Notes under the pieces: model-generated
Databases searched by the model: none
What the model was told of the DNA's origin: nothing
Seen by the model: only the letters and a program-made list of their open reading frames with translations
Program-made: the position numbers and the translations under genes
Shown here: one piece after another, positions 1 to 64,000 of the stretch
How the letters are laid out: each line of letters opens with the position of its first letter
Numbering within the stretch: the stretch's first letter is position 1
DNA from: Asanoa hainanensis
GTDB lineage: Bacteria > Actinomycetota > Actinomycetes > Mycobacteriales > Micromonosporaceae
Direction of reading: 5' to 3'
Length of the DNA: 64,000 nucleotides
Assembly (NCBI RefSeq): GCF_900188485.1
Contig: NZ_FZPH01000011.1
Coordinates: 1-64,000, forward strand

Positions 1-275
1 GGCTGACCGAACGCGGGATCCGGCTACTACGACCCTCGTACCGCAACCGGACCCCACGACCGGACGAACACCTGCTCAAACCCGTCCGGCAACTCATCGA
101 GTCAGTCAACGACACCCTCAAGGGCCAACTCGACCTCGAACTACACGGCGGACGCACCATCGAAGGTGTCGGTGCCCGCATCGCTCAACGACTACTCGCG
201 ATGACCGCCGCCATCTGGCACAACCGCGCAACCGGCCAGCCCGTGACCAGGTCACTCATCGCCTACGACCACTGA
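1..275 (+). mobile_element. IS982-type transposase, C-terminal fragment (cut by window edge)
   Basis: An open frame enters from the left edge and stops at TGA 273-275, giving about 90 residues. It reads ...RQLIESVNDTLKGQLDL... and ends ...RSLIAYDH. This is the typical C-terminus of actinobacterial IS982-type DDE transposases; the Glu in LIESVND sits where the last catalytic acidic residue is expected. It is not annotated in the neighbouring frames because the start lies outside the window. It lies 60 bp beyond the 3' end of prcA, so the element landed just downstream of the proteasome operon. Whether the transposase is intact cannot be seen. Family assignment is by recognition of the C-terminal pattern. 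Confidence 0.75.
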
Positions 276-334
276 ACCCGTTAGGAATTACTCGTCTAGG
301 TGGGGCGGACGGCGGATCGAGTCAGGCCGCGGAC

Positions 335-1180
335 CTATTCCAGGTCGGCGGAGCCGGCGCTCGAGGTCGGCTTGTCCGGGCCCTTGGCCGGCGGCTTCGG
401 GGTGTCCTTGGAGTCCGCCGCCGTGTCGGCCGCCTCGGTGTCCGCCGGCTTGGCGGGCGACGACGACGTGGCGGCGGCGCCGTTGCCGTTGAGGAGGTCC
501 GTCAGGACCTTGCCCGTTAGGCGGCGGAAGGTGCGGCCGCGGCGGGCGCGGTCGAGGATGGCTACCTCGAGTTGGTTGGCGGCGATTGTGCGGGCCGCGC
601 CGCCCTCGCCTCCGACGCTGCTCAGGGCCTTGACCGCGAGTTTGACCGCGTCGGCCAGCGACATGTCGCTCTTGTGGGCGCCCTTGAGGACGTTGGCGAT
701 CGCCTCGGCCTGGCCGCCCATCGCCATGAAGCCCGGCTCGTCGTTGACCGAGCCGTCGTAGGCCAGGCGGTAGATCTGGTCGTCGGCCGGCGTCGCGCCG
801 ACCTCGGCCACGCAGATCTCGACCTCGAACGGCTTCTGCTGGTCGCTGAATATGGCACCTAGCGTCTGGGCGTAGGCATTCGCCAGGGCCAGGCCCGTCA
901 CGTCGCGGCGGTCGTAAGACAGGCCGTTGAGGTCGGCCATGCGGACGCCCGCGCGCCGTAGGTTCTCGAACTCGTTGTAGCGGCCCACGGCGGCGAAGCC
1001 GATGCGGTCGTAGATCTCGCTGATCTTGTGTAGCGAGCTCGACAGGTTCTCGGCCACGAACAGCACGCCGCCGGTGTAGGTCAGCGCCACCGCGCTGCGG
1101 CCGCGGGAGATGCCCTTGCGGGCCAGCTCCGAGCGGTCCCGCATGATCTGGTCGATGTTGGTGTAGAACTGCATCGCCAC
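335..1180 (-). CDS. prcA: 20S proteasome alpha subunit
   Basis: Structural alpha subunit of the actinobacterial 20S core particle; seven copies form each outer ring and gate the chamber for ARC. The protein (281 aa) begins (V)[20 protein letters not shown], the classic PrcA N-terminus, followed by the Ntn-hydrolase fold. The C-terminal ~50 residues are a Pro/Ala/Ser/Thr/Asp-rich tail, probably disordered. The GTG at 1178-1180 is chosen because AGGAG lies 8 nt upstream and because homologues start with this MQFY segment; an in-frame start further upstream would add 14 non-homologous residues. It is the last gene of dop-pup-prcB-prcA, 51 bp after prcB. Confidence 0.97.
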
Positions 1181-1231
1181 GGCGGCGCTCCTAGCGGTGG
1201 TCGAGGTCGGACAACGAAGCAACCAGCATGA

Positions 1232-2071
1232 TCAGCCGCCCGGGTTCTCCATGCGGGCCGAGACGACCGCGTTGGCGATCGCCGCGGTCTCGTCGTCGGT
1301 CAACCGGTGGGTGCCCTCGGCCGTCGCGGTCATGACCACCGGGAAGATGCGGCGGGTCAGGTCGGGGCCGCCGGTGGCGGTGTCGTCGTCGGCCGCGTCG
1401 TAGAGGGCCTCGACCGCGAGCCGGGTCGCCTCCTCGATCGACAGGCCGGCGCGGAACCGCTTCTTGAGGGCCGCGTTGGCGAAGATCGAGCCGGAGCCGA
1501 TCGCGTCGTAGCCGCGCTCCTCGTAAGGGCCGCCGGTGACGTCGTAGCTGAAGATGCGGCCGGCGCGCGCCGGGTCGTTGGCCGACAGGTCGTAGCCCGC
1601 GAACAGCGGCACCACCGCGAGGCCCTGCATCGCGGCGCCCAGGTTGCCCCGGATCATCGCGGCGAGCCGGTTGGCCTTGCCGTCGAGCGAGAGCATCGCG
1701 CCCTCGATCTTCTCGTAGTGCTCGAGCTCGACCTGGAACAGCCGCATCAGCTCGATGCCTACGCCGGCGGTGCCGGCGATGCCCACCAGCGAGTATTCGT
1801 CGGCCGGGTGGACCTTCTCGATGTCGCGGCTGGCGATCATGTTGCCCATGGTGGCGCGGCGGTCACCGGCCATGATCACGCCTTCGGCGGCGGTGATGGC
1901 CACGATCGTGGTGGCGTGCGGAGCGAGCGAGGCCGCGGAGCCCGGGGGAAGCGGACGGCGGCCGGGCAGCAGCTCGGGCGCCGCCTGGCTCAGGAACTGC
2001 GTGAACGACGAGGTGCCGGCGTTGGTGAACACGTCGGGTAGGCGCCCGGAAGGATCGAATCCCGCTGCCAC
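1232..2071 (-). CDS. prcB: 20S proteasome beta subunit (catalytic)
   Basis: Catalytic beta subunit, an N-terminal-nucleophile threonine protease of the inner rings. A 53-residue propeptide precedes the mature N-terminus: residues 52-57 read H-A-T-T-I-V, so Thr54 should become the nucleophile after self-cleavage. The residue before it is Ala, where most actinobacterial PrcB have Gly; this is a mild oddity. [19 protein letters not shown] follows, as expected for the family. Start GTG 2069-2071 is supported by AAAGGGA a few bases upstream and by homologous starts ([12 protein letters not shown]). Its start lies 159 bp from the end of pup, and prcA follows 51 bp downstream; the three are likely co-transcribed. 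Confidence 0.97.
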
Positions 2072-2230
2072 GTGGTCCCTTTCAGATGTGGAGCGCCGCT
2101 TCGAGCGGCGCTGGAGCAGACTATCTTGGGCGCGACGCAGACGCGACGATGCGCGCCCACACGCCCCGGACCGCAATGGTTGCGGCGCCGCAGGACAGAC
2201 CCGCCGCGCCGCACCAAACCGGACTAAAGC

Positions 2231-2446
2231 CTACTGGCCGCCCTTTTGGACGTACCCCCTCACGAACTCCTCGGCGTTCTCTTCGAGAACCGAGTCGATC
2301 TCGTCAAGTAGGTCGTCGACGTCTTCGGTGATCTCCTGTTGCCGTTCGGCCACCTCGGGGTTGGCCTCGGTGGTGACGTCCTCGATCTCCTCGTCGCGGC
2401 GGGCCTTGCCCGACTGCGACTGGCCGCCGCTGTCCCGAGTTGCCAT
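2231..2446 (-). CDS. pup: Prokaryotic ubiquitin-like protein Pup
   Basis: The 71-residue tag that is ligated to lysines of proteasome substrates. It is highly charged, with the central helical stretch (DDLLDEIDSVLEENAEEFV) that binds the ARC coiled coil, and ends in Gly-Gly-Gln. The terminal Gln means that Dop must deamidate it to Glu before PafA can use it. ATG start at 2444-2446. The gene sits between dop (154 bp upstream) and prcB, the standard order. N-terminal residues 1-20 are Gln/Ser/Arg/Asp-rich and expected to be disordered; they would thread into the ARC pore. Confidence 0.98.
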   Translation of the reverse strand: MATRDSGGQSQSGKARRDEEIEDVTTEANPEVAERQQEITEDVDDLLDEIDSVLEENAEEFVRGYVQKGGQ

Positions 2447-2600
2447 GCGTGCCCTCCCTCAACAGGCCTCAACTGTGCCCTGCGAAAAACCTACCTCGCC
2501 GGTACGACAATCTGGCCCGCCGCGCGCGATGTTTCGCGCACGGCGGACGGTTCAGGGACAATGCCAGATCCCGATGGGGTACGCACGACGACGCGCCAGA

Positions 2601-4118
2601 TCAGCCGCCGGTGATCGCCTCGAGCAGGTCCTTGGCGCTCGGGCAGCGGTCGAACAGGGCCCCGACGTGCTTCTTCGTGCCCCGCTCGGGCTCCATCATG
2701 GGCACCCGGACCAGCGACTCGCGCCCGACGTCGAAGATCACCGAATCCCAGGACGCGGCGACCACCTCGGACGGATACTGCGCGAGGCACCGCCCACGGA
2801 AGTACGCGCGGGTGTCCTCGGGCGGCTCCACCATGGCCGTACGCGTCTCCTCGTCGGTCAGCAGCGTCTGCATCGCACCGCGGGCGACCAACCGGTGGTA
2901 GAGGCCCTTCTCCGGGCGCACGTCGCTGTACTGCAGGTCGATGAGCTGCAGCTTCGGCGACGCCCACTGCAGGTTCTCGCGGTCGCGGTAGCCCTCCAGC
3001 AGGCGCAGCTTGGCCACCCAGTCGAGCTCGTCCTGTGCGGACATCGGGTCGCGGCCGAGCTTGTCGAGGATGGCCTCCCAGCGCTCGAGCACCTGCACGG
3101 TGTCGGCGTCGGTGTCGGTGCCGTAGCGGTCGTCGCAGAACGCCTTGGCCCGCTCGAAGTAGGCCCACTGCAGGTCGAGCGCGGTCAGCCGGCGCCCGTC
3201 GCGCAGCCGCATGCGGTGCGTCAGCGTGGTGTCGTGGCTGACGGCCTTGAGCTCGGCCACCGGGTCGGCGATGCCGAGGTCGGGCGTGAGCACCTTCTCC
3301 TCGATCATCGTGAGCACCAGGGACGTGGTGCCGACCTTGAGGAAGGTGGAGATCTCCGACAGGTTGGCGTCACCGATGATCACGTGCAGTCGCCGGTATT
3401 TGTCGGCGTCGGAGTGCGGCTCGTCGCGGGTGTTGATGATCGGGCGCTTCAGCGTGGTCTCCAGCCCGACCTCGACCTCGAAGAAGTCGGCGCGCTGGGT
3501 GAGCTGGTAGCCCGGCTGCGACCCGTCCTGCCCGATGCCGACCCGGCCGGCGCCGGTGAACACCTGGCGGGTCACGAAGAACGGGGTCAGATAGGCGACG
3601 ATGTCGGCGAACGGGGTCTGCCGCCGCATGGAGTAGTTCTCGTGAGCGCCGTACGACGCGCCCTTGTTGTCGGTGTTGTGCTTGTAGAGGTGGATCGGGT
3701 GCGTGCCCGGGATGGTCGCGGCCCGGCGGGACGCCTCGGCCATCACCCGCTCGCCGGCCTTGTCCCAACGGACCAGGTCCATCGGGTTGGTGACCTCGGG
3801 CGTCGAGTATTCGGGGTGCGCGTGGTCGACGTACAACCGGGCGCCGTTGGTCAAAATGACGTTGGCCAGCCCGAGGTCCTCGTCGGCGAGCGCCTCCGCG
3901 GGGTCATAGGCGGCGCCGGAGTAGGTGAAGCCCCGCGCGTCCCGCAGGGGCGACTCCTCCTCGTAGTCCCAGCGCGCCCGCCCACCGCGGGTCAGCTCGG
4001 GTCGCGCCCCGTAGGCATTGACGACCTGCGAGGACGTCACCATCGGGTTGGCTCCGGCCTGGCCCGGCACCGAGATCCCGTATTCGACTTCGGTGCCCAT
4101 GATTCGCCGTACCGTCAC
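2601..4118 (-). CDS. dop: Pup deamidase/depupylase Dop
   Basis: Converts Pup-Gln to Pup-Glu and removes Pup from substrates, using ATP in a glutamine-synthetase-like (carboxylate-amine ligase) fold. The 505-aa product starts (V)[19 protein letters not shown], where GTEVEYG is the nucleotide/Mg-binding beta-strand of the Dop/PafA family. [16 protein letters not shown] and [11 protein letters not shown] are further signatures; the longer N-terminal segment with [10 protein letters not shown] is typical of Dop and not of PafA. GTG start at 4116-4118; an ATG six codons later (MGTEVEYG) is the alternative. First gene of the proteasome operon; pup follows. PafA is absent from the window. Confidence 0.95.
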
Positions 4119-4292
4119 GTCGCCACCTCGTTCCGCTGCCCCATGACGTCAAAGCGTAGTCCGACCAGACCCCCGCCCGCCCCCGGGCCGCGTGCGAATC
4201 TCCGGCACCGGTGCTCGACAGCCGCACCAAAGGACCCAGCACGCACCACGCGCCGGGGGTACGCAGACCCCCGGCGCGGCGCGAACGGCGGC

Positions 4293-5075
4293 CTAGAAGT
4301 AGGCGTACTGCTCCTCGGTGGCGTCCTCGACGTCCTTGGCCTCCGGGCGGTCGACCGTGGCGGGCTCACCCAGCGCGGTCAGCTGGATCTCCGACACCAT
4401 GTCGCCCATGGATGCGGTCTCGATGGTGTACGAGAGGTCGGTCAGCCGGCCTTCGGCGTCGACGGTGACCGAGTACGGCACCGCGGAGCCGTTGGTCGCC
4501 AGCCGGGACACGGGCTCGAGCTGGCCCTTGGCCTTGTCCGGCGCGGCCTCGACGGCCTTCTTGATGTCGGCGATGCCCGTGTAGGTCACCGAGCCCGCGG
4601 CCACGCCGTCGCGCTTCTCGGCGGTGACCACCCCGCCGAGCAGGCCGGAGTGCTGGGTGATGTCGAGCGAGTTGCGCATCGGGCTCGACGCGTTGAGCTT
4701 GGAGACCTGCAGCCGCAGGTAGGGCTTCTTGCCCGTCTGGCCGGACTTGATGAAGAGGTCGTCGCCGAGCTTCACCACCTCGACCGGGGTCTGCATCCCC
4801 TCCAGCGCGATCACCATGGCATCGGCGGCCAGGTCGACCCGCGCGGTCATGTCGAGGCTCTGCTGCTTGCCGACCGAGATGTGGGCGGTCATCGTGAAGG
4901 ACTTCGCGTCGAAGCTCCGCTGGAACGACTCCTTGACGACGGTGACGGCGTCACGGGCGTCGGCGGTGGGTGACGGCGAGGAGGAAGGCGGTGCGGCGGG
5001 CTCGGCGGCCGGCGTGGCACAGCCGGCGACAAGGAGGACGCCGGTCAGGGCGAGAACAGGAAGGGATCGAAACAC
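4293..5075 (-). CDS. LppX/LprAFG-like lipoprotein (paralogue 1)
   Basis: Predicted lipoprotein of 260 aa. The signal peptide ends in LVAGC (lipobox, Cys about residue 19), followed by a Pro/Ser linker and a single beta-rich domain from about residue 40. Repeated DLAADAMVIAL, KLGDDLFIKSG and LTDLSYTIE strands resemble the LppX/LprAFG family, which in mycobacteria carries lipids or glycolipids across the periplasm. Three neighbouring genes (5127, 5833, 6545) are recognisable relatives. GTG start at 5073-5075, with a TAATGT box 6 nt away (see 5082-5098), so probably leaderless. Function beyond lipid binding is inference from the fold family. Confidence 0.75.
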   Translation of the reverse strand: MFRSLPVLALTGVLLVAGCATPAAEPAAPPSSSPSPTADARDAVTVVKESFQRSFDAKSFTMTAHISVGKQQSLDMTARVDLAADAMVIALEGMQTPVEVVKLGDDLFIKSGQTGKKPYLRLQVSKLNASSPMRNSLDITQHSGLLGGVVTAEKRDGVAAGSVTYTGIADIKKAVEAAPDKAKGQLEPVSRLATNGSAVPYSVTVDAEGRLTDLSYTIETASMGDMVSEIQLTALGEPATVDRPEAKDVEDATEEQYAYF

Positions 5076-5081
5076 CGGGAC

Positions 5082-5098
5082 ACATTAGCGATCTTGAA
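5082..5098 (-). promoter_or_regulatory. Probable leaderless promoter of the 4293-5075 lipoprotein
   Basis: Read on the minus strand, TTCAAGATCGCTAATGT lies directly before the gene; the -10-like TAATGT (5082-5087) ends 6 nt before the GTG start, so transcription would begin at or near the start codon. The first 13 bases (TTCAAGATCGCTA) recur before the paralogue at 7321. The element also contains GATCTT-G-AAGATC dyad symmetry on its upstream side. Confidence 0.5.
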
Positions 5099-5126
5099 GA
5101 TCACGTGCTGACCCATTTGGCGTACG

Positions 5127-5801
5127 TCACTGGTGGTAGAAGGCGTCGTCGGCCGGCTCGATGTCGCGGCCCGGCGGCAACGGCGGCCGCACCCAGCGGC
5201 CGTGCTCGCTGAGCCGGAGGGTGACCCGACCCCCCTGCCACTCGGTCAACTCGACGAGTCGGCCCCTGGCGTCGAGCGTGGCCTCGAAGGGCACGGCCAG
5301 GTCGACCGGCCGCGACGGCGCCTCCAGTCGGGTCGCGGCGAGGCCGCGGGTGCGGTCGAGCACGCCGGTGTAGTGCCGGGCGCCGGTGCGCTTTGCCGTG
5401 AACACGCCGTAGAGGTCGCGCGGTGCGAGCCACCGGTCCACGTCGTACACGACGGCCTCGGGTCGGTCCGCCAGCCGGGACAGCTCGAAGCGCACCCACG
5501 TCCCGTCGCCTTTCGGCACGTAGCCACGGTCGGCGACGCGGATCCCGGCGAGCTCACCGTACGCCCGCAGCACCACCACCTGGCGGGCCGGCGAGACCGT
5601 GGCCGTGATGTCGGCCGCGCGGACCCCGCCGTCGACATCGGTGGTGTGGGATTCGATGTGGAACGACCCGCTCAGCGTGCGGTCGGCCGCCTGCCGCAAC
5701 GCCACGACCGGGTCGTCGGACAACGCGGCCCGCGCCGTGTCGGGCGCGCCGACCAGCGCCAGCAGCACCCACGTGACGAACAGGAGCGCGCGCTGACGCA
5801 T
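5127..5801 (-). CDS. Secreted LppX/LprAFG-like protein (paralogue 2)
   Basis: Predicted secreted protein of 224 aa. It has a cleavable signal peptide (RALLFVTWVLLALVGAPDTARA, cleavage after ARA) but no lipobox Cys, so it should be released or only loosely held. The mature part has the same plan as its neighbours: an N-terminal DPVVALRQAADRTLSGSFHIE segment, beta-strands, a conserved GVLDRTR-like turn, and FEATLDARGRLVELTEW near the C-terminus, matching the VxxDAEGRLTDLSY element of paralogue 1. It is 25 bp upstream of the 4293-5075 promoter. Probably a duplicated and diverged copy; ligand unknown. Confidence 0.65.
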   Translation of the reverse strand: MRQRALLFVTWVLLALVGAPDTARAALSDDPVVALRQAADRTLSGSFHIESHTTDVDGGVRAADITATVSPARQVVVLRAYGELAGIRVADRGYVPKGDGTWVRFELSRLADRPEAVVYDVDRWLAPRDLYGVFTAKRTGARHYTGVLDRTRGLAATRLEAPSRPVDLAVPFEATLDARGRLVELTEWQGGRVTLRLSEHGRWVRPPLPPGRDIEPADDAFYHQ

Positions 5802-5832
5802 GCCGCGACGCTAACGCCTGCGGGCAACCGCC

Positions 5833-6564
5833 TTACCGGTCGTGGAACTCGGCGGCCGCCTGCTTGAACTGCCCGGGTGGTCGGTCGGTGACCGGAGCGC
5901 CGAGATCGGTGAGCTGGATCCGGCGCTGGGTGATCGTGGTGCCGGCCCGCACTGAGTACCAGAACGCGGCGAGGCATCCGTCCCGCGAGATCAGGGCCAC
6001 GAACCCGACGTCCGTCGGGTCGTCCGCCGTGGCGGCGAGCCCGGCCCAGTAGGACTGGTTCACGACCGGAATGTCGGTGGCCAGCCTCATCAGGTCGATG
6101 ACGCCGTTGACCGTGACGATCCCGACGGCGGTCGTCGCGGTGGCGCTTACGACGCCGTAGAGCGCGCCCAGGAACGGTTCGAGGTTGAAGGGCTCCAGCA
6201 TCGGGCTGTCCGGGGCCAGCTGGTCGGCCGAGAACCTCGACCAGCCAGGGCTGTCCGACTCGCGCCGGTAGATCTCGTCCCCGACCTTGATCATCTCTGG
6301 ACCGTCGGGCGCGGGCCGCACCCACATCACCCCGGAGGCGGCGCTCACCGATCCCTCGACGCCGGTGTTCACGGTCGAGCCTGGTTCCTCGGCGAGCGAG
6401 TCGACCGTGACGTCGGTGAGGAACCGTATCGTCGCGGCTCCGAAGGTACGCCGCGATGCCGCCTGGAGGACGGCAATGACGGACGGAGTGGCACCGGCGG
6501 ACGAGTCCACCACACTCGGGACGGCCGCTCCCCTTCGCGGCCGGTCAGACGGTGACGAGGTCAT
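5833..6564 (-). CDS. LppX/LprAFG-like protein without obvious signal peptide (paralogue 3)
   Basis: A 243-aa relative of the flanking genes: ITQRRIQLTDLGAPVTD matches the C-terminal strand of the other three, and FLGALYGVVSATATTAVG matches their GVLxGV segment. Unlike them it lacks a hydrophobic N-terminus: the first 30 residues are polar (TSSPSDRPRRGAAVPSVVDSS). Either the start is misplaced or the export signal has been lost. Its ATG (6562-6564) overlaps the end of the 6545-7321 gene by 20 bp, so the two are probably translated from one transcript. It is the most diverged copy; it may be decaying. Confidence 0.55.
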   Translation of the reverse strand: MTSSPSDRPRRGAAVPSVVDSSAGATPSVIAVLQAASRRTFGAATIRFLTDVTVDSLAEEPGSTVNTGVEGSVSAASGVMWVRPAPDGPEMIKVGDEIYRRESDSPGWSRFSADQLAPDSPMLEPFNLEPFLGALYGVVSATATTAVGIVTVNGVIDLMRLATDIPVVNQSYWAGLAATADDPTDVGFVALISRDGCLAAFWYSVRAGTTITQRRIQLTDLGAPVTDRPPGQFKQAAAEFHDR

Positions 6565-7321
6565 CCGCAGCCGCTTCGTCGAACTCGCCCGGTCCGGGCA
6601 CGGCCAGGTCCAGCGGCTCGCCGAGCTTCCGGTAGTCGAGGTGCGTCACGCCGCGACCCGCGGGGGTGTCGATGGTGTACTCCAGCAGCAGCAGCCGGCC
6701 CTCGTCGTCGAGCTGGGCGCGGAACGGCACCGCCGTGGCGTTCTCCGCGATTCGCGCCGCGGCGGTCAGTGCCGCCCGCGCGTTCGGCGCGGCGGCCTCG
6801 GCCGCGGCCGCGAGGTCGGCGAACCCGGTGTACTCGGTGGCGAGCCGCTCCTGCTCCCGTGTCGCCGACCGCACGCCATCGAGGATTCCGGACTGCGCGG
6901 TCGGGTCGAACTGCGACCGGAGAGGGCTGGTCTCGGGGAGCGTGGCGACGTTGAGCCGGGTCCAGCGCTGCTCGCCGCCCTTCCGGGCGAAGACCTGGTC
7001 ACCGGCCTTCAGCGTCTCGACGACCGTGTCGTCCACCCAGTTGACCGCCGTCACGGAGAACAGGTCGCGGCGCAGGTCCCCCCGCCCGGTCAGCCGCAGG
7101 ACCTGCGTCGGCCCGACCGACACGGTCGCGGTCAGCTCGAACGTTCCGGCGGCGATGTTCCGGGCGTACGAGGTGCGCAGCGCGGTCACCGGGTCGAGGA
7201 GGTAGCCCGCCCGGATGGGCGGCGGGCCGGCCGGGCCGGCGGGACGGGCAACCGCACTGGCATAACCGCCGGCGAGACAGACGGCGACCAGGGCGAGGGC
7301 GAGCAGCGAACGACGAAGCAC
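6545..7321 (-). CDS. Secreted LppX/LprAFG-like protein (paralogue 4)
   Basis: Predicted exported protein of 258 aa with signal peptide RRSLLALALVAVCLAGGYASAVA. There is a Cys inside the hydrophobic core (VCLAG), but no proper lipobox at the cleavage site. The mature domain parallels paralogue 1: TALRTSYARNIAAGTFELTATVSVGPTQ, LKAGDQVFARKGGEQRW, SGILDGV, and AQLDDEGRLLLLEYTIDTP. GTG start at 7319-7321, with a TAGGGT box 6 nt away. First gene of the four-gene run that lies between the arc terminator and dop. Confidence 0.65.
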   Translation of the reverse strand: MLRRSLLALALVAVCLAGGYASAVARPAGPAGPPPIRAGYLLDPVTALRTSYARNIAAGTFELTATVSVGPTQVLRLTGRGDLRRDLFSVTAVNWVDDTVVETLKAGDQVFARKGGEQRWTRLNVATLPETSPLRSQFDPTAQSGILDGVRSATREQERLATEYTGFADLAAAAEAAAPNARAALTAAARIAENATAVPFRAQLDDEGRLLLLEYTIDTPAGRGVTHLDYRKLGEPLDLAVPGPGEFDEAAADDLVTV

Positions 7322-7327
7322 GGCCGT

Positions 7328-7344
7328 ACCCTAGCGATCTTGAA
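7328..7344 (-). promoter_or_regulatory. Probable leaderless promoter of the 6545-7321 gene
   Basis: Minus-strand TTCAAGATCGCTAGGGT: the same 13-base block as at 5086-5098, with -10-like TAGGGT at 7328-7333 exactly 6 nt before the GTG. Shared sequence and spacing with the paralogue 2.2 kb away suggests a duplicated promoter. Confidence 0.5.
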
Positions 7345-7375
7345 ACGCCCCGGACGCCGAGGGCCGGAAAGCGAG

Positions 7376-7407
7376 AGCGGGGCGACACCCGGAGGTGTCG
7401 CCCCGCT
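7376..7407 (-). terminator. Stem-loop terminator of arc
   Basis: A perfect 14-bp stem (AGCGGGGCGACACC with its complement GGTGTCGCCCCGCT) closed by the 4-nt loop CGGA. It lies 12 bp past the arc stop codon. On the minus strand it is followed by CTCGCTTTCC, a weak T-rich tract, as is common in high-GC terminators. Confidence 0.8.
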
Positions 7408-7419
7408 GTGGAGATCTCG

Positions 7420-9201
7420 CTACAGGTACTGACCGGTGTTGCTGGCCGTCTCGATGGAGCGGCCGGCCTCGGTGCCCTTGCCGCCGGAGACGAGCGTGCG
7501 GATGTAGACGATCCGCTCGCCCTTCTTGCCGGAGATGCGGGCCCAGTCGTCGGGGTTGGTGGTGTTGGGCAGGTCCTCGTTCTCGCGGAACTCGTCGACG
7601 CAGGCGTCCAGCAGGTGCTGGAGGCGCATGCCCTTGCGGCCGGAGGCGAGGAACTCCTTGATCGCCATCTTCTTGCCCCGGTCGACGATGTTCTGGATCA
7701 TCGCGCCGGAGTTGAAGTCCTTGAAGTAGAGGACCTCCTTGTCACCGTTGGCATAGGTGACCTCGAGGAACCTGTTCTCTTCGGACTCGGAGTACATCCG
7801 GAGCACGACCGCCTCGATCATCGCTTCGACCGTGGCCTGGTTGTCGCCGCCGTGCTCGGCCAGGTCGTCGCCGTGCAGCGGCAGGCCGGCCAGGATGTAC
7901 TTGCTGAAGATGTCCTTCGCCGCCTCGGCGTCCGGACGCTCGATCTTGATCTTCACGTCGAGTCGGCCAGGCCGCAGGATGGCGGGGTCGATCATGTCCT
8001 CGCGGTTGGACGCGCCGATCACGATGACGTTCTCGAGCCCCTCGACGCCGTCGATCTCCGACAGCAGCTGCGGGACGATCGTGTTCTCCACGTCGGAGGA
8101 GACGCCGGAGCCGCGGGTGCGGAACACCGAGTCCATCTCGTCGAAGAAGACGATCACCGGGGTGCCCTCGCCGGCCTTCTCACGGGCCCGCTGGAACACC
8201 AGCCGGATGTGTCGCTCGGTCTCGCCGACGTATTTGTTGAGCAGCTCTGGACCCTTGATGTTGAGGAAGTAGCTGGTGTGCTTCTCCTCGCCACGCCGCT
8301 CGGCGATCTTCTTCGCCAACGAGTTGGCGACCGCCTTGGCGATCAGGGTCTTGCCGCAACCGGGCGGTCCGTAGAGCAGGATGCCCTTCGGCGGCCGCAG
8401 CTGGTGCTCGCGGAACAGGTCGGCGTGCAGGAACGGCAGCTCCACCGCGTCGCGGATCGCCTCGATCTGCGTGTGCAGGCCACCGATGTCCTCGTAGCCG
8501 ACGTCGGGGACCTCCTCGAGGACGAGCTCCTCGACCTCGCTCTTCGGGATCCGCTCGTACGCGTACGACGAGCGGGGCTCGATCATGAGCGAGTCACCGC
8601 TGCGCAGGGCGGCACCGATGAGCGACTCGGCCAGGTGGACGATCCGCTCCTCGTCAGCGTGGGAGATCACCAGAGCGCGGTCACCAGCACCGCCACTCGG
8701 GTTTTCCAGGATCTCCTTCAGCATGACGACCTCACCGACCCGCTCGTAGCCGAACGCGTCGACCACGTTGAGCGCGTCGTTGAGCAGGACCTCCTGGCCG
8801 CGCTTGAGCTCCTCTGTGTCGATCGAGGGCGACACGGCCACGCGCAGCTTGCGACCGCCGGTGAACACGTCCACCGTGCCGTCGTCGTGGCGGGTCAGGA
8901 AGACTCCGTAACCGCTCGGCGGCTGAGCCAGGCGGTCGATCTCTTCCTTGAGTGTGACGATCTGGGCCCGAGCCTCTTTGAGGGTCGTGACGAGCCGCTC
9001 GTTGTTTTCGGACACTCGGGCCAGCTGCGCCTGCGTTGCCGCGAGCCGCTCCTCGAGCTGACGGACGTGTCGGGGGCTCTCTGTGAGCCTGCGCCGCACC
9101 AGAGCGAGTTCCTCTTGAAGGAACGCGACCTGGGTGGAGAGATCGTGGGTCTCCTTCTCCCACCGTGCGGCGCGCGCATCCGCGTCGTCGCTGCGTGCCA
9201 C
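7420..9201 (-). CDS. arc: Proteasome-activating AAA+ ATPase ARC/Mpa
   Basis: Hexameric unfoldase that recognises Pup and feeds substrates into the 20S core. The 593-aa protein has an N-terminal coiled coil (about residues 20-95) for Pup binding, then OB domains, then the AAA module with Walker A GPPGCGKT (about residue 278) and Walker [10 protein letters not shown] (about 350). The C-terminus ends ...NTGQYL; the terminal QYL is the docking motif that inserts into PrcA pockets. Start ATG 9199-9201. Unlike the compact order in many genomes, it is separated from dop by four lipoprotein-like genes. It ends in a strong terminator (7376-7407), so it is probably a separate transcription unit. Confidence 0.97.
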
Positions 9202-9390
9202 GTCCCACCTCCCCGGGGGGCTAAAAACGTTCTGTCATAACACTAACCGCTCCGACGACGATTTAGACCCAGGCAACACCCTCGTCACTGACTCTTGATC
9301 TCGAAGATTTGGTGTTCGTCACTGCGGACGAGCCACAAAACCTCCGTCGGGTACGGTCAGAACGTACGAACGTAGCTCGCGGGAGGCCAA

Positions 9391-9690
9391 GTGACGACTC
9401 AGACCGAGACTGATCAGTTGCGGGTCTGGGTGGACCAGGATCTGTGCACCGGTGACGGGCTCTGCGTGCAGTACGCGCCCGACGTGTTCGAGTTCGACAT
9501 CGACGGCCTGGCGTACGTGAAGGACGCATCCGGAGAGCTCCAGCTGTCACCTGGTGTCCGGGTCGACGTGCCCGCCCACCTGCGGCTGGACGTGCTCGAC
9601 TCGGCCAAGGACTGCCCGGGCGAGTGCATCCACGTGATGCGCGGCGACTCCGACGACGAGGTCGCCGGCCCGAACGCCCCGGTCGAGTAG
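9391..9690 (+). CDS. Single-cluster ferredoxin
   Basis: A 99-aa ferredoxin. Cysteines are at 19, 25, 75 and 79, in CTGDGLC and CPGEC. The first motif is C-x2-D-x2-C, where the second cluster Cys of a classical [4Fe-4S] ferredoxin is Asp22, as in several ferredoxins that hold a [3Fe-4S] or Asp-ligated [4Fe-4S] cluster. The C-terminus is acidic. GTG start at 9391 with GGGAGG 5-10 nt upstream. It is divergent from arc and convergent with the 9705-10280 gene; partner redox enzyme not evident nearby. Confidence 0.85.
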   Translation: MTTQTETDQLRVWVDQDLCTGDGLCVQYAPDVFEFDIDGLAYVKDASGELQLSPGVRVDVPAHLRLDVLDSAKDCPGECIHVMRGDSDDEVAGPNAPVE

Positions 9691-9704
9691 CTTTTGCCGC
9701 CGTC

Positions 9705-12387
<2,683 letters not shown>

Positions 12388-12441
12388 CGTATCGATGCTA
12401 TCGACACGACCCGCCCGCGCGGATTCGTCGTACCCCTCGTT

Positions 12442-12447
12442 TAGCGT
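12442..12447 (+). promoter_or_regulatory. Probable leaderless -10 box of the RecB-like gene
   Basis: TAGCGT ends 7 nt before the ATG at 12455; no Shine-Dalgarno is visible in the 67-bp divergent gap shared with the site-2 protease gene. The same gap holds a TATCGA direct repeat (12391-12408). Confidence 0.4.
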
Positions 12448-12454
12448 CTGGGGC

Positions 12455-13375
12455 ATGACAACGCAGGCTGTGTCCCTCGAACCGCACGACGAGGCGCCGG
12501 TTCATCCCACGCTGTCCCCCTCCCGTGCGGCCGACTTCAAGACCTGCCCGCTGCTCTACCGGTTCCGCACGATCGACCGCCTGCCGGAGACCCAGACCCC
12601 TGACCAGGCCCGCGGCACGCTGGTGCACGCGGTGCTGGAGAGGCTGTTCGACCTGCCCGCCGCCGACCGCACCGCCGCGGCGGCCGCCTCGCTCGTCGGG
12701 CCGGAGTGGTCGCGGATGGTCGAGGAGGTGCCCGCGCTCGCCGAGCTGTTCGACGACGGCCCGCCGGCGCTGGTGCCCGACGCCGCCGTCGACGTCGTCC
12801 GGCCCTGGACCACCGACGACTTCCTGGCCTCGGCCCGGTCGCTGCTCGACGGCTACTTCACGGTGGAGGACCCGCGCCGGCTCGAGCCCGCCGAGCGGGA
12901 GACGCTGATCAGCGCGCTGGTCGACGACCAGTTGCTGATCCGGGGCTACATCGACCGCCTCGACGTGTCGCCGAGCGGCGACCTGCGGGTGGTCGACTAC
13001 AAGACCGGCGGCGCGCCCCGCGAGGCCTTCGAGGCCCGGGCGCTCTTCCAGCTCAAGTTCTACGCGCTGGTCCTCTGGCGCACCCGGGGCGTCGTGCCCC
13101 GCGTGCTGCGCCTGCTCTACCTGAAAGACCAGGAGATCTGCGACTACTCCCCCGACGCCGACGAGTTGGCGCGCTTCGAACGCACGCTGCTGGCGCTGTG
13201 GCAGGCGATCGAGCGGGCCAAGGAGGCCAAGGAGTTCCAGCCCAAACCGAGCCGACTATGCGGCTGGTGCGCCCACCAGGCGCTCTGCCCGTCCTTCGGC
13301 GGCACCCCACCGCCATACCCGGTGCCTCAACAGCGCGAGGCGGCCGAGGTCGTGACCCCAGGAGCCGACGACTAG
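12455..13375 (+). CDS. RecB-family PD-(D/E)XK exonuclease with Fe-S cysteines
   Basis: A 306-aa nuclease domain protein of the Cas4/AddB-C-terminal type. It starts LSPSRAADFKTCPLLYRFR and has RGTLVHAVLERLF (His of motif I), GYIDRLDVSPSGDLRVVDYKTG (D...D-x-K core) and QLKFYALVLW (QxxxY motif). Four cysteines, one near the N-terminus (KTC) and three in the C-terminal LCGWCAHQALC, are placed to hold a [4Fe-4S] cluster as in AddB and Cas4. It is a stand-alone gene with no CRISPR nearby, so a repair role is more likely than adaptation. Corresponds to the Rv2119 position in M. tuberculosis. Confidence 0.9.
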   Translation: MTTQAVSLEPHDEAPVHPTLSPSRAADFKTCPLLYRFRTIDRLPETQTPDQARGTLVHAVLERLFDLPAADRTAAAAASLVGPEWSRMVEEVPALAELFDDGPPALVPDAAVDVVRPWTTDDFLASARSLLDGYFTVEDPRRLEPAERETLISALVDDQLLIRGYIDRLDVSPSGDLRVVDYKTGGAPREAFEARALFQLKFYALVLWRTRGVVPRVLRLLYLKDQEICDYSPDADELARFERTLLALWQAIERAKEAKEFQPKPSRLCGWCAHQALCPSFGGTPPPYPVPQQREAAEVVTPGADD

Positions 13376-13418
13376 GGGCCTGTCCTGCCAATACCTCTGG
13401 ACAGTGACGCACCGATAC

Positions 13419-13434
13419 GTGTAACTACGTACAC
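13419..13434. promoter_or_regulatory. Candidate operator of the DrrAB-type exporter operon
   Basis: GTGTA-ACTACG-TACAC: perfect 5-bp inverted arms around a 6-bp centre, 24 bp before the ATG of the ABC ATPase. The cognate repressor may be the HTH protein encoded at the end of the operon, but this is inference. Confidence 0.4.
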
Positions 13435-13457
13435 AATCGCGTCGAGAGGTGGTGGGG

Positions 13458-14474
13458 ATGACCGAACGGAGCGTGGCGTCACTGGCCCCGACGGCGGTCT
13501 CTGACGTCGTCGCGGCGGTCGAGGTGGTGGACCTGGCGGTGTCGTACGGGGCCGTGAAGGCTCTCGACGGGTTGAGTCTCACTGTCTCGCCTGGCACCGT
13601 GTTCGGGCTGCTCGGGCCTAACGGCGCCGGGAAGACCACGCTGGTGCGGGTGCTGTCGACGCTGTTGCGGCCGGGGCGCGGGCAGGCTCGGGTGCTCGGC
13701 CACGACGTCGTTCGCGAGCCGCTCGCCGTGCGGCTGATGATCGGGCTCGCCGGGCAGTCGGCGGCGGTCGACGCGGAACTGACCGGGCGCGAGAACCTCG
13801 AGATGGTCGGCCAGCTCTACCGGCTGCCGCGGGCCGAGGCGCGCCGCCGGGCGGCCGACATCCTCGAGCGCTTCGACCTGGCGGACGCGGCGAACCGGCG
13901 GGTCGGCACCTACTCCGGCGGTATGCGCCGGCGGCTCGACCTGGCGGCGAGCCTGACCGGGCGACCGCCCGTGCTGCTGCTCGACGAGCCCACCACCGGG
14001 CTGGACCCGCGGTCGCGGCTGGAGCTGTGGGCGATCGTCGACGAGCTTCGCGACGCCGGCACGACGGTGCTGCTGACGACGCAATACCTGGACGAGGCCG
14101 ACCGGCTCGCCCAGCGCATCGCCGTGATCGACGCGGGCAAGGTGATCGCGGAGGGCACCCCGGCCGAGCTGAAGGCCGAAGCCGGCACCGACGTCCTCCG
14201 GATCCGCCTGCCCGACCCCGCCGGGCTGGCCATGGCGGCGCCGTTGCTGGCCGACCTCGCGGCGGCCGGCACCACCGTCGACACCTCCGACGACGAGCTC
14301 ACGGTGCGGGTGGCCCGGCCGGACGCCTCGGCCGAGGCAGTGCGCCGTCTCGACCGCGCGGGGCTGACCGTGTCGGTGATCCAGTTGACCCAGCCCAGCC
14401 TCGACGACGTCTTCCTGTCGCTGACGGGCCACACCGCCGCCGCGACCGATTCGACCGGGGAGGAGAGCGCATGA
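13458..14474 (+). CDS. DrrA-type ABC exporter ATPase
   Basis: ATPase of a two-gene drug or lipid exporter. The 338-aa protein has Walker A GLLGPNGAGKTTLV, a Q-loop (GLAGQSAAVDAELTG), signature YSGGMRRRLDLAASL, Walker B VLLLDEPTTGLD and the H-loop region with Gln (TTQYLDEA), and the ~90-residue C-terminal regulatory domain of the DrrA family. ATG 13458 is chosen because GAGAGG lies 8 nt upstream; an in-frame GTG 9 nt earlier is possible. Its stop overlaps the permease start (ATGA). Confidence 0.92.
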   Translation: MTERSVASLAPTAVSDVVAAVEVVDLAVSYGAVKALDGLSLTVSPGTVFGLLGPNGAGKTTLVRVLSTLLRPGRGQARVLGHDVVREPLAVRLMIGLAGQSAAVDAELTGRENLEMVGQLYRLPRAEARRRAADILERFDLADAANRRVGTYSGGMRRRLDLAASLTGRPPVLLLDEPTTGLDPRSRLELWAIVDELRDAGTTVLLTTQYLDEADRLAQRIAVIDAGKVIAEGTPAELKAEAGTDVLRIRLPDPAGLAMAAPLLADLAAAGTTVDTSDDELTVRVARPDASAEAVRRLDRAGLTVSVIQLTQPSLDDVFLSLTGHTAAATDSTGEESA

Positions 14475-15292
14475 CCGACACCACGGTTCGCCGGGTCGGG
14501 CTCGTCGACCGCGGTGGGCGGCAGCGGCTGACGCTCGGGGGCATCCTGCGCGACAGCCGCGTGATGGCGCAACGGCAGCTCCGCAAGACGCTCCGGCGGC
14601 CGACGTACATCGTGTTCTCGTTCGTGCAGCCGGTCATCTTCGTCCTGCTGTTCCGCTACATCTTCGGCGGCGCGATCGACACCGGGTCGGTCTCGTACGT
14701 CAACTACCTCATGCCCGGGATCATCGTCCAGACCGCGGTGTTCGGCGCTATGGTCACCGGCATCGGGCTGACCGAGGACCTCGCGACCGGGGTGGTCGAC
14801 CGACTGCGCTCGCTGCCGATGGCGCGCTCCGCCGTCCTGTTCGGACGGACGGCCGCCGACGCGGTCACGAACGTGCTCACCCTGATCGTGATGACCGCGG
14901 TCGGCCTGGCCGTCGGGTTCCGCCCGTCGCAGCCGGCCTGGCAGCTAGCCGCGGCGTTCGTGCTGGTGCTCGCCTTCTCGTACGTGTTCTCGTGGATCAG
15001 CGCCTGGGTCGGACTGTCCGTCAAGAACCCGGAGACCGCCCAGTCCGCCGGGTTCATCTGGGTGTTCCCGCTGACGTTCGCGTCGTCGGCGTTCGTGCCG
15101 ACCGACTCGATGCCGGCGGCGGTCCGTGCCTTCTCCGAGGTCAACCCGGTGAGCCTGTGCGTCGACGCCGTGCGCGCCCTCACGATCGGCGGCCCGTCAC
15201 CCACGGCACCGGCGCTGCAGACCCTGGCCTGGCTCGCCGGACTCCTCGTGATCTTCGTGGCTCTCGCGGTGCGGGCCTTCCGCCGTGCCTGA
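14471..15292 (+). CDS. ABC-2 type (DrrB-like) permease
   Basis: Membrane partner of the preceding ATPase: 273 aa, six predicted membrane helices, and the family motif GVVDRLRSLPMARSAVLFGR in the first cytoplasmic loop region, with PLTFASSAFVPTDSMP before the last helices. The pair is typical of daunorubicin-resistance-like exporters, although the substrate cannot be deduced. Coupled to the ATPase by a 4-bp overlap and overlaps the next gene by 8 bp. Confidence 0.92.
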   Translation: MTDTTVRRVGLVDRGGRQRLTLGGILRDSRVMAQRQLRKTLRRPTYIVFSFVQPVIFVLLFRYIFGGAIDTGSVSYVNYLMPGIIVQTAVFGAMVTGIGLTEDLATGVVDRLRSLPMARSAVLFGRTAADAVTNVLTLIVMTAVGLAVGFRPSQPAWQLAAAFVLVLAFSYVFSWISAWVGLSVKNPETAQSAGFIWVFPLTFASSAFVPTDSMPAAVRAFSEVNPVSLCVDAVRALTIGGPSPTAPALQTLAWLAGLLVIFVALAVRAFRRA

Positions 15293-15893
15293 CGACGACC
15301 GTCCCGGCCGGACCTTGAGCGCGGACGTGTTCTCGGCGCTGACCTTCTGGCCGGATTACAGCTCGACTCCGGCGCCGCGGGTGCCGGTCGCGGTGCTGGT
15401 GCCCTTCTTCAACGACCTGCTCGACGAACTGCCGTGGTGGAACCCGGCCTGGCGGGTGACGAGGATAAGTGCCGTCGAACCGAGCGGCGCGATGGTGGGT
15501 GGCTCGGGCTTCGACGAGGTCACCGTGCTGGGTGAGGTCGGCGACGCGGATCCCCAGCCGTTCGTCGGGCGGGTCCGCCTGCAGGACGACCGGCTGGTCC
15601 GGTTCCAGGCCAAGATCGGCGACGTGGTCATCGAGCCGGGTTCGACGCCCGCGGGAGAGCCGGAGCAGGATCCGTTCGCCGCGCTGGTCCGGGTCCTGAT
15701 GGACGTACGCGGGCTCCGGATCCGCGACGTGGCCCGGGGCGCCTTCCTGTCCGAGGCGACGATCCGCTGCCTGCGCGGCGGCTGGAGCCCGGACCCGGTC
15801 GTGGCCCGCCGGGTCGCGGAGGCTTTGGACGTGACACCCGAAGAGCTGCTGGCGGCCGCCGGACACGATGCGGAGCCGGACGGGCCTCGCTAG
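15285..15893 (+). CDS. Putative regulator with C-terminal helix-turn-helix
   Basis: A 202-aa protein with an unrecognised N-terminal ~125 residues and a C-terminal HTH of XRE type: DVARGAFLSEATIRCLRGGWSPDPVVARRVAEALDVTPEELLAAAG. Having the DNA-binding domain at the C-terminus with an XRE-like fold is unusual. GTG start overlaps the permease gene by 8 bp, so it is co-expressed with the exporter and is the obvious candidate to control it. The N-terminal part (PVAVLVPFFNDLLDELPWWNPAW, FQAKIGDVVIEPG) may be a ligand-binding domain; that is inference. Confidence 0.65.
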   Translation: MPDDDRPGRTLSADVFSALTFWPDYSSTPAPRVPVAVLVPFFNDLLDELPWWNPAWRVTRISAVEPSGAMVGGSGFDEVTVLGEVGDADPQPFVGRVRLQDDRLVRFQAKIGDVVIEPGSTPAGEPEQDPFAALVRVLMDVRGLRIRDVARGAFLSEATIRCLRGGWSPDPVVARRVAEALDVTPEELLAAAGHDAEPDGPR

Positions 15894-16136
15894 GGGCGGC
15901 TCGCTGCTCGGGATGAGCGTCGCCGCGGCGAGCTCGATGTGGCGTCCGGACTTGCGCGGACGCGGGTCCGACCTCGGTGCCGTACGTGGCCGGCGTCCAG
16001 GCGGGCGCCGGCGCCGACCGGACCTGGTACCGGCTGCGGCCAGCATGCGGCCGGGCGCAAACCCCGATCAGACCCGCCTGCCGCACCTGGCCCCGCCAAG
16101 TGCGCGAGACCCTATTAGACCCGCCGCCGGGCCCCG
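15894..16136. other. GC-rich intergenic stretch before the 43/44-bp array
   Basis: No convincing gene is seen here on either strand. Several frames stay open only because of the base composition. It may contain the transcription end of the exporter operon, but no clean stem-loop is visible. Confidence 0.4.
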
Positions 16137-16481
16137 CCGGCATCCAGCGCGGACCCCGGACCTGCCGCCGTACCCCTCCGGCATCAGCGCGCACGGACCC
16201 CCGACCTGCCGCCGTACCCCGCCGGCATCCAACGCGCGGACCCCGGACCTGCCGCCGTACCCCGCCGACATCCAACGCGCGGACCGCGGACCTGCCGCCG
16301 TGCCCCGCCGGCATCAGCGCGCACGGACCCCGGGCCCACCGCCGTACCCCGCCGGCATCCAACGCGCGAACCGCGGACCTGCCGCCGTACCCCTCCGGCA
16401 TCAGCGCGCACGGACCCCGGGCCCACCGCCGTACCCCTCCGGCATCCAACGCGCGGACCGCGGACCCGACACCGTACACGG
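16137..16481. repeat. Tandem repeat array, eight units of 41-44 bp in two alternating types
   Basis: Units begin CCGGCATC and start at 16137, 16178, 16222, 16265, 16308, 16352, 16395 and 16439. Type A reads CATCCAACGCGCGGACC after the start; type B reads CATCAGCGCGCACGGACC. The order is A-B-A-A-B-A-B-A, and all end in a variant of CGCCGTACCCC. An A+B pair is 87 bp, a multiple of 3, so frames through the array stay open and give a 29-residue peptide repeat; I regard these as non-coding. No unique spacers exist, so it is not a CRISPR array. Confidence 0.85.
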
Positions 16482-16548
16482 CCGGTCTTCGCGTGTGGTC
16501 CGTCGTCGACCTTGCCTGGCGCGGCGCCATGATCCGCCAGCCGCCCCC

Positions 16549-16980
16549 TTAGCGGTCGTCGGCGTGGTTCGTTGCCGGCTTGATGAGTTCGAGCAGGTTG
16601 CCCTCCGGGTCCTTGACGTAGGCGAAGCGCATGCCCGGTCGCGCTGCGGCGGCGGGAGCCGAAACCGCTCGCCCGCCCGCGCGCAACAGGCGGTCGAAGG
16701 CCGCGTCGAGGTCGTCCACGTACACGGCCCAATGGAAGTAGCCCTGCGTGCCAGCGCCGTCGAGCGGGTCGGTGAACTCTTGCGGCGCGGACCCGCCGCG
16801 TTCGATCAGCTCGATCTTGAGGCCGTCCTCCGCGCGCAGGATGACCGAGCGGACGTGGGCCTCGGGCACGTCGACGGTCTCCTCGACCGCGGTGAGACCG
16901 AGGGCGTCGCCGTAGAAACGGCGCTGGGCGTCGAGATCGGCGACCGAGAGCCCGACGTGGTCGAAGACGAAAGTCGGCAT
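16549..16980 (-). CDS. VOC/glyoxalase-family protein
   Basis: A 143-aa protein of the vicinal-oxygen-chelate fold: FDHVGLSVADLDAQRRFYGDALGL at the N-terminus and RFAYVKDPEGNLLELIKP at the C-terminus carry the usual His and Glu metal ligands (H9, H in FHWAVYV, E in LLELI). Two beta-alpha-beta-beta-beta units fit the length. GGGAGG lies upstream of the ATG. It is divergent from a TetR gene across a gap with two operator palindromes, so it is almost certainly the TetR target; its substrate is unknown. Confidence 0.85.
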   Translation of the reverse strand: MPTFVFDHVGLSVADLDAQRRFYGDALGLTAVEETVDVPEAHVRSVILRAEDGLKIELIERGGSAPQEFTDPLDGAGTQGYFHWAVYVDDLDAAFDRLLRAGGRAVSAPAAAARPGMRFAYVKDPEGNLLELIKPATNHADDR

Positions 16981-16995
16981 GGTTCCTCCCGTGGT

Positions 16996-17030
16996 GGTTA
17001 AAGCCATTAACCAGGTTAGCGCCATTAACC
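16996..17030. promoter_or_regulatory. Tandem TetR operators between VOC gene and tetR
   Basis: Two near-identical palindromes 18 bp apart: GGTTAAAGCCATTAACC (16996-17012; 6-bp arms) and GGTTAGCGCCATTAACC (17014-17030; 5-bp arms). They fill the 63-bp divergent gap and would allow cooperative binding by two repressor dimers, shutting both genes off. Confidence 0.75.
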
Positions 17031-17043
17031 ATGGGCGGCTACC

Positions 17044-17640
17044 ATGATGCGCATGCCGCCCTCCCCCCGCCCGACCGGCCTGCACCACGGCGACCTGCGC
17101 AACGCCCTGCTCGCTGCCGCCCTCGAGCTGGTGGCCGAGCGCGGCACCCAGGGCTTCACCCTGGCCGAGACCAGCCGCCGGGCCGGGGTGAGCGTCGCGG
17201 CGCCCTACAAGCACTTCGCGGACAAGGACGCGCTGCTCGCGGAGCTGGCCCGCACGGGCTACGAGCGGCAGCACGACCTGTTCCAGGCCGCGATGGCCGC
17301 GGAGTCGGACCCGGTCGAGCAGTTGGCCGCCTTCGCCGGCGCCTATGTCGCGTTCGCCGCCGAGAACAAGGCCCTCTTCGAGATCACCTTCGGGGCGGGG
17401 CTGGAGAAACAGCGCTACCCCGCGCTGGCGGAGGCGGGCGACCGCGTCCTGGCGCTGCTACGCGGTCCGGCGGCGCGGCTCGGACCCGAAACCGACGACC
17501 TCATCCACACCATCGGCGCGGCCGCGCACGGCTTCGCGGCGTTTCTCGCCGAGGGCATCTTCGGCGAGCCCACCTCGGCCCTGGCGGCGACCCAGCGCCG
17601 GGCCCGGGACGCGGCCCGGAAACTGGCCCTTGCGCGATAA
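17044..17640 (+). CDS. TetR-family repressor
   Basis: A 198-aa regulator. The N-terminal HTH (ALLAAALELVAERGTQGFTLAETSRRAGVSVAAPYKHFADKDALLAELA) is typical. The C-terminal ligand domain has AYVAFAAENKALFEITFGAG, as in the TetR_C_33/WHG-type subfamily. Three ATG codons at 17044, 17047 and 17053 are possible starts; the first is given. Faces the VOC gene across two operators and so should be autoregulated. The PadR module follows 25 bp downstream. Confidence 0.9.
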   Translation: MMRMPPSPRPTGLHHGDLRNALLAAALELVAERGTQGFTLAETSRRAGVSVAAPYKHFADKDALLAELARTGYERQHDLFQAAMAAESDPVEQLAAFAGAYVAFAAENKALFEITFGAGLEKQRYPALAEAGDRVLALLRGPAARLGPETDDLIHTIGAAAHGFAAFLAEGIFGEPTSALAATQRRARDAARKLALAR

Positions 17641-17643
17641 CTC

Positions 17644-17657
17644 TATCTAGGTAGATA
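17644..17657. promoter_or_regulatory. PadR-type operator overlapping a -10 box
   Basis: TATCTA-GG-TAGATA: perfect 6-bp inverted repeat, AT-rich in a very GC-rich context. Its right arm, TAGATA, ends 8 nt before the padR start, so binding would block the promoter: a classic autoregulatory layout. Confidence 0.65.
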
Positions 17658-17665
17658 TTAGTGCG

Positions 17666-17986
17666 ATGGTACGTGTACGACGCCCGTCGCCGCAGACCGT
17701 GGCCGTGCTCGCCGCCCTCGCCGAGGCCGGCGACGGCTGGAGCCACGGCTACGACCTGTGCCGCGCGCTCGGGCTCAAGGCCGGCACGGTCTACCCGATC
17801 CTGATCCGCTTGACCGAGCGCGGGCACGTCGAGACCTCGTGGGAGACCGACCCACCGCGCGGACGACCGGCCCGGCACCTCTACCGGCTCAACACCGCGG
17901 GCGCCGAGCTCGCCCGCGCCGTCGCCGCGCCCGCGCGGGCCGCCGACGGCGCGACCTCACCCCGGCTCGCGCCCGGGCCCGCCTGA
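17666..17986 (+). CDS. PadR-family transcriptional regulator
   Basis: A 106-aa winged-helix protein: VLAALAEAGDGWSHGYDLCRALGLKAGTVYPILIRLTERGHVETSWE, with the PadR hallmark GTVYPxLxRLxxxGxV and the wing PRGRPARHLYRLNTAG. The C-terminal dimerisation helix is short and replaced by a Pro/Ala-rich tail (PARAADGATSPRLAPGPA), so this is a small-subfamily PadR. 22 bp upstream of a large membrane protein gene; the pair forms an autoregulated unit. Confidence 0.88.
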   Translation: MVRVRRPSPQTVAVLAALAEAGDGWSHGYDLCRALGLKAGTVYPILIRLTERGHVETSWETDPPRGRPARHLYRLNTAGAELARAVAAPARAADGATSPRLAPGPA

Positions 17987-18008
17987 GACCCCGTCCGGAG
18001 GCAACCCG

Positions 18009-19241
18009 ATGCTCGCCCTGCTTTTCCTCGCGGTGCTGGGGATCGCGCCCTTGCTGGCGCTCGTACTCCTGATGACCCGACTCCCCCGGGCCGGCGCCGG
18101 GTCGCCCGGCACCCGCGTCCGGGCGGCGCTGCGATCCGGGCTCGCGCGCCCGGTCTGGCCGGGGCTGGTCGCTGTCGTGGTCGTCGCCGGAGCGCTCACC
18201 TTCGGCCTGGAACAGGGCTACCTGGCCGCCGTCCCGAACAGCCCGCGCTGGGGCTTCGACGTGGCGCTGCTCGCCGTAATGCTGGCGCCGGCCGGCGCGC
18301 TCGCCTGTGCCGGGCTCAGCGCGCTGGCCGCGGCCGCCGTCGCCCAGGCCCGCGGTTTCGGCGCCGGAACCGTCACCGGGCTGCTGACGCTGCTCGCCGT
18401 GGCTGTCGGAAGTGCCGCCGCCCACCTGCCGCTGTTGGCGATCTACCGGGCGGACCCGAGCGGCTTCCCGGTCATCCCGAACCTCGGCGAGGGCGACCTG
18501 CTCGCACCGTTCACGATCTTTCCCGCCGCGCTGATCTGGGCCGCGCCGTGGCCGGTCATCGGCGCCGCCCTCGACGCGCGCGAGGACTCGCGGCCCCCGG
18601 TGCGCGACCGCTGGCAACTCCTGCTCGACCTGACCACCGCCGACCTGCCGGAGAGCCGGTCCGCCTGGGGAGCGGCGTTGCGCGCCGAGCTGGCGGTCAT
18701 CGACCCGCCGAAGGAACGGCGCGGGTTCGCCCTCGGCGGGGCATGGGCGGCGGTCCGATCAGGCGCCTCGCGCGGCACATGGCTGGGCGCCGCCGGGGTG
18801 CTGCTCGTCGTGGCCGCCGCGTCGCTGGCGGCCTCGCGCTGGGAGCTCGCACACGGCCGGGGAGGTGTCCTCGTTTTCTGGACGACGGTCCCGAACCTCC
18901 TGCTGCTGGCGATCGCCCTCGCCACGGCCTGGCGCACCCGCTCCTTCGGCGCGGGCCTGCGCGCCGGCCTACTGGCCGGCTTAGCGGCTCTCGTGGCGGT
19001 GCTCGTGGTCGGCATCCCGGAGGCAGTGGTCTGGGCAAACCAACGGGCGGGCTACCTGACCACCGGCGACGCCGTCCCACCCGACTGGCAGTCCGCGGTC
19101 CGCGACCTGCTCCGACCGGAGTTCCTGGTCAGCATCGTCGTGGCCTGGACAGCGGCGGTCGCCAGCGGCGCGGCGGTCGGCGCGGCCCTGGGCCGCCTAC
19201 ACCGCAGAGCCCACCCCAACGAGACGACGGCCACCGTCTAG
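18009..19241 (+). CDS. Integral membrane protein in the PadR operon, function unknown
   Basis: A 410-aa protein with about ten hydrophobic segments. A cytoplasmic central part (about residues 195-250) reads DRWQLLLDLTTADLPESRSAWGAALRAELAVIDPPKERRGFALGG, a region that recurs in PadR-linked actinobacterial membrane proteins. It resembles the membrane partner of small PadR regulators but lacks an ATPase gene beside it. Likely expressed when PadR releases 17644-17657. Transport or stress function would be inference. Confidence 0.7.
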   Translation: MLALLFLAVLGIAPLLALVLLMTRLPRAGAGSPGTRVRAALRSGLARPVWPGLVAVVVVAGALTFGLEQGYLAAVPNSPRWGFDVALLAVMLAPAGALACAGLSALAAAAVAQARGFGAGTVTGLLTLLAVAVGSAAAHLPLLAIYRADPSGFPVIPNLGEGDLLAPFTIFPAALIWAAPWPVIGAALDAREDSRPPVRDRWQLLLDLTTADLPESRSAWGAALRAELAVIDPPKERRGFALGGAWAAVRSGASRGTWLGAAGVLLVVAAASLAASRWELAHGRGGVLVFWTTVPNLLLLAIALATAWRTRSFGAGLRAGLLAGLAALVAVLVVGIPEAVVWANQRAGYLTTGDAVPPDWQSAVRDLLRPEFLVSIVVAWTAAVASGAAVGAALGRLHRRAHPNETTATV

Positions 19242-19263
19242 CGCGCCGGAGCGCGGGCCAGCT

Positions 19264-19835
19264 AGATCCGCTGGCGACCGCCACGACCCGCGCACCCGAC
19301 CCTCCGCGCACGACCCCACGTTCGGTACGCCACGGCGTGGCGCACCATGCCAAGCCGCACGCCGGCAAATTTAGAAAACCCCCCGTCGCGATACCACCCA
19401 GGTCCGACCCGCGACCGCCACGGCCAGCGCACGCCGCCCCGCCAACACAACCGACCATCGGGGCGCCACGGCGTGGCGCACCACGCCACGCCGAGCGCCG
19501 GCAGACCTGGGAAAACTACCGTCGCGATACCGCCCAGGTCCGACACGCGACCGCTACGACCAGCGCACCCCGCCCGCTCGCACAACCCACCATCGGGCCT
19601 CACGGCATGGCGCACCCGCCACGCCGCGCATCGGCAGACTTAGGAAAACCACCGTCGCAATAGCAGCAACGAACCACCCAGATCCGACACGCGACCACTA
19701 CGACCCGGGCATCCAAGCCCTCTCCCACAACCCACCGCCAGGCGCCACGGCGTGGCGCACCACGCCACCCCGCACGACGCAAGACCTAGGAAGACCACCG
19801 TCGCGATGGCGGCATTGAAATACCTAGGTCCGGGC
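19264..19835. repeat. Tandem array of about four diverged ~140-bp units with a hairpin
   Basis: The block CACGGCGTGGCGCACC starts at 19331, 19467, 19601 (CACGGCATGG) and 19746, spacings 136, 134 and 145 bp; a partial unit precedes at about 19264. Each unit also holds GCCGGCAGACCTGGGAAAAC-like and CCGTCGCGATACC-like blocks. The core of copies 2 and 4 is a perfect hairpin, GGCGTGG-CGCA-CCACGCC; copies 1 and 3 carry mismatches. No gene of 600 bp is credible here. It fills the gap between the membrane protein and the NB-ARC gene; function unknown. Confidence 0.8.
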
Positions 19836-19847
19836 GCGGCCGGTCGT

Positions 19848-22028
19848 CTAGTTCAGCTTGCGGGCCACGTCGGCGGCCTGTGGGTGGCCGGCGCGGGAGA
19901 GTCGTTCGTGGGCGTAGGACCAGCACTCCCGGGCCGCTTCCACGTCGCCCAGGGATTGGTGTACGTCGCCGAGGTGGTTGGTGTGTTGCGCGTCGAGGAT
20001 CGGGTCGCCGAGGTCGCGGGCCAGTGCCCGGCCCAGGTCGAACTGCTCGGCCGCCGCCGCATGGGCGCCGAGGGCGAGCCGGGCGTGGCCCAGGCCCTGG
20101 CGGGCCACCGCCTCGTTCGCGCGGTCACCGGCCGTCCGCTGCACGGCGATCGCCCGCTCGTAGAACGACACGGCGGCTAGGTGGTCGCCGAGCTGGGCGC
20201 GGTACCAGGCGACCGCCATCGCCGCCCGGCCCTCCCAGCTCGGCTCGTTCAGCTCCGTCCACAGCAGCAGCGACCGTTCGATGTGCTCCAGCGCGCGGTC
20301 GTGGTCGGCCTGCAGCCAGCACACGTAGGACAGGACGAACTCGGTCTCCGCCTCGCCCGCCCGGTCGCCGGACGCGCGCGAGAGCTCCATCGACTCGCGC
20401 ATGTGCTCGTACGCCTCCGCGAAGCGCTCCAGCCGACCCGCGACCGCGCCTAGGAAGCGGTGGGCGTGCGCGGTGGCCGCCCGGTCGACCAGCGCGGTCG
20501 CGGCCCGCAGCGCGACGAACCAGGCGGCGCCCTCGTCGTCCCAGCGGCGGCGTTCGAACAGGTACGTGTCCAGCGCCCAACCCAGCTGCCACGCGTGCCG
20601 GTCGAGCCCGTCGTCGCGGGCCTGGCGCAGTGCCGCGAGCAGCACCGACCGCTCCGCGTCGAGCCAGGCCAGTGCCTTCTCGTACGGGATGTCGCCGTTC
20701 CCGGCCGGGACAGGCAGCGGGATCGGTGCCCGGGCGGGGTTCAGCACGCGGTCGGCCTCGTGCGCCGAGCTCGTGTAGAAGTCGAGCAGCCGCGTCAGCG
20801 CGGCGCGGCGCTCGTCGGCGGAGTCGCGCTCCCGGGCGAGCTCACCGGCGTGGTCGCGCAGCAGGTCGTGCATCAGGTAGCGGCCCGGCCGGTGCTCGAC
20901 CAGCAGCCCCGCGTCGACCAGCTCACCCAGCAGCGCCCGGGCGTCGTGCGTCCCGGCCAGCGCGGCGACGGCGGAAGCGGCGATGTCCGGGCCCGCGGTC
21001 AGGCCCAGCAGCCGGAACAGCCGGGCCGCGGGCGAACCCAACGCGTCGTACGACCACGCGAACACCGCCCGCAGCTCAGCGTGCGCCCCCGAACCGGGCC
21101 GCCGAAGCTCGGCTGCGGCGACGGCCAGCGGAAAGCCGGTCTGCCGCACGCGCGCCGCCACCAACGCGAGCGCGAGCGGCAGCCGCCCACACGCCGCCAC
21201 CGCGTCTGCCACCTCAGCACTGCCGTCTCCGAGCCGGGCCCGCATCAGCTCGGCCGCCTCAAAATCGCCCGGCAGGTCAAGGGCGACCGGCGCAGCACCC
21301 GCCCCGGCGACAAGGGTGGTCAACGGGTTGCGGCTCGTGACCAGCGTGCGCACGGCGGGGCCGCCGGCGAGCAACGGGCGCACCTGGTCGGCGTCGCGGG
21401 CGTTGTCGAGCACGACGAGCAGCCGGCGGCCGGCGGCAAGGCTGCGAAACCGGGCGAAGCGCGCCTCCCGGTCGACCGGCACCTCGTGCGGCGGCACGTC
21501 GAGCGCGTCGAGCAGGCTCCGCACCGCGTCGCCCGGGTCGACCACGTCGCGGTCGTACCCCCGGAGGTCCACATAGAGCTGGCCGTCCGGGAAGCTCGCG
21601 GCCGCCCGGCGGGCCCAGTGCACCGCGAGCGAGGTCTTGCCGACGCCGGGCGGCCCGGCGACGACGACGACCGGCGCGGTCGCGGCGTCCAGGGCCGCGA
21701 GCGCTGACGCCCGGCCGGCGAACTCGCCGCTCCCGGCGGGAAGCTGGTTCGGCCCGGCGGTGCGCGGCGCGGGCCGGCGCCGCAGTCCTTCGTGGACGCC
21801 CACCAGCACGTCGTGGCGCCGCCGCCAGTCCGCCAACTCGCCGCCACACGCGAGCACGAGCGGACGCACGAGCGCCTCGAAGTCCGGCGGGCGCCGGATC
21901 TCTCCGCCGAGGATCGCGTAGAGCTGCGCCCGGCTGATCTTCACCTCGCGGGCGACACCCGGCAGGTCGCGACCCGACGCCCGCCACAGGCGCCGCAGGT
22001 CGGCACAGAACTCCCCCACCGGATCCAT
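19848..22028 (-). CDS. HTH-NB-ARC-TPR (STAND-type) regulator
   Basis: A 726-aa STAND protein. N-terminal XRE-like HTH (residues 1-65, GVAREVKISRAQLYAILGGEIRRPPDFEALV). NB-ARC ATPase with P-loop VVVVAGPPGVGKTSLAVHWA, Walker B RLLVVLDNARDADQV, sensor LVTSRNPL and GRLPLALALVAARV; a winged-helix segment follows (LMHDLLRDHAGELA). The C-terminal ~300 residues are TPR repeats (RFLGAVAGRLERFAEAYEHM; QGLGHARLALGAHAAAAEQF; NHLGDVHQSLGDVEAARECW). This matches the AfsR-like class without the SARP domain. ATG 22026-22028 starts MDPVGEFCADLRRL. Divergent from the secreted PG-binding gene; inducer unknown. Confidence 0.88.
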   Translation of the reverse strand: MDPVGEFCADLRRLWRASGRDLPGVAREVKISRAQLYAILGGEIRRPPDFEALVRPLVLACGGELADWRRRHDVLVGVHEGLRRRPAPRTAGPNQLPAGSGEFAGRASALAALDAATAPVVVVAGPPGVGKTSLAVHWARRAAASFPDGQLYVDLRGYDRDVVDPGDAVRSLLDALDVPPHEVPVDREARFARFRSLAAGRRLLVVLDNARDADQVRPLLAGGPAVRTLVTSRNPLTTLVAGAGAAPVALDLPGDFEAAELMRARLGDGSAEVADAVAACGRLPLALALVAARVRQTGFPLAVAAAELRRPGSGAHAELRAVFAWSYDALGSPAARLFRLLGLTAGPDIAASAVAALAGTHDARALLGELVDAGLLVEHRPGRYLMHDLLRDHAGELARERDSADERRAALTRLLDFYTSSAHEADRVLNPARAPIPLPVPAGNGDIPYEKALAWLDAERSVLLAALRQARDDGLDRHAWQLGWALDTYLFERRRWDDEGAAWFVALRAATALVDRAATAHAHRFLGAVAGRLERFAEAYEHMRESMELSRASGDRAGEAETEFVLSYVCWLQADHDRALEHIERSLLLWTELNEPSWEGRAAMAVAWYRAQLGDHLAAVSFYERAIAVQRTAGDRANEAVARQGLGHARLALGAHAAAAEQFDLGRALARDLGDPILDAQHTNHLGDVHQSLGDVEAARECWSYAHERLSRAGHPQAADVARKLN

Positions 22029-22182
22029 GCGCACCGATCCGTCCCCCACGCGGCACACCCTATCCGGTCCGGTCCGGTGTTCCGCCCCGCGGCCACGCGT
22101 TCCGTCCGGAGTTGGTCGGCGTCGGGCCACCATCCACCCGTACCCGGTGACGCTCGTGGAAAGCGACGACGGGAGTGATGTC

Positions 22183-22623
22183 ATGGTCAAGTCCAAAGTG
22201 CTGCGTTGGCTCGCGGTGGCGGTGGTGGCCGCGGGCCTGCACGTGCTGGCGCCGGGCGCGGCACACGCGGCCACCCCACAGTGCAACGGCTCGGGGGTCC
22301 TGATCCGCAACGGGAACTCGGCCTGGATCCCCGCGTACCAGTCGAGCAACTTCAACTGCTGGCTCGGGCGTGGCTCGCACAACTCCGGGGTCGGCGAGCT
22401 CCAGCGGAACCTCAACGACATCTGGGGCGGCACGCCTGGATACACCATGCTCTCGGTGGACAACGACTACGGCCCACGGACCGAGAGTATGGTGCGCTTC
22501 GCGCAGCAGCAGTACAAGAACGACGACCGGCCGTGGGTAAGCGTCGACGGCGGCTACGGGCCACAGACCCGCGGGCTGATCTGCTGGACGACGTTCAACA
22601 CCAACGCCTGCATCACGTACTGA
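22183..22623 (+). CDS. Secreted peptidoglycan-binding-like protein
   Basis: A 146-aa exported protein: signal peptide KVLRWLAVAVVAAGLHVLAPGAAHAA, then one domain. GVGELQRNLNDIWGG...LSVDNDYGPRTESMVRFAQQQYKND...SVDGGYGPQTRGLI fits the PG_binding_1 repeat (xVxxLQxxL...VDGxYGPxTxxAVxxFQ). Cysteines at the ends (QCNGSG, NCWLG, ICWTTFNTNAC) may form disulfides. GGGAG 7 nt before the ATG. No catalytic domain is present, so it may anchor in, or modulate, the wall. Ends in a shared terminator at 22635-22663. Confidence 0.8.
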   Translation: MVKSKVLRWLAVAVVAAGLHVLAPGAAHAATPQCNGSGVLIRNGNSAWIPAYQSSNFNCWLGRGSHNSGVGELQRNLNDIWGGTPGYTMLSVDNDYGPRTESMVRFAQQQYKNDDRPWVSVDGGYGPQTRGLICWTTFNTNACITY

Positions 22624-22634
22624 CCGGGGGGGTG

Positions 22635-22663
22635 CGCGCGGGCCGCACCGAGCGGCCCGCGCG
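22635..22663. terminator. Bidirectional stem-loop between convergent genes
   Basis: Perfect 12-bp stem CGCGCGGGCCGC / GCGGCCCGCGCG with loop ACCGA. It starts 11 bp after the PG-binding gene and ends at the response-regulator stop codon, so it can serve both transcripts. Confidence 0.75.
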
Positions 22664-23350
22664 TCAGGCTCCTGGACGGACCAGGCCTGACTCGTACGCG
22701 AGGACGACCGCCTGGACGCGGTCGCGGAGGCTCAGTTTGGTCAGGACGTGGCCGACGTGGGTCTTGATCGTGGTTTCGCTTACCGAGAGCTTGCGGGCGA
22801 TCTCCGCGTTGGACAGGCCGCGGGCCACCTGGACCAGCACCTCGCGCTCCCGTTCCGTCAGTGTCCCCAGGGCCGGCGGGGTGGTCTCGTGCGGGTCGGG
22901 CAGGGCCGCGGCGAAGCGGTCCAGGAGTCGCTTGAGGATCCGGGGAGCCACGACCGCTTCGCCGGCCGCGACCGTGCGGATCGCGGTCACCAGGTCGTCG
23001 GCCGGGATGTCCTTGGCCAGGAAGCCGCTGGCGCCGGCGCGCAGGGCGCCCACCACGTACTCGTCCAGGTCGAAGGTGGTCAGCACCAGGACCCGGACCG
23101 GCAGCCGGGCCTCGACGATCGCGCGGGTGGCGGCCACGCCGTCCATCCTCGGCATCCGGACGTCCATCAGCACCACGTCGGGTAGCAGCCGGCGGGCCAG
23201 GTTGACCGCCTCGGCGCCGTCGCCGGCCTCGCCGACCACGTCCAGGTCCGGTTGCGCGCCCAGGACCATGCGGAAGCCGGTGCGCAGCAGCGGCTGGTCG
23301 TCGGCGAGCAGCACCCGGACCGGCCGGCTCGGCGCCACGTCGTCAGCCAC
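22664..23350 (-). CDS. NarL/LuxR-family response regulator (orphan)
   Basis: A 228-aa two-component regulator. Receiver domain: LLADDQPLLRTGFRMVL (acidic pocket DD), VVLMDVRMPRMDG (phospho-acceptor Asp in LMD), VLVLTTFDLDEYV, and FLAKD (conserved Lys). C-terminal LuxR HTH: LTEREREVLVQVARGLSNAEIARKLSVSETTIKTHVGHVLTKLSLRDRVQ. GTG start at 23348-23350. Its histidine kinase, usually adjacent, is not in the window. Divergent from the first MacB/FtsX-type ABC module, which it may control; that is inference from position. Confidence 0.93.
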   Translation of the reverse strand: MADDVAPSRPVRVLLADDQPLLRTGFRMVLGAQPDLDVVGEAGDGAEAVNLARRLLPDVVLMDVRMPRMDGVAATRAIVEARLPVRVLVLTTFDLDEYVVGALRAGASGFLAKDIPADDLVTAIRTVAAGEAVVAPRILKRLLDRFAAALPDPHETTPPALGTLTEREREVLVQVARGLSNAEIARKLSVSETTIKTHVGHVLTKLSLRDRVQAVVLAYESGLVRPGA

Positions 23351-23467
23351 CCTCGCCCCCTTCAGCGTTCACCGGTCATCTTCCCGTACGCCTCCACCCG
23401 GACGCGGTTGGGTGTTTACCCGGTAAATGTCCGCTTATCTCCCGGAGCTGAGGAAAGATCGGGAGAC

Positions 23468-25150
23468 GTGACCACGACTGCCGTGACCGGACCGGCCGCG
23501 CGGGCCGTCCAGGTGTGGAAGGTGTACGGGGCCGGCGAGACCGAGGTCGTCGCGCTCCGTGACGTGAGCGTCGACCTGGAGCGCGGGAAGTTCACCGCCA
23601 TCATGGGGCCGTCCGGGTCCGGCAAGTCGACGCTGATGCACTGCCTGGCCGGGCTCGACTCGGTGAGCCGGGGCGAGGTCTACGTCGGCGGCACCAGGGT
23701 GACCGGCCTGGGTGACGCGGGTCTGACCCGCCTGCGTCGCGACAAGATCGGGTTCATCTTCCAGCAGTTCAACCTGCTGCCGACGCTGACGGCCGAGGAG
23801 AACATCCTGCTGCCGATGTCGATCGCGGGGCGCAAGCCGGACCCGGAGTGGTACCGCACCGTCATCGAGACCGTCCGCCTCGGCGACCGGCTGGGCCACC
23901 GCCCGTCGCAGCTCTCCGGCGGCCAGCAGCAGCGGGTCGCCTGCGCCCGGGCGCTGGTCGCGCGGCCGGACGTCATCTTCGCCGACGAGCCGACGGGCAA
24001 CCTCGACTCGCGCTCCGGCGCGGACGTCCTGAGCTTCCTGAGCGATTCGGTACGCACGCACGGCCAGACCATCGTCATGGTCACCCACGATCCAGTTGCC
24101 GCGTCGTACGCGGACCGCGTCCTGTTCCTGGCCGACGGCGCTGTGGTCGACGAGATCCTCGCACCCACCGCGGACGCGGTCCTGGACCGCATGCGCACGA
24201 TCGACGAGGGGCCGCGCGGCTTGGGACCGGCCGCCGGCATCCCGCACGAGAGCCGCGGCACCACGGACCCGACCGGGCGCACCCCGCATCCGGGGCCACC
24301 CCCGGACGGCGGCGGCCTGCCCCGGATGGACGGCGGCACCGAGCCGGGCGGCGGGTCCCGGGATCCGTCGGCGCGGCTGGGCTCGGGCATGGCGCAGGCC
24401 GTACGCGTGTTCGCGGCCGACAACGGCCCGACCGCGACGCTGACCTCGACGGCTCCGTCGACGCTGACCACCGCGCCCACCCAGGCGGGCCCGCAGACGG
24501 TCGGCCCTGTCCCGCAGGGCGCGCCGGGCGAGCCCGCTCCGCGCACGCGGCGTGACCCGGACGGACCGCCACCACCCCGCCTACGCCGACCGGCGGAGTC
24601 GGAACAGTCCACACCGGAGCCGGCGCGGCGCCCGACCCGCGCGGTCGGCAGGGCCAAACCGGAACCGGGCAGCGCCGCACCGGCACCGCCCACCGCTCCG
24701 CCCGACGCGCCGAACACAGGCCCTGCGGCGACCCCGGACCAGAGCGCAAGCCGCCGATCAGACGTGGCCCCACCGGGCCAGACGGCGCCGCCGGGCCAGA
24801 CCGCGCCGCCGGGCCAGACGAGCCAGGCTTCGCTCGGCCCGGACGGGCAGGCAGCGGCCGGTGTGGCCGGGCCGGTGGCGTTGGCCGGTGAGGACGCCGA
24901 GGTGGCGGGCGTGCGGGTCGGCACCGAGGTCGGTGAGCGGCGTGGCTCCGCCCGCCGCAAGGCGGTGCAGGGTCCCGCCGCCACTCACCCGCCCAAGGGC
25001 CGGCCGACCAAGCGCAGCGGCCCGCAGGATCAGGCGGACACCGCCGAGCCGGCGGCGCCCGAGCCCGAGAACGCCAAGCCGCGCAAGGCGGCGGTCAAGC
25101 GGACCACCTCGCGCAAGGCCAAGCAAGACCCCGTGGCCGACGACGAATAG
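23468..25150 (+). CDS. MacB/LolD-type ABC ATPase with ~310-residue disordered tail
   Basis: Residues 1-245 are a normal exporter/lipoprotein-type ATPase: Walker A GPSGSGKST, FIFQQFNLLPTLTAEEN, signature LSGGQQQRVACARAL, Walker B VIFADEPTGNLDS and H-loop VTHD. After LDRMRTIDEG the protein continues for about 310 residues rich in Pro, Ala, Gly and Thr, with three tandem PPGQTA units and a Lys/Arg-rich end (RRKAVQG, KPRKAAVKRTTSRKAKQDP). The paralogue at 27882 stops right after the ATPase, so the tail is an addition. GTG 23468 has GGGAGA just upstream. Next gene is its FtsX-like permease, 15 bp on. Confidence 0.9.
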   Translation: MTTTAVTGPAARAVQVWKVYGAGETEVVALRDVSVDLERGKFTAIMGPSGSGKSTLMHCLAGLDSVSRGEVYVGGTRVTGLGDAGLTRLRRDKIGFIFQQFNLLPTLTAEENILLPMSIAGRKPDPEWYRTVIETVRLGDRLGHRPSQLSGGQQQRVACARALVARPDVIFADEPTGNLDSRSGADVLSFLSDSVRTHGQTIVMVTHDPVAASYADRVLFLADGAVVDEILAPTADAVLDRMRTIDEGPRGLGPAAGIPHESRGTTDPTGRTPHPGPPPDGGGLPRMDGGTEPGGGSRDPSARLGSGMAQAVRVFAADNGPTATLTSTAPSTLTTAPTQAGPQTVGPVPQGAPGEPAPRTRRDPDGPPPPRLRRPAESEQSTPEPARRPTRAVGRAKPEPGSAAPAPPTAPPDAPNTGPAATPDQSASRRSDVAPPGQTAPPGQTAPPGQTSQASLGPDGQAAAGVAGPVALAGEDAEVAGVRVGTEVGERRGSARRKAVQGPAATHPPKGRPTKRSGPQDQADTAEPAAPEPENAKPRKAAVKRTTSRKAKQDPVADDE

Positions 25151-25165
25151 GGAGACGGGCGGAGC

Positions 25166-27718
25166 ATGTTCCGGTCCATGTTGCGCGGGCTGCTCACGCA
25201 CAAGTTGCGGCTCGCTCTGTCCGCGCTCGCGGTCATTCTCGGCACGATGTTCATGTCGGGGGCGTTCGTCGCCGGTGACACGTTCGCGCAAGGGTTCACC
25301 GCGCTCTTCTCGACCGTCAACCGGGACATCGACGTCGAGGTCACCGCCAAGGACACCTCGCCGGGCGGGCAGAACGCGCAGCTCGGCACCCCGACCGCCC
25401 TGCTCGACCAGCAGGACGTCGACACCGTCCAAAAGGTCGACGGAGTCGCGAAAACTACGCCGGGTGTCTACTCCGCGGGCGCTCGGCTGATCGGCTCCGA
25501 CGGCAAAGTCGTCGGTGGCAACGGGCCGCCGCAGCAGGGCATCGCGTGGCAGGACCAGGATCCGCTGATCCAGCTCCGGCAGGGCCGGCCGCCGCAGGCC
25601 GCCAACGAGATCGCCATCAACCAGGGGCTCAGCACCGACAGCGGGTTCGGGCTCGGGCAGACCGCCAATGTGATCACGCTCGAGCCGCCCACCCCGTACA
25701 CCATCGTCGGGATCTTCGGTTTTCCCGGCGACCGGCCCTCGTTGGCCGGTGAGACCACGGTCGCCTTCACCCTGGCCCAGGCGCAGCGGGTGCTGCTCAA
25801 CGCGCCCGGCAAGTTCACCAGCATCGACGTCACCGCCGCCTCGGGGGTCAGCGACGACACCCTGCGGGACCGGATCGCGGCCGCGCTGCCCGACGACGTG
25901 GTGCGGACCGGGGCGCAGGTCGCCGAGGAACAGCAGAGCGCGACGTCGAGCTTCGTCAACATCCTGAAGACCGGGCTCGTCGTGTTCGCGCTGATCGGCA
26001 TGTTCACCGGCGCCTTCTTGATCTTCAACACGTTCTCGATGCTGGTGGCGCAGCGGACCCGGGAGCTGGCCCTCTACCGCTCCTTCGGGGCCAGTCGCGG
26101 GCAGGTCAACCGGTCCGTGCTCCTCGAGTCGGTGCTGCTCGGGCTGGCCGCCAGCATCGTCGGGCTCGCGCTGGGCATCCTGGTCGGCTACATCCTCAAC
26201 AAGGCGCTCCAGGCGTTCATCGACGCGAGCCTGCCGGTCAGCGGGGTCGTCGTGCGCGCCTACGCCGTGCTGACAACCCTCGCCGTCGGCACCGCCTTCA
26301 CGGTCGTGGCGGCGTTGATCCCGGCGCTGCGGGCCAGCCGGGTACCGCCGATCGCCGCCATGCGCGACGCGGTCACCCCGGACAAACCGCTCACCCGGCT
26401 CACCGTCGCCGGTGCGGTGATCCTGGCCGCCGGCGGACTGCTGCTCGGGCTCGGCGTCGCGCACGTCGGTGACCTGCCGACCTGGCTGACCCTCGGCATC
26501 GGCGCGGCGCTGACGTTCCTCGGCGTCGCGTTGCTCGCGCCCATCATCAGCCGCCCGCTGACCACGGCGGCCGGCAAGGCGTTCGCCTGGTCCGTGCCGG
26601 GGCGGCTGGGCGCCCGCAACACCGGCCGGAACCCCCGCCGGACCGCGGTCACCGCCGCCGCGCTGATGATCGGGGTGGCGCTGGCCACCGGCGCGGGAGT
26701 GTTCGCACAGTCCGCGAAGGCGGGCATCAGCAACGCGTTCGAACGGGACGTCAACGCCCAGCTCGCCGTGACGACCAGCTTCAGCCAGGGGCCCGGCGCG
26801 AACGCCGGGTTCCCGCCCGAGCTGGAGCAGACGATGGCGGCGCTGCCGGGCGTGTCGGCGGCGGTCGCGCTGCGGACCGACACCGTCAACCTCAACGGCA
26901 GCGACCGGTTCGTGCTGGCCGGCGACGCGCAGGCCGCCTCTACGATCTTCAACCTGAAGCCGGTGGCCGGCAACGTCCGCGAGCTCGACCCGGGCGAGGT
27001 GCTGCTCGACCAGGACACCGCGGACGCCCTGCGCCTCGGCGTCGGCGACCGGGTGACGATGCGGACGGCCCGCGCCGCCCCGGTCACCCTCGACGTGGTC
27101 GGCATCTTCAAGCCCAACCAGGCGATCTCCAGCTCGCTGATCAGCAGCGCCGACGCGGGCGGGTTCCGGTCGCCGTTCGCCCAGCAGGGCTTCGTGCAGG
27201 TGGCGAACGACAGCCAGGTCCCCCAGGTGCGCGCCGAGCTCGACCGCCTGTTCGCGAACAACCCCGAGGTCACGGTCAACGACCAGTCTCAGCTCATCGA
27301 CCAGGCCAACAGCTTCGTCGACATCCTGCTCGGCATCGTCAACACGCTGCTGGCGCTCACGATCATCGTGGCCGTCCTCGGCGTGGTGAACACCCTCCTG
27401 CTGTCGGTCTTCGAGCGCACCCGGGAGCTCGGCCTGATCCGGGCGGTCGGGATGAGCCGGGCCCAGGTCGGCCGGATGATCACCGTCGAGTCGGTGCTGA
27501 TCTCGGTCTTCGGCGCGCTCCTCGGCATCGTGATCGGGGTCGGCCTCGGCGTGGCGATCGTCAAGGCGCTCGGCGACGAGTTCCTGTCCCTGACCGTGCC
27601 CTGGGGCTACCTGCTGATCACGCTGGCCCTGGCGATCGTGGCCGGGGCGATCGCGGCGGTCCTCCCGGCCATCCGGGCGGCCAGGCTCAACGTCCTGCAG
27701 GCCATCGCCTACGAATAA
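25166..27718 (+). CDS. FtsX/MacB-like ABC permease (module 1)
   Basis: An 850-aa permease of the large actinobacterial type with two MacB_PCD-like extracellular domains and two FtsX-type membrane modules: one helix at the N-terminus (LRLALSALAVILGTMFMSGAF), helices at about 265-400 and 430-480, and the C-terminal three-helix block ending AAVLPAIRAARLNVLQAIAYE. Conserved cytoplasmic motifs are TRELALYRSFGASRGQV and TRELGLIRAVGMSRAQVGRMI. It pairs with the ATPase 15 bp upstream. Probably exports or mechanically moves lipids, lipoproteins or peptides; substrate unknown. Confidence 0.92.
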   Translation: MFRSMLRGLLTHKLRLALSALAVILGTMFMSGAFVAGDTFAQGFTALFSTVNRDIDVEVTAKDTSPGGQNAQLGTPTALLDQQDVDTVQKVDGVAKTTPGVYSAGARLIGSDGKVVGGNGPPQQGIAWQDQDPLIQLRQGRPPQAANEIAINQGLSTDSGFGLGQTANVITLEPPTPYTIVGIFGFPGDRPSLAGETTVAFTLAQAQRVLLNAPGKFTSIDVTAASGVSDDTLRDRIAAALPDDVVRTGAQVAEEQQSATSSFVNILKTGLVVFALIGMFTGAFLIFNTFSMLVAQRTRELALYRSFGASRGQVNRSVLLESVLLGLAASIVGLALGILVGYILNKALQAFIDASLPVSGVVVRAYAVLTTLAVGTAFTVVAALIPALRASRVPPIAAMRDAVTPDKPLTRLTVAGAVILAAGGLLLGLGVAHVGDLPTWLTLGIGAALTFLGVALLAPIISRPLTTAAGKAFAWSVPGRLGARNTGRNPRRTAVTAAALMIGVALATGAGVFAQSAKAGISNAFERDVNAQLAVTTSFSQGPGANAGFPPELEQTMAALPGVSAAVALRTDTVNLNGSDRFVLAGDAQAASTIFNLKPVAGNVRELDPGEVLLDQDTADALRLGVGDRVTMRTARAAPVTLDVVGIFKPNQAISSSLISSADAGGFRSPFAQQGFVQVANDSQVPQVRAELDRLFANNPEVTVNDQSQLIDQANSFVDILLGIVNTLLALTIIVAVLGVVNTLLLSVFERTRELGLIRAVGMSRAQVGRMITVESVLISVFGALLGIVIGVGLGVAIVKALGDEFLSLTVPWGYLLITLALAIVAGAIAAVLPAIRAARLNVLQAIAYE

Positions 27719-27881
27719 GGGCAAACCCTGAGGTGGGGTACGGGTTACCCGTATCAGAAAATCGGCGGCTCCTCCGTCGTGCGGCTGACGAAACCAGTTG
27801 ACCCGGTCCGAGAGCATGGATGCTGCCGGCCGGACCGTCCTGGTCCGGCCGGACCATGACCTGTTTACGAGGGGGAACCAG

Positions 27882-28637
27882 GTGACGGCCAGCGATCCGG
27901 TGGCGGCCCGTGCGGACGACGTGTGGAAGGTGTACGGCAGCGGCGAAGCGGAGGTGATCGCGCTGCGGGGGGTCAGCGTGACCTTCCAGCGGGGTGTCTT
28001 CACCGCGATCATGGGGCCGTCCGGCTCCGGCAAGTCGACGCTCATGCACTGCCTGGCCGGGCTCGACTCGGTGACCCGCGGCGAGGTGCACATCGGCGAG
28101 ACGCGGGTCACGGGGCTCGGCGACTCGGGGCTGACCAAGCTGCGGCGCGACAAGGTCGGCTTCATCTTCCAGCAGTTCAACCTGCTGCCGACGCTGTCGG
28201 CCAAGGAGAACATCCTGCTGCCGCTGTCGATCGCGGGGCGCAAGCCCGACGACGCGTGGTTCGACACGGTGATCAAGACGGTGGCACTCCAGGACCGGCT
28301 CGGCCACCGGCCGGCGCAGCTCTCCGGCGGTCAGCAGCAGCGGGTGGCGTGCGCGCGGGCGCTGGTGGCCCGGCCCGAGGTGATCTTCGCCGACGAGCCG
28401 ACCGGCAACCTCGACTCCAAGTCCGGTGCCGACGTGCTGGGCTTCCTGCGGGACTCCGTGAAGACGTACGGCCAGACCATCGTCATGGTCACCCACGACC
28501 CGGTGGCCGCCTCGTACGCGGACCGGGTCATCTTCCTGGCCGACGGCGCCGTGGTCGACGAGCTGAGCGACCCGACCCCCGACATGGTGCTCGACCGCAT
28601 GAAGCGGCTCGACAACCCGGCCGAGGTGGCTCGCTGA
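27882..28637 (+). CDS. MacB/LolD-type ABC ATPase (module 2)
   Basis: A 251-aa ATPase, highly similar to the first 245 residues of the 23468 product: DDVWKVYGSGEAEVIALRGVSV, Walker A GPSGSGKST, signature LSGGQQQRVACARALVARPEVIFADEPTGNLDS, VTHDPVAASYADRVIFLADGAVVDELSDPTPDMVLDRM. GTG 27882 is chosen because GAGGGGG lies 6 nt before it; in-frame ATGs upstream give a non-homologous N-terminus. It overlaps the next permease by one base (TGATG). Standard length, without the tail of its paralogue. Confidence 0.92.
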   Translation: MTASDPVAARADDVWKVYGSGEAEVIALRGVSVTFQRGVFTAIMGPSGSGKSTLMHCLAGLDSVTRGEVHIGETRVTGLGDSGLTKLRRDKVGFIFQQFNLLPTLSAKENILLPLSIAGRKPDDAWFDTVIKTVALQDRLGHRPAQLSGGQQQRVACARALVARPEVIFADEPTGNLDSKSGADVLGFLRDSVKTYGQTIVMVTHDPVAASYADRVIFLADGAVVDELSDPTPDMVLDRMKRLDNPAEVAR

Positions 28638-31177
28638 TGTTGCGCGCCACCCTCAAGAGCCTGCTGGCCCGCAAGGTCCGCCTGATCCTGTCGGGTCTCG
28701 CGGTCGTGCTCGGCGTCATGTTCGTCGCGGGCTCGTTCGTGCTCACCGACACCCTGTCCCGGTCCTTCGACTCGATCTTCTCCGACGTCTACTCGCAGAC
28801 CGACGTGACCGTGGCCGGCAAGCCCAAGGTCGAGGTCGACGAGCTCGACGGCGAGTCGCTGCCGGCCAACGTCCCGCAGTCCGCGATCACCGCGGTGTCC
28901 GCGTTGCCCGGCGTGGCCCAGGCGCGCGGCGTGGTCGCCGCGGACGGCGCCACCATGATCGGCAGCAACGGCAAGGCCGTCGGGTCGTTCGGTCCGCCGC
29001 AGCTCGGTGAGAACTGGCTGGGCGAGAACGAGCTGACCCAGCTCCGGGAGGGTCGCGGGCCCACCGCCGACGACGAGATCGCGATCAACGTCGGTCTCGC
29101 CACCGCCGGCAAGGTCAAGGTCGGCGACCGGGTCGGCGTGCTGACCCTCGACGCCAAGCAGCGGATGTTCACGATCGTCGGCACCTTCGGCTACAGCGGC
29201 GACCGCGACAGCATCGGCGGGGTCAACGAGGTCGCGTTCACCGAGCCCGTCGCGCAGCAACTGATGCTCGGCGAGCCCGGCGTGTTCAGCAGCATCGACG
29301 TCAAGGCCGCCGACGGCACGAGCCCCGACGCGCTCAAGCAGCAGGTCGCGTCGGCCCTCGGCGCCGACTACACCGTGCGCACGGGCAAGGAGGCCGCCGC
29401 CGAGGACGCCGAGGGGCTCAAGAGCGCCCTCGCGTTCTTCAACAACATCCTGCTCGGCTTCGCCGGGGTCGCGCTGTTCGTCGGCATCTTCCTGATCATC
29501 AACACGTTCTCGATCGTGGTGGCCCAGCGGACGCGCGAGCTGGCTCTGTTGCGGGCCATCGGCGCCGGCCGGCGGCAGGTGATCGGCTCCGTGCTGACCG
29601 AGGCCGTGATCGTCGGCACGATCGCCTCGGTGCTCGGCCTGGGCGCCGGCATCGGCGTCGGCGCGCTGCTCGCGTACCTCGCCGGCCAGTTCTCCGGTGG
29701 CCTGGCCCTGGCCGGGATCGGCGTGCCACCGGTCGCGATCATCGCGTCGTTCGTGGTCGGCCTGGTGGTGACGGTGATCGCCGCGGTGATGCCGGCGCTG
29801 CGGGCCTCGCGGATCCCGCCGATCGCCGCCATGCAGGACGTCGCGACCCCGGACCGCCCGCTTACGCGGATCACCTGGATCGGCGGCGTCGTCACCGCGC
29901 TCGCGCTGGCGCTGCTCGGCGTCGGCCTGTACGCGGACGGTGGCCTCTTGCTGGTCGCCGGCGGCGTGCTGCTCACCTTCATCGGCGTCGCCCTGCTGAC
30001 CCCGGTGTTGAGCCGGCCGGTCGTCGGCGTGCTCGGCCGGATCTTCTCCTGGTCCGTGCCGGGCAAGCTGGGCCGGCTCAACTCCGGCCGCAACCCGCGC
30101 CGCACCGCGATCACCGCCGCCGCGCTGATGGTCGGCATCGCGCTGGTCACCGGCGTCGGCGTGATCGTCTCGTCGGCCAAGACCAGCATCGCCGGCGCCG
30201 TCGAGTCGGTCGACGCGCAGCTCATCATCCAGGGCAGCCAGACGAGTGCGCGTCCGCCGACCTTCGCGCCCGGGGTGGTCGACCAGGCCAAGGCCGTACC
30301 CGGCGTCCGCGACGTGGTGGGTGTGGCCAGCGACCTGGCCACGGTCAACGGCCAGCAGCAGTTCGTCACGTCCGTGACCGATCCGGCACCGATCCCGGTC
30401 ATCTTCGGCAGCACGGCCGTCGCCGGGAACATCTCCGCGCTGGGCGCGGACCAGGCGATCGTCAACGACGACGCGGCCAAGGAGCACAACTGGTCGGTCG
30501 GCTCGGTGCTGACCGTGCAGCTGACCCGGGGCACGGAGCACCGCTACACGGTCAGCGGCATCGCGCCGGCCGACAAGTCGATCGGCGAGATCATGCTCCC
30601 GCCGGCGGCGATGACGGAGTTCACGCAGCCCGGTCTGTCGCTCGGCTTCGTCCAGCTCGACCAGGGCACGCCGGTCGCGTCGGTGCAGCCCCAGATCGAG
30701 GCACTGGTCGCCGACAACCCGCTGGTGTCCGTGATCGACCAGGACACCTTCACCCAGCAGCAGAGCGGCATGCTCGACCAGGTGCTCGTCATGATCCAGA
30801 TCCTGCTGGCCCTGGCGATCCTGATCGCGGTGCTGGGCATCATCAACACCCTCGCCCTGTCGGTGCTGGAACGGACCCGCGAGCTGGGCCTGCTCCGTGC
30901 GATCGGCCTGGGCCGGGCGGCGACCATGCGGATGATCACGGTCGAGGCGGTGGTGATCTCGGTGTTCGGCGCGCTGCTGGGCGTCGTGGTCGGCACGGGC
31001 CTGGGCGCGGCCGTGGTCCGCGCGCTGCGCGACGAGGGCTTCACGGACCTGACGCTGCCGTGGTCGACGATCGTGCTCTACCTGTGCGTGGCGGCCCTGG
31101 TGGGCGTGGTGGCGGCGATCCTGCCGTCGATCCGGGCGGCGCGGCTCAACGTCCTGGGCGCCATCGCCCACGAATAG
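28637..31177 (+). CDS. FtsX/MacB-like ABC permease (module 2)
   Basis: An 846-aa paralogue of the 25166-27718 permease with the same topology: N-terminal helix (VRLILSGLAVVLGVMFVAGSFVLTD), two extracellular regions, TRELALLRAIGAGRRQVIGS, PALRASRIPPIAAMQDVATPDRPLTR, TRELGLLRAIGLGRAATMRMIT and C-terminal AAILPSIRAARLNVLGAIAHE. The extracellular regions differ most between the copies, which would fit different cargo. It begins at the TGATG junction with its ATPase. Convergent with the HAD gene across a repeat/stem region. Confidence 0.92.
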   Translation: MLRATLKSLLARKVRLILSGLAVVLGVMFVAGSFVLTDTLSRSFDSIFSDVYSQTDVTVAGKPKVEVDELDGESLPANVPQSAITAVSALPGVAQARGVVAADGATMIGSNGKAVGSFGPPQLGENWLGENELTQLREGRGPTADDEIAINVGLATAGKVKVGDRVGVLTLDAKQRMFTIVGTFGYSGDRDSIGGVNEVAFTEPVAQQLMLGEPGVFSSIDVKAADGTSPDALKQQVASALGADYTVRTGKEAAAEDAEGLKSALAFFNNILLGFAGVALFVGIFLIINTFSIVVAQRTRELALLRAIGAGRRQVIGSVLTEAVIVGTIASVLGLGAGIGVGALLAYLAGQFSGGLALAGIGVPPVAIIASFVVGLVVTVIAAVMPALRASRIPPIAAMQDVATPDRPLTRITWIGGVVTALALALLGVGLYADGGLLLVAGGVLLTFIGVALLTPVLSRPVVGVLGRIFSWSVPGKLGRLNSGRNPRRTAITAAALMVGIALVTGVGVIVSSAKTSIAGAVESVDAQLIIQGSQTSARPPTFAPGVVDQAKAVPGVRDVVGVASDLATVNGQQQFVTSVTDPAPIPVIFGSTAVAGNISALGADQAIVNDDAAKEHNWSVGSVLTVQLTRGTEHRYTVSGIAPADKSIGEIMLPPAAMTEFTQPGLSLGFVQLDQGTPVASVQPQIEALVADNPLVSVIDQDTFTQQQSGMLDQVLVMIQILLALAILIAVLGIINTLALSVLERTRELGLLRAIGLGRAATMRMITVEAVVISVFGALLGVVVGTGLGAAVVRALRDEGFTDLTLPWSTIVLYLCVAALVGVVAAILPSIRAARLNVLGAIAHE

Positions 31178-31185
31178 CCGGGGAC

Positions 31186-31294
31186 GCGGTGCCCGCCGCC
31201 ATCAAGGGGTGGGCACCGCGGTCGGCGCGTCGCCGATCGAGCATCGGGCGGGCGGTGCCTGCCGCCGTCAGGGGGTGGGCACCGCGCGGTCGGC
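31186..31294. repeat. Duplicated ~40-bp block with inverted repeats, end of the ABC operon
   Basis: Two copies of GCGGTGCC(C/T)GCCGCC...GGGGTGGGCACCGCG at 31186-31225 and 31252-31294. Each can form a CGGTGCC/GGCACCG stem of 7-8 bp. The second copy is the 3' end of the HAD phosphatase gene, so the first looks like a duplicate of that gene end. It separates convergent genes and could terminate both. Confidence 0.6.
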
Positions 31295-31960
31295 GAGGTC
31301 GGCCAGCAGCGGCAGGTCGACAGCCGTCAGGCTGTCGACGATGTGCAGGCCGCGGCGCGGGGCGACCGCCGCGTCGTGTGGAACGGCGATCACCGCCGCT
31401 CCCGCCGCGAGGGCGCTCGTGACGCCCGTCGGAGAGTCTTCGATCGCGACGCACCGCTCGACCGGCACGTCGAGCAGGCGCGCGGCCATCAGGTACGGCT
31501 CGGGATCCGGCTTGCCGACGCTCACCTCGTCGCCGCAGACCACGGCGTCGAACCAGTGGGAGCCGATCACCGCGAGCGCGATGTCGACCAGGTACCGGCC
31601 GGTGTTGGTCACCAGCGCGGCCGGGATGCCGGCGTCGTGGACCGCGTCGAGCAGCTCGCGGGCGCCGGGCCGCCAGCGCAGCTCCGTCTGGTAGAGCTCG
31701 GCCATCCGGGTGATCAGAGCGTCCGCGGACGTCTGCGCGTCGCGCCACGGCTGGGCGATGTCGTCGTGCAGGATGGCCATCGACGTTTCCATGCTGCCGC
31801 CGACCATCGCGAGCCGGGCGTCGTCCGAAAGCTCCCCGCCGTACGACCAGGCAAGTTCGCGGAGTCCGATGTCCCAGACCCGCTCGCTGTCGAGCAACGT
31901 GCCGTCCATGTCGAACAGCACCGCGGCGGGCCGGCGCTCGCTCTCAACCAGATCCGTCAT
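31268..31960 (-). CDS. HAD-superfamily phosphatase (beta-phosphoglucomutase-like subfamily IA)
   Basis: A 230-aa hydrolase: motif I AVLFDMDGTLLDS (nucleophile and acid Asp), motif II VTNTGR, motif III Lys in GKPDPEPYL, motif IV IEDSPTGVTSA. The helical cap domain follows motif I. Likely dephosphorylates a small sugar phosphate or nucleotide; specificity cannot be read. ATG 31958-31960 is chosen to match the family N-terminus (ESERRPAAVLFDMDG). Its last codons lie in the duplicated 31252-31294 block. Confidence 0.88.
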   Translation of the reverse strand: MTDLVESERRPAAVLFDMDGTLLDSERVWDIGLRELAWSYGGELSDDARLAMVGGSMETSMAILHDDIAQPWRDAQTSADALITRMAELYQTELRWRPGARELLDAVHDAGIPAALVTNTGRYLVDIALAVIGSHWFDAVVCGDEVSVGKPDPEPYLMAARLLDVPVERCVAIEDSPTGVTSALAAGAAVIAVPHDAAVAPRRGLHIVDSLTAVDLPLLADLADRAVPTP

Positions 31961-32120
31961 CAGGACGAGTATCGCCCGGATGCCGTCGCGCCCGGGTGTC
32001 CGTGGGCTCGGCCGTGGCACGCGTCACGCCGCCTCTTGTCCGGTTCGCCGACAATGGTGGCCGTGTGGCGGGTGTGCCCGCCGGGTAAGACCTTCGTACG
32101 AGACGAGAGGGGACGCCGTG

Positions 32121-32834
32121 ATGACCAGACCCGTTCTGACGCGGGTGCTCGCGCTGCTGGTCGTCGGGGTGGTCGCGGCCGCCTGCGGGTTCAGCACCGG
32201 CGACGGCGACCCGGCGGCCGACCCGCCGGCCGCGACCGGCGGCCCCGACGAGGACGGCACGATGACCGTCGGCGAGTTCAAGAGCGACATCCAGACCGCG
32301 ACGAACACCGCCGAGGCCTACTGGAAGGCGCGCTTCGAGGAGTCCGGCGAGCGGTTCCGCGCCGTGCGCCGGGTCGTCGCCTACACCCGCGACGGCGAGA
32401 TCAACTGCGGCGGCGAGCCGGTGCCCCGCAACAACGCCGTCTACTGCCCGGCCGGCGACTTCATCGCGTACGACGTGAACTTCGCCGTCGCCGCGTTCCG
32501 GCAGGTCGGCGACGCCTTCCTCTACTACCTGCTCGGCCACGAGTACGCGCACGCCATCCAGGCCCGGCTCGGCATCGAGCACCGGCTGACCATCGACCAC
32601 GAGCTGCAGGCCGACTGCATGGCCGGCGCGTACCTGGGTGACTCGGTCCGTGGCAAGGCCCTGGGCGTCGACGACGGCGACCTCGACGAGTTCCAGAACG
32701 GCCTGCTCGCCGTCGGCGACGACCCGAGCGTGCCGTGGTTCGCCCCGGGCGCGCACGGGACCGCCGAGCAACGCACCGAGTCGTTCTTCCTGGGGTACGA
32801 GAAGTCGCTGTCGGCCTGCGACCTCGGCGGCTAG
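32121..32834 (+). CDS. Zinc-metallopeptidase-like lipoprotein
   Basis: A 237-aa lipoprotein: signal peptide with lipobox VAAAC (Cys about residue 22) and an acidic Pro/Gly linker. The domain resembles putative neutral zinc metallopeptidases (YpfJ-like): VYCPAGDFIAYDV, LYYLLGHEYAHAIQARLG with HExxH-type zinc motif HEYAH, and downstream DHELQADCMAGAYLGD carrying the third ligand Glu. ATG 32121 with GAGAGGGG upstream; a GTG one codon earlier is possible. Tail-to-tail with the VOC gene: the stop codons share CTAG. Function: predicted extracytoplasmic protease, substrate unknown. Confidence 0.85.
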   Translation: MTRPVLTRVLALLVVGVVAAACGFSTGDGDPAADPPAATGGPDEDGTMTVGEFKSDIQTATNTAEAYWKARFEESGERFRAVRRVVAYTRDGEINCGGEPVPRNNAVYCPAGDFIAYDVNFAVAAFRQVGDAFLYYLLGHEYAHAIQARLGIEHRLTIDHELQADCMAGAYLGDSVRGKALGVDDGDLDEFQNGLLAVGDDPSVPWFAPGAHGTAEQRTESFFLGYEKSLSACDLGG

Positions 32835-33232
32835 GGGGCGACGAGCTCGGCCTCGAAGCCGTCCTCGTTCGCGAGGTACGCGGCGTAGGTGTCCGGGCCG
32901 CCGGCGTGTGGGTGGCGGTCCGGGAACAGCAGCGCCCAGCCGTGCTTGGGCGCCTCGTCGACCAGCGCGTCGATCGTCTGCCGGTCGGCGTGGAAGGCCA
33001 GGTGGTTGAGGCCCGGCCGCAGGCGGTCGTGACCGCCGGGGGACATGGCCTTCGACTGCTCGACCACCACGTAGGTGGCGCCGCGTCGCCAGCTCCGGCC
33101 GGCGGGCCAGCTCTGGAACTCCGTGTAGCCGAGCGCGCCGAGCAGCCAGCCCCAACTGGTGATCGCGCGGTCCAGGTCGGGCACCCACAGCTCGACGTGG
33201 TGCAGGGTGCCGGTCGTCGCTTGGTCGCTCAC
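32831..33232 (-). CDS. VOC/glyoxalase-family protein
   Basis: A 133-aa VOC-fold protein: TLHHVELWVPDLDRAITSWGWLLGALGY with the first metal His, LNHLAFHADR with the second, and YLANEDGFEAELVAP with the C-terminal Glu. GTG start at 33230-33232 with no strong Shine-Dalgarno, 7 bp after the membrane protein gene, so probably read as part of the 35742-to-32831 minus-strand run. Substrate unknown; candidates are glyoxalase- or antibiotic-binding functions. Confidence 0.8.
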   Translation of the reverse strand: MSDQATTGTLHHVELWVPDLDRAITSWGWLLGALGYTEFQSWPAGRSWRRGATYVVVEQSKAMSPGGHDRLRPGLNHLAFHADRQTIDALVDEAPKHGWALLFPDRHPHAGGPDTYAAYLANEDGFEAELVAP

Positions 33233-33239
33233 GCCGACA

Positions 33240-33953
33240 TCATGCCTTTGGTTCTTGTGGCAGGTGCACGGACGGATCCGGGCACACGAGGTACGGGTAG
33301 CCCGCGTACGGGTAGACGGCGTAGGGGCCGACGGGCAGCACCGGCGGCCGGGGCGGCACGAACCAGCGGCTGGCCGGCGGCACGGCGAGCAGCACCACGA
33401 TCGCCAGGAGCAGAACCACCTCGATCACCGTGACGGCCGCCTGCCCGGCCATGAAGGCGTCCTCGGCGGGGGTCGTGTTGTTGTAGAGCGTGTCGTAGAA
33501 CGTCGAGCCCTCCGCCCAGACCAGATCGTCCTCGGGTGCGTATCCGGGATCGCTCGCGATGAACAGCGGGATCATGGCGGCGCCGGCGAGGAACGGCGAG
33601 GCGCACAGCAGGAGGTGGGCACCGCCGGCGACGAAGACGAAGATCCGCGCGACGTTGCTGCCGCGGAGCATCGGCAGGGCGGTCGCGGCGAGCCACAGGA
33701 CCACCACGAGCACGACCACACCGGGTACGGCCGTCGTGACCACGTTGCCGACCCGCTCCCCGCTGACCTCGCCCGGATCCACGTTGGGCACGAGCTCGGC
33801 GGCGCGGGAGATGAGCCCGTCGTAGTACACGGCGTGGGCCACCAGCAGCCCGAGCAACGCCAGCAGCGTCAACACCGCCGCGAGCTGAAGCCAGAACGCG
33901 ACGGTCACCGTCACCGGACGCGGCCGGGGCGGATCGGCGGTGATCAAGGTCAT
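33240..33953 (-). CDS. Membrane protein with Tyr/Pro-rich C-terminus
   Basis: A 237-aa protein of unknown function. Four predicted helices: VAFWLQLAAVLTLLALLGLLV, VVTTAVPGVVVLVVVLWLAAT, FVFVAGGAHLLLCASPFLAG and VIEVVLLLAIVVLLAVP. The extracytoplasmic loop contains NVDPGEVSGERV. The C-terminus PPRPPVLPVGPYAVYPYAGYPYLV is a Pro/Tyr-rich segment as in many actinobacterial small membrane proteins. ATG 33951-33953. Lies 59 bp after the lipoprotein gene. Confidence 0.7.
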   Translation of the reverse strand: MTLITADPPRPRPVTVTVAFWLQLAAVLTLLALLGLLVAHAVYYDGLISRAAELVPNVDPGEVSGERVGNVVTTAVPGVVVLVVVLWLAATALPMLRGSNVARIFVFVAGGAHLLLCASPFLAGAAMIPLFIASDPGYAPEDDLVWAEGSTFYDTLYNNTTPAEDAFMAGQAAVTVIEVVLLLAIVVLLAVPPASRWFVPPRPPVLPVGPYAVYPYAGYPYLVCPDPSVHLPQEPKA

Positions 33954-34012
33954 GACTCGGCAAGGTACGGACTCGCGCCCGACCGCGACTCCCCCGTTTG
34001 GACGGACGCGGC

Positions 34013-34462
34013 CTACTGGCCTTCGGGCGCCGGTGGAGTGATCGCGGAGATCACGTGGATCGAGACGAACTCGCCGCCGCCGCGGAGGCAGTCCGCGGCC
34101 ACCTCGGGCAGTTCGATCTCGGTGGTCGCGGGATTCGCATAGCCACCGCCGCCCGTCAGGCGGCTGCCGATCGCGATCGGGTCCCGGTCGGGCACCTCCA
34201 CGCCGGCCACCCTCGCGCCGTCCAGCCACACCTTCGTGCCCGGCGGCCACACCGCGACGTTGCGGACGCCGGCCGAGTCGAGCACGAAGCAGTCGGCTTC
34301 TTCGAGGTAGCGCACGTGCCCGTCGACCCCGGCGTCGTCGGACCGACCCTGGACGCCGTGCACGAGCAACGTGGGATCGGTCCGCGCGGTCGAGATGCCC
34401 TCGTGCGACCCGCAGCCCACGCAGGCCAGGGCCACGAGCAGCGGTATCGCTCTGCCGCGCAT
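34013..34462 (-). CDS. Small lipoprotein of unknown function
   Basis: A 149-aa lipoprotein: RGRAIPLLVALACVGCGS with lipobox VGC. The mature part has DCFVLDSAGVRNVAVWPPGTKVWLDG, a strand-rich segment seen in small actinobacterial lipoproteins, and DCLRGGGEFVSIHVI near the end; two Cys could pair. ATG 34460-34462. It follows peptidase E by 11 bp, suggesting an operon with it and the GNAT gene. Confidence 0.7.
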   Translation of the reverse strand: MRGRAIPLLVALACVGCGSHEGISTARTDPTLLVHGVQGRSDDAGVDGHVRYLEEADCFVLDSAGVRNVAVWPPGTKVWLDGARVAGVEVPDRDPIAIGSRLTGGGGYANPATTEIELPEVAADCLRGGGEFVSIHVISAITPPAPEGQ

Positions 34463-34473
34463 CGCGTACCCCC

Positions 34474-35091
34474 TTATGGGAGAGGCAGTAGCTCGGTCCT
34501 GTCGCCGTCGACGAGCAACACCTCGCCGTCGCGTAGAGCCCAGTGTGACTGACCGGCCGCGGTGTAGGTGGCCGAGACCGCGTCGCATTCGGCGGTCTCG
34601 GGGTGGCCGGGGGAACGCACGTGCGGCACGAACGGCCGGTCGAGCAGGCCGAGACCGGTCAGGATCGGGTCGGCGACGACGCCCGGATCGTCGACGGCGG
34701 CAAGGCCCGTCAGGTCCTCACCCAGGACGCAGGCACCGGCGCTGTAGCCGCCGTAGACCAGGGCATCGTCGCGCAGCAGGTCCAGGAGCACGGCGTCGGC
34801 GCCGCTGTCCGCCAGCACGCGGCGCAGCACGAAGACGTTGCCGCCGCGGGCCCACACGATGTCGTACCCGGCAAGGCTCTTCGCCGTGCCCGGTTCCCGC
34901 AGATCCGCCAGTGTGACGTCGAGCCCGAGCGCACCGAGGTCGTCGAGGTCACGGCGGAGCGGGCCGGCGCGGACGTCGGCTGGCCACGCGTCGAACGCGT
35001 TGGGGATCAGGGCGGTGCGCCGCCCTTTCGCCATCGCGAGGAGCACATCGGTGTGCGCCCCGGTGCGGAACGAGGAGAGGTACAGGCGCAT
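34474..35091 (-). CDS. Peptidase E-like (family S51) serine peptidase
   Basis: A 205-aa protein: RLYLSSFRTGAHTDVLLAMAKGRRTALIPNAFDAW at the N-terminus, GYDIVWARGGNVFVLRRVL (substrate-binding region), and GGYSAGACVLGEDL with the catalytic Ser in the G-x-S-A-G nucleophile elbow, then HVRSPGHPETAECDAVSATYTAAGQSHWALRDGEVL. The family cleaves aspartyl dipeptides (PepE) or cyanophycin dipeptides; which applies here is open. Lies 3 bp after the GNAT gene. Confidence 0.85.
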   Translation of the reverse strand: MRLYLSSFRTGAHTDVLLAMAKGRRTALIPNAFDAWPADVRAGPLRRDLDDLGALGLDVTLADLREPGTAKSLAGYDIVWARGGNVFVLRRVLADSGADAVLLDLLRDDALVYGGYSAGACVLGEDLTGLAAVDDPGVVADPILTGLGLLDRPFVPHVRSPGHPETAECDAVSATYTAAGQSHWALRDGEVLLVDGDRTELLPLP

Positions 35092-35094
35092 GCG

Positions 35095-35742
35095 TCAGCC
35101 GATCCCCAGGACCGGCAGGCACTCCTTGACGCCGGCGAGCTCGATGTCGTCCCGGCGGTGGCGTTCCCACGTCTCGCGGGTGAGCCGCCACTGTTGGATC
35201 CGGGCGGGCTCGCCGCGGCGGGTGTCCCAGTCGGTGCCGTTCGGCTCGTAGCCCAGGCCGCGGGAGATGCTGTTGGACGCCGCGTTGTCGACGAAGGCGT
35301 CGCTGCCGGCCTCGCGCGCGCCCAGGCCCGCGAAGGCCAGGTGCAGCAAGGCAGCCCGCATCTCCTTACCGAGCCCCTGCCCGCGACGGCCAGGGTCCAG
35401 CCACGAGAAGCTGGACACGGTGCCGAACCGGGCGAAGTTCTTGCCGACGAGGTCCTGCATGCCGATCGGCTCGCCGTCGACGAGCACCGCGAAATAGAGC
35501 CGCCACGAGTCGGGACTGACCCGGCCGCGGCCACGCCAGATGCCGCGCAACCATTGCCACTCGCGCTCGGGACTGTCGGCGTAGAACGAGATCGGGTCGT
35601 CGAACGGCCACGGCTCGGCGTCGTCGACGATCCCGGCCCGCACGAGCGGCACGAGCCGCTCGAGCAGTTCATCGGAAGCGCCGACCAACGCCAGCCGCGG
35701 CGTGCGAACCACGACGTTCAACGGCGGATAGGTATGACCCAC
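35095..35742 (-). CDS. GNAT-family N-acetyltransferase
   Basis: A 215-aa acetyltransferase, RimJ/RimL-like: N-terminal VVRTPRLALVGASDELLERL, central VSSFSWLDPGRRGQGLGKEMRAALLHLAF with the acetyl-CoA loop R-R-G-Q-G-L-G, and DAFVDNAASNSISRGLGYEPNG (family N-x-x-S-x-x-x-x-x-x-G-Y). GTG start at 35740-35742. Probably first gene of a GNAT-peptidase E-lipoprotein operon. Substrate not predictable. Confidence 0.87.
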   Translation of the reverse strand: MGHTYPPLNVVVRTPRLALVGASDELLERLVPLVRAGIVDDAEPWPFDDPISFYADSPEREWQWLRGIWRGRGRVSPDSWRLYFAVLVDGEPIGMQDLVGKNFARFGTVSSFSWLDPGRRGQGLGKEMRAALLHLAFAGLGAREAGSDAFVDNAASNSISRGLGYEPNGTDWDTRRGEPARIQQWRLTRETWERHRRDDIELAGVKECLPVLGIG

Positions 35743-35803
35743 GCCCGGACGCTATCCACCCGGCCCGGCGACCGCATCCGGTTTCCCCTCAGGGCATGCC
35801 CGC

Positions 35804-36235
35804 CTATCTGAGTGGGAGCGGCGGTCGAGGCCGGCGCCACGCGACGTAGGACATGATGGCGAACGCGATCACGAAGACCGGGGCGATGGCCATGATCAAC
35901 CATCCGGATTGATCGCCCGCCTCGCGCACTCGGAGGCAAGGGTCGGTCTTGGCGTGGTGGACCTGGATGCGCTCACCGGCGCGCACATCCCGGTTGTCGC
36001 CGACCGTGACGCGCAGGCGTGATTCACACACGTCGCCGCGCTCTGTGGTGAACCGGACCGTCAAGAAGGTCCTCCCACCGCGGTCGTCGACGTCCAGCAC
36101 CTCGGCGGGTGCCGCTGATCCGCGAAGCTCGTCCGCGACGGACCAGGTGCCGAGCGCCGCGAGCACGATCGCGAAGACCAGACCGAACGTCGAGAACACC
36201 CGCAGGAAGACTCGGCTCGGCCGTCGGCGATCCAC
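35804..36235 (-). CDS. DUF3592-like membrane protein
   Basis: A 143-aa protein with two membrane helices (FSTFGLVFAIVLAALGTWSV and WLIMAIAPVFVIAFAIMSYVAW) enclosing an extracytoplasmic beta domain, AEVLDVDDRGGRTFLTVRFTTERGDVCESRLRV...GERIQVHHAKTDPCL. This layout fits DUF3592. GTG start at 36233-36235. Two Cys in the loop may form a disulfide. No functional assignment possible. Confidence 0.7.
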   Translation of the reverse strand: MDRRRPSRVFLRVFSTFGLVFAIVLAALGTWSVADELRGSAAPAEVLDVDDRGGRTFLTVRFTTERGDVCESRLRVTVGDNRDVRAGERIQVHHAKTDPCLRVREAGDQSGWLIMAIAPVFVIAFAIMSYVAWRRPRPPLPLR

Positions 36236-36290
36236 GGGCGAACTCTAGGACAGGTCAGCAACGGCCCGGTCGGACGGAGATCATCTTCGC

Positions 36291-36296
36291 TATCCT
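36291..36296 (+). promoter_or_regulatory. Probable leaderless -10 box of lipoprotein 36303
   Basis: TATCCT ends 6 nt before the ATG at 36303. The inverted paralogue at 45803 has TATCGT 7 nt before its start, in the similar context TCGCTATC, so the promoters were probably duplicated with the genes. Confidence 0.45.
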
Positions 36297-36302
36297 CCTG
36301 GC

Positions 36303-37025
36303 ATGCGCCGCGGTTTCCGTACCCTCGTCGTCCTCGCCCTGCTCGCGGCCGGCCTGTCGGCGTGCGGCGACGACGTCGCGCCGCTGCCGGCTCGCGTGAT
36401 CGTCATCCTTGATGACGAGGGCGCCGCCCAGCCCGCCGTCGTCGAGCAGCGCATCCGGACGATGCCCGCCGTGACCGACGTGGTTCTGACCACGAAGGAG
36501 CAGGAGTACGAGAACTTCCAGCGGAACTCGGCCGAGCTTCCCGAGGCGGCCAGAAACGTCAGGCCCGGCGACCTGCCGGCGTCGATGGAGGTCACCGTCA
36601 CGGACCTGGGACGCGCGGAGGCGGTGCAGTACGCGATCGGCACGTTCGACGGCGTCGATGACACCTCGCTCAGCACGGCCGACGGCGATATGTTGGCGCA
36701 CGAACGGGTGGGCATCCTCGTACGGCTGGAAAAGGACGCTTCGGCCGCGGAGCGGACCAGCGTCGAGGAGTTCATCCGCGCCCTGCCGGGCTACGACGCC
36801 CTCACGTTCGAGACGCCGGAACAGACGCGCGACCGGCTGCGGGAGCGCTGCCGCGACCACGCCGAACTGGCGGCCGCGTTCGACAAGGTCGAGCTGGCCG
36901 ACATCCCCGCGTCGTACCGGTTCCGGCTCTCGCGCGACCAGAAAGCGCCGCAACTGACGGAGCTGATAAACCTCGACGGCGTCACGCCGTTCTCGTTCGT
37001 ACCCGCCGAGCTCGTCAAGGACTAA
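36303..37025 (+). CDS. Lipoprotein with two FtsX-ectodomain-like repeats (copy A)
   Basis: A 240-aa lipoprotein: signal peptide with lipobox LSAC (Cys about residue 21). Two tandem halves each resemble the extracellular domain of the divisome protein FtsX. Half 1 (about 30-125): RVIVILDDEGA...VEQRIRTMPAVTDVVLTTKEQEYENF...LPASMEVTVTD. Half 2 (about 135-235): RVGILVRLEKDAS...VEEFIRALPGYDALTFETPEQ...IPASYRFRL. No FtsX membrane helices are present. If the fold is right, it could bind cell-wall hydrolases as FtsX does; this is inference. A close paralogue lies inverted at 45081-45803, with the last ~60 residues nearly identical. Confidence 0.75.
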   Translation: MRRGFRTLVVLALLAAGLSACGDDVAPLPARVIVILDDEGAAQPAVVEQRIRTMPAVTDVVLTTKEQEYENFQRNSAELPEAARNVRPGDLPASMEVTVTDLGRAEAVQYAIGTFDGVDDTSLSTADGDMLAHERVGILVRLEKDASAAERTSVEEFIRALPGYDALTFETPEQTRDRLRERCRDHAELAAAFDKVELADIPASYRFRLSRDQKAPQLTELINLDGVTPFSFVPAELVKD

Positions 37026-37064
37026 GCCGGTAGGTCGCCCTGGTGGGAGCGATCAAACCGTGGC

Positions 37065-38288
37065 ATGTCGATCTGGTGTGATGGGCGGGTGGGTGTCGAC
37101 GGTTACCGCCGATCGGGCGAGGCGGCCGAGGAGTTGGCCGCGGGCGCACTGGACTGGCTGATCGGGTCGGCGCGCGTCGAACCCGACCACACGCTCTACA
37201 GCGGCGGCGCCGGGGTCGTGCTCGCCCTGCTGGAAGGTCAACACCATTTCCAGGACGACCGGTACGGCGACGCGGCCCTGCGCGGTGCGGCCGGCTTGGC
37301 CGCGGCTGTCGACCACGAGGAGAACTGCTCGTTGTACTTCGGCCTCGCCGGCATGGCGGTCGCGCTGCGGGCGGCGCACCGGCTGCTCGGCGACGAGGCG
37401 GCGGGTCGCGCGGCGGACCGGGCGATGGACCTCGTGCGTACGCGATTCGACGGGCGGCGCTGGGGCGAGATGTTCGAGCTGCTCTTCGGCAACGCCGGCA
37501 TCGCGCTGGGCGCCCTGCACGTCGGCGACCTGGAGCTGGCCGTCCACGCGGTCGAGCCGTACCTCGACGAAGCCGACCCGACTCCCGGCGGCGTCAACTG
37601 GGCGGTTCGCCCCGGTCCCGCGCGGTCGCATCACATCGCGCACGGAACGCTGGGCATCGTGTACGCTCTGGCCGCCGTAGGTGCCGCCGCCGGGCGCGAC
37701 GACCTGATGGATCTGGCGCTGGCCGGCGCGGCCGACGTCGTGGCGAGGGACGAGGCGGGGCCCGACGGTTTTCTCGTCCCGCATTCCGACCCGCCGCACC
37801 GGCCCGAGCTGATCGAGCGCTACAGCTACGGCTGGTGCAACGGCCCCGCCGGTGACGCCCAGGTCTTCCGGTTGCTCGGTGCCTTGACCGGGGACGCTGC
37901 CTGGGCCGCGCTGGTCGACCGGTGCTGGCACACCGTGACCCACAGCGGCCTGCCCCGGCGCGTGCGGCCCGGCTTCTGGGACAACAACGGCCGTTGCTGC
38001 GGAACGGCCGGCGTGCTGGCGCTCGCGTGCGACCGGCACGAAGCGGGCGCGCACTTCGCCCAGGTGCTCGTCGGCGACCTCGGCGAGCGGGCCACGGTCG
38101 ACGCGGACGGGGTGCGCTGGTCCAACTACGAACACCGCGTGGCGCCGGGCACGCTCGCACCCGAGGTCGGGTGGGCGATGGGCAACGCGGGCATCGTCCG
38201 TGAGCTGTTGCGGTTCGCCCGCACCACGACCGGGGCGGACCCGGCGTACGCCGTCCAGTGGCCCGATCAGCCGGCCGCCGCCAGGTAG
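37065..38288 (+). CDS. Stand-alone LanC-like cyclase-fold protein
   Basis: A 407-aa alpha/alpha-barrel protein of the lanthionine-cyclase (LanC/LANCL) family: repeated GxxG motifs at YSGGAGVVLAL, LYFGLAGMAVAL, HGTLGIVYALAA, YGWCNGPAGD, CCGTAGVLAL and GWAMGNAGIVREL. Likely zinc ligands are Cys258, Cys311 and Cys312; the Cys-Cys-Gly pair replaces the Cys-His-Gly of free-standing LanC and matches LanM cyclase domains. No dehydratase, kinase-lyase or precursor peptide is visible within 10 kb, so a classical lanthipeptide cluster is unlikely. Start ATG 37065 (GTG 37089 is an alternative). Ends overlap the SnoaL gene by 22 bp. Confidence 0.85.
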   Translation: MSIWCDGRVGVDGYRRSGEAAEELAAGALDWLIGSARVEPDHTLYSGGAGVVLALLEGQHHFQDDRYGDAALRGAAGLAAAVDHEENCSLYFGLAGMAVALRAAHRLLGDEAAGRAADRAMDLVRTRFDGRRWGEMFELLFGNAGIALGALHVGDLELAVHAVEPYLDEADPTPGGVNWAVRPGPARSHHIAHGTLGIVYALAAVGAAAGRDDLMDLALAGAADVVARDEAGPDGFLVPHSDPPHRPELIERYSYGWCNGPAGDAQVFRLLGALTGDAAWAALVDRCWHTVTHSGLPRRVRPGFWDNNGRCCGTAGVLALACDRHEAGAHFAQVLVGDLGERATVDADGVRWSNYEHRVAPGTLAPEVGWAMGNAGIVRELLRFARTTTGADPAYAVQWPDQPAAAR

Positions 38289-38725
38289 AACGCGCCTGTC
38301 GTGCCCGCCAGCGGCGTGGCGTCGTGGTAGCGGATCTCGTACGTGCGCTCCGCGAACCGCCATCCGTCGGGCGTACGCGTGTAGCGGTCGTGGTAGATCG
38401 CGTAGTTCACGTGTGACGTGCCGTCGCGGAAGCGGCCGAGCTCGTGCATGTGCGCGCGGCCCGTCGCGGTGTCGCCGTCCACGACAACCGCGCCGGCGTG
38501 GGTGTGCTGGAGGAAGAACTCCCAGTGCCCCTGCAGCCGCTCGATGCCCTCGCGGAGGGCGGCCCGGCCGACCAGCTCGACGCCGGCGTCCGGGATGCGC
38601 ATCACACCGTCCGATGTGAACAGTGCGGCGAAGCGGTCGTAGTCGCGCATCAGCCCGGCGTCCGTGTATTCGGCCCGCAGCGCGTCGATCTCGACCCGGT
38701 CGGCGATAGCGTGGAAATCAGTCAT
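38267..38725 (-). CDS. SnoaL/NTF2-like protein
   Basis: A 152-aa protein of the SnoaL-like polyketide-cyclase/NTF2 fold: DRVEIDALRAEYTDAGLMRDYDRFAALFTSDGVMRIPDAGVELVGRAALREGIE, then QHTHAGAVVVDGDTATGRAHMHELGRF and YHDRYTRTPDGWRFAERTYEIRYHD, typical of enzymes on aromatic-ring substrates and of small-ligand proteins. Divergent from the SigJ-type sigma gene across a 60-bp dyad element, so it may be its target. Sigma factors of this class also carry a SnoaL-like C-terminal domain. Confidence 0.82.
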   Translation of the reverse strand: MTDFHAIADRVEIDALRAEYTDAGLMRDYDRFAALFTSDGVMRIPDAGVELVGRAALREGIERLQGHWEFFLQHTHAGAVVVDGDTATGRAHMHELGRFRDGTSHVNYAIYHDRYTRTPDGWRFAERTYEIRYHDATPLAGTTGAFYLAAAG

Positions 38726-38730
38726 GCCTG

Positions 38731-38790
38731 TCCGACGAGGTGGGCCGGCGGGATGTCAGGCCTGACGTTTCGCCCCGCTGCCTCGTCGGA
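38731..38790. promoter_or_regulatory. 60-bp dyad element between SnoaL gene and sigma gene
   Basis: Outer arms TCCGACGAGG (38731-38740) and CCTCGTCGGA (38781-38790) are perfect inverted repeats. The 12-bp palindrome GTCAGGCCTGAC (38755-38766) sits at exactly the same centre. It fills the gap between divergent genes. It could bind a regulator, or hold two symmetric promoters; TGTCAGG and CGTC recall ECF41-type promoter words, although their spacing (23 bp) differs from the 16 bp I recall for that class. Confidence 0.6.
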
Positions 38791-38814
38791 CCCGGTAGAG
38801 GAAGGGAGACCACG

Positions 38815-39699
38815 ATGGCGGACCTCAGCGAGATCATGAGTGAGCGGCGGCAACTGATCAATGTCGCGTACCGGCTGCTGGGCTCCCTGGCCGACGCCGA
38901 GGACGCGGTGCAGGAGACCTATACCCGCTGGTACGCCCTGTCCCGCGCGCAACAGGAGGCAGTCGAGTCACCCGGGGCCTGGCTGACCACGGTGGCGAGC
39001 CGGATCTGCCTCGACCAGCTCCGGTCGGCCCGGGTGCGGCGGGAGCGCTACGTCGGCGAGTGGATCCCGGAGCCGCTGCCCGAGGACGGCCGGATGAGCA
39101 GCGCCGACCCGGCCGACCGGATCACCCTCGACGAGTCCGTCAGCATGGCCTTCCTCGTCGTGCTCGACTCGATGACGCCGGCCGAGCGGGTCGCGTTCGT
39201 GCTCCACGACGTCTTCCGCTATCCGTTCGGCGAGGTGGCCGAGATCGTCGGGCGTACCCCCGCCGCCTGTCGGCAGTTGGCCTCCTCGGCCCGCAAGCGG
39301 GTCGCCGGGTCGCGCGCCGAGATCAACGGAACCCCGGACACCCGGCGCGCCGGACTCGTGCGTGACTTCAAGCAAGCCTGGCAGGCCCAGGACATCGCGG
39401 CGCTCGTCGGGCTGCTCGACCCCGACGCCACGGCGACCGGCGACGGTGGCGGGATCGTCAACGCCGCGGCGCAGCCGATCGTGGGTGGCGCGGAGGTGGC
39501 GCGCTACATGGTCGGCCTGGCCGCGCGGGCGACGACCGAGTTCACCCTGGTCGAGAGCACGGTCAACGGCCAGCCCGGCCTGATGGGGGTGCAGGACGGC
39601 CGGACCGTCATGGTGATGGCGTTCGACGTCGCCGACGACCGGATCACCCGCATCTGGGCGGTGCTCAACCCCGAGAAGCTGCGCCCGTGGACGGCGTGA
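38815..39699 (+). CDS. ECF41/SigJ-type sigma factor with SnoaL-like C-terminal domain
   Basis: A 294-aa extracytoplasmic-function sigma factor: region 2 LINVAYRLLGSLADAEDAVQETYTRWYAL...SPGAWLTTVASRICLDQLRSARVRRERYVGEWIPEPLP, region 4 LDSMTPAERVAFVLHDVFRYPFGEVAEIVGRTPAACRQLASSARKRV, then a ~110-residue SnoaL-like domain (RDFKQAWQAQDIAALVGLLDPDATATGDGGGIVNAAAQPIVGG). YVGEWIPEPLP is a hallmark linker of the SigJ group. No anti-sigma gene is adjacent, as expected, since the C-terminal domain regulates activity. ATG 38815 has GGAAGGGAG upstream. Tail overlaps the LysR gene by 35 bp. Confidence 0.93.
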   Translation: MADLSEIMSERRQLINVAYRLLGSLADAEDAVQETYTRWYALSRAQQEAVESPGAWLTTVASRICLDQLRSARVRRERYVGEWIPEPLPEDGRMSSADPADRITLDESVSMAFLVVLDSMTPAERVAFVLHDVFRYPFGEVAEIVGRTPAACRQLASSARKRVAGSRAEINGTPDTRRAGLVRDFKQAWQAQDIAALVGLLDPDATATGDGGGIVNAAAQPIVGGAEVARYMVGLAARATTEFTLVESTVNGQPGLMGVQDGRTVMVMAFDVADDRITRIWAVLNPEKLRPWTA

Positions 39700-40582
39700 G
39701 GGTCGACCGGGCGATCCGCAGGAAGTGGCGGGCGACCGGGCCCAGCGGCCGGCCGGCGACGGTCGCGATCACGATGCGGTAGCTCGGCGGCTGGCCGCCC
39801 AGCTCGAGGAAGCGCAGGTCGTCGGCCTGCTCGATGATCGAGCGTGGCATGAACGCCAGGCCGAGGCCGAGCCGGACCAGGTCGAGGATCGTCGCCAGGT
39901 CGTTCATCTGCACGGTGGTCCGCCGGGTGAGGCCGGCGGCGACGTAGGCCCGGTCGACGGCACTGCGGACACCCCAGCCGGGCGGGAACTCGATGAACGC
40001 CTCGTCGGCGAGGTCGGCCAGGTCGACAGATTCCCGGCCGGAAAAGGCCAGTCGGTGGTCGGCGGGGCAGGCCAGCACCACCTCGTCGGTGGCCAGCACC
40101 TGCTGGTCGAAGCCCGGCAGCGGGCCCTGGGTCAGCACGACGGCCAGGTCGAGCGCGCCGTCGCGGAGGCTGTCCAGGTGGTCGAGCGTCCCGCGCGGGC
40201 CCGGTGCGGTCAGCCAGATCTCCACACCGGGCAGGTCGGCGCGGAACGTGGCCAGCGCCTCGCGTACGCCGCTGGGGGTCAGGCCGTAGAGAATGCCCAG
40301 CCGCAGCCGGCCGCGCAGGCCCTGGCCGACCTGGGTGACCGTCTCCCGCGCGGCCTCGACCGCGGCCAGGATGCCCAGCGCCTCGGGCAGCAGGGCGCGG
40401 CCGGCCTCGGTGAGCTCGACGTGCTGGGTGGTGCGGTCCAGCAGGGTCGCCCCGAGCTCGCGCTCCAGCGCCCGGATCGCGGTCGAGACGCCGGACTGGG
40501 CGGTGCGCAGCCGCTCGGCCGCGCGGGTGAAGCCGCCCTCCTCGGCGACGGCGACGAAGACCTCGAGCTTGCGGATGTCCAC
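39665..40582 (-). CDS. LysR-family regulator
   Basis: A 305-aa LTTR: N-terminal winged HTH DIRKLEVFVAVAEEGGFTRAAERLRTAQSGVSTAIRALERELGATLLDR, then a periplasmic-binding-type co-inducer domain (LRLGILYGLTPSGVREALATFRADLPGVEIWL; LDLAVVLTQGPLPGFDQQVL; LVRLGLGLAFMPRSIIEQADDLRFLEL). GTG start at 40580-40582. Divergent from an MFS exporter; the gap contains an LTTR-type box (40611-40627). Its stop falls inside the sigma gene (35-bp tail-to-tail overlap). Confidence 0.93.
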   Translation of the reverse strand: MDIRKLEVFVAVAEEGGFTRAAERLRTAQSGVSTAIRALERELGATLLDRTTQHVELTEAGRALLPEALGILAAVEAARETVTQVGQGLRGRLRLGILYGLTPSGVREALATFRADLPGVEIWLTAPGPRGTLDHLDSLRDGALDLAVVLTQGPLPGFDQQVLATDEVVLACPADHRLAFSGRESVDLADLADEAFIEFPPGWGVRSAVDRAYVAAGLTRRTTVQMNDLATILDLVRLGLGLAFMPRSIIEQADDLRFLELGGQPPSYRIVIATVAGRPLGPVARHFLRIARSTLTPSTGAASRG

Positions 40583-40610
40583 CCGACCATCATTCCAAGA
40601 TCCGATAGAG

Positions 40611-40627
40611 ATATCCAAACTTGATAT
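40611..40627. promoter_or_regulatory. LysR-type operator
   Basis: ATATC-CAAACTT-GATAT: perfect 5-bp arms around 7 bp, AT-rich in a GC-rich background, in the 54-bp gap between the LysR and MFS genes. Fits the T-N11-A type LTTR box. Confidence 0.7.
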
Positions 40628-40636
40628 TGGGCCCCG

Positions 40637-41857
40637 ATGGATCTTCGGATCAGACTCGGTTTCATGCCCAGCACCACCCATCGCGCCGGCTTCGCGCTCG
40701 TCGCCGGCGCCTACGCCGCGACCATGGCAGCCGGTTCCGTGCCGACGCCGCTCTACGTCCTCTACCAGCGCCGGGACCATTTCGGCACGACCATGATCAG
40801 CGTTGTTTTCGCTGTGTACGTCATCGGCGTGATCAGTGGCCTGCTGTTCGCGGGCGCCCACGCCGAGCGGCTGCGCCGGCGCACGATCCTCGGCGCGGCG
40901 CTCGCCGTGCAACTCGTCGCCTGCGCCGTCTTCCTGGCCTCCCCGGCACTGCCCGCCATCCTGGCCGGCCGGGTGCTCTCCGGGCTGTCCGTCGGCCTGC
41001 TCTCGGGTCCCGCGACCGCCTTCCTGATCGAGCTGCGCCGCCGGGCCGCGCCGCAGGGCGACCAGCGGCACGCCGAGGTCGTCGCCACCGCGGCCAACCT
41101 CGGCGGCCTCGCGCTCGGCCCGCTGCTGTCCGGCGTCCTCGCCGAATGGGCTCCGGCGCCGCTGCACCTGCCGTACGTGGCGATCGGTCTTGTGCTCGCG
41201 CTGTCGGCGGTGCTGCTCGCGCTGGTGCCCGAGACCGCGACGCCGACCGGCGGGCCGGCCGCCCGCCCGCTGGCCGTCGCACCGCACCGACGCGAGCAGT
41301 TCCTCGCCTCCTGCCTCGGCGGCCTCGTCGCGTTCGCGATGTTCGGCCTGTTCGCCGCGCTCAGCCCGTCGTTCGTGGCGGGCACCCTGGGCCACCGCTC
41401 GCACGCCCTGGCCGGACTCGTCGCCTTCGTCGGGCTCGGGGCGGCCGCCGTCGCGCAGATCGGGTTGCGCCGGCTCCCGCCCCGCCAGGCGATGACCGCG
41501 GTCCTCGTCGGCATGCCGGTCGGGCTCGCCCTCGTCGTCGGCGGTGTGTGGGCCGGCTCGCTCGCCCTGTTCGTCCTCGGCGGCGCGCTCACCGGCGCCG
41601 GCGCCGGGCTGCTCTTCCGGGCGTGCCTGACCACCGTGGTGCAGCTCAGCCCGCCCGAGCGCCGGGCCGGCACGCTCGCGTCGCTGTTCGTGACCAGCTA
41701 CGCCGGCCTGACCGTCCCCGTGATCGGGCTCGGCGCCGCCAGCCAGCTCACCGGCACCCGCGTCGCCATGGCCGGCTTCGCCGTGATCGCCGTCGCCGCG
41801 CTGGTCGCGGTCGGCACCGTCCGCCTCCGTCCCGAACCCGTTATGGAGCTGAGTTGA
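40637..41857 (+). CDS. MFS transporter, probably exporter
   Basis: A 406-aa protein with 12 predicted helices and MFS motif A-like GLLFAGAHAERLRRRTILGAALAVQ in the 2-3 loop. GRVLSGLSVGLLSGPATAFLIELRRRAA is the motif found in actinobacterial drug- and metabolite-exporters. Start ATG 40637; an internal ATG at 40664 (MPSTTHRAGF) is an alternative. Coupled to the amidohydrolase gene by the 4-bp overlap TTGA, so transport and catalysis probably concern one compound, controlled by the divergent LysR. Confidence 0.88.
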   Translation: MDLRIRLGFMPSTTHRAGFALVAGAYAATMAAGSVPTPLYVLYQRRDHFGTTMISVVFAVYVIGVISGLLFAGAHAERLRRRTILGAALAVQLVACAVFLASPALPAILAGRVLSGLSVGLLSGPATAFLIELRRRAAPQGDQRHAEVVATAANLGGLALGPLLSGVLAEWAPAPLHLPYVAIGLVLALSAVLLALVPETATPTGGPAARPLAVAPHRREQFLASCLGGLVAFAMFGLFAALSPSFVAGTLGHRSHALAGLVAFVGLGAAAVAQIGLRRLPPRQAMTAVLVGMPVGLALVVGGVWAGSLALFVLGGALTGAGAGLLFRACLTTVVQLSPPERRAGTLASLFVTSYAGLTVPVIGLGAASQLTGTRVAMAGFAVIAVAALVAVGTVRLRPEPVMELS

Positions 41858-43233
41858 CCACCACCACCATCATCCGCGACGCGCACGTCGTCACCATGGA
41901 CGACGAGCTCGGCGACCTGCGCCACGCGGACCTCCGCGTTGACGGCGGCGTCATCACCGCGATCGGCCCCGACCTGGAGGTGCCGCCCGGCGCGACGGTC
42001 ATCGACGCCGCCGGCAAGGTGGCGCTGCCCGGCCTCGTCGACTCGCACCGCCACGTCTGGCAGGGCGCCATCGGCGGGGCGGGCGGGAAGGTCTCGCTCG
42101 GCGGCTACTTCGGCGTCGTGCTGGCCGGGCTGCTCGACAAGTACTCGCCCGAGGATGTTTATGCGGGCGTGCTGTGGGGCGCGCTGAAGGCACTGCACTC
42201 CGGCGTCACCACGGTCGCCGACTGGTCGCACATCGTCACGACACCCTCGCACGCTGACGAGAATGTGCGCGCACTGCGGGACTCGGGCATCCGGGCGGTG
42301 TTCCTCTATGGACCGCCGGTCGGCCAGGGCGTGATGCGCTGGTTCCACGAGAGCACGGAGCGACACCCGTCCGACGTACGCCGAATGCGTGCTGAGCTCG
42401 CCGACGACAGCGCGCGGGTCACCATGGGCCTGGCCCTGCGCGGCCCGGAGTTCGCCACCCCTGCGACGACGGAGTACGACTTCCGGCTGGCCCGCGAGCT
42501 CGACGTGCCGATCAGCATCCACTCGGGCATCCCCGGCTACCTGCTCAAGTACCGCACCATCGACACGCTCTCCGAGTTGGGCCAGCTCGGCCCCGACGTG
42601 CACCACGCCCACGGCGCCCAGTTCAGCGACGACGACCTGACCCGGATCGCGGCGACCGGCGGCGCGGTGACCCCGTGCCCGACGATCGACATGACGATGG
42701 CGATGGGCACCTTCCCGCTCGTCGGGCGGGCCCTCGAACACGGCCTGGTCCCGTCGTTCGGCACCGACACCGTGGCCGGCTCGGGCGCGGACCTGTTCAG
42801 CGAGATGCGCCTCGCCCTGGCCGCGGAGCGGGCCCGGGCCAACGCGGCCGCCCTGGCCCGCGACGAGCCACCGGCCACCGTGGACCTGGACCAGCGCGAC
42901 GTGCTGCGCTTCGCGACGGCCGGCGGAGCGGCGGCGTGGGGCATGCAGGACCGGATCGGCACGCTGCGGCCGGGCAAGCGCGCCGACATCATCCTGGTCG
43001 ACGTGACCCAGCCGCACCTGGCGCCGCTGAACGACCCGGTGACCACGATCGTGCTCAACGCGGGCGCGTCTGATGTGGACACCGTGCTGGTGGACGGCGT
43101 GGTGGTCAAGCGTTCCGGGCGGCTGGTCGGCCCGCTGCTGGACCAGGCCCGCTCGCTGATCGAGGCGTCGCGGAGCCGGCTGTTCGCGCGCGCCGACCTG
43201 TCGGGCGTGCTCGGCCCGGACTGGGCGGCCTGA
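41854..43233 (+). CDS. Amidohydrolase (cytosine deaminase/TrzN-like)
   Basis: A 459-aa metal-dependent hydrolase of the amidohydrolase superfamily: N-terminal composite beta-domain (TIIRDAHVVTMDD...DLRVDGGVITAIGPD), metal motif LPGLVDSHRHVWQGAIGG (HxH), SIHSGIPG and HHAHGAQF (His ligands), and PSFGTDTVAGSGADLF (Asp). C-terminal TLRPGKRADIILVD is the usual return strand. TTG start at 41854 is set by the TTGA overlap with the MFS stop and by GGAG (41845-41848) 5 nt before it. Probably hydrolyses or deaminates a ring compound linked to the MFS transporter; actual substrate unknown. Confidence 0.88.
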   Translation: MTTTTIIRDAHVVTMDDELGDLRHADLRVDGGVITAIGPDLEVPPGATVIDAAGKVALPGLVDSHRHVWQGAIGGAGGKVSLGGYFGVVLAGLLDKYSPEDVYAGVLWGALKALHSGVTTVADWSHIVTTPSHADENVRALRDSGIRAVFLYGPPVGQGVMRWFHESTERHPSDVRRMRAELADDSARVTMGLALRGPEFATPATTEYDFRLARELDVPISIHSGIPGYLLKYRTIDTLSELGQLGPDVHHAHGAQFSDDDLTRIAATGGAVTPCPTIDMTMAMGTFPLVGRALEHGLVPSFGTDTVAGSGADLFSEMRLALAAERARANAAALARDEPPATVDLDQRDVLRFATAGGAAAWGMQDRIGTLRPGKRADIILVDVTQPHLAPLNDPVTTIVLNAGASDVDTVLVDGVVVKRSGRLVGPLLDQARSLIEASRSRLFARADLSGVLGPDWAA

Positions 43234-43240
43234 GAAAGCT

Positions 43241-43309
43241 GCCGCCTGCGCGACCAGGCCAGTGCCGGACCCCCGCCGGCGAGCGCCAAGGTCTGGTCGC
43301 GCAGGTGGC
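43241..43309. terminator. Long nested inverted repeat after the amidohydrolase gene
   Basis: CCTGCGCGACCAG (43245-43257) and CTGGTCGCGCAGG (43293-43305) are perfect 13-bp inverted arms; with one G.U pair the stem extends to 17 bp (43241/43309). The 35-nt loop contains a second hairpin GCCGG (43264-43268)/CCGGC (43276-43280). It starts 8 bp after the stop codon, so it probably ends the MFS-amidohydrolase transcript. Confidence 0.65.
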
Positions 43310-43321
43310 TGGTAAGCAAGG

Positions 43322-43537
43322 ATGTGGACCATGGAGAAGCACCGGGCGGTACGCGGGCTGTTGCTCCTCGCGGCAGCGGCGCTGGCGATCGCGTTCGTGG
43401 CGATCGCCGGTTATCCGAGACTGGTCAGCGCGGGCATCACCGGCGGTCTCACGGCGGGCGTGCGCGCGATCGGCGTCGGCGCCCTCCTGCTCGCGCCGAT
43501 TCTGGCGGTCAGCGCGTTGGTGCGCCGGCTTCTCTAG
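43322..43537 (+). CDS. Small two-helix membrane protein
   Basis: A 71-aa protein: AVRGLLLLAAAALAIAFVAIAGYPRLV forms one helix and GVRAIGVGALLLAPILAVSALVRRLL another, with a positively charged C-terminus. ATG 43322 or 43331 (MEKHRAV). It lies between the terminator and the broken phosphatase gene. No family recognised; it may be real because both segments keep good hydrophobicity. Confidence 0.45.
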   Translation: MWTMEKHRAVRGLLLLAAAALAIAFVAIAGYPRLVSAGITGGLTAGVRAIGVGALLLAPILAVSALVRRLL

Positions 43538-43558
43538 CGCCTCTCGTACCCTCGCCAA

Positions 43559-44099
43559 ATGTCCGTGGAGATCGTTTTCGAGACGCACGCCCTGACGGAA
43601 GACAACGAGAACGGTGTGGCGACGGGATGGTTGCCCGGCCGGGTTGTCCGCGCGGGGGCGCGACAACGCGGCCGCAATGGGCCGGCGGCGGCGTGCCGAC
43701 GGCATCGCCGCGGTCTTCTGCTCGGACCTGCGCCGGTCGGTCGAGACCGCCGAGATCGCCTTCGCCACCGGCGACATCCCGGTCCTCCTCGACTGGCGGC
43801 TGCGCGAGTGCGACTTCGGCGCCCTCAACGGCTCGCCCGGGGCGCAGCTGAGCGCCGGCCGGACACAGCACGTCGACCGGCCGTACCCGGGCGGCGAGAG
43901 CCACCGGCAGGCCGTGCGCCGCGTCGCCGGCCTGCTCGCCGACCTGCCGTCGCGGTGGGACGGCCGGCGCGTGATGCTGATCGGCCACCTCGCCACGTAC
44001 CGGGCGCTGGAGCACGTCGTCCACAGCCGGCCGGTCGAGGACGTCGTGGCGGCCGAGTTCACCTGGTGCCCGGAAGGCTGGGAGTACCGGCTCGGCTAA
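43559..44099 (+). pseudogene. Histidine phosphatase family gene with a +1 frameshift
   Basis: Joining two frames gives a good histidine-phosphatase-type sequence: MSVEIVFETHALTEDNENGVATGWLPGR in the first, LSARGRDNAAAMGRRRRADGIAAVFCSDLRRSVETAEIAFATG ... RVMLIGHLATYRALEHVVHS ... FTWCPEGWEYRLG in the other. The break is at the GGG run 43641-43643: one G fewer would join them. The first part has FETHALT, with the phosphohistidine His present although the usual RHG is replaced by THA; the second catalytic His is in LIGHLATY. It is either a recent pseudogene, an error, or a recoded gene. A TACCCT box lies 6 nt before the ATG. Confidence 0.7.
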
Positions 44100-44140
44100 T
44101 CGCGTTGCGAGCCCTGTCGCGCCGGGCTTAGCTCGGCGTC

Positions 44141-45091
44141 ATGTCCGCTCCTTCACCGGTCTTCGTCGCGGGTACGGGTCGTTCGGGCACCTCGCAGCTC
44201 GCCGACATCATCGGCCAGCATCCGCTGATCCATCGGATACCGATCGAGACCCGGTTCATCCCGGACCCGGGCGGCCTGCGGGACCTGGCGGACGCCCTGA
44301 CGTGCCGGTACGACCCGATCGCCGCCGGCGACGCCCTGCGCCGGCTGAGCGACCTGCTGACGGTGCGGATGGTCGGCCGACGTGACCGCGACCGCGGCTA
44401 CACCCTGCCCGACGTCGTCGGCGAACGGCACTACTGGGACGCGGTGGCTGCGCTGTGGCCGGCGCTCGTCGCGACCACCTTCGACGAGGCGCTGCCGGAG
44501 TTCGGGCGCGCCGGGCCGTTCGAGCCGGCGAGCCTCCGGCGGGTGGTGCCGCGGTACTTCCGCGACCGGCGGGACCTGATCCAGATCCTGCGGCGCGCGG
44601 TGGACACGATGTTCGGCGGGGCCGCGGCCGACGCGGGCAAGCCGACCTGGTGCGAGAAGACCCCGTTCAACCTGCTGTGCATGGACTTTCTCTGGGAGCT
44701 CGTCCCGGAGGCCACCATCGTCCACATCAAACGTGACCCGGTCGCGGTGGTCGCCTCACACGTCGAGCAGGTGTGGGCGCCGCCCACGGTCGACGGCGCA
44801 CTCGCCTGGCTCGAACCGGTCTACGACCGCTGGCTCGCCTGGAAGGCCACGGCCGACCTGGACAACCGGCGGTACGTGGAGGTGAAGGCGGAAGACCTCG
44901 CGGCGGACTGGCCCGCGCAACGCCGCGCCCTGTTCGCGCGACTCGGCGTCGACGACTTCGCGACGCCGTCGACGTTCGAGCCGCGGAAGGTGCGAAACCG
45001 CGACGACCAGTTCGACGCGGCAACCCGCGAGTACGTCGAACGAGCGCTCGGCGACGTCATCCCGGCCATGGGGTACGCCGTCAGTCCTTGA
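44141..45091 (+). CDS. Sulfotransferase-family protein
   Basis: A 316-aa PAPS-dependent sulfotransferase-like protein: N-terminal PVFVAGTGRSGTSQLADIIGQHPLIHRIPIETRF contains the 5'-phosphosulfate loop GTGRSGTS; ATIVHIKRDPVAVVASHVEQVW contains the 3'-phosphate-binding R-x-P-x8-S region; the C-terminal YVEVKAEDLAADWPAQRRALFARLG matches the family. Typical for enzymes that sulfate lipids or glycans. Tail-to-tail overlap of 11 bp with the lipoprotein copy B. Acceptor unknown. Confidence 0.85.
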   Translation: MSAPSPVFVAGTGRSGTSQLADIIGQHPLIHRIPIETRFIPDPGGLRDLADALTCRYDPIAAGDALRRLSDLLTVRMVGRRDRDRGYTLPDVVGERHYWDAVAALWPALVATTFDEALPEFGRAGPFEPASLRRVVPRYFRDRRDLIQILRRAVDTMFGGAAADAGKPTWCEKTPFNLLCMDFLWELVPEATIVHIKRDPVAVVASHVEQVWAPPTVDGALAWLEPVYDRWLAWKATADLDNRRYVEVKAEDLAADWPAQRRALFARLGVDDFATPSTFEPRKVRNRDDQFDAATREYVERALGDVIPAMGYAVSP

Positions 45092-45803
45092 CGAGCTCGG
45101 CGGGCACGAAGGAGAACGGCGTCACGCCGTCGAGGTTCATCAGATCCTTCATCTGCGGCACCTTCTGGCCGAGCTCGAGCCGGAACCGGAACGACGCGGG
45201 AATGTCGGCCAGCTCGACCTTGTCGAACGCGGCGGCCAGCTCGGCGTGGTCGCGACAGCGCTCCCGCAGCCGGTCCCGCGTCTGCTCCGGTGTCTCGTAC
45301 GAGAGCGCGTCATAGCCCGGCAGGGAGCGGATGAACTCCTCGACCTTGGCTCGCTGGGCGGTCGTGGGGTTCTCCTCCATCGGCACGATGATGCCCACCC
45401 GTTCCTGCGCCGCCACGTCGCCGTCGGCCGCGGTGAGCATCGAGCGCTCGACACCGTCAAACGTGCCGACCGCGAACGCGACCGCCTCCGCGTGCCACAG
45501 GTCGGTGACGGTGGCCTCCAAGGAAGCCGGCATATTCTCCGGCGCGGCGCCGGCGAGGACCTCGGGGAGGTCAGCGAACGTCCGCTGGTGGTCGGCGTAC
45601 GCCTGCTCCTTCGAGGTCGCGACCACGCCCGTCACGCCGGGCATCGCCCGGATGCGCTGCTCTACGCCGGCGAAGTCGGTGGCGACCGCGTCATCGAGAA
45701 ACACGACGACCCGGGCCGGCAGCGGCTCGACGTCGTCGCCGCACCCGGACAGGCCGGTCGCGAGCAAGGCAAGAACGACGAGGGTACGAACGGCGCGGCG
45801 CAT
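45081..45803 (-). CDS. Lipoprotein with two FtsX-ectodomain-like repeats (copy B)
   Basis: A 240-aa paralogue of the 36303 gene in opposite orientation: lipobox LSGC, half 1 RVVVFLDDAVATDFAGVEQRIRAMPGVTGVVATSKEQAYADHQRTF...MPASLEATVTD, half 2 RVGIIVPMEENPTT...VEEFIRSLPGYDALSYETPEQTRDRLRERCRDHAELAAAFDKVELADIPASFRFRL...NLDGVTPFSFVPAELVKD. Its C-terminal half is nearly identical to copy A at DNA and protein level; the N-terminal half differs more. A TATCGT box 7 nt before the ATG (45811-45816) suggests leaderless transcription. Same inferred role as copy A. Confidence 0.75.
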   Translation of the reverse strand: MRRAVRTLVVLALLATGLSGCGDDVEPLPARVVVFLDDAVATDFAGVEQRIRAMPGVTGVVATSKEQAYADHQRTFADLPEVLAGAAPENMPASLEATVTDLWHAEAVAFAVGTFDGVERSMLTAADGDVAAQERVGIIVPMEENPTTAQRAKVEEFIRSLPGYDALSYETPEQTRDRLRERCRDHAELAAAFDKVELADIPASFRFRLELGQKVPQMKDLMNLDGVTPFSFVPAELVKD

Positions 45804-45810
45804 GCGCCGG

Positions 45811-45816
45811 ACGATA
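45811..45816 (-). promoter_or_regulatory. Probable leaderless -10 box of lipoprotein copy B
   Basis: TATCGT on the minus strand, 7 nt before the ATG at 45801-45803, in the context GTCGCTATCGTCC, like TTCGCTATCCTCC before copy A. Confidence 0.4.
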
Positions 45817-45978
45817 GCGACTCCAGGCCAGTATCGGTGACCCGCACAGCGGCGGTCGAGGCCGCCAAGGGTGGTGGGTTCAGCGCCTTCGGCTCCGCGA
45901 ATCGTCCACTCGTGCGCTACCGCGATATCCGCGTGGCGGGTCTACTGGTTTGACTCGGCTCCGGGCGAGGAGGTCGAC

Positions 45979-46449
45979 ATGAGTGTCTACGAGATTCGAC
46001 ACGGTGATCATCTGGTCGTCAAGCGGAGATTTGCCGGCGTGGTGCCCTACACGCATCACGGAATTTACGTCGGCTCGCGCAAGGTCATCCATTTCACCGG
46101 GCGTACGGCCGCGACCGCGACTGTCCGCAAGACAACGATCGAACAGTTCATCGCCGACAGCGCGTTGGCGGTGCGGGTTTACGACGGGAAGACGCTGAAG
46201 CGCAAAGAGACCTGTCGGCGCGCGGAGGAGATCCTGCGCACCAGCAAGGCGTACAGCTATGTGAACAACAACTGCGAGCATCTCGCCACCTTGTGCAAGG
46301 CGGGAGAGTCGAAAAGCCACCAGGTCGACAGCCGAGTGGACTTCGTGGTCTACGGCAGGCAGTCAGAGATCGCCCCGCGCTTTCCGGACTCGATCTTCAA
46401 TCCCGGCTTCACGGACGTCAAGGTCCTTCGCTATCGGTTGCGAAACTGA
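45979..46449 (+). CDS. LRAT/NlpC-P60-fold protein
   Basis: A 156-aa protein of the lecithin:retinol acyltransferase-like branch of the NlpC/P60 papain-type fold: GDHLVVKRRFAGVVPYTHHGIYVGSRKVIHFTG contains the catalytic-type His in HHGIYVG; SKAYSYVNNNCEHLATLC contains the N-C-E-H nucleophile motif, with Cys as expected. These enzymes act on lipids or peptidoglycan as acyltransferases/phospholipases. ATG 45979 with GAGGAGG upstream. Codon use and GC are lower than in neighbours, so it is probably acquired. Tail overlaps the 46418 gene by 32 bp. Confidence 0.82.
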   Translation: MSVYEIRHGDHLVVKRRFAGVVPYTHHGIYVGSRKVIHFTGRTAATATVRKTTIEQFIADSALAVRVYDGKTLKRKETCRRAEEILRTSKAYSYVNNNCEHLATLCKAGESKSHQVDSRVDFVVYGRQSEIAPRFPDSIFNPGFTDVKVLRYRLRN

Positions 46450-46906
46450 CCTGCTCCGGGCCGCGGGCGTCGCCAACCGCGGCAGCCTGGTCCATGAACC
46501 TCACGAAGCCGGGCGGGTAACTGGTCAAGGTCAGGACCGCCGACCAGAGCCGCGCGAACGCCGGTCGACTCATCGACGCACGCGTGCCGGACTCCCAAAC
46601 GTTCGCGAGCTTGCGGCTCACCAGCCGATTGTCGATCAGATACCACTGCTCGAAGCAAAGATCGAAATACTCCCAGGCAGCCCGGACCGACGTCTCCCTC
46701 GCCGCTTCGTCAAGGTCCTCGAGTCGAAAGTGGGGGTCCAGAAAAACGGCGGGCATGCGGCGCAGCAGCTCGTTGTAGCGCCGGTTGTGCTCGGCGAAGT
46801 TCTGGATGAACAACTGCCGTCGCACCGCCCGAAGTTGAGCGAGAATCGCGACGATCGACACTGTCAGCGCCAGGGCGGCGATGTAGTCCGTCGGCGCCTT
46901 GAACAT
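46418..46906 (-). CDS. Membrane-anchored protein of unknown function
   Basis: A 162-aa protein: one N-terminal helix (YIAALALTVSIVAILAQL), then a cytoplasmic helical domain beginning RAVRRQLFIQNFAEHNRRYNELLRRMPAVFL, similar in layout to uncharacterised anchored effectors or DUF4760-like proteins. It contains WEYFDLCFEQWYLIDNRLVSRKLANVWESG, a recurrent motif of such families. ATG 46904-46906 with AAGGGG upstream. It overlaps the LRAT gene end by 32 bp. No function is assigned. Confidence 0.6.
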   Translation of the reverse strand: MFKAPTDYIAALALTVSIVAILAQLRAVRRQLFIQNFAEHNRRYNELLRRMPAVFLDPHFRLEDLDEAARETSVRAAWEYFDLCFEQWYLIDNRLVSRKLANVWESGTRASMSRPAFARLWSAVLTLTSYPPGFVRFMDQAAAVGDARGPEQVSFATDSEGP

Positions 46907-46981
46907 TTCGCGCCCCTTCGCACGTGAGCGACGCCGAAGCGTCGCGCTGGCCGCGAGCCGAGCCTCGGCAGGCACGGCGTC

Positions 46982-47424
46982 CTATGTAACCTGCGGCATT
47001 GCCCGCAATCGGTCAAGGGCCGATGTCCAGCCCGCCTCGTACAACTCCCGGGACACCTTGAACCACCTGGTATAGGTTTGATCTGGTTCCACGTCTCCCT
47101 CTCCGTCGCCCTCGGCGACGAAGATGTGGCCATCCATCTGCCAGACCAGGATGTCCCATCCCTGGTCCATGTCGAGATACGGCTTTTCGATCGTGCCGCA
47201 TGGGATGTCCGCAACGGTCCAGGCACGAATCTTGGCCACAGGTTCGCTCCACCAAGCCCAACCAATGCGGGTAGCCGGCGACGAGACAACGTAGGCCAGG
47301 TTGAGTGACTCCACCCCCCCCGGTCCGTGCCCCACACGGCGAGTTCGACCGTGAAATCCTGGGCCTCAGGAAAATCGTCCGGGTTGAAGCCGGTCAGGCC
47401 GGAGATTCCGTCAAAGATATTCAT
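46982..47424 (-). pseudogene. Small gene with a frameshift at an 8-C run
   Basis: The first part reads MNIFDGISGLTGFNPDDFPEAQDFTVELAVWGTDRGG; after the run of eight C at 47314-47321 (G on the coding strand) the sense continues in another frame: VESLNLAYVVSSPATRIGWAWWSEPVAKIRAWTVADIPCGTIEKPYLDMDQGWDILVWQMDGHIFVAEG...ALDRLRAMPQVT. Together about 145 residues. The coding strand start ATG is 47422-47424, overlapping the 47421-47804 stop by 4 bp (ATGA). It may be a broken gene, a sequencing slip, or slippage-controlled (phase variation). Protein family unrecognised; aromatic-rich, soluble. Confidence 0.6.
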
Positions 47425-47804
47425 CGACCTGACCTTCTCACAGCAGCGGCCGGTGACCTACTTCCTCCCAGTGCGCTGAGCACCAGGGTTGCTTCCGCAC
47501 CGTTCGACTGCCGCCAGAGGATCACCGGCGTGGTCGCGGGCATTTCGATCCTGTCGATCTCGTCCCACCCGACCGTCGTAGTACGCAAGAACTCGCGCAC
47601 CACGACTCCGCGCGGCTTGGCGAACACCCCGAGCATCGGCGCGCGGAGAGCGCCAGCCCAGAAGCAGGCGGAGAACAAGAGGATCCCGACAACAGCCAGC
47701 GAGTTCTTCTGCGTCAGGGCCGATATGGTCAAGGTGGCCGCCAACACCGTCATACAGAGCACCAGAACGATGTTCCAGAACCATGATCGCCAAGCCGACT
47801 TCAT
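47421..47804 (-). CDS. Small membrane protein with PH-like domain
   Basis: A 127-aa protein with two helices (WFWNIVLVLCMTVLAATLTISAL and LAVVGILLFSACFWAGALRAPML) and a short domain GVFAKPRGVVVREFLRTTTVGWDEIDRIEMPATTPVILWRQSNGAEATLVLSALGG, the pattern of bacterial PH-like membrane proteins. ATG at the 47804 side; 4-bp overlap with the next gene suggests a two-gene operon. The final SRSPAAAVRRSGR may be a slipped end. Function unknown. Confidence 0.6.
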   Translation of the reverse strand: MKSAWRSWFWNIVLVLCMTVLAATLTISALTQKNSLAVVGILLFSACFWAGALRAPMLGVFAKPRGVVVREFLRTTTVGWDEIDRIEMPATTPVILWRQSNGAEATLVLSALGGSRSPAAAVRRSGR

Positions 47805-47937
47805 CGAACCTCCGCGTCCGGCTTTCTATCCCACGGACAGGCGGGTGGGAGGTCGCAGCAACGATCCTAGGGCGCTCCCACCCGCCCACGACCACGCGAG
47901 GTCAGCCCGGTCCCTTGGTCTGCGGGGCAGCGGGGCA

Positions 47938-48030
47938 GCGGTCGTGCGAGCGCGCTTCCCTGATCGGTACCGGGTTGCGGTCGATCTTGGTGCCGGATGC
48001 GGCTTGCGACAGGGCGAAATCTTCGCAGTA
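47938..48030 (+). pseudogene. Tyrosine-recombinase (integrase) remnant
   Basis: In one frame the strand reads AVVRARFPDRYRVAVDLGAGCGLRQGEIFAVAP. VAVDLGAGCGLRQGE is the very conserved segment of phage-type integrases that carries the first catalytic Arg. Nothing before or after it fits an integrase, so only about 30 codons survive. It lies between the 45.9-47.8 kb accessory genes and metH, the kind of scar an integrated element leaves. No attachment site is recognisable. Confidence 0.65.
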
Positions 48031-48079
48031 GCCCCGCCCACAGCCCGCTCTCCCCCGCAGGTCAGGGACCACCTCGCAG

Positions 48080-51000
48080 CTACTTGGCGTTGAAGTAGTT
48101 GGCTTCCGGGTGGTGGACGATGATGGCGTCCGTGGCCTGTTCCGGGACCAGTTGGAACTCCTCCGACAGGTGTACGCCGATCCGGCCCGCGTCCAACAGG
48201 TCTACGACCTTCGCGCGGTCCTCCAGGTCCGGGCACGCCGGGTAGCCGAAGGCGTACCGGCAACCCCGGTATTCCGTGCGTAGCAGGCCCGTCAGGGTCG
48301 GCGGGTCCGAGGCGGCCACCGGGTCGCCCGACGGCAGGACGAGCTCCGAGCGGATCCGTTGGTGCCAGTACTCGGCCAGCGCCTCCGTCAGCTGCACCGA
48401 CAGGCCGTGGACCTCCAGGTAGTCCCGGTACTCGTTGCGGGCGAACAGTTTCGCCGTGTACTCGCTGATCGGTTGGCCTACCGTGACCAGCTGGAGGGCG
48501 ACGACGTCCGCAGCGGAGGCCGAGAAGAAGTCCGCCAGGCACAGGCGGCGTTCCTGGCGTTGGCGCGGGAACGAGAAGCGGGTCAGTTCCGTCCCGCCGT
48601 CGGCCGCGTACACCACCAGGTCGTTGCCCGACGAGCGGGCCGGGAAGTAGCCGTAGACCACCGACGCCTCCAGGACCTGGTCGGCGGCCAGGCGGTCCAG
48701 CCAGTAGCGCAGCCGTGGGCGGCCCTCCGTCTCGACCAGCTCCTCGTAGGACGGGCCGCTGCCGCGGGCGCCGCGCAGGCCCCACTGGCCGAGGAACAGC
48801 GCGCGCTCGTCCAGCAGCGCCGCATAGGACGCGAGCGGCAAGCCCTTGACCACCCGGGTGCCCAGGAACGGCGCGGTCGGGATGTCCACGGAGGTGGCGA
48901 CGTCCGAGCGCACCGAGTCGTCCGCCAACGACGGCAGGTCCGCGGAGACCTGGGCTCGCTGCCGTTCCCGCCGGGCCCGGCGCGCCGCCAGGGCCGCCTC
49001 CCGCGCGGGGTCGACCACCGGGGCACCACCGCGCCGCGCCGTCATCACACGGTCCATCAAGGACAGTCCCTCGAAGGCGTCGCGGGCGTAGTGCACCTCG
49101 CCGCCGACGTACAGCGACCGCAGGTCGTCCTCCACATAGGACCGCGTCAGCGCCGCGCCGCCCAGCAGGACCGGCCACCGCGAAGCGACGCCCCGGGAGA
49201 GCATCTCCTGCAGGTTCTCCTTCATCACCACCGTGCTCTTGACCAGCAGCCCCGACATGCCGATCGCGTCCGCGTCGTGCGACTCGGCGGCGTCCAGGAT
49301 CGACGCGATCGGTTGCTTGATGCCGATGTTGACGACCTCGTATCCGTTGTTGGACAGGATGATGTCGACCAGGTTCTTGCCGATGTCGTGCACGTCGCCC
49401 TTGACCGTGGCCAGCACGATGCGGCCCTTGCCCTGGTCGTCGTCGGACTTCTCGATGTGCGGCTCCAGGTGCGCCACCGCGGCCTTCATCACCTCGGCCG
49501 ACTGGAGCACGAACGGCAGCTGCATCTGGCCCGAGCCGAACAGCTCGCCGACGACCTTCATGCCGTCGAGCAGCGTGTCGTTGATGATCGCCAGGGCGGA
49601 CCGTGACTCCAACGCCGCCAAAAGATCGTCTTCGAGGCCGACCCGCTCACCGTCGATGATCCGGCGCTTGAGCCGCTCGTCCAGCGGCAGCGACGCGAGC
49701 TCCGCCGCCCGGGTCGCCCGCGCCGAGGCCACGTCGACGCCCTCGAACAGCGCGATGAACTCCTGCACGGGGTCGTAGCCCGGCCGGCGCCGGTCATAGA
49801 CGAGATCCAGCGCCACGGAGCGCTGCGACTCCGGAATCCGCGACATCGGCAGGATCTTGCTCGCGTGCACGATCGCGCTGGTCAGGCCCGCGGAGACGCA
49901 CTCGTGCAGGAACACCGAGTTGAGCACCTGCCGGGCCGCCGGGTTGAGGCCGAACGAGATGTTCGAGATGCCGAGCGTGAAGTTGACGCCCGGATAGAGC
50001 GAGGCGATGGACCGGATCGCCTCGATCGTCTCGATCCCGTCCCGCCGCGTCTCCTCCTGGCCCGTCGCGATCGGGAACGTCAGCGCGTCGATCAGGATGT
50101 CCGACCGCGCCAGGCCCCACCGCCCGGTCAGGTCGTCGATCAGCCGCCGGGCGACCCGGACCTTCCACTCCGCCGTCCGCGCCTGGCCCTCCTCGTCGAT
50201 CAACAGGGCGACGACGGCAGCGCCGTGCTCCCGCACGATCGGCATCACCCGCGCGTACCGCGAGGTGGGTCCGTCGCCGTCCTCGAAGTTGACCGAGTTG
50301 ACCACGCACCGACCGCCGAGCATCTCCAGGCCGGCCTCCACCACGGCGGGCTCGGTCGAGTCGAGCATGATCGGCAGCGTGGAAGCGGTCGCGAAGCGGC
50401 CGGCGAGCTCCTTCATGTCGACCGCGCCGTCCCGACCGACGTAGTCGACGCACAGGTCGAGCAGGTGCGAGCCGTCCCGAGCCTGCGAGCGGGCCAGCTC
50501 CACACAGGCCTGCCAGTCGCCGGCCAGCATCGCCTCGCGGAACGCCTTGGAGCCGTTGGCGTTGGTCCGCTCGCCGACCATGAGCAGGCTAGCGTCCTGC
50601 GCGAACGGCACGTGGTGGTAGATCGAGGACACGCCGGGCTCGACGACCGGCTCCCGCTCGACGCGCGCCGGGTGGACCCCCAACGCGTCGACGACCGCCG
50701 AAATATGCGAAGGCGTGGTGCCGCAACACCCACCCACGAGGGCGGCCCCGTAGGAAGACACAAAATCGCTCAGCGCCGACGCCAGCTCCAAAGGCGTCAA
50801 CGGGTAGTACGCGCCGTCCGACGTCAGTTGCGGCAACCCCGCGTTCGGCATCACCGACAGGGGTACGCGCGCGTGCTGCGCCAGGTACCGCAGGTGCTCG
50901 GTCATCTCCGCCGGCCCGGTGGCGCAGTTGAGCCCGATCAGGTCGACGCCGAGCGGCTCGATCGCGGTCAGCGCGGCGCCGATCTCACTGCCGAGCAGCA

Positions 51001-51592
51001 TCGTCCCGGTGGTCTCGACCGTCACATGGGCCACGATCGGCACCGTGCGCCCCGCGTCGGTCATCGCCCGGCGCGCGCCGTTGACCGCCGACTTGAGCTG
51101 CAGCAGGTCCTGGCAGGTCTCGATGATCAACGCGTCGGAGCCGCCGAGCAGCAACCCGAGGGCGTTCTCCTGGTACGCGTCGCGCAGATCGCGATAGGCC
51201 GCGTGCCCCAGCGTCGGCAGCTTGGTGCCGGGCCCCATGGACCCGAGCACGAACCGAGGGCGATCAACCGAGCTGAACCGGTCGGCGGAGCTCCGGGCGA
51301 TCCGGGCACCGGCCTCCGCCAGCTCACGGATGCGCGACTCGATCCCGTACTCCCCCAGGTTGCCGAGGTTGGCCCCGAAGGTGTTGGTCTCGACGCAGTC
51401 AGCACCTGCGGTGAAATAGGCGTCGTGCACCCCGCCGACCACCTCCGGCCGGGTCACGTTGAGCACCTCGTTGCAGCCCTCGTGGCCCTCGAAGTCGTCG
51501 AGTGTCAGATCGGCCGCCTGGAGCATGGTGCCCATCGCGCCGTCGGCGATCAGTACCCGGCCGGCGAGCGCGTCAAGGAACGAGTTCGACAC
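48080..51592 (-). CDS. metH: Cobalamin-dependent methionine synthase
   Basis: Makes methionine from homocysteine and 5-methyltetrahydrofolate with a corrinoid. The 1170-aa product carries all modules: homocysteine-binding barrel (GAMGTMLQ; zinc Cys223 in NCATG and Cys289/290 in GGCCGTTP), pterin-binding domain (VGERTNANG near 340), helical cap and B12 domain (DVHDIGKN around 735, the DxHxxG His ligand), and the AdoMet reactivation domain (RYAFGYPACPD near 1115; HHPEANYF at the end). GTG start at 51590-51592. Matches Rv2124c in order. No B12 riboswitch was recognised in the 200-bp gap upstream. Confidence 0.96.
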   Translation of the reverse strand: MSNSFLDALAGRVLIADGAMGTMLQAADLTLDDFEGHEGCNEVLNVTRPEVVGGVHDAYFTAGADCVETNTFGANLGNLGEYGIESRIRELAEAGARIARSSADRFSSVDRPRFVLGSMGPGTKLPTLGHAAYRDLRDAYQENALGLLLGGSDALIIETCQDLLQLKSAVNGARRAMTDAGRTVPIVAHVTVETTGTMLLGSEIGAALTAIEPLGVDLIGLNCATGPAEMTEHLRYLAQHARVPLSVMPNAGLPQLTSDGAYYPLTPLELASALSDFVSSYGAALVGGCCGTTPSHISAVVDALGVHPARVEREPVVEPGVSSIYHHVPFAQDASLLMVGERTNANGSKAFREAMLAGDWQACVELARSQARDGSHLLDLCVDYVGRDGAVDMKELAGRFATASTLPIMLDSTEPAVVEAGLEMLGGRCVVNSVNFEDGDGPTSRYARVMPIVREHGAAVVALLIDEEGQARTAEWKVRVARRLIDDLTGRWGLARSDILIDALTFPIATGQEETRRDGIETIEAIRSIASLYPGVNFTLGISNISFGLNPAARQVLNSVFLHECVSAGLTSAIVHASKILPMSRIPESQRSVALDLVYDRRRPGYDPVQEFIALFEGVDVASARATRAAELASLPLDERLKRRIIDGERVGLEDDLLAALESRSALAIINDTLLDGMKVVGELFGSGQMQLPFVLQSAEVMKAAVAHLEPHIEKSDDDQGKGRIVLATVKGDVHDIGKNLVDIILSNNGYEVVNIGIKQPIASILDAAESHDADAIGMSGLLVKSTVVMKENLQEMLSRGVASRWPVLLGGAALTRSYVEDDLRSLYVGGEVHYARDAFEGLSLMDRVMTARRGGAPVVDPAREAALAARRARRERQRAQVSADLPSLADDSVRSDVATSVDIPTAPFLGTRVVKGLPLASYAALLDERALFLGQWGLRGARGSGPSYEELVETEGRPRLRYWLDRLAADQVLEASVVYGYFPARSSGNDLVVYAADGGTELTRFSFPRQRQERRLCLADFFSASAADVVALQLVTVGQPISEYTAKLFARNEYRDYLEVHGLSVQLTEALAEYWHQRIRSELVLPSGDPVAASDPPTLTGLLRTEYRGCRYAFGYPACPDLEDRAKVVDLLDAGRIGVHLSEEFQLVPEQATDAIIVHHPEANYFNAK

Positions 51593-51790
51593 CCTCTCAG
51601 GCTAGTGCGTCCGTCCGTTTCGCGTAGGAAGCGATGATCCAAACCGGTTGGCCGATGTGACCGGCGTCGCTACGGGTCACCCACCGGCGCCGCGCCGCCG
51701 AGCCCTCACTGGCGGGGCCACGTAGGCTGGCGAGGTGAACGTACGGACCAGCACGGCGACCGGCACGACACGGTGGACGGAGGGCGTCGC

Positions 51791-52660
51791 ATGACCGAGT
51801 TCGATGGACTGCCCGAGTTGCGCTCGCCGGTCGCGATCGCGGCGTTCGAGGGATGGAACGACGCCGCCGACGCCTCGACGGCCGCGATCGAACACCTCGA
51901 GCAGGTGTGGGGCGCGCGCGAGGTCGCGGCGCTCGATCCCGAGGACTTCTACGACTTCCAGGTCAGCCGGCCGACCATCACCATGGCCGACGGCGAGACC
52001 CGGCGCATCGAGTGGCCGACCACCCGCTTCATGGTGGCCAGCCCCGAGGGCACCGACCGCGACGTCGTGCTGATCCGGGGCATCGAGCCCAGCATGCGCT
52101 GGCGCACCTTCTGCGAGCAGGTGCTCGAGGTCTGCCACAGCCTGGAGATCAACCGGGTGGTGCTGCTCGGCGCCCTGCTCGCCGACGTCCCGTTCACCCG
52201 CCCGCTGCCGATCAGCGGCAGCGCGTCCGACAAGGACGCCGCGGACCGCTACCAGCTCACCCCGACGCGGTACGACGGCCCGACCGGCATCGTCGGCGTG
52301 CTGCACGACGCCTGCCAGAAGGCCGAGGTCGAGGCGCTCTCGTTCTGGGTGCACGTGCCCCACTACGCCAACAACCCGCCGTGCCCGAAGGCCACGCTCG
52401 CCCTGTTGCACCGGGTCGAAGAGGTGCTCGACCTGCCGGTGCCGATGGCCGACCTGGCCGAGGAGTCGGCCGAGTGGGAGCAGCGGGTCAAGGCGGCCGC
52501 CGAGCAGGACGCGGAGCTCGGCGAGTACGTCCGTGAGCTGGAGGAACGCGCCGGCGACGCCGGCATCCAGTCGGTCAGCGGCGACGAGATCGCCCAGGAG
52601 TTCGAGAAGTACCTCCGCCGCCGCGGCGGATCCGCCGGGCCGACGGCCGGCTCTTGGTAG
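51791..52660 (+). CDS. PAC2-family (proteasome assembly chaperone-like) protein
   Basis: A 289-aa PAC2-domain protein: SPVAIAAFEGWNDAADASTAAIEHLEQVWGA, VLIRGIEPSMRWRTFCEQVLEVCHSL, VVLLGALLADVPFTRPLPISGSASD, HVPHYANNPPCPKATLALLHRVEEVLDLPVP, then a coiled-coil tail (ESAEWEQRVKAAAEQDAELGEYVRELEERAG). The fold resembles eukaryotic PAC2, a proteasome assembly chaperone. Actinobacterial members occur with Pup-proteasome genes (Rv2125 in M. tuberculosis). ATG 51791 has GGAGGG upstream. Divergent from metH. Confidence 0.9.
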   Translation: MTEFDGLPELRSPVAIAAFEGWNDAADASTAAIEHLEQVWGAREVAALDPEDFYDFQVSRPTITMADGETRRIEWPTTRFMVASPEGTDRDVVLIRGIEPSMRWRTFCEQVLEVCHSLEINRVVLLGALLADVPFTRPLPISGSASDKDAADRYQLTPTRYDGPTGIVGVLHDACQKAEVEALSFWVHVPHYANNPPCPKATLALLHRVEEVLDLPVPMADLAEESAEWEQRVKAAAEQDAELGEYVRELEERAGDAGIQSVSGDEIAQEFEKYLRRRGGSAGPTAGSW

Positions 52661-52733
52661 CCGGCGTGTCGGGCGCGACCGCCCGCTTGCGGGGGTCCAT
52701 CCTAGGAGGGTCGCCCGAGCGGGAGGTCGCGTC

Positions 52734-53528
52734 ATGCAGAGCAACCCGGGTGCGGCTGAGGTGCCGCACCGCCAGATAGCCGAGCAGATCAAGGCCCAGA
52801 TCCGCCGGGGTGACTGGGCGGCCGGTGAGCGCCTGCCGTCGATCCCGGCCCTGGCCGAGACGTTCGGCGTGGCCAAGCAGACCCTCCAGCGCAGCATCGA
52901 CCAGCTCCGGGTCGAGGGCGTCCTGATCACCAAACCCGGATCGGGTACGTACGTCCGCGGCACCAAGCGCCGTCTCAACCGACTGAGCCGGGGCCGGTAC
53001 GGCGGCCACCGCGGCTACCACGCGGACCTGGCGGCCCGGTACCGGCAGCACCTCACCGAGGTCGGCCGGGCACCGGCGCCGCCGGAGGTCGCGGACGCGT
53101 TCGGCGTGCCGGACCACACTTCCCTACTGGTCCGCCGGCACCTCGTGCGCACCGACGACGTACCCGTCGAGATCGGCGCGGCCTGGTTCCGGGTCGAGGA
53201 CGTCGCCGGCACCAGCCTGGAGCGGTTCGAGGGCTTCGGCCGGCCCCTCTACCAGGAGGCCGAGGAGGCGATCGGCCGCCGCTACGCCACCGCGTCCGAC
53301 GTGATCACCGCCCGCCAGCCGGACCGCGACGAGGCGGAGATCCTGCAGATCCGCGGCGACACCCCGGTCCTGCACCTGCTGCACGTGGCCTACGACGACA
53401 AGCACCGGGCGATCGAGGTGAGCCAGGCGACCTGGCCGGGCCCGATGACCACGCTGACGGAGAACTACAAGATCCCGGGCCCGGCCGAGGAACTGCCCGA
53501 CGACGAGCCCGGAATGGCGCTGGGCTAG
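52734..53528 (+). CDS. GntR-family regulator (HutC-type)
   Basis: A 264-aa regulator: wHTH QIAEQIKAQIRRGDWAAGERLPSIPALAETFGVAKQTLQRSIDQLRVEGVLITKPGSGTYVRG, then a UTRA ligand domain (SLLVRRHLVRTDDVPVEIGAAWFRVEDVAGT, VLHLLHVAYDDKHRAIEVSQATWPG). GGGAGG 7 nt before the ATG. Converges with the broken SDR gene (4-bp tail overlap). UTRA domains often sense small acids or amino sugars; target unknown. Confidence 0.92.
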   Translation: MQSNPGAAEVPHRQIAEQIKAQIRRGDWAAGERLPSIPALAETFGVAKQTLQRSIDQLRVEGVLITKPGSGTYVRGTKRRLNRLSRGRYGGHRGYHADLAARYRQHLTEVGRAPAPPEVADAFGVPDHTSLLVRRHLVRTDDVPVEIGAAWFRVEDVAGTSLERFEGFGRPLYQEAEEAIGRRYATASDVITARQPDRDEAEILQIRGDTPVLHLLHVAYDDKHRAIEVSQATWPGPMTTLTENYKIPGPAEELPDDEPGMALG

Positions 53529-54297
53529 GGCTTGTCGTAGTAGCCGCCGTCCATCCGGATCGTGGCGCCCGTGAGGTAGTCGGCGACCGGGCTCGCGAGG
53601 TAGGCGACCAGGTCGGCGTAGTCGCGGGGGTAGCCGATGCGTCCGGCGTCGGTGCCCGCGCGGTGCGGCAGGTGCGGTTCGACGTCCGCCCAGGTCTCGC
53701 CCCAGCCGTTGGTGCGGGCGAGCTCCATCAGGTAGTCCCGGGTGGTGGGGACGAGGATGCCGCCGGCCGCGATCGCGTTCGACGTCACGCCGGTGTGTTT
53801 GAGGTCCCGGGCCAGCGACCGGGTCAGGCTCAGCCGGGCGGCGTTCGAGGCGGCGTAGTGCGGCTGCGCCGCGGACGGAAGCTCGCCGGTCACGCTGCTG
53901 ATCTGGATGACGCGACCCCAGCCCTTGGCCCGCATGGCGGGTACAAGGTGTCGGATCAGGCGCACCGAGCTGAGCACGTTGAGGTTGTACATCTCGGCCC
54001 ACGCGTCCGCTGCCGTGTCCGCCCAGCCTGCGGCCGGGTCGTGGCGCCGGCGTTGTTGACCAGGATGTCCACCTCCCCGGCCTGGTCGGCGACGGCGGCG
54101 GCCCCGGCGTCGGTCGTGAGGTCGCCGATGACGGCCACCCCGCCGACCTTCGCCGCCGTCCGCGCCGTGCGTTCCTCGTCGCGGCCGTGTACCAGCACGA
54201 CCGCCCCCTCGCCGGCCAGGACGGCGGCGATCTCCGCGCCGAGCCCGCCGCTGGCCCCCGTGACCAGCGGTCGCTTCTCCGACAGCCGCAAATCCAT
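53525..54297 (-). pseudogene. SDR oxidoreductase gene with frameshift
   Basis: Two frames join to an SDR protein: N-terminal MDLRLSEKRPLVTGASGGLGAEIAAVLAGEGAVVLVHGRDEERTARTA (T-G-x3-G-x-G cofactor loop), VDILVNNAGATT (NNAG), then after a break near 54030-54045: GWADTAADAWAEMYNLNVLSSVRLIRHL...VIQISSVTGELPSAAQPHYAASNAARLSL...TGATIRMDGGYYDKP. One base is missing or two extra between the frames. The active-site Lys of Y-x3-K is Asn here (YAASN), although the Tyr and Ser are kept. Both faults together point to loss of function. An operator-like palindrome lies upstream at 54343-54358. Confidence 0.75.
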
Positions 54298-54342
54298 CTG
54301 TTCCTCCCAGGTCGTCTCGCGGACAGCCTGACTCGGAGATAC

Positions 54343-54358
54343 TGGACTGTCGAGTCCA
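54343..54358. promoter_or_regulatory. Palindrome upstream of the SDR gene
   Basis: TGGACT-GTCG-AGTCCA: 6-bp perfect arms, between the 54364 gene end and the SDR start. The pattern resembles TetR-type operators (TACTGGAC...GTCCAGTA-like), yet no TetR gene is adjacent. It may be an orphan operator, or the terminator of the DHFR-like gene. Confidence 0.4.
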
Positions 54359-54363
54359 AAGCC

Positions 54364-54942
54364 TCAGCGGACGGTCGGGCGGTAGACGAGCTCCTGGGTG
54401 TGGCCGTCGAGCGTGCGGCTTTCGAGCAGCTCCAGGTCGAAGTCGCCCGCACCGCCGAGGATCGGGCTCGTGCCCGTTCGGCCCGAGATGACCGGGAAGA
54501 TCGTCACCTGGAGGCGGTCGACGAGGCCGGCCGCCAGCAGGGCCCAGTTCAGCGACAGGCTCGCCTGTGACCGCAGCGGCACGTCGGACTCCTCCTTGAG
54601 CCGCCGGACGATGTCGACCGCGTCGCCGCTCGCGATGGTCGCGTCCGGCCAGCCGAGGGTGTCCCGCAACGTCGAGGAGATCACCGTCGCCGGGGACCGC
54701 ATCGTCCGCAGGTTCCACTCGTCGAGCGCGTTGGGGTCGAGGCCCGAGGTCATGATCTCGGCCATCTCGCGGAAGGTGGTCGCTCCGTAGACCATGCGCT
54801 GCTCGGTGTCGAACAGGGCAGCCCGGTGCGCGAGCAGCTCGGGCCCCTGCTTGCCCCAGTAGCCGCCCCAGTCGCCGGGCTCGGCGTACGACCCGTAGCC
54901 GTCGAGCGTGGAGAAGACGTCCCAGGTGTACACGGCGGTCAT
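54364..54942 (-). CDS. Dihydrofolate-reductase/RibD C-terminal-like protein
   Basis: A 192-aa protein of the RibD C-terminal/DHFR-like reductase family: YTWDVFSTLDGYGSYAEPGDWGGYWGKQGPELLAHRAALFDTEQRMVYGATTFREMAEIM, VISSTLRDTLGWPDATIASGDAVDIVRRLKEESDVPLRSQASLSLNWALLAAGLVDRLQVTIFPVISGRTGTSPI. These occur widely in actinobacteria as NADPH-dependent reductases of unknown substrate. ATG 54940-54942 with AAGGGA upstream. It lies downstream of the cupin gene (63-bp gap) in the minus-strand run. Confidence 0.85.
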   Translation of the reverse strand: MTAVYTWDVFSTLDGYGSYAEPGDWGGYWGKQGPELLAHRAALFDTEQRMVYGATTFREMAEIMTSGLDPNALDEWNLRTMRSPATVISSTLRDTLGWPDATIASGDAVDIVRRLKEESDVPLRSQASLSLNWALLAAGLVDRLQVTIFPVISGRTGTSPILGGAGDFDLELLESRTLDGHTQELVYRPTVR

Positions 54943-55005
54943 GTCAGTTCCCTTCGTTTGTCCCACATCCTCTCCACGAACGGACGCCACCGGATCCGAC
55001 ACGAC

Positions 55006-55374
55006 CTACGCGGTCCAGGGCGGTTGGATCCGGTTGCCGCCCGCGGTGGCCATGCTGCCGGCGGCGCTCGTGACGATCGCGGTCAGGCCGCCGGCCGAAG
55101 CGGTGACCTGGCGTTCGGCGTCCGCCACGAGGATCAGGGTGTCGCCCGCGTCCAGCCGCACATCCGTGCCGTCCAGCCGGACCGACGCCCCACCGGACAG
55201 GACCGTCCAGATCTGCTCCGTGTCGATCGTGTGCACCGGTCCGGCACTGCCGCCCGACATCTCGACCCGCCACACCGGCCGGCTCGCACCGCCCAGGGTC
55301 GGCGAGCACAGGGTGGTCGTCACTCCGGCGGGTGTCTCGTGGCGCCGGGTCTCGTCGTACCTGATGACAGTCAT
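55006..55374 (-). CDS. Cupin-domain protein
   Basis: A 122-aa small cupin: RPVWRVEMSGGSAGPVHTIDTEQIWTVLSGGASVRLDGTDVRLDAGDTLILVADAERQVTASAGG. The HTIDTEQIW segment holds the likely metal/ligand residues of motif 1, and VLSGGASVRLDG-DAGDTLILVADAERQV matches motif 2. Divergent from the MarR gene across the repeat region 55398-55430, so likely MarR-controlled together with the DHFR-like gene. Confidence 0.82.
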   Translation of the reverse strand: MTVIRYDETRRHETPAGVTTTLCSPTLGGASRPVWRVEMSGGSAGPVHTIDTEQIWTVLSGGASVRLDGTDVRLDAGDTLILVADAERQVTASAGGLTAIVTSAAGSMATAGGNRIQPPWTA

Positions 55375-55397
55375 GGTTGTGCCCTTCTAAGATGGTC

Positions 55398-55430
55398 AAC
55401 GTGGTTGTCCAAAACGTAAACGTGGTTGTC
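55398..55430. promoter_or_regulatory. Direct-repeat operator between cupin and marR
   Basis: AACGTGGTTGTC occurs at 55398-55409 and 55419-55430, exactly 21 bp apart (two helical turns), in the 61-bp divergent gap. Two-fold spacing on one DNA face suggests two MarR dimers. GGTT-GTCT-AACC (about 55424-55435) adds a small dyad. Confidence 0.65.
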
Positions 55431-55435
55431 TAACC

Positions 55436-55897
55436 GTGTCAAGCGACGGGTTCCTGCTGCCGCTGCGGCTCTTCGTCGGGTTCCGGCAGCTCATCGACGG
55501 CGTGCACGCCGAGCTCGCCCGCGAAGGCCACCCCGAGCTGCGGCCGCTGCACGGCTTCGTGTTCCAGGCCATCGGGCGCGACGGCACGACGGCGGTCGAC
55601 CTCGGGAAGAGGCTCGGCGTCTCCAAGCAGGCCGCCGGGAAGACCCTCGACGGCCTCGAGCGCCTGGGCTACGTCGAGCGGAGCACCGACCCGCACGACG
55701 CCCGGCGCAAGCTGGTCAGGCTCACCGACCGCGGCGTCGAGGTCCTCACGAGGTCGGCACAGATCTTCGACGAGCTGCGCGCGGAGTGGGCGGCCCGGAT
55801 CGGCGCCGACCGCCTGGACGAGCTGGAGCGGGACCTGGTCACGGTGACCGGCGCCGAGGCCTTCCGGCTGGACGTGCCCGGCTGGTTCGGCGGCTAG
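55436..55897 (+). CDS. MarR-family regulator
   Basis: A 153-aa winged-helix protein: LPLRLFVGFRQLIDGVHAELAREGHPELRPLHGFVFQAIGRDGTTAVDLGKRLGVSKQAAGKTLDGLERLGYVERSTDPHDARRKLVRLTDRGVEVL, the MarR wHTH with wing DPHDARRKLVRLT. GTG start at 55436. Faces the cupin gene across two direct repeats; likely represses the cupin and DHFR-like genes, and itself. Confidence 0.9.
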   Translation: MSSDGFLLPLRLFVGFRQLIDGVHAELAREGHPELRPLHGFVFQAIGRDGTTAVDLGKRLGVSKQAAGKTLDGLERLGYVERSTDPHDARRKLVRLTDRGVEVLTRSAQIFDELRAEWAARIGADRLDELERDLVTVTGAEAFRLDVPGWFGG

Positions 55898-55905
55898 GGC
55901 GCGTC

Positions 55906-56877
55906 CTAGGCGTCGCGTTCCGGATAGCCGATGGAGATCGCCGAGACGTCGTCCAGGGCCGTTTCGATCTCGGCCGGCAGGGTCATCTCCTCGACCTTCA
56001 GGGCGCCGAGGAGCTGGCCGACCGTGCGCGCGCCCAGCACCGGGGCGACGACCCCGGGGCGGTCGCGGACCCAGGCGAGGGCGACCTCCAGCGGCGACAC
56101 GCCCAGGCCGCTCGCGGCCGTGGCCACCGCCTCGACGATCGAGGACGAGCGCGAGTCAAGGTAGGACCCGACAAACGGCCCGAAATGGGGCGAGGCCGCG
56201 CGGGAGTCGGCCGGGCGACCGTGCCGGTACTTGCCCGTCAGCACTCCCCGGCCGAGCGGCGACCACGCCAGCACGCCCAGGCCCAGGGCCGAGCAGGCCG
56301 GCAGCACCTCCCGCTCGACGCCGCGCTCCAGCAGCGAATATTCCACCTGTGTGGCGACCACCGGCGTCCGGCCCGGCACCGCCTGCTGCCAGGCCGCCGC
56401 CCGCGCGGTCTGCCAGCCGGAGAAGTTGGAAACCCCCGCATACCGGACCCGGCCGCTGGTCACCGCGTAGTCCAGCGCCGCCAGGGTCTCCTCCAGCGGC
56501 GTCGTCTCGTCGTATCCGTGCACCTGCCACAGGTCGACGTACGAGGTGCCGAGCCGGCGCAGCGAGGCGTCCAGCGAGCGCAGCAGGTGCCCCCGCGAGC
56601 CGTCCCGCCGCCGGCCGCTGCCCGGTCGCAGGCCCGACTTGGTGGCGATGAGGACGTCGTCGCGCGGGATCAGGGCGTCCAGCAACGAGCCGATCACGGC
56701 TTCGGCCTCGCCGTCGCCGTACACGTCGGCGGTGTCGACGAGGTTGCCGCCCGCGTCGACGAAGCCCTTGAGCTGGGCCGCCGCGTCGTCGGTGTCGGTG
56801 TCGGCACCCCACGTCATGGTGCCGAGCGCGAGCCGGGAGACCGCGAGCCCGCTACGGCCTAGCGGTCGCTCCTGCAT
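55906..56877 (-). CDS. Aldo/keto reductase
   Basis: A 323-aa (beta/alpha)8 NADPH oxidoreductase of the AKR11/12-like group: [44 protein letters not shown] (Asp and Tyr of the tetrad), [10 protein letters not shown] (Lys), [20 protein letters not shown] (His), GVSNFSGWQ, and the cofactor segment [11 protein letters not shown]. All four catalytic residues are present. Converges with marR across 8 bp. Probable detoxification or sugar-type substrate. Confidence 0.92.
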
Positions 56878-57042
56878 GGGTGCACCTTATGCCGCGCGCG
56901 ACTCGCCGGATAGCCGGCCGGTCGGTGCATCATGCACGTCAGGTCCGCTCCGCGTGTTGGGGATGGCCGTCGACAAACGCGACAGAACGATTTCGTAGTC
57001 TGATCCCGCGTCGCCGGCCGGGCGGCATTGGGGAGGGGCACG

Positions 57043-58095
57043 GTGAAACTGGGACTCAACCTCGGCTACCAGACCGCGTGGAGCTCGCCGGCGACAGACC
57101 TGGTGATGGCGCAGGAGGCCGAGCGCCTGGGCTACACGGTGGTCTGGGCGGCGGAGGCCTACGGCAGCGACTCCCCGTCGACGCTCGCCTGGCTGGCCGG
57201 GCAGACCTCGACGATCGACCTGGGCGCGGCGGTGATGCAGATCCCGGCCCGCACCCCGGCTTCGACCGCGATGACCGCCACCACGATCGACAACCTCTCC
57301 GGCGGCCGGTTCCGGCTCGGCCTGGGTGTCTCCGGCCCGCAGGTCTCCGAGGGCTGGCATGGCGTGCGGTTCGGCAAGCCGCTGGCCCGCACCCGGGAGT
57401 ATGTCGACATCGTGAAGCTGGCGGTCGGCCGCAAGCCGGTCGAGTATGCCGGCGAGCACTACACGCTGCCGCTGCCCGACGGTCCGGGCAAGACGCTGCG
57501 GCTCGGCTTCCACCCGCCGCGCGACCACATCCCGATCTACCTGGCCGCCGTGGGCCCGAAGAACCTGGAGCTCGCCGGCGAGATCGCCGACGGCTGGCTC
57601 GCGGTCTTCTACTCCCCCGAGTTCGCGGCCGAGCAGCACGACTCCTGGCACGCCGGCCGGGCCACCGCCGGGAAGACCCCCGAGGGCTTCGACGTGGTGC
57701 CGAGCGTGCCGGTCGTGGTCGGCGACGACGTCGCGTCGGCGGCCGAGCTGATCCGGTGGTACGCCGCCCTCTACGTCGGCGGGATGGGCAGCCGCAAGCA
57801 GAACTTCTACAACGATCTCGCGATCCGGATGGGGTACGCGGACGCGGCGAAGACGGTGCAGGACCTCTACCTCGACAAGCGCCAGCGGGACGCGGCGGCC
57901 GCCGTACCCCTGGAGTTCATCGACCGCACCTCGCTGCTCGGTCCCAAGGAGCGGATCGCGGACCGGATGAAGGCGTACGCCGCCTCGGGTGTCACCACGC
58001 TGTCGGTGAGCCCCTTCGTGGCGGATGCCGAGTCCGGTGTGCGGACATTGCGTACGGTTGCCGAGGCGTTCGACATGGCGGGGGTCGGGGAATGA
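57043..58095 (+). CDS. LLM-class F420-dependent oxidoreductase
   Basis: A 350-aa luciferase-like (beta/alpha)8 protein, with features of F420-using enzymes: [106 protein letters not shown], then [27 protein letters not shown] 57043 is chosen for GGGGAGGGG at 57030-57038; a TTG 15 bp earlier lies inside this ribosome site and is rejected. The stop overlaps uppP by 4 bp (ATGA). Confidence 0.92.
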
Positions 58096-58925
58096 CATGG
58101 ACCGAGGCGATCGTGCTCGGGATCGTGCAGGGGCTCACGGAGTTCCTGCCGATCAGCTCGTCCGGGCACATGCGGATCACCTCGGCGATCTTCTTCGGTC
58201 AGGACGCCGGCGCCTCGTTCACCGCGGTCACGCAGCTCGGCACCGAGGCCGCGGTGCTGCTCTACTTCGCCAAGGACATCTGGCGAATAAGCAAGACCTG
58301 GGTGGTCGGCCTCTGGGACGCGTCGGCGCGCAAGGAGCACGACTACAAGATGGCGTGGTACGTCATCATCGGCTCCATCCCGATCGGCATCATCGGCTTC
58401 GCGTTCAAGGACCAGATCCGCACCGCGGCCCGCAACCTGTGGCTGGTCTCGATCGTCCTGATCGTCTTCTCGTTCGTGCTCGCCTTCGCCGAGTATTTCG
58501 GTCGCCAGGCCCGCAACCTCGAACGCTTCAAGATGCCGGACGCGGTCACGATGGGCTTCGCCCAGGCGCTGGCGCTGATCCCGGGCGTCTCCCGCTCCGG
58601 CGGCACCGCCAGCGCCGGCCTGTTCCTCGGCCTGACCCGCGAGGCCGCCTTACGGTTCTCGTTCCTCTTAGCCATTCCGGCGGTCGTAATGTCCGGGGTG
58701 TTCAGCCTCCCGGACGTCTTCGACAAGTCCGGCGAGGGCCTGGTCCCGTCCGGCGCCCAGATGATCGTCGCCACGGTGATCGCGTTCGGCCTGGGCTACG
58801 CCTCGATCGCCTGGCTGCTCAAGTACGTCTCGGCGCACACGTTCTACCCCTTCGTGCTGTACCGGGTAGCGGTCGGCGGCATCGTCCTCGCACTGCTCAT
58901 GAACGGCACGATCGCCGCCACGTAG
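58092..58925 (+). CDS. uppP: Undecaprenyl-diphosphatase
   Basis: A 277-aa membrane enzyme that recycles undecaprenyl pyrophosphate for wall synthesis (bacitracin target). Start [29 protein letters not shown] carries the conserved E-x4-S-S-S-G-H box; the second box is [36 protein letters not shown] (P-G-x-S-R-S-G). About eight helices. ATGA overlap with the LLM gene. Same order as Rv2136c; likely essential or nearly so. Confidence 0.96.
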
Positions 58926-59102
58926 GGCGCGGCTCGGGGGTCAGGGTGGTGCTCCGGCGAGGCCCAGGCGGCGTCCGGGCGTGCGCGGGGGTCGGTCGGA
59001 TACCGGTGTTGTATCTGGCCGACCCCCGCGTGCGGTCGGTCGTCGCCTGGGTCCGGCGGAGTGCCGCACTGAACCCCGAGCCGTGCCCTTAAGGTTGGCG
59101 GC

Positions 59103-59804
59103 GTGGCGACCCTCCTCCTCCTGCGGCACGGCCGCACGACGGCCAACGCGGACGGCGGCCTCGCCGGCCGGCAGCCGGTCGAGCTCGACGAGACCGGCAA
59201 GGCCCAGGCGGTGGCGGTGGGCGCACGGTTGCGGGCGCTGCCGCTGGCCGAGGTGGTCAGCAGCCCGCTGATCCGCTGCCGGCAGACCCTGGAGCTGGCC
59301 CTGCCGTCCGCCGAGCCGAGCATCGAGGACGGGCTGATCGAGTGCGGCTACGGCGAGTGGGAGGGCCAGCCGCTCAAGAAGCTGGCCAAGGATCCGCTGT
59401 GGCCGGTCGTCCAGGTGCACCCGTCGGCGGCGGTGTTCCCCGGCGGTGAGGCGATGGCCGCGATGTCGGCCCGCGCGGTCGGCGCGGTCCGCCACTGGGA
59501 CCGGGCGGTCACCGCCGCCCACGGCCCCGAGGCGCTCTGGCTGGCCTGCACGCACGGCGACATCATCAAGGCGATCGTGGCCGACGCGCTCGGGCTGCAC
59601 CTCGACCAGTTCCAGCGGATCGTGGCCGACCCGGCGTCGGTCACCGTGATCCGTTACACACCGACCCGCCCGTTCCTGATGCGCCTCAACGACACCGGTG
59701 GGGACCTGGCCGGGCTGGTGCCGCCGAAACGCCGCCGCCGGCCACGCAAAACCACCGCGACCTCGTCCGATGCGGTCGTTGGCGGCGGTGCCGGCGCGAC
59801 CTGA
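59103..59804 (+). CDS. Histidine phosphatase (MSMEG_4193-like)
   Basis: A 233-aa branch-1 histidine phosphatase: ATLLLLRHGRTTANADGGLAGRQPVELDETGKAQ with RHG, SSPLIRCRQTLELAL, GYGEWEGQPLKKLAKDPLW, CTHGDIIKAIVADALG with the second catalytic His. C-terminal ~35 residues are basic (PPKRRRRPRKTTATS) and probably disordered. GTG start at 59103. In M. tuberculosis the homologue (Rv2135c) lies beside uppP and DUF3090, as here. Confidence 0.9.
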   Translation: MATLLLLRHGRTTANADGGLAGRQPVELDETGKAQAVAVGARLRALPLAEVVSSPLIRCRQTLELALPSAEPSIEDGLIECGYGEWEGQPLKKLAKDPLWPVVQVHPSAAVFPGGEAMAAMSARAVGAVRHWDRAVTAAHGPEALWLACTHGDIIKAIVADALGLHLDQFQRIVADPASVTVIRYTPTRPFLMRLNDTGGDLAGLVPPKRRRRPRKTTATSSDAVVGGGAGAT

Positions 59805-59882
59805 AATTCGCTCTGGGCGAACGCCCCTGATCCGCTCCCCACATTCGAGGCAGTGCGCTACGCGTGCGTACGCGTGGGCGGA

Positions 59883-59888
59883 TAGGGT
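59883..59888 (+). promoter_or_regulatory. Probable leaderless -10 box of DUF3090 gene
   Basis: TAGGGT, 8 nt before the ATG at 59897; no Shine-Dalgarno is present in between. Confidence 0.4.
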
Positions 59889-59896
59889 CTTTAGTT

Positions 59897-60490
59897 ATGA
59901 CCCACCAGGTGCACGCGTTCGAGCCGCCCGAGCGGTTCGTGGCTGGAACCGTGGGGCCGCCCGGCGAGCGCAGCTTCTTCCTGCAGGCGCGCGGTGGCGG
60001 TCGCGTGGTCAGCGTCGCGCTGGAGAAGGTCCAGGTCTCGCTGCTGGCCGAGAAGCTCGAGGAGCTGCTCACCGAGGCGGCCCGGCGGTTCGGCGTCGAC
60101 CTGGAGCTGCCGCCCGAGGAGCCGTCCGTGGCCGCCTCCGACAACGAGCCCCTGGAGAGCCCGGTCGACGAGGAGTTCCGCGTCGGCACGCTGGGCCTGG
60201 CCTTCGACGTCGACACCGCGACCGTGGTGATCGAGGCGATCGCCGCCGGCGAGGGCGAGCTCGAGGCGGTCGACGACGCCGAGGCCGAGACGGTCGACGA
60301 CGAAGACGACGACGAGCCCGACGACGACCTCGACCGGCTCCGGGTGCGGTTGACGCCCGCCGCGACCCGCGAGTTCATCAGCCGCGCCAAGCGCGTGGTC
60401 GCCGCCGGCCGCCCACCCTGCCCGCTCTGCGGCCAACCGCTCGACCCCCGCGGACACCTCTGCCCGCGCCACAATGGCTATCACCGGTGA
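59897..60490 (+). CDS. DUF3090 family protein
   Basis: A 197-aa conserved actinobacterial protein: THQVHAFEPPERFVAGTVGPPGERSFFLQARGGGRVVSVALEKVQVSLLAEKLEELLTEAARRFG at the N-terminus, an acidic loop (DDEDDDEPDDDLDRL), and a C-terminal Cys/His knuckle CPLCGQPLDPRGHLCPRHNGY (C-x2-C ... C-x2-H), which probably binds zinc. Overlaps the next gene by 17 bp, so it is co-translated. Corresponds to Rv2134c. Function unknown. Confidence 0.9.
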   Translation: MTHQVHAFEPPERFVAGTVGPPGERSFFLQARGGGRVVSVALEKVQVSLLAEKLEELLTEAARRFGVDLELPPEEPSVAASDNEPLESPVDEEFRVGTLGLAFDVDTATVVIEAIAAGEGELEAVDDAEAETVDDEDDDEPDDDLDRLRVRLTPAATREFISRAKRVVAAGRPPCPLCGQPLDPRGHLCPRHNGYHR

Positions 60491-61316
60491 CGGTGCCGCG
60501 CCGGTGTCAACTCCGTCCCGGCTGCCCGAGCACGACGCGCTGACGCTGCTGCGCTCGGGCGAGATCGAGCTCGAGGGCCGGCTGGTCGACGCCTCCAATA
60601 CGACGCTGCGGGCGTTCGTGTCGCTCGACGGGGTCACAGCGCGCTGCGTCTACAAGCCGATCAGCGGTGAGCGGCCGCTGTGGGACTTCCCCGACGGCAC
60701 GCTTGCCGGCCGGGAGGTCAGTGCTTATCTGGTCTCCGCGGCCACCGGCTGGGACCTGGTCCCGCCCACCCTGCTGCGTGAAGAGGGACCGCTCGGGCCC
60801 GGGATGTGCCAGCTCTGGATCGACGAGCCCGAGGCCGCCCAGCCGCTCGTCGGCTTCGTGCCCGCCACGCAACTGCCGACCGGGTGGAGGCGGATCGCGT
60901 CGGCGCAGGACGAGGACGGCAACCCGTACTCGCTGGCGCACGCCGACGACCCCCGGCTGGCCCGGCTCGCGGTCCTGGACATCGTGATCAACAACGCCGA
61001 CCGCAAGGGCGGGCACGTGCTGGTCGGCCCCGACGACCGCGTCTACGGCGTCGACCACGGGGTGACCTTCAACGTCGAGCCCAAGCTGCGCACGGTGCTG
61101 TGGGGCTGGACGGGTGCGGTGCTACCCGACGACGCGGTCGACGTGCTGGGCCGGCTGACCGGCGACCTGCGCAACTCGCTCGGCGGAGCGCTCCGCGAGC
61201 ACCTGACCGGCGCCGAGGTGGCCCGGGTCCGCGGCCGGGTGCGCCGCCTGCTGGAGAACGCGAGCTTCCCGGAGCCAGGCACCGACTGGCCGTCGGTGCC
61301 CTGGCCTCCGATGTAG
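60474..61316 (+). CDS. SCO1664 family protein
   Basis: A 280-aa protein with a kinase-like (PI3K/HipA-type) look: VYKPISGERPLWDFPDGTLAGREVSAYLVSAATGWDLVPPTLLREEGPLGPGMCQLWI, then ARLAVLDIVINNADRKGGHVLVGPDDRVYGVDHGVTFN, where NNADRKGGHV and VDHG recall catalytic-loop and metal motifs of that superfamily. Often next to DUF3090 and mshC in actinobacteria; in M. tuberculosis it matches Rv2133c. Start ATG 60474, 17 bp inside DUF3090. It converges with mshC with a 4-bp gap. Substrate unknown. Confidence 0.88.
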   Translation: MAITGDGAAPVSTPSRLPEHDALTLLRSGEIELEGRLVDASNTTLRAFVSLDGVTARCVYKPISGERPLWDFPDGTLAGREVSAYLVSAATGWDLVPPTLLREEGPLGPGMCQLWIDEPEAAQPLVGFVPATQLPTGWRRIASAQDEDGNPYSLAHADDPRLARLAVLDIVINNADRKGGHVLVGPDDRVYGVDHGVTFNVEPKLRTVLWGWTGAVLPDDAVDVLGRLTGDLRNSLGGALREHLTGAEVARVRGRVRRLLENASFPEPGTDWPSVPWPPM

Positions 61317-61320
61317 TCGC

Positions 61321-62580
61321 TCAGATCGCGGTCTGCTCCAGGGTGATGCCCAGCAGGGCGTCCACCGTGTGTGCCATCAGCCGCGGGGCGTCCGGGTCGT
61401 CGCCCTCGCCCGCCAGCGTCGCTTCCGCCCAGGCGTCGACGACGGCCAGGGCGCCCGGGGTGTCGAGGTCGTCGGCGACGCGGGCGCGTACTCCCGCCAG
61501 CAGGTCGGCGCCCGACGGCCCGGCGGTGGCCGAGGCCGCCGCGCGCCAGCGGGCCAGGCGCTCCTGGGCGGTCTTGAGCAGGTCGTCGTTCCAGGTGCGG
61601 TCGCCGCGGTAGTGGTCGGCGATCAGCGCCAGCCGCAGCGCCATCGGGTCGACGTGGTCGGCCCGCAGGCGGGAGACGAAGACCAGGTTGCCGCGGGACT
61701 TGGACATCTTCTCGCCGTCGAGGCCGATCATGCCGGCGTGTACGTAGTGCGAGGCGAACGGCTGCTGCCCGGTGAGCTTCTCGGCGTGCGCGGCCGAGCA
61801 CTCGTGGTGCGGGAAGAGCAGGTCGTTGCCGCCGCCCTGGACGTCGATCGTGTCGCCGAGCAGGCTGAGCGCGATGACCGCGCACTCGATGTGCCAGCCG
61901 GGTCGGCCGGGGCCGAGCGGGCCGCCGGGCCAGGCCGGCTCGCCGTCGCGGGCGCCGCGCCAGAGCAGGGGGTCGAGGGGGTCACGCTTGCCCGGGCGCT
62001 CGGGGTCGCCACCACGCTCGGCGGCCAGCACCAGCATCTCGTCGCGGGTCAGGTTCGACTCGTACCCGAAGTTCGGCGTCGTGGAGATGTCGAAGTAGAC
62101 GTCGCCGGTGCCGTCCTCCAGGACGTAGGCGGCGCCGTCGGAGAGGAGCTGGACCACGCGGTCCGCGATGGCCGGGATCGACTCGACCGCACCGACGTAG
62201 TGGGCCGGCGGGATCATCCGGAGGGCTTCCATGTCCTCGCGGAACAGGGCGGTCTCGCGCATGGCCAGGACGACCCAGTCTTCGCCGTCGCGCTCGGCCC
62301 GTTCGAGGAGCGGATCGTCGATGTCCGTTACGTTCTGGACATAACGGACAGGAAAGCCCGCGTCGAGCCAGGCCCGCTGGACCAGGTCGAAGGTGATCAT
62401 GGTGGCGGCGTGGCCGAGGTGGGTGGCGTCGTAGGGGGTGATCCCGCAGACGTACATCGTCGCCCCGGTCTCCCGGTCCGGGCTCGTCTCATGTGCGCTG
62501 CGCACCGCCGAGTCGAACAACACGAGAGGCTGGCCGGTGCCCGGCAGCCGCGGCACGTCGTGCCCGGTCCAAGACTGCAT
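61321..62580 (-). CDS. mshC: Cysteine:1D-myo-inosityl 2-amino-2-deoxy-alpha-D-glucopyranoside ligase
   Basis: Joins cysteine to GlcN-Ins with ATP in mycothiol biosynthesis. The 419-aa protein is a class I aaRS-like enzyme: [30 protein letters not shown] with the HIGH-type [65 protein letters not shown] (zinc site: Cys, His, Glu-type residues), and KMSKSRGN. The N-terminal 40 residues set it apart from CysS. ATG 62578-62580. Its presence shows the host makes mycothiol. Confidence 0.96.
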
Positions 62581-62749
62581 TCCGCCAGCCTAACCAGCGC
62601 GGTCGGAGACCCGACGGCGGCCAGGGCAGAAAATGATCAAGCGCGGTCCTGCGCCTGGAGTGACGGGTGAGCCGGACCCCGGGACGGGCTGTTAGCTGGT
62701 TGGGGGAAGGGCTGGTGCGGGCACCCGAAAAATGTGCAGGATAGGTGCC

Positions 62750-62941
62750 ATGGACTACGAATACGCGCCCCTGCGGTTACCACCGAATGTCGACCGGTCG
62801 ACCGCAGAGGCGCAGCTGGCGATCCAGGCGGAGTTCTCCGGCTGGGAGTTGGCCCGGGTGCGCTTGTTCCGGGACGGCACGCGACAGGTGATGCTGCGGC
62901 GCCGTCTGGTCAGCAAGACGCAGCCGGGCCTCAGTTACTGA
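62750..62941 (+). CDS. DUF5703-like small protein
   Basis: A 63-aa conserved actinobacterial protein, MDYEYAPLRLPPNVDRSTAEAQLAIQAEFSGWELARVRLFRDGTRQVMLRRRLV. It matches in pattern the family I know as DUF5703. ATG 62750; an in-frame start six codons earlier (MCRIGA) is less likely. Codon use is in line with a real gene. Ends in the 62997-63024 stem-loop, shared with the 63038 gene. Confidence 0.75.
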   Translation: MDYEYAPLRLPPNVDRSTAEAQLAIQAEFSGWELARVRLFRDGTRQVMLRRRLVSKTQPGLSY

Positions 62942-62996
62942 ATAGACCGGTCCCCCTGCCGGACGCGGGCCGTCCGGCGACGCAGGCCTGCCACGA

Positions 62997-63024
62997 CCCC
63001 GCTCCCGGGGTCGCGGGAGCGGGG
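62997..63024. terminator. Stem-loop between convergent genes
   Basis: CCCCGCTCCC / GGGAGCGGGG, perfect 10-bp stem with loop GGGGTCGC. No U-tract. It lies between the DUF5703-like gene (+) and the 63038 gene (-). Confidence 0.65.
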
Positions 63025-63037
63025 GTCACGGGCGCTG

Positions 63038-63739
63038 TCAGGCGGTGCGGGGGTTGTCGTCCTCGTCGTCGCCGTCTTCCTCGTCTTCCGGCAGCGCGCC
63101 GTCGAGGTCGCCCGGCAGGAACGGGTGCTCGTCGAGGCGGCCGACCAGGCGGTCGGTGCCGGCGGGCGTGAACGGGCCCGAGCCGTCGTGCTCGTCGTAG
63201 CTCTCGAGGTCGAGCGCCGTGTTGACCTCGCTGACCATCACCACCCCGTCGAGGGGCTCCAGCTCGGGGACGTCGAGCGCGCTCAGCGATCCGTCGCCGG
63301 CCTGGAGCAGCTCCAGCACCGCCTCGCCGACCGTCTCGACCGGGCCGCCGGCCTCTTCCGGGCCGGCCTCGGCGCGGGCCTCCTCGGCGCGGCGGACCAG
63401 GGCCACCACGCTGGGCACGCGGTAGTCGCGGCGCTGCCGGACCGAGATGACGTGCGGGTGGGCGTCCTTGGCCTCGTCGCCCTCGACGGTCACGCCACCG
63501 AGGGCGCCCTCCACCTCGTCGGGGTCGATGGACTCGACGTCCCAGGGCGTGACCTCGCCGAACGCCTCCAGGAGCAGCTCGTCGTAGTGGTACGACGCGT
63601 TGTTGAGCGTCACGTAGGCCTGCCACACGTCGTCGTCGTCGACCCGGCCGTCGGCGGCCTTCACCGCGGCGAGGTGCGTGCGGGCGGAGGCGATGACCTC
63701 CTCCAGCGCGGCGTCGAGGGAAGCGTGGTCGTCGGTCAT
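63038..63739 (-). CDS. Conserved actinobacterial acidic protein of unknown function
   Basis: A 233-aa protein: DAALEEVIASARTHLAAVKAADGRVDDDDVWQAYVTLNNASYHYDELLLEAFGEVTPWDVESIDPDE, then RQRRDYRVPSVVALVRRAEEARAE, with a highly acidic C-terminus (LPEDEEDGDDEDDNPRTA). The YHYDELLLEAFGEVTPWD segment is a recurring motif of actinobacterial proteins of unknown function. ATG 63737-63739. 34 bp past the M20 gene. No enzymatic motif seen. Confidence 0.75.
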   Translation of the reverse strand: MTDDHASLDAALEEVIASARTHLAAVKAADGRVDDDDVWQAYVTLNNASYHYDELLLEAFGEVTPWDVESIDPDEVEGALGGVTVEGDEAKDAHPHVISVRQRRDYRVPSVVALVRRAEEARAEAGPEEAGGPVETVGEAVLELLQAGDGSLSALDVPELEPLDGVVMVSEVNTALDLESYDEHDGSGPFTPAGTDRLVGRLDEHPFLPGDLDGALPEDEEDGDDEDDNPRTA

Positions 63740-63772
63740 GGTGTATCCATCCTCGGGAAGAAAGAAGAGCCG

Positions 63773-64000
63773 TCAGCTGGTGCGGAGGAAACGGTCGAGC
63801 ACGCGCGCGCCGAAGCGCAGGCCCTCGACCGGCACCCGCTCGTCGATGCCGTGGAACAGGCCGGCGAAGTTGAGGTCCGGCGGGAGCCGCAGCGGCGCGA
63901 AGCCGAAGCACCGGATGCCGAGGCGCTGCCAGGCCTTGGCGTCGGTGCCGCCGGAGAGCATGTAGGGCACGGCCTTGGCGCCCGGGTCTTCCGCCAGCAG
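63773..64000 (-). CDS. M20 family dipeptidase, C-terminal part (cut by window edge)
   Basis: Only the last ~75 codons are in the window: ...AVPYMLSGGTDAKAWQRLGIRCFGFAPLRLPPDLNFAGLFHGIDERVPVEGLRFGARVLDRFLRTS. G-G-T-D-A-K and H-G-I-D-E-R are the C-terminal metal-binding/dimerisation signature of M20/M25/M40 metallopeptidases (the H in FHGIDERV is a zinc ligand). The rest lies beyond the edge. Function: cytoplasmic dipeptidase or deacylase. Confidence 0.85.
   Translation of the reverse strand: MLAEDPGAKAVPYMLSGGTDAKAWQRLGIRCFGFAPLRLPPDLNFAGLFHGIDERVPVEGLRFGARVLDRFLRTS

Follow-up and report, generated by a model that had tools for sequence, protein, structure and literature searches.

Paired lipoproteins with two FtsX-type ectodomains in Asanoa hainanensis and their possible role as docking proteins

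Two inverted genes for double-ectodomain lipoproteins

The window analysed here, that is, the whole stretch of 64,000 nucleotides, covers forward-strand positions 1 to 64,000 of contig NZ_FZPH01000011.1 (assembly GCF_900188485.1) from Asanoa hainanensis, a soil-dwelling actinobacterium of the Micromonosporaceae. It contains two oppositely oriented genes, P0001 and P0002, whose features are collected in Table 1. A preliminary description, made from the sequence, had reported both as lipoprotein reading frames, and the coordinates and lengths were confirmed. Inspection by eye found at each N-terminus a signal sequence leading into a lipobox (LSAC in P0001, LSGC in P0002) with its cysteine at position 21, from which we infer that both proteins are probably lipidated. 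The genes match as inverted arms (84% and 80% matching, with 27 unmatched bases between the arms), the match opening 2 bases upstream of the start codon and ending within the stop codon, and the 300-base flanks showed no similarity above that of shuffled sequences. Divergence between the two proteins is greatest in the N-terminal domain (N-domain). A mobile or phage origin was considered and rejected, as P0001 found no match at E 0.01 among 50,697 phage and 72,556 plasmid records. Among the 10 neighbouring genes scanned, no ABC ATPase and no M23-type hydrolase was recognised, ftsE-ftsX being located elsewhere; neither gene adjoins a sigma factor gene, the neighbours being other genes.

Table 1. 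Features of the two lipoprotein genes, with positions in the window
Feature	Position	Strand	Basis
P0001, lipoprotein of 240 aa with two FtsX_ECD copies	36303..37025	+	ORF, Pfam match
P0001 signal sequence and lipobox (residues 1-21, LSAC, Cys21)	36303..36365	+	by eye
P0001 N-terminal FtsX_ECD	36396..36662	+	51.0 bits, cut-off 23.5
P0001 C-terminal FtsX_ECD	36711..36968	+	34.0 bits, cut-off 23.5
P0001 Cys183 codon (the only Cys in the X-lobe of the C-domain, at the alignment position of FtsX Phe110)	36849..36851	+	alignment
P0002, 240-aa paralogue of P0001, inverted	45081..45803	-	70% identical to P0001
P0002 N-terminal FtsX_ECD	45447..45710	-	47.4 bits
P0002 C-terminal FtsX_ECD	45123..45395	-	28.8 bits
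P0002 Cys183 codon	45255..45257	-	sequence, family alignment

Pfam FtsX_ECD (PF18075) is the sole match over the curated cut-off, with whole-protein scores of 81.3 bits for P0001 (E 8.1e-23) and 72.4 bits for P0002 (E 4.8e-20), in two stretches each. In the genome search each of the four halves separately exceeded the cut-off of 23.5 bits (range 28.8-51.0). In profile-profile comparison with eight Micromonosporaceae FtsX ectodomains, the N-half profile matched at 99.7% (E 2.7e-26) and the C-half profile at 98.2% (E 3.3e-14), over 90-94 domain columns, and the two halves matched each other at 99.1%. Against solved structures, the best six matches of the N-half were all FtsX (6hfx at E 2e-5, 4n8n at E 1.6e-4); the C-half profile alone found nothing significant in the PDB (best Hsp104 at E 0.54, FtsX at E 1.3), and a four-row whole-protein profile reached FtsX only at E 1.1. 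As had been proposed, all four halves are thus shown by profiles to be FtsX_ECD domains, the domain of the M. tuberculosis FtsX ECD and S. pneumoniae ECL1, and the same profiles predict an FtsX_ECD fold.

The claim that the ectodomain has been freed from the permease and doubled also held. No second Pfam domain above cut-off represents the permease part with its four transmembrane helices, and the NCBIfam FtsX models gave 30-40 bits against cut-offs of 225-255. In the N-domain the X-lobe pattern of the FtsX ectodomain is retained, as is its (L/M)PAS motif; unlike FtsX, P0001 and P0002 have two ectodomains per chain and a predicted lipid anchor, without transmembrane permease or FtsE. The ectodomain of Asanoa's own FtsX (C28:409199) is homologous (98.2-99.7%, family-member profiles against FtsX). 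Its gene lies downstream of ftsE and is directly followed by one encoding an M23 peptidase-domain protein (locus L094, 7029-8303), whose N-terminal region appears by eye to be coiled-coil, whereas the lipoprotein genes have neither companion among the 10 neighbours scanned. Because this M23-domain gene stands directly after ftsX, a RipC-type endopeptidase, earlier suggested for a binding test, is not the obvious choice of partner.

A patchy but constrained family

The family of P0001 and P0002, likewise without permease or FtsE, extends over six Micromonosporaceae genera, from which 22 full-length members were read. Its presence is patchy: a survey of 354 genomes, in which the best 7 candidates per genome were scored, gave a near-full-length match in at least 20. 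Nine residues (Cys21, Arg52, Pro80, Glu106, Gly137, Arg178, Ser204, Arg206 and Pro234) are invariant in 22/22 members, and Cys183, the lone cysteine of the C-terminal domain (C-domain), is present in 21/22. The ratio dN/dS is 0.49-0.67 over the full length, below 1 in all three full-length pairs, and it is also below 1 in each ectodomain of every pair. It is improbable that these genes are a drifting remnant without wall function, that is, lone, fast-evolving lipoprotein genes loosely kept or often lost; the patchy presence, the full-length dN/dS values, a copy consisting of the C-half only (L174) and a short copy (L123) would fit such a history, but the nine invariant residues, the near-invariant Cys183 and the constraint on both ectodomains argue against it.

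No conserved partner gene was found across 23 loci whose neighbours were clustered with a crude GC-based gene caller (one locus, L167, ends before the full ectodomain ORF); the commonest neighbour families occur at 5 of the 23, all in one genus, and the attempt to name a partner by neighbourhood was abandoned for want of a common neighbour. In a domain tree the C-domains form one clade (0.979) and the N-domains do not, the 92 columns being too few for dating the duplication. As the preliminary description had held, the design appears to be new, since no account of such lipoproteins was found in the literature searched for FtsX, its Pfam accession and SigE-family sigma factors; free-standing FtsX ectodomains, the double lipoproteins included, apparently form a larger undescribed group.

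Contact positions and tracking of the host FtsX

In published studies, the X-lobe is the part of the FtsX ectodomain that grips RipC, PcsB and EnvC (PMC10694151, PMC6355983, PMC11627006), and two ectodomains of FtsX jointly engage one partner (PMC10694151). In the family N-domains the X-lobe resembles FtsX more closely than the scaffold does (mean BLOSUM62 to FtsX 1.99 vs 0.96), which is hardly so in the C-domains (0.88 vs 0.72); among FtsX proteins themselves the X-lobe also exceeds the scaffold (3.12 vs 2.53). At the contact positions, taken as Phe61, Phe110 and Phe122 of M. tuberculosis FtsX, N-domains carry large hydrophobic residues in 21/22, 16/19 and 17/22 cases, respectively. P0002 has F, F and M there, and P0001 has I, S and L, with Ile and Ser replacing the FtsX aromatics. 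Unlike FtsX with its aromatics, the C-domains of P0001 and P0002 carry R or P, C and I, and across the family no C-domain has an aromatic at the Phe61 position (0/21) or the Phe110 position (0/22). The two domains differ: the alignment suggests that the X-lobe with which FtsX binds its partner is preserved in the N-domain, and in the C-domain the aromatics at the contact positions are gone.

The residue at the Phe110 position, which in M. tuberculosis FtsX contacts RipC, equals that of the host FtsX in 3/20 family N-domains (4.8 expected), so that the N-domain contact residue does not mirror the host. Given this value, the Arg or Pro and Cys of the C-domains and the Ile and Ser of P0001, two hydrolase-binding halves are not supported, and at most one half would be FtsX-like at its binding lobe. 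A symmetric double clamp, with both halves on one hydrolase, was rejected on the missing C-domain aromatics.

At the level of the whole lobe, resemblance between family N-domains and the FtsX of their own genus (5 genera) was equalled in 2/120 permutations for the X-lobe and in 18/120 for the scaffold, which thus shows no clear tracking; for the difference between the two the figure was 13/120, so that the X-lobe is not clearly above the scaffold. With double proteins of a sixth genus added (351 and 293 aa), the X-lobe gave 2/720 and the difference 20/720. All these p values are approximate, since the genera are few and related. At sequence level the C-domain X-lobe, too, comes out at p = 0.0495, and single-ectodomain lipoproteins showed no clear tracking of the host FtsX (p = 0.11). 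Third-base identity of the lipoprotein N-domains is somewhat higher with their own FtsX than with others in both lobes (91/151 vs 2825/5227 and 115/215 vs 3733/8064), which leaves room for shared composition or exchange.

The N-domain set (n = 22) comprised 20 family members plus L051 and L083 from another genus, and so differs from the 22-member conservation set; FtsX sequences came from 49 genomes. The idea of tracking arose from 18 domains and 16 FtsX, and the later runs are the same data enlarged or recut, overlapping rather than independent. Columns 39, 56 and 60 were chosen from an earlier tracking run and the Phe61 and Phe110 columns from the literature, all column assignments resting on one HMM alignment. 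The comparisons left out the free ectodomains of genomes whose FtsX was outside this set (G026, G046, G051, G056, G070, G080, G082 and G466), and all of f18 and f15.

These results bear on the idea that FtsX or FtsEX itself is what the lipoproteins bind, for instance by replacing one ectodomain of an FtsX pair and so tuning division from outside. The tandem ectodomains are shaped like the FtsX pair that acts on one partner (PMC10694151), and the X-lobe of the N-domain varies with the FtsX of its host; the scaffold, where ectodomains might touch each other, shows no clear tracking, and the C-domain has lost its FtsX-like lobe. On balance such binding seems quite unlikely.

Sigma-linked relatives and a proposed role

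Among the matches listed for Micromonosporaceae loci, 24/51 single-ectodomain genes abut a same-strand SigE-like ECF sigma gene, against 12/529 control genes. These loci were drawn from score-sorted matches and form a sample rather than a census; 52 genes were counted, one of which is FtsX itself (L094). The sigma genes are those that an HMM built up from the L059 sigma protein detected at E below 1e-12, and they are called SigE-like because, of two proteins scanned against the NCBIfam SigE-family cut-off of 141.55 bits, L059 passes (154.2) and L103 fails (123.9). The linked proteins begin with a short basic stretch and are predicted to cross the membrane once, membrane and lipoprotein classes being assigned by eye. 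Pfam recognised no anti-sigma domain in the five scanned, four of which weakly match the NCBIfam CU044_5270 family (E 0.0013-0.072, far below cut-off). They sit in sigma operons as do anti-sigma factors, the membrane partners of ECF sigma factors, with the difference that an FtsX ectodomain would do the sensing. Their contact residue equals that of the host FtsX in 21/24 cases (8.4 expected, p = 0.0008), and the Phe61 column carries no signal (17/24, 17.0 expected). Gene conversion was rejected as the source of this X-lobe tracking, third-base identity not being raised (114/232 with own FtsX, 4431/8641 with other genera).

Double-ectodomain genes stand outside sigma operons: 0/10 in the Micromonosporaceae abut a sigma gene, two of the ten being repeat fetches (L095, L096). 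One double-ectodomain lipoprotein gene, L052, is about 2.3 kb away from a sigma gene adjoining a single-ectodomain gene, and 531 bp separate another double-ectodomain gene, L051, from a sigma gene.

Free ectodomains, lipoproteins included, could be general extracytoplasmic sensing or ligand-binding modules, so that the lipoproteins would bind a ligand other than a hydrolase or modulate a sigma-linked membrane ectodomain protein encoded elsewhere in the genome. The frequency of sigma linkage, the one sigma-linked ectodomain gene of the Asanoa genome itself (C28:609856), the distances at L052 and L051 and the departure of lipoprotein contact residues from FtsX are consistent with this, but none of the ten double genes abuts a sigma gene, and the mirroring of FtsX by the sigma-linked ectodomains indicates the FtsX partner as their ligand. 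We regard this explanation as unlikely.

The control of wall hydrolases by FtsEX is a central and still open problem of cell division. We tentatively propose, as a possibility short of a probable one, that P0001 and P0002 are membrane-anchored docking proteins for an FtsX-type coiled-coil partner, either a peptidoglycan hydrolase or its activator. Lipid-anchored at the outer face, they would grip the partner with the N-domain X-lobe and, having neither permease nor FtsE, would therefore pass on no ATPase signal, so that the partner might be kept apart from FtsEX at the membrane, or else be presented at another place. The C-domain, its FtsX contact surface given up, probably has a second function, perhaps the pairing of two lipoproteins through Cys183 or the binding of another protein, and P0001 and P0002 may differ in partner preference. 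This role would resemble that of EnvC, NlpD and others, non-catalytic envelope regulators of wall hydrolases that recruit or hold them, in an unrelated architecture.

The docking proposal is drawn from the FtsX_ECD identity of all four halves, from an N-domain X-lobe that is more FtsX-like than its scaffold and tracks the genus FtsX, from the F, F and M of P0002, the hydrophobic residues common at N-domain contact positions and dN/dS below 1; moreover, sigma-linked relatives mirror the FtsX contact residue, and free ectodomains can therefore plausibly keep an FtsX partner. Against it stand the unmirrored contact residue, the weak separation of X-lobe from scaffold, the I, S and L of P0001, the lack of a conserved neighbour gene, an excess of X-lobe over scaffold within FtsX too, the single-ectodomain lipoproteins without clear tracking and the similar signal in the C-domain X-lobe. 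The earlier suggestion of a decoy or adaptor for wall hydrolases is partly supported: the FtsX-like, tracking N-domain lobe favours it, while the contact residue, the comparison with the scaffold and the lost C-domain contacts speak against it.

It may also be, although this is doubtful, that sigma-linked membrane ectodomains bind the hydrolase partner of FtsX and pass its state on to transcription, while the double lipoproteins compete for or redirect related partners. Natural permease-free ectodomains would split partner binding from ATPase signalling and give ready-made competitors, and the sigma-linked copies would let cells sense hydrolase engagement at the divisome. With the partner both sensed and competed for, free FtsX domains would act on the wall-cleavage step of division as sensors and as a buffer. 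This joint reading of the free ectodomains takes in, besides the Micromonosporaceae, one further family of the same class.

Two FtsX ectodomains in each lipoprotein

The open reading frames P0001 and P0002, an inverted pair, lie exactly where they were first placed, and both encode products of 240 aa with a lipobox at Cys21; these proteins are presumably lipidated and displayed on the outer face. The preliminary description had read each of them as two repeats of the FtsX extracellular domain (ECD; Pfam FtsX_ECD, PF18075), and this reading was borne out. In a profile search of the genome, the four halves scored 51.0, 34.0, 47.4 and 28.8 bits against a cut-off of 23.5, and FtsX_ECD was the sole Pfam match over its curated cut-off, with E-values of 8.1e-23 (P0001) and 4.8e-20 (P0002) and two stretches apiece. 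Profile-profile comparison with the FtsX ectodomains of Micromonosporaceae gave 99.7% for the N-halves and 98.2% for the C-halves. Against PDB sequences, FtsX chains were the top matches of the N-half profile, and no significant match was returned for the C-half profile. The NCBIfam FtsX models reached 30-40 bits with P0001 and P0002, far short of their cut-offs. By these computations, the domain identity of the halves is that of the FtsX ectodomain.

Searching 354 Micromonosporaceae genomes with an 8-row alignment gave near-full-length matches (E 2.2e-75 or better) in 20 genomes, which belong to six genera; these 22 matches include one that reaches a contig end (genome G636). A further full-length match is divergent (G466), and another match covers the C-half only (G503). 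These double-ECD lipoproteins form a family of their own, without permease and FtsE. In the 22 full-length proteins used for residue counts (G466 included, G636 excluded), Cys21, Arg52, Pro80, Glu106, Val118, Gly137, Glu170, Arg178, Ser204, Arg206, Gly226 and Pro234 are invariant. Cys183, the lone cysteine of the C-domain, is kept in 21 of the 22 and, in mature P0001 and P0002, is the sole cysteine besides the lipid-bearing one, and it probably has a role. A shared neighbour is absent from the loci read, where the most frequent neighbour family occurs in 5/23.

Free-standing ectodomains and their sigma-factor link

More than one FtsX_ECD match was counted by eye in 43 of 101 sampled Micromonosporaceae genomes (E 0.01) and, in a class-wide sample, in 24 of 296 (E 0.001). 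In either sample, an extra match can also stem from the other half of a double protein or from another FtsX. The genome of Asanoa hainanensis (Micromonosporaceae) is among the 24, and 21 of the other 23 fall, again by eye, in two families of the same class, f18 (11/27) and f15 (10/12). In A. hainanensis, the true FtsX follows ftsE and precedes an M23-domain protein (62.3 bits with the EnvC model, cut-off 270). This genome also has a SigE-family ECF sigma gene with a 4-base overlap with the gene of an ECD protein (locus L059), which has a predicted single span and an FtsX ectodomain as its outer part, and it encodes a second single-span ECD protein without a sigma factor.

Four designs were found in the fetched loci: membrane proteins with and those without a linked sigma gene, lipoproteins with one ECD, and double-ECD proteins. 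In the sampled loci, a same-strand SigE-like sigma gene abuts single-ECD genes in 24 of 51 cases in Micromonosporaceae and 6 of 13 in f18, and the remaining genes of these loci gave 12 of 529; this count shows the sigma link of the single-ECD relatives. For double-ECD genes, the counts were 0/10 in Micromonosporaceae, 1/8 in f18 and 0/4 in f15. Among the open-licence papers listed for FtsX, its Pfam accession and SigE-family sigma factors, no title or abstract opening describes free-standing FtsX ectodomains, which is no proof of absence.

The f18 loci L097-L114 encode double-ECD proteins with a predicted membrane span, several of them from tandem gene pairs (L106, L112) or overlapping reading frames (L099); many carry, by eye, two cysteines towards the start of the domain, close to the M. 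tuberculosis FtsX disulfide site. Single-ECD membrane-protein genes also lie side by side, in tandem (L118, 3888-5040; L077, 3511-4474) or convergently (L067, 3789-4996).

Asymmetric halves and tracking of the host FtsX

In the reported structures, FtsX grips its partner through the X-lobe, and the cluster by which M. tuberculosis FtsX packs on RipC consists of Phe61, Phe110, Phe113 and Phe122 (PMC10694151, PMC6355983, PMC11627006). In Micromonosporaceae FtsX (n=32), the Phe61 and Phe110 positions are always aromatic and the Phe122 position always large and hydrophobic, while the Phe113 position is unconserved (large hydrophobic in 2/32). The halves of the lipoproteins are asymmetric in this respect. 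N-domains have large hydrophobic residues at the Phe61, Phe110 and Phe122 positions in 21/22, 16/19 and 17/22 cases (aromatic in 13, 7 and 0), and C-domains have Arg at the Phe61 position in 17/21 and Cys at the Phe110 position in 21/22, with no aromatic residue at either. Mean BLOSUM62 scores to FtsX were 1.99 for the X-lobe versus 0.96 for the rest in N-domains, and 0.88 versus 0.72 in C-domains; the X-lobe is the better-kept part in FtsX too, since FtsX against FtsX gave 3.12 and 2.53. Within the pair, the three N-domain positions read F, F, M in P0002 and I, S, L in P0001.

If an ectodomain shares the FtsX partner, its contact lobe should follow the host FtsX, and the scaffold (the rest of the ECD) need not. 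Compared by genus, the 24 ECDs with a sigma link, from 12 genera, clearly did so, with an own-minus-other value of 0.547 for the X-lobe, equalled in 0 of 20,000 permutations, and of 0.093 for the scaffold (460/20,000); the difference between the two was reached in 0/20,000. At the Phe110 position, 21 of these 24 carry the residue of their genus FtsX, where 8.4 would be expected (p = 0.0008, repeat 0.0004). The Phe61 position did not discriminate (17/24, expected 17.0), and third bases gave no sign of gene conversion. Tracking was not significant for membrane proteins without sigma (p = 0.10) or single-ECD lipoproteins (p = 0.11).

For the lipoprotein N-domains together with L051 and L083 (double-ECD proteins of another genus), the X-lobe value was reached in 2 of 720 permutations, the scaffold value in 71 and the difference in 20; the family only gave 2, 18 and 13 of 120. 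C-domains showed no genus-level tracking (p = 0.43; family only 30/120), with p = 0.0495 at sequence level. Partner binding would lie with the N-domain, and the lipoproteins may compete for or redirect a hydrolase. The decoy role first proposed for P0001 and P0002 is possible, albeit weaker than it was held to be: the X-lobe of the N-domain does track FtsX, but the contact residue equals that of the host in only 3 of 20 family members (expected 4.8). The stronger evidence for binding of an FtsX partner comes from the sigma-linked relatives, not from this pair.

Divergence and surroundings of the pair

In Asanoa ishikariensis there is a single lipoprotein copy, which shares 75% identity with P0001 and 67% with P0002, plus a 43% relative elsewhere. 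Both this copy and P0002 adjoin the same sulfotransferase gene, with a large gene (methionine synthase by eye) farther out on that side; judged from its location, the extra copy is P0001. From 2 bases ahead of the start codon, the inverted arms reach into the stop codon. P0001 and P0002 are 57% identical in the N-domain (dN/dS 0.70) and 78% in the C-domain (0.43). Directly ahead of P0001, 22 of 23 bases (36278-36300) are identical to the upstream of the A. ishikariensis copy, and the P0002 upstream resembles neither above shuffles. The latter region may have been replaced, because the interval from P0002 to 46982 holds an LRAT-domain gene and another reading frame where A. ishikariensis has two different genes.

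Features of the pair and its surroundings
Feature	Position (strand)	Remark
P0001	36303-37025 (+)	lipoprotein
P0002	45081-45803 (-)	lipoprotein
TATCCT	36291-36296 (+)	ahead of P0001; TATCCT also in A. ishikariensis
TATCGT	45811-45816 (-)	ahead of P0002
LanC-like gene	37065-38288	directly after P0001
ECF sigma gene, SnoaL-like tail	38740-39699	between P0001 and P0002; also near A. ishikariensis copy; presumably SigJ/ECF41 type
LRAT-domain gene	45871-46449	between P0002 and small gene
Small gene	46982-47335	common to A. ishikariensis
SigE-family ECF sigma and FtsX-ectodomain membrane protein	C28:605800-614100 (L059, 3488-4602)	same genome

No lanthipeptide synthetase was present among 10 scanned neighbours of the lipoprotein genes. 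The TATNNT hexamers, spotted by eye and without statistics, lie 6-8 bases ahead of ATG, as expected for a leaderless transcript. Just upstream of P0002, the G+C content at 46001-48000 is 0.633, and the remaining 2-kb steps range from 0.669 to 0.765.
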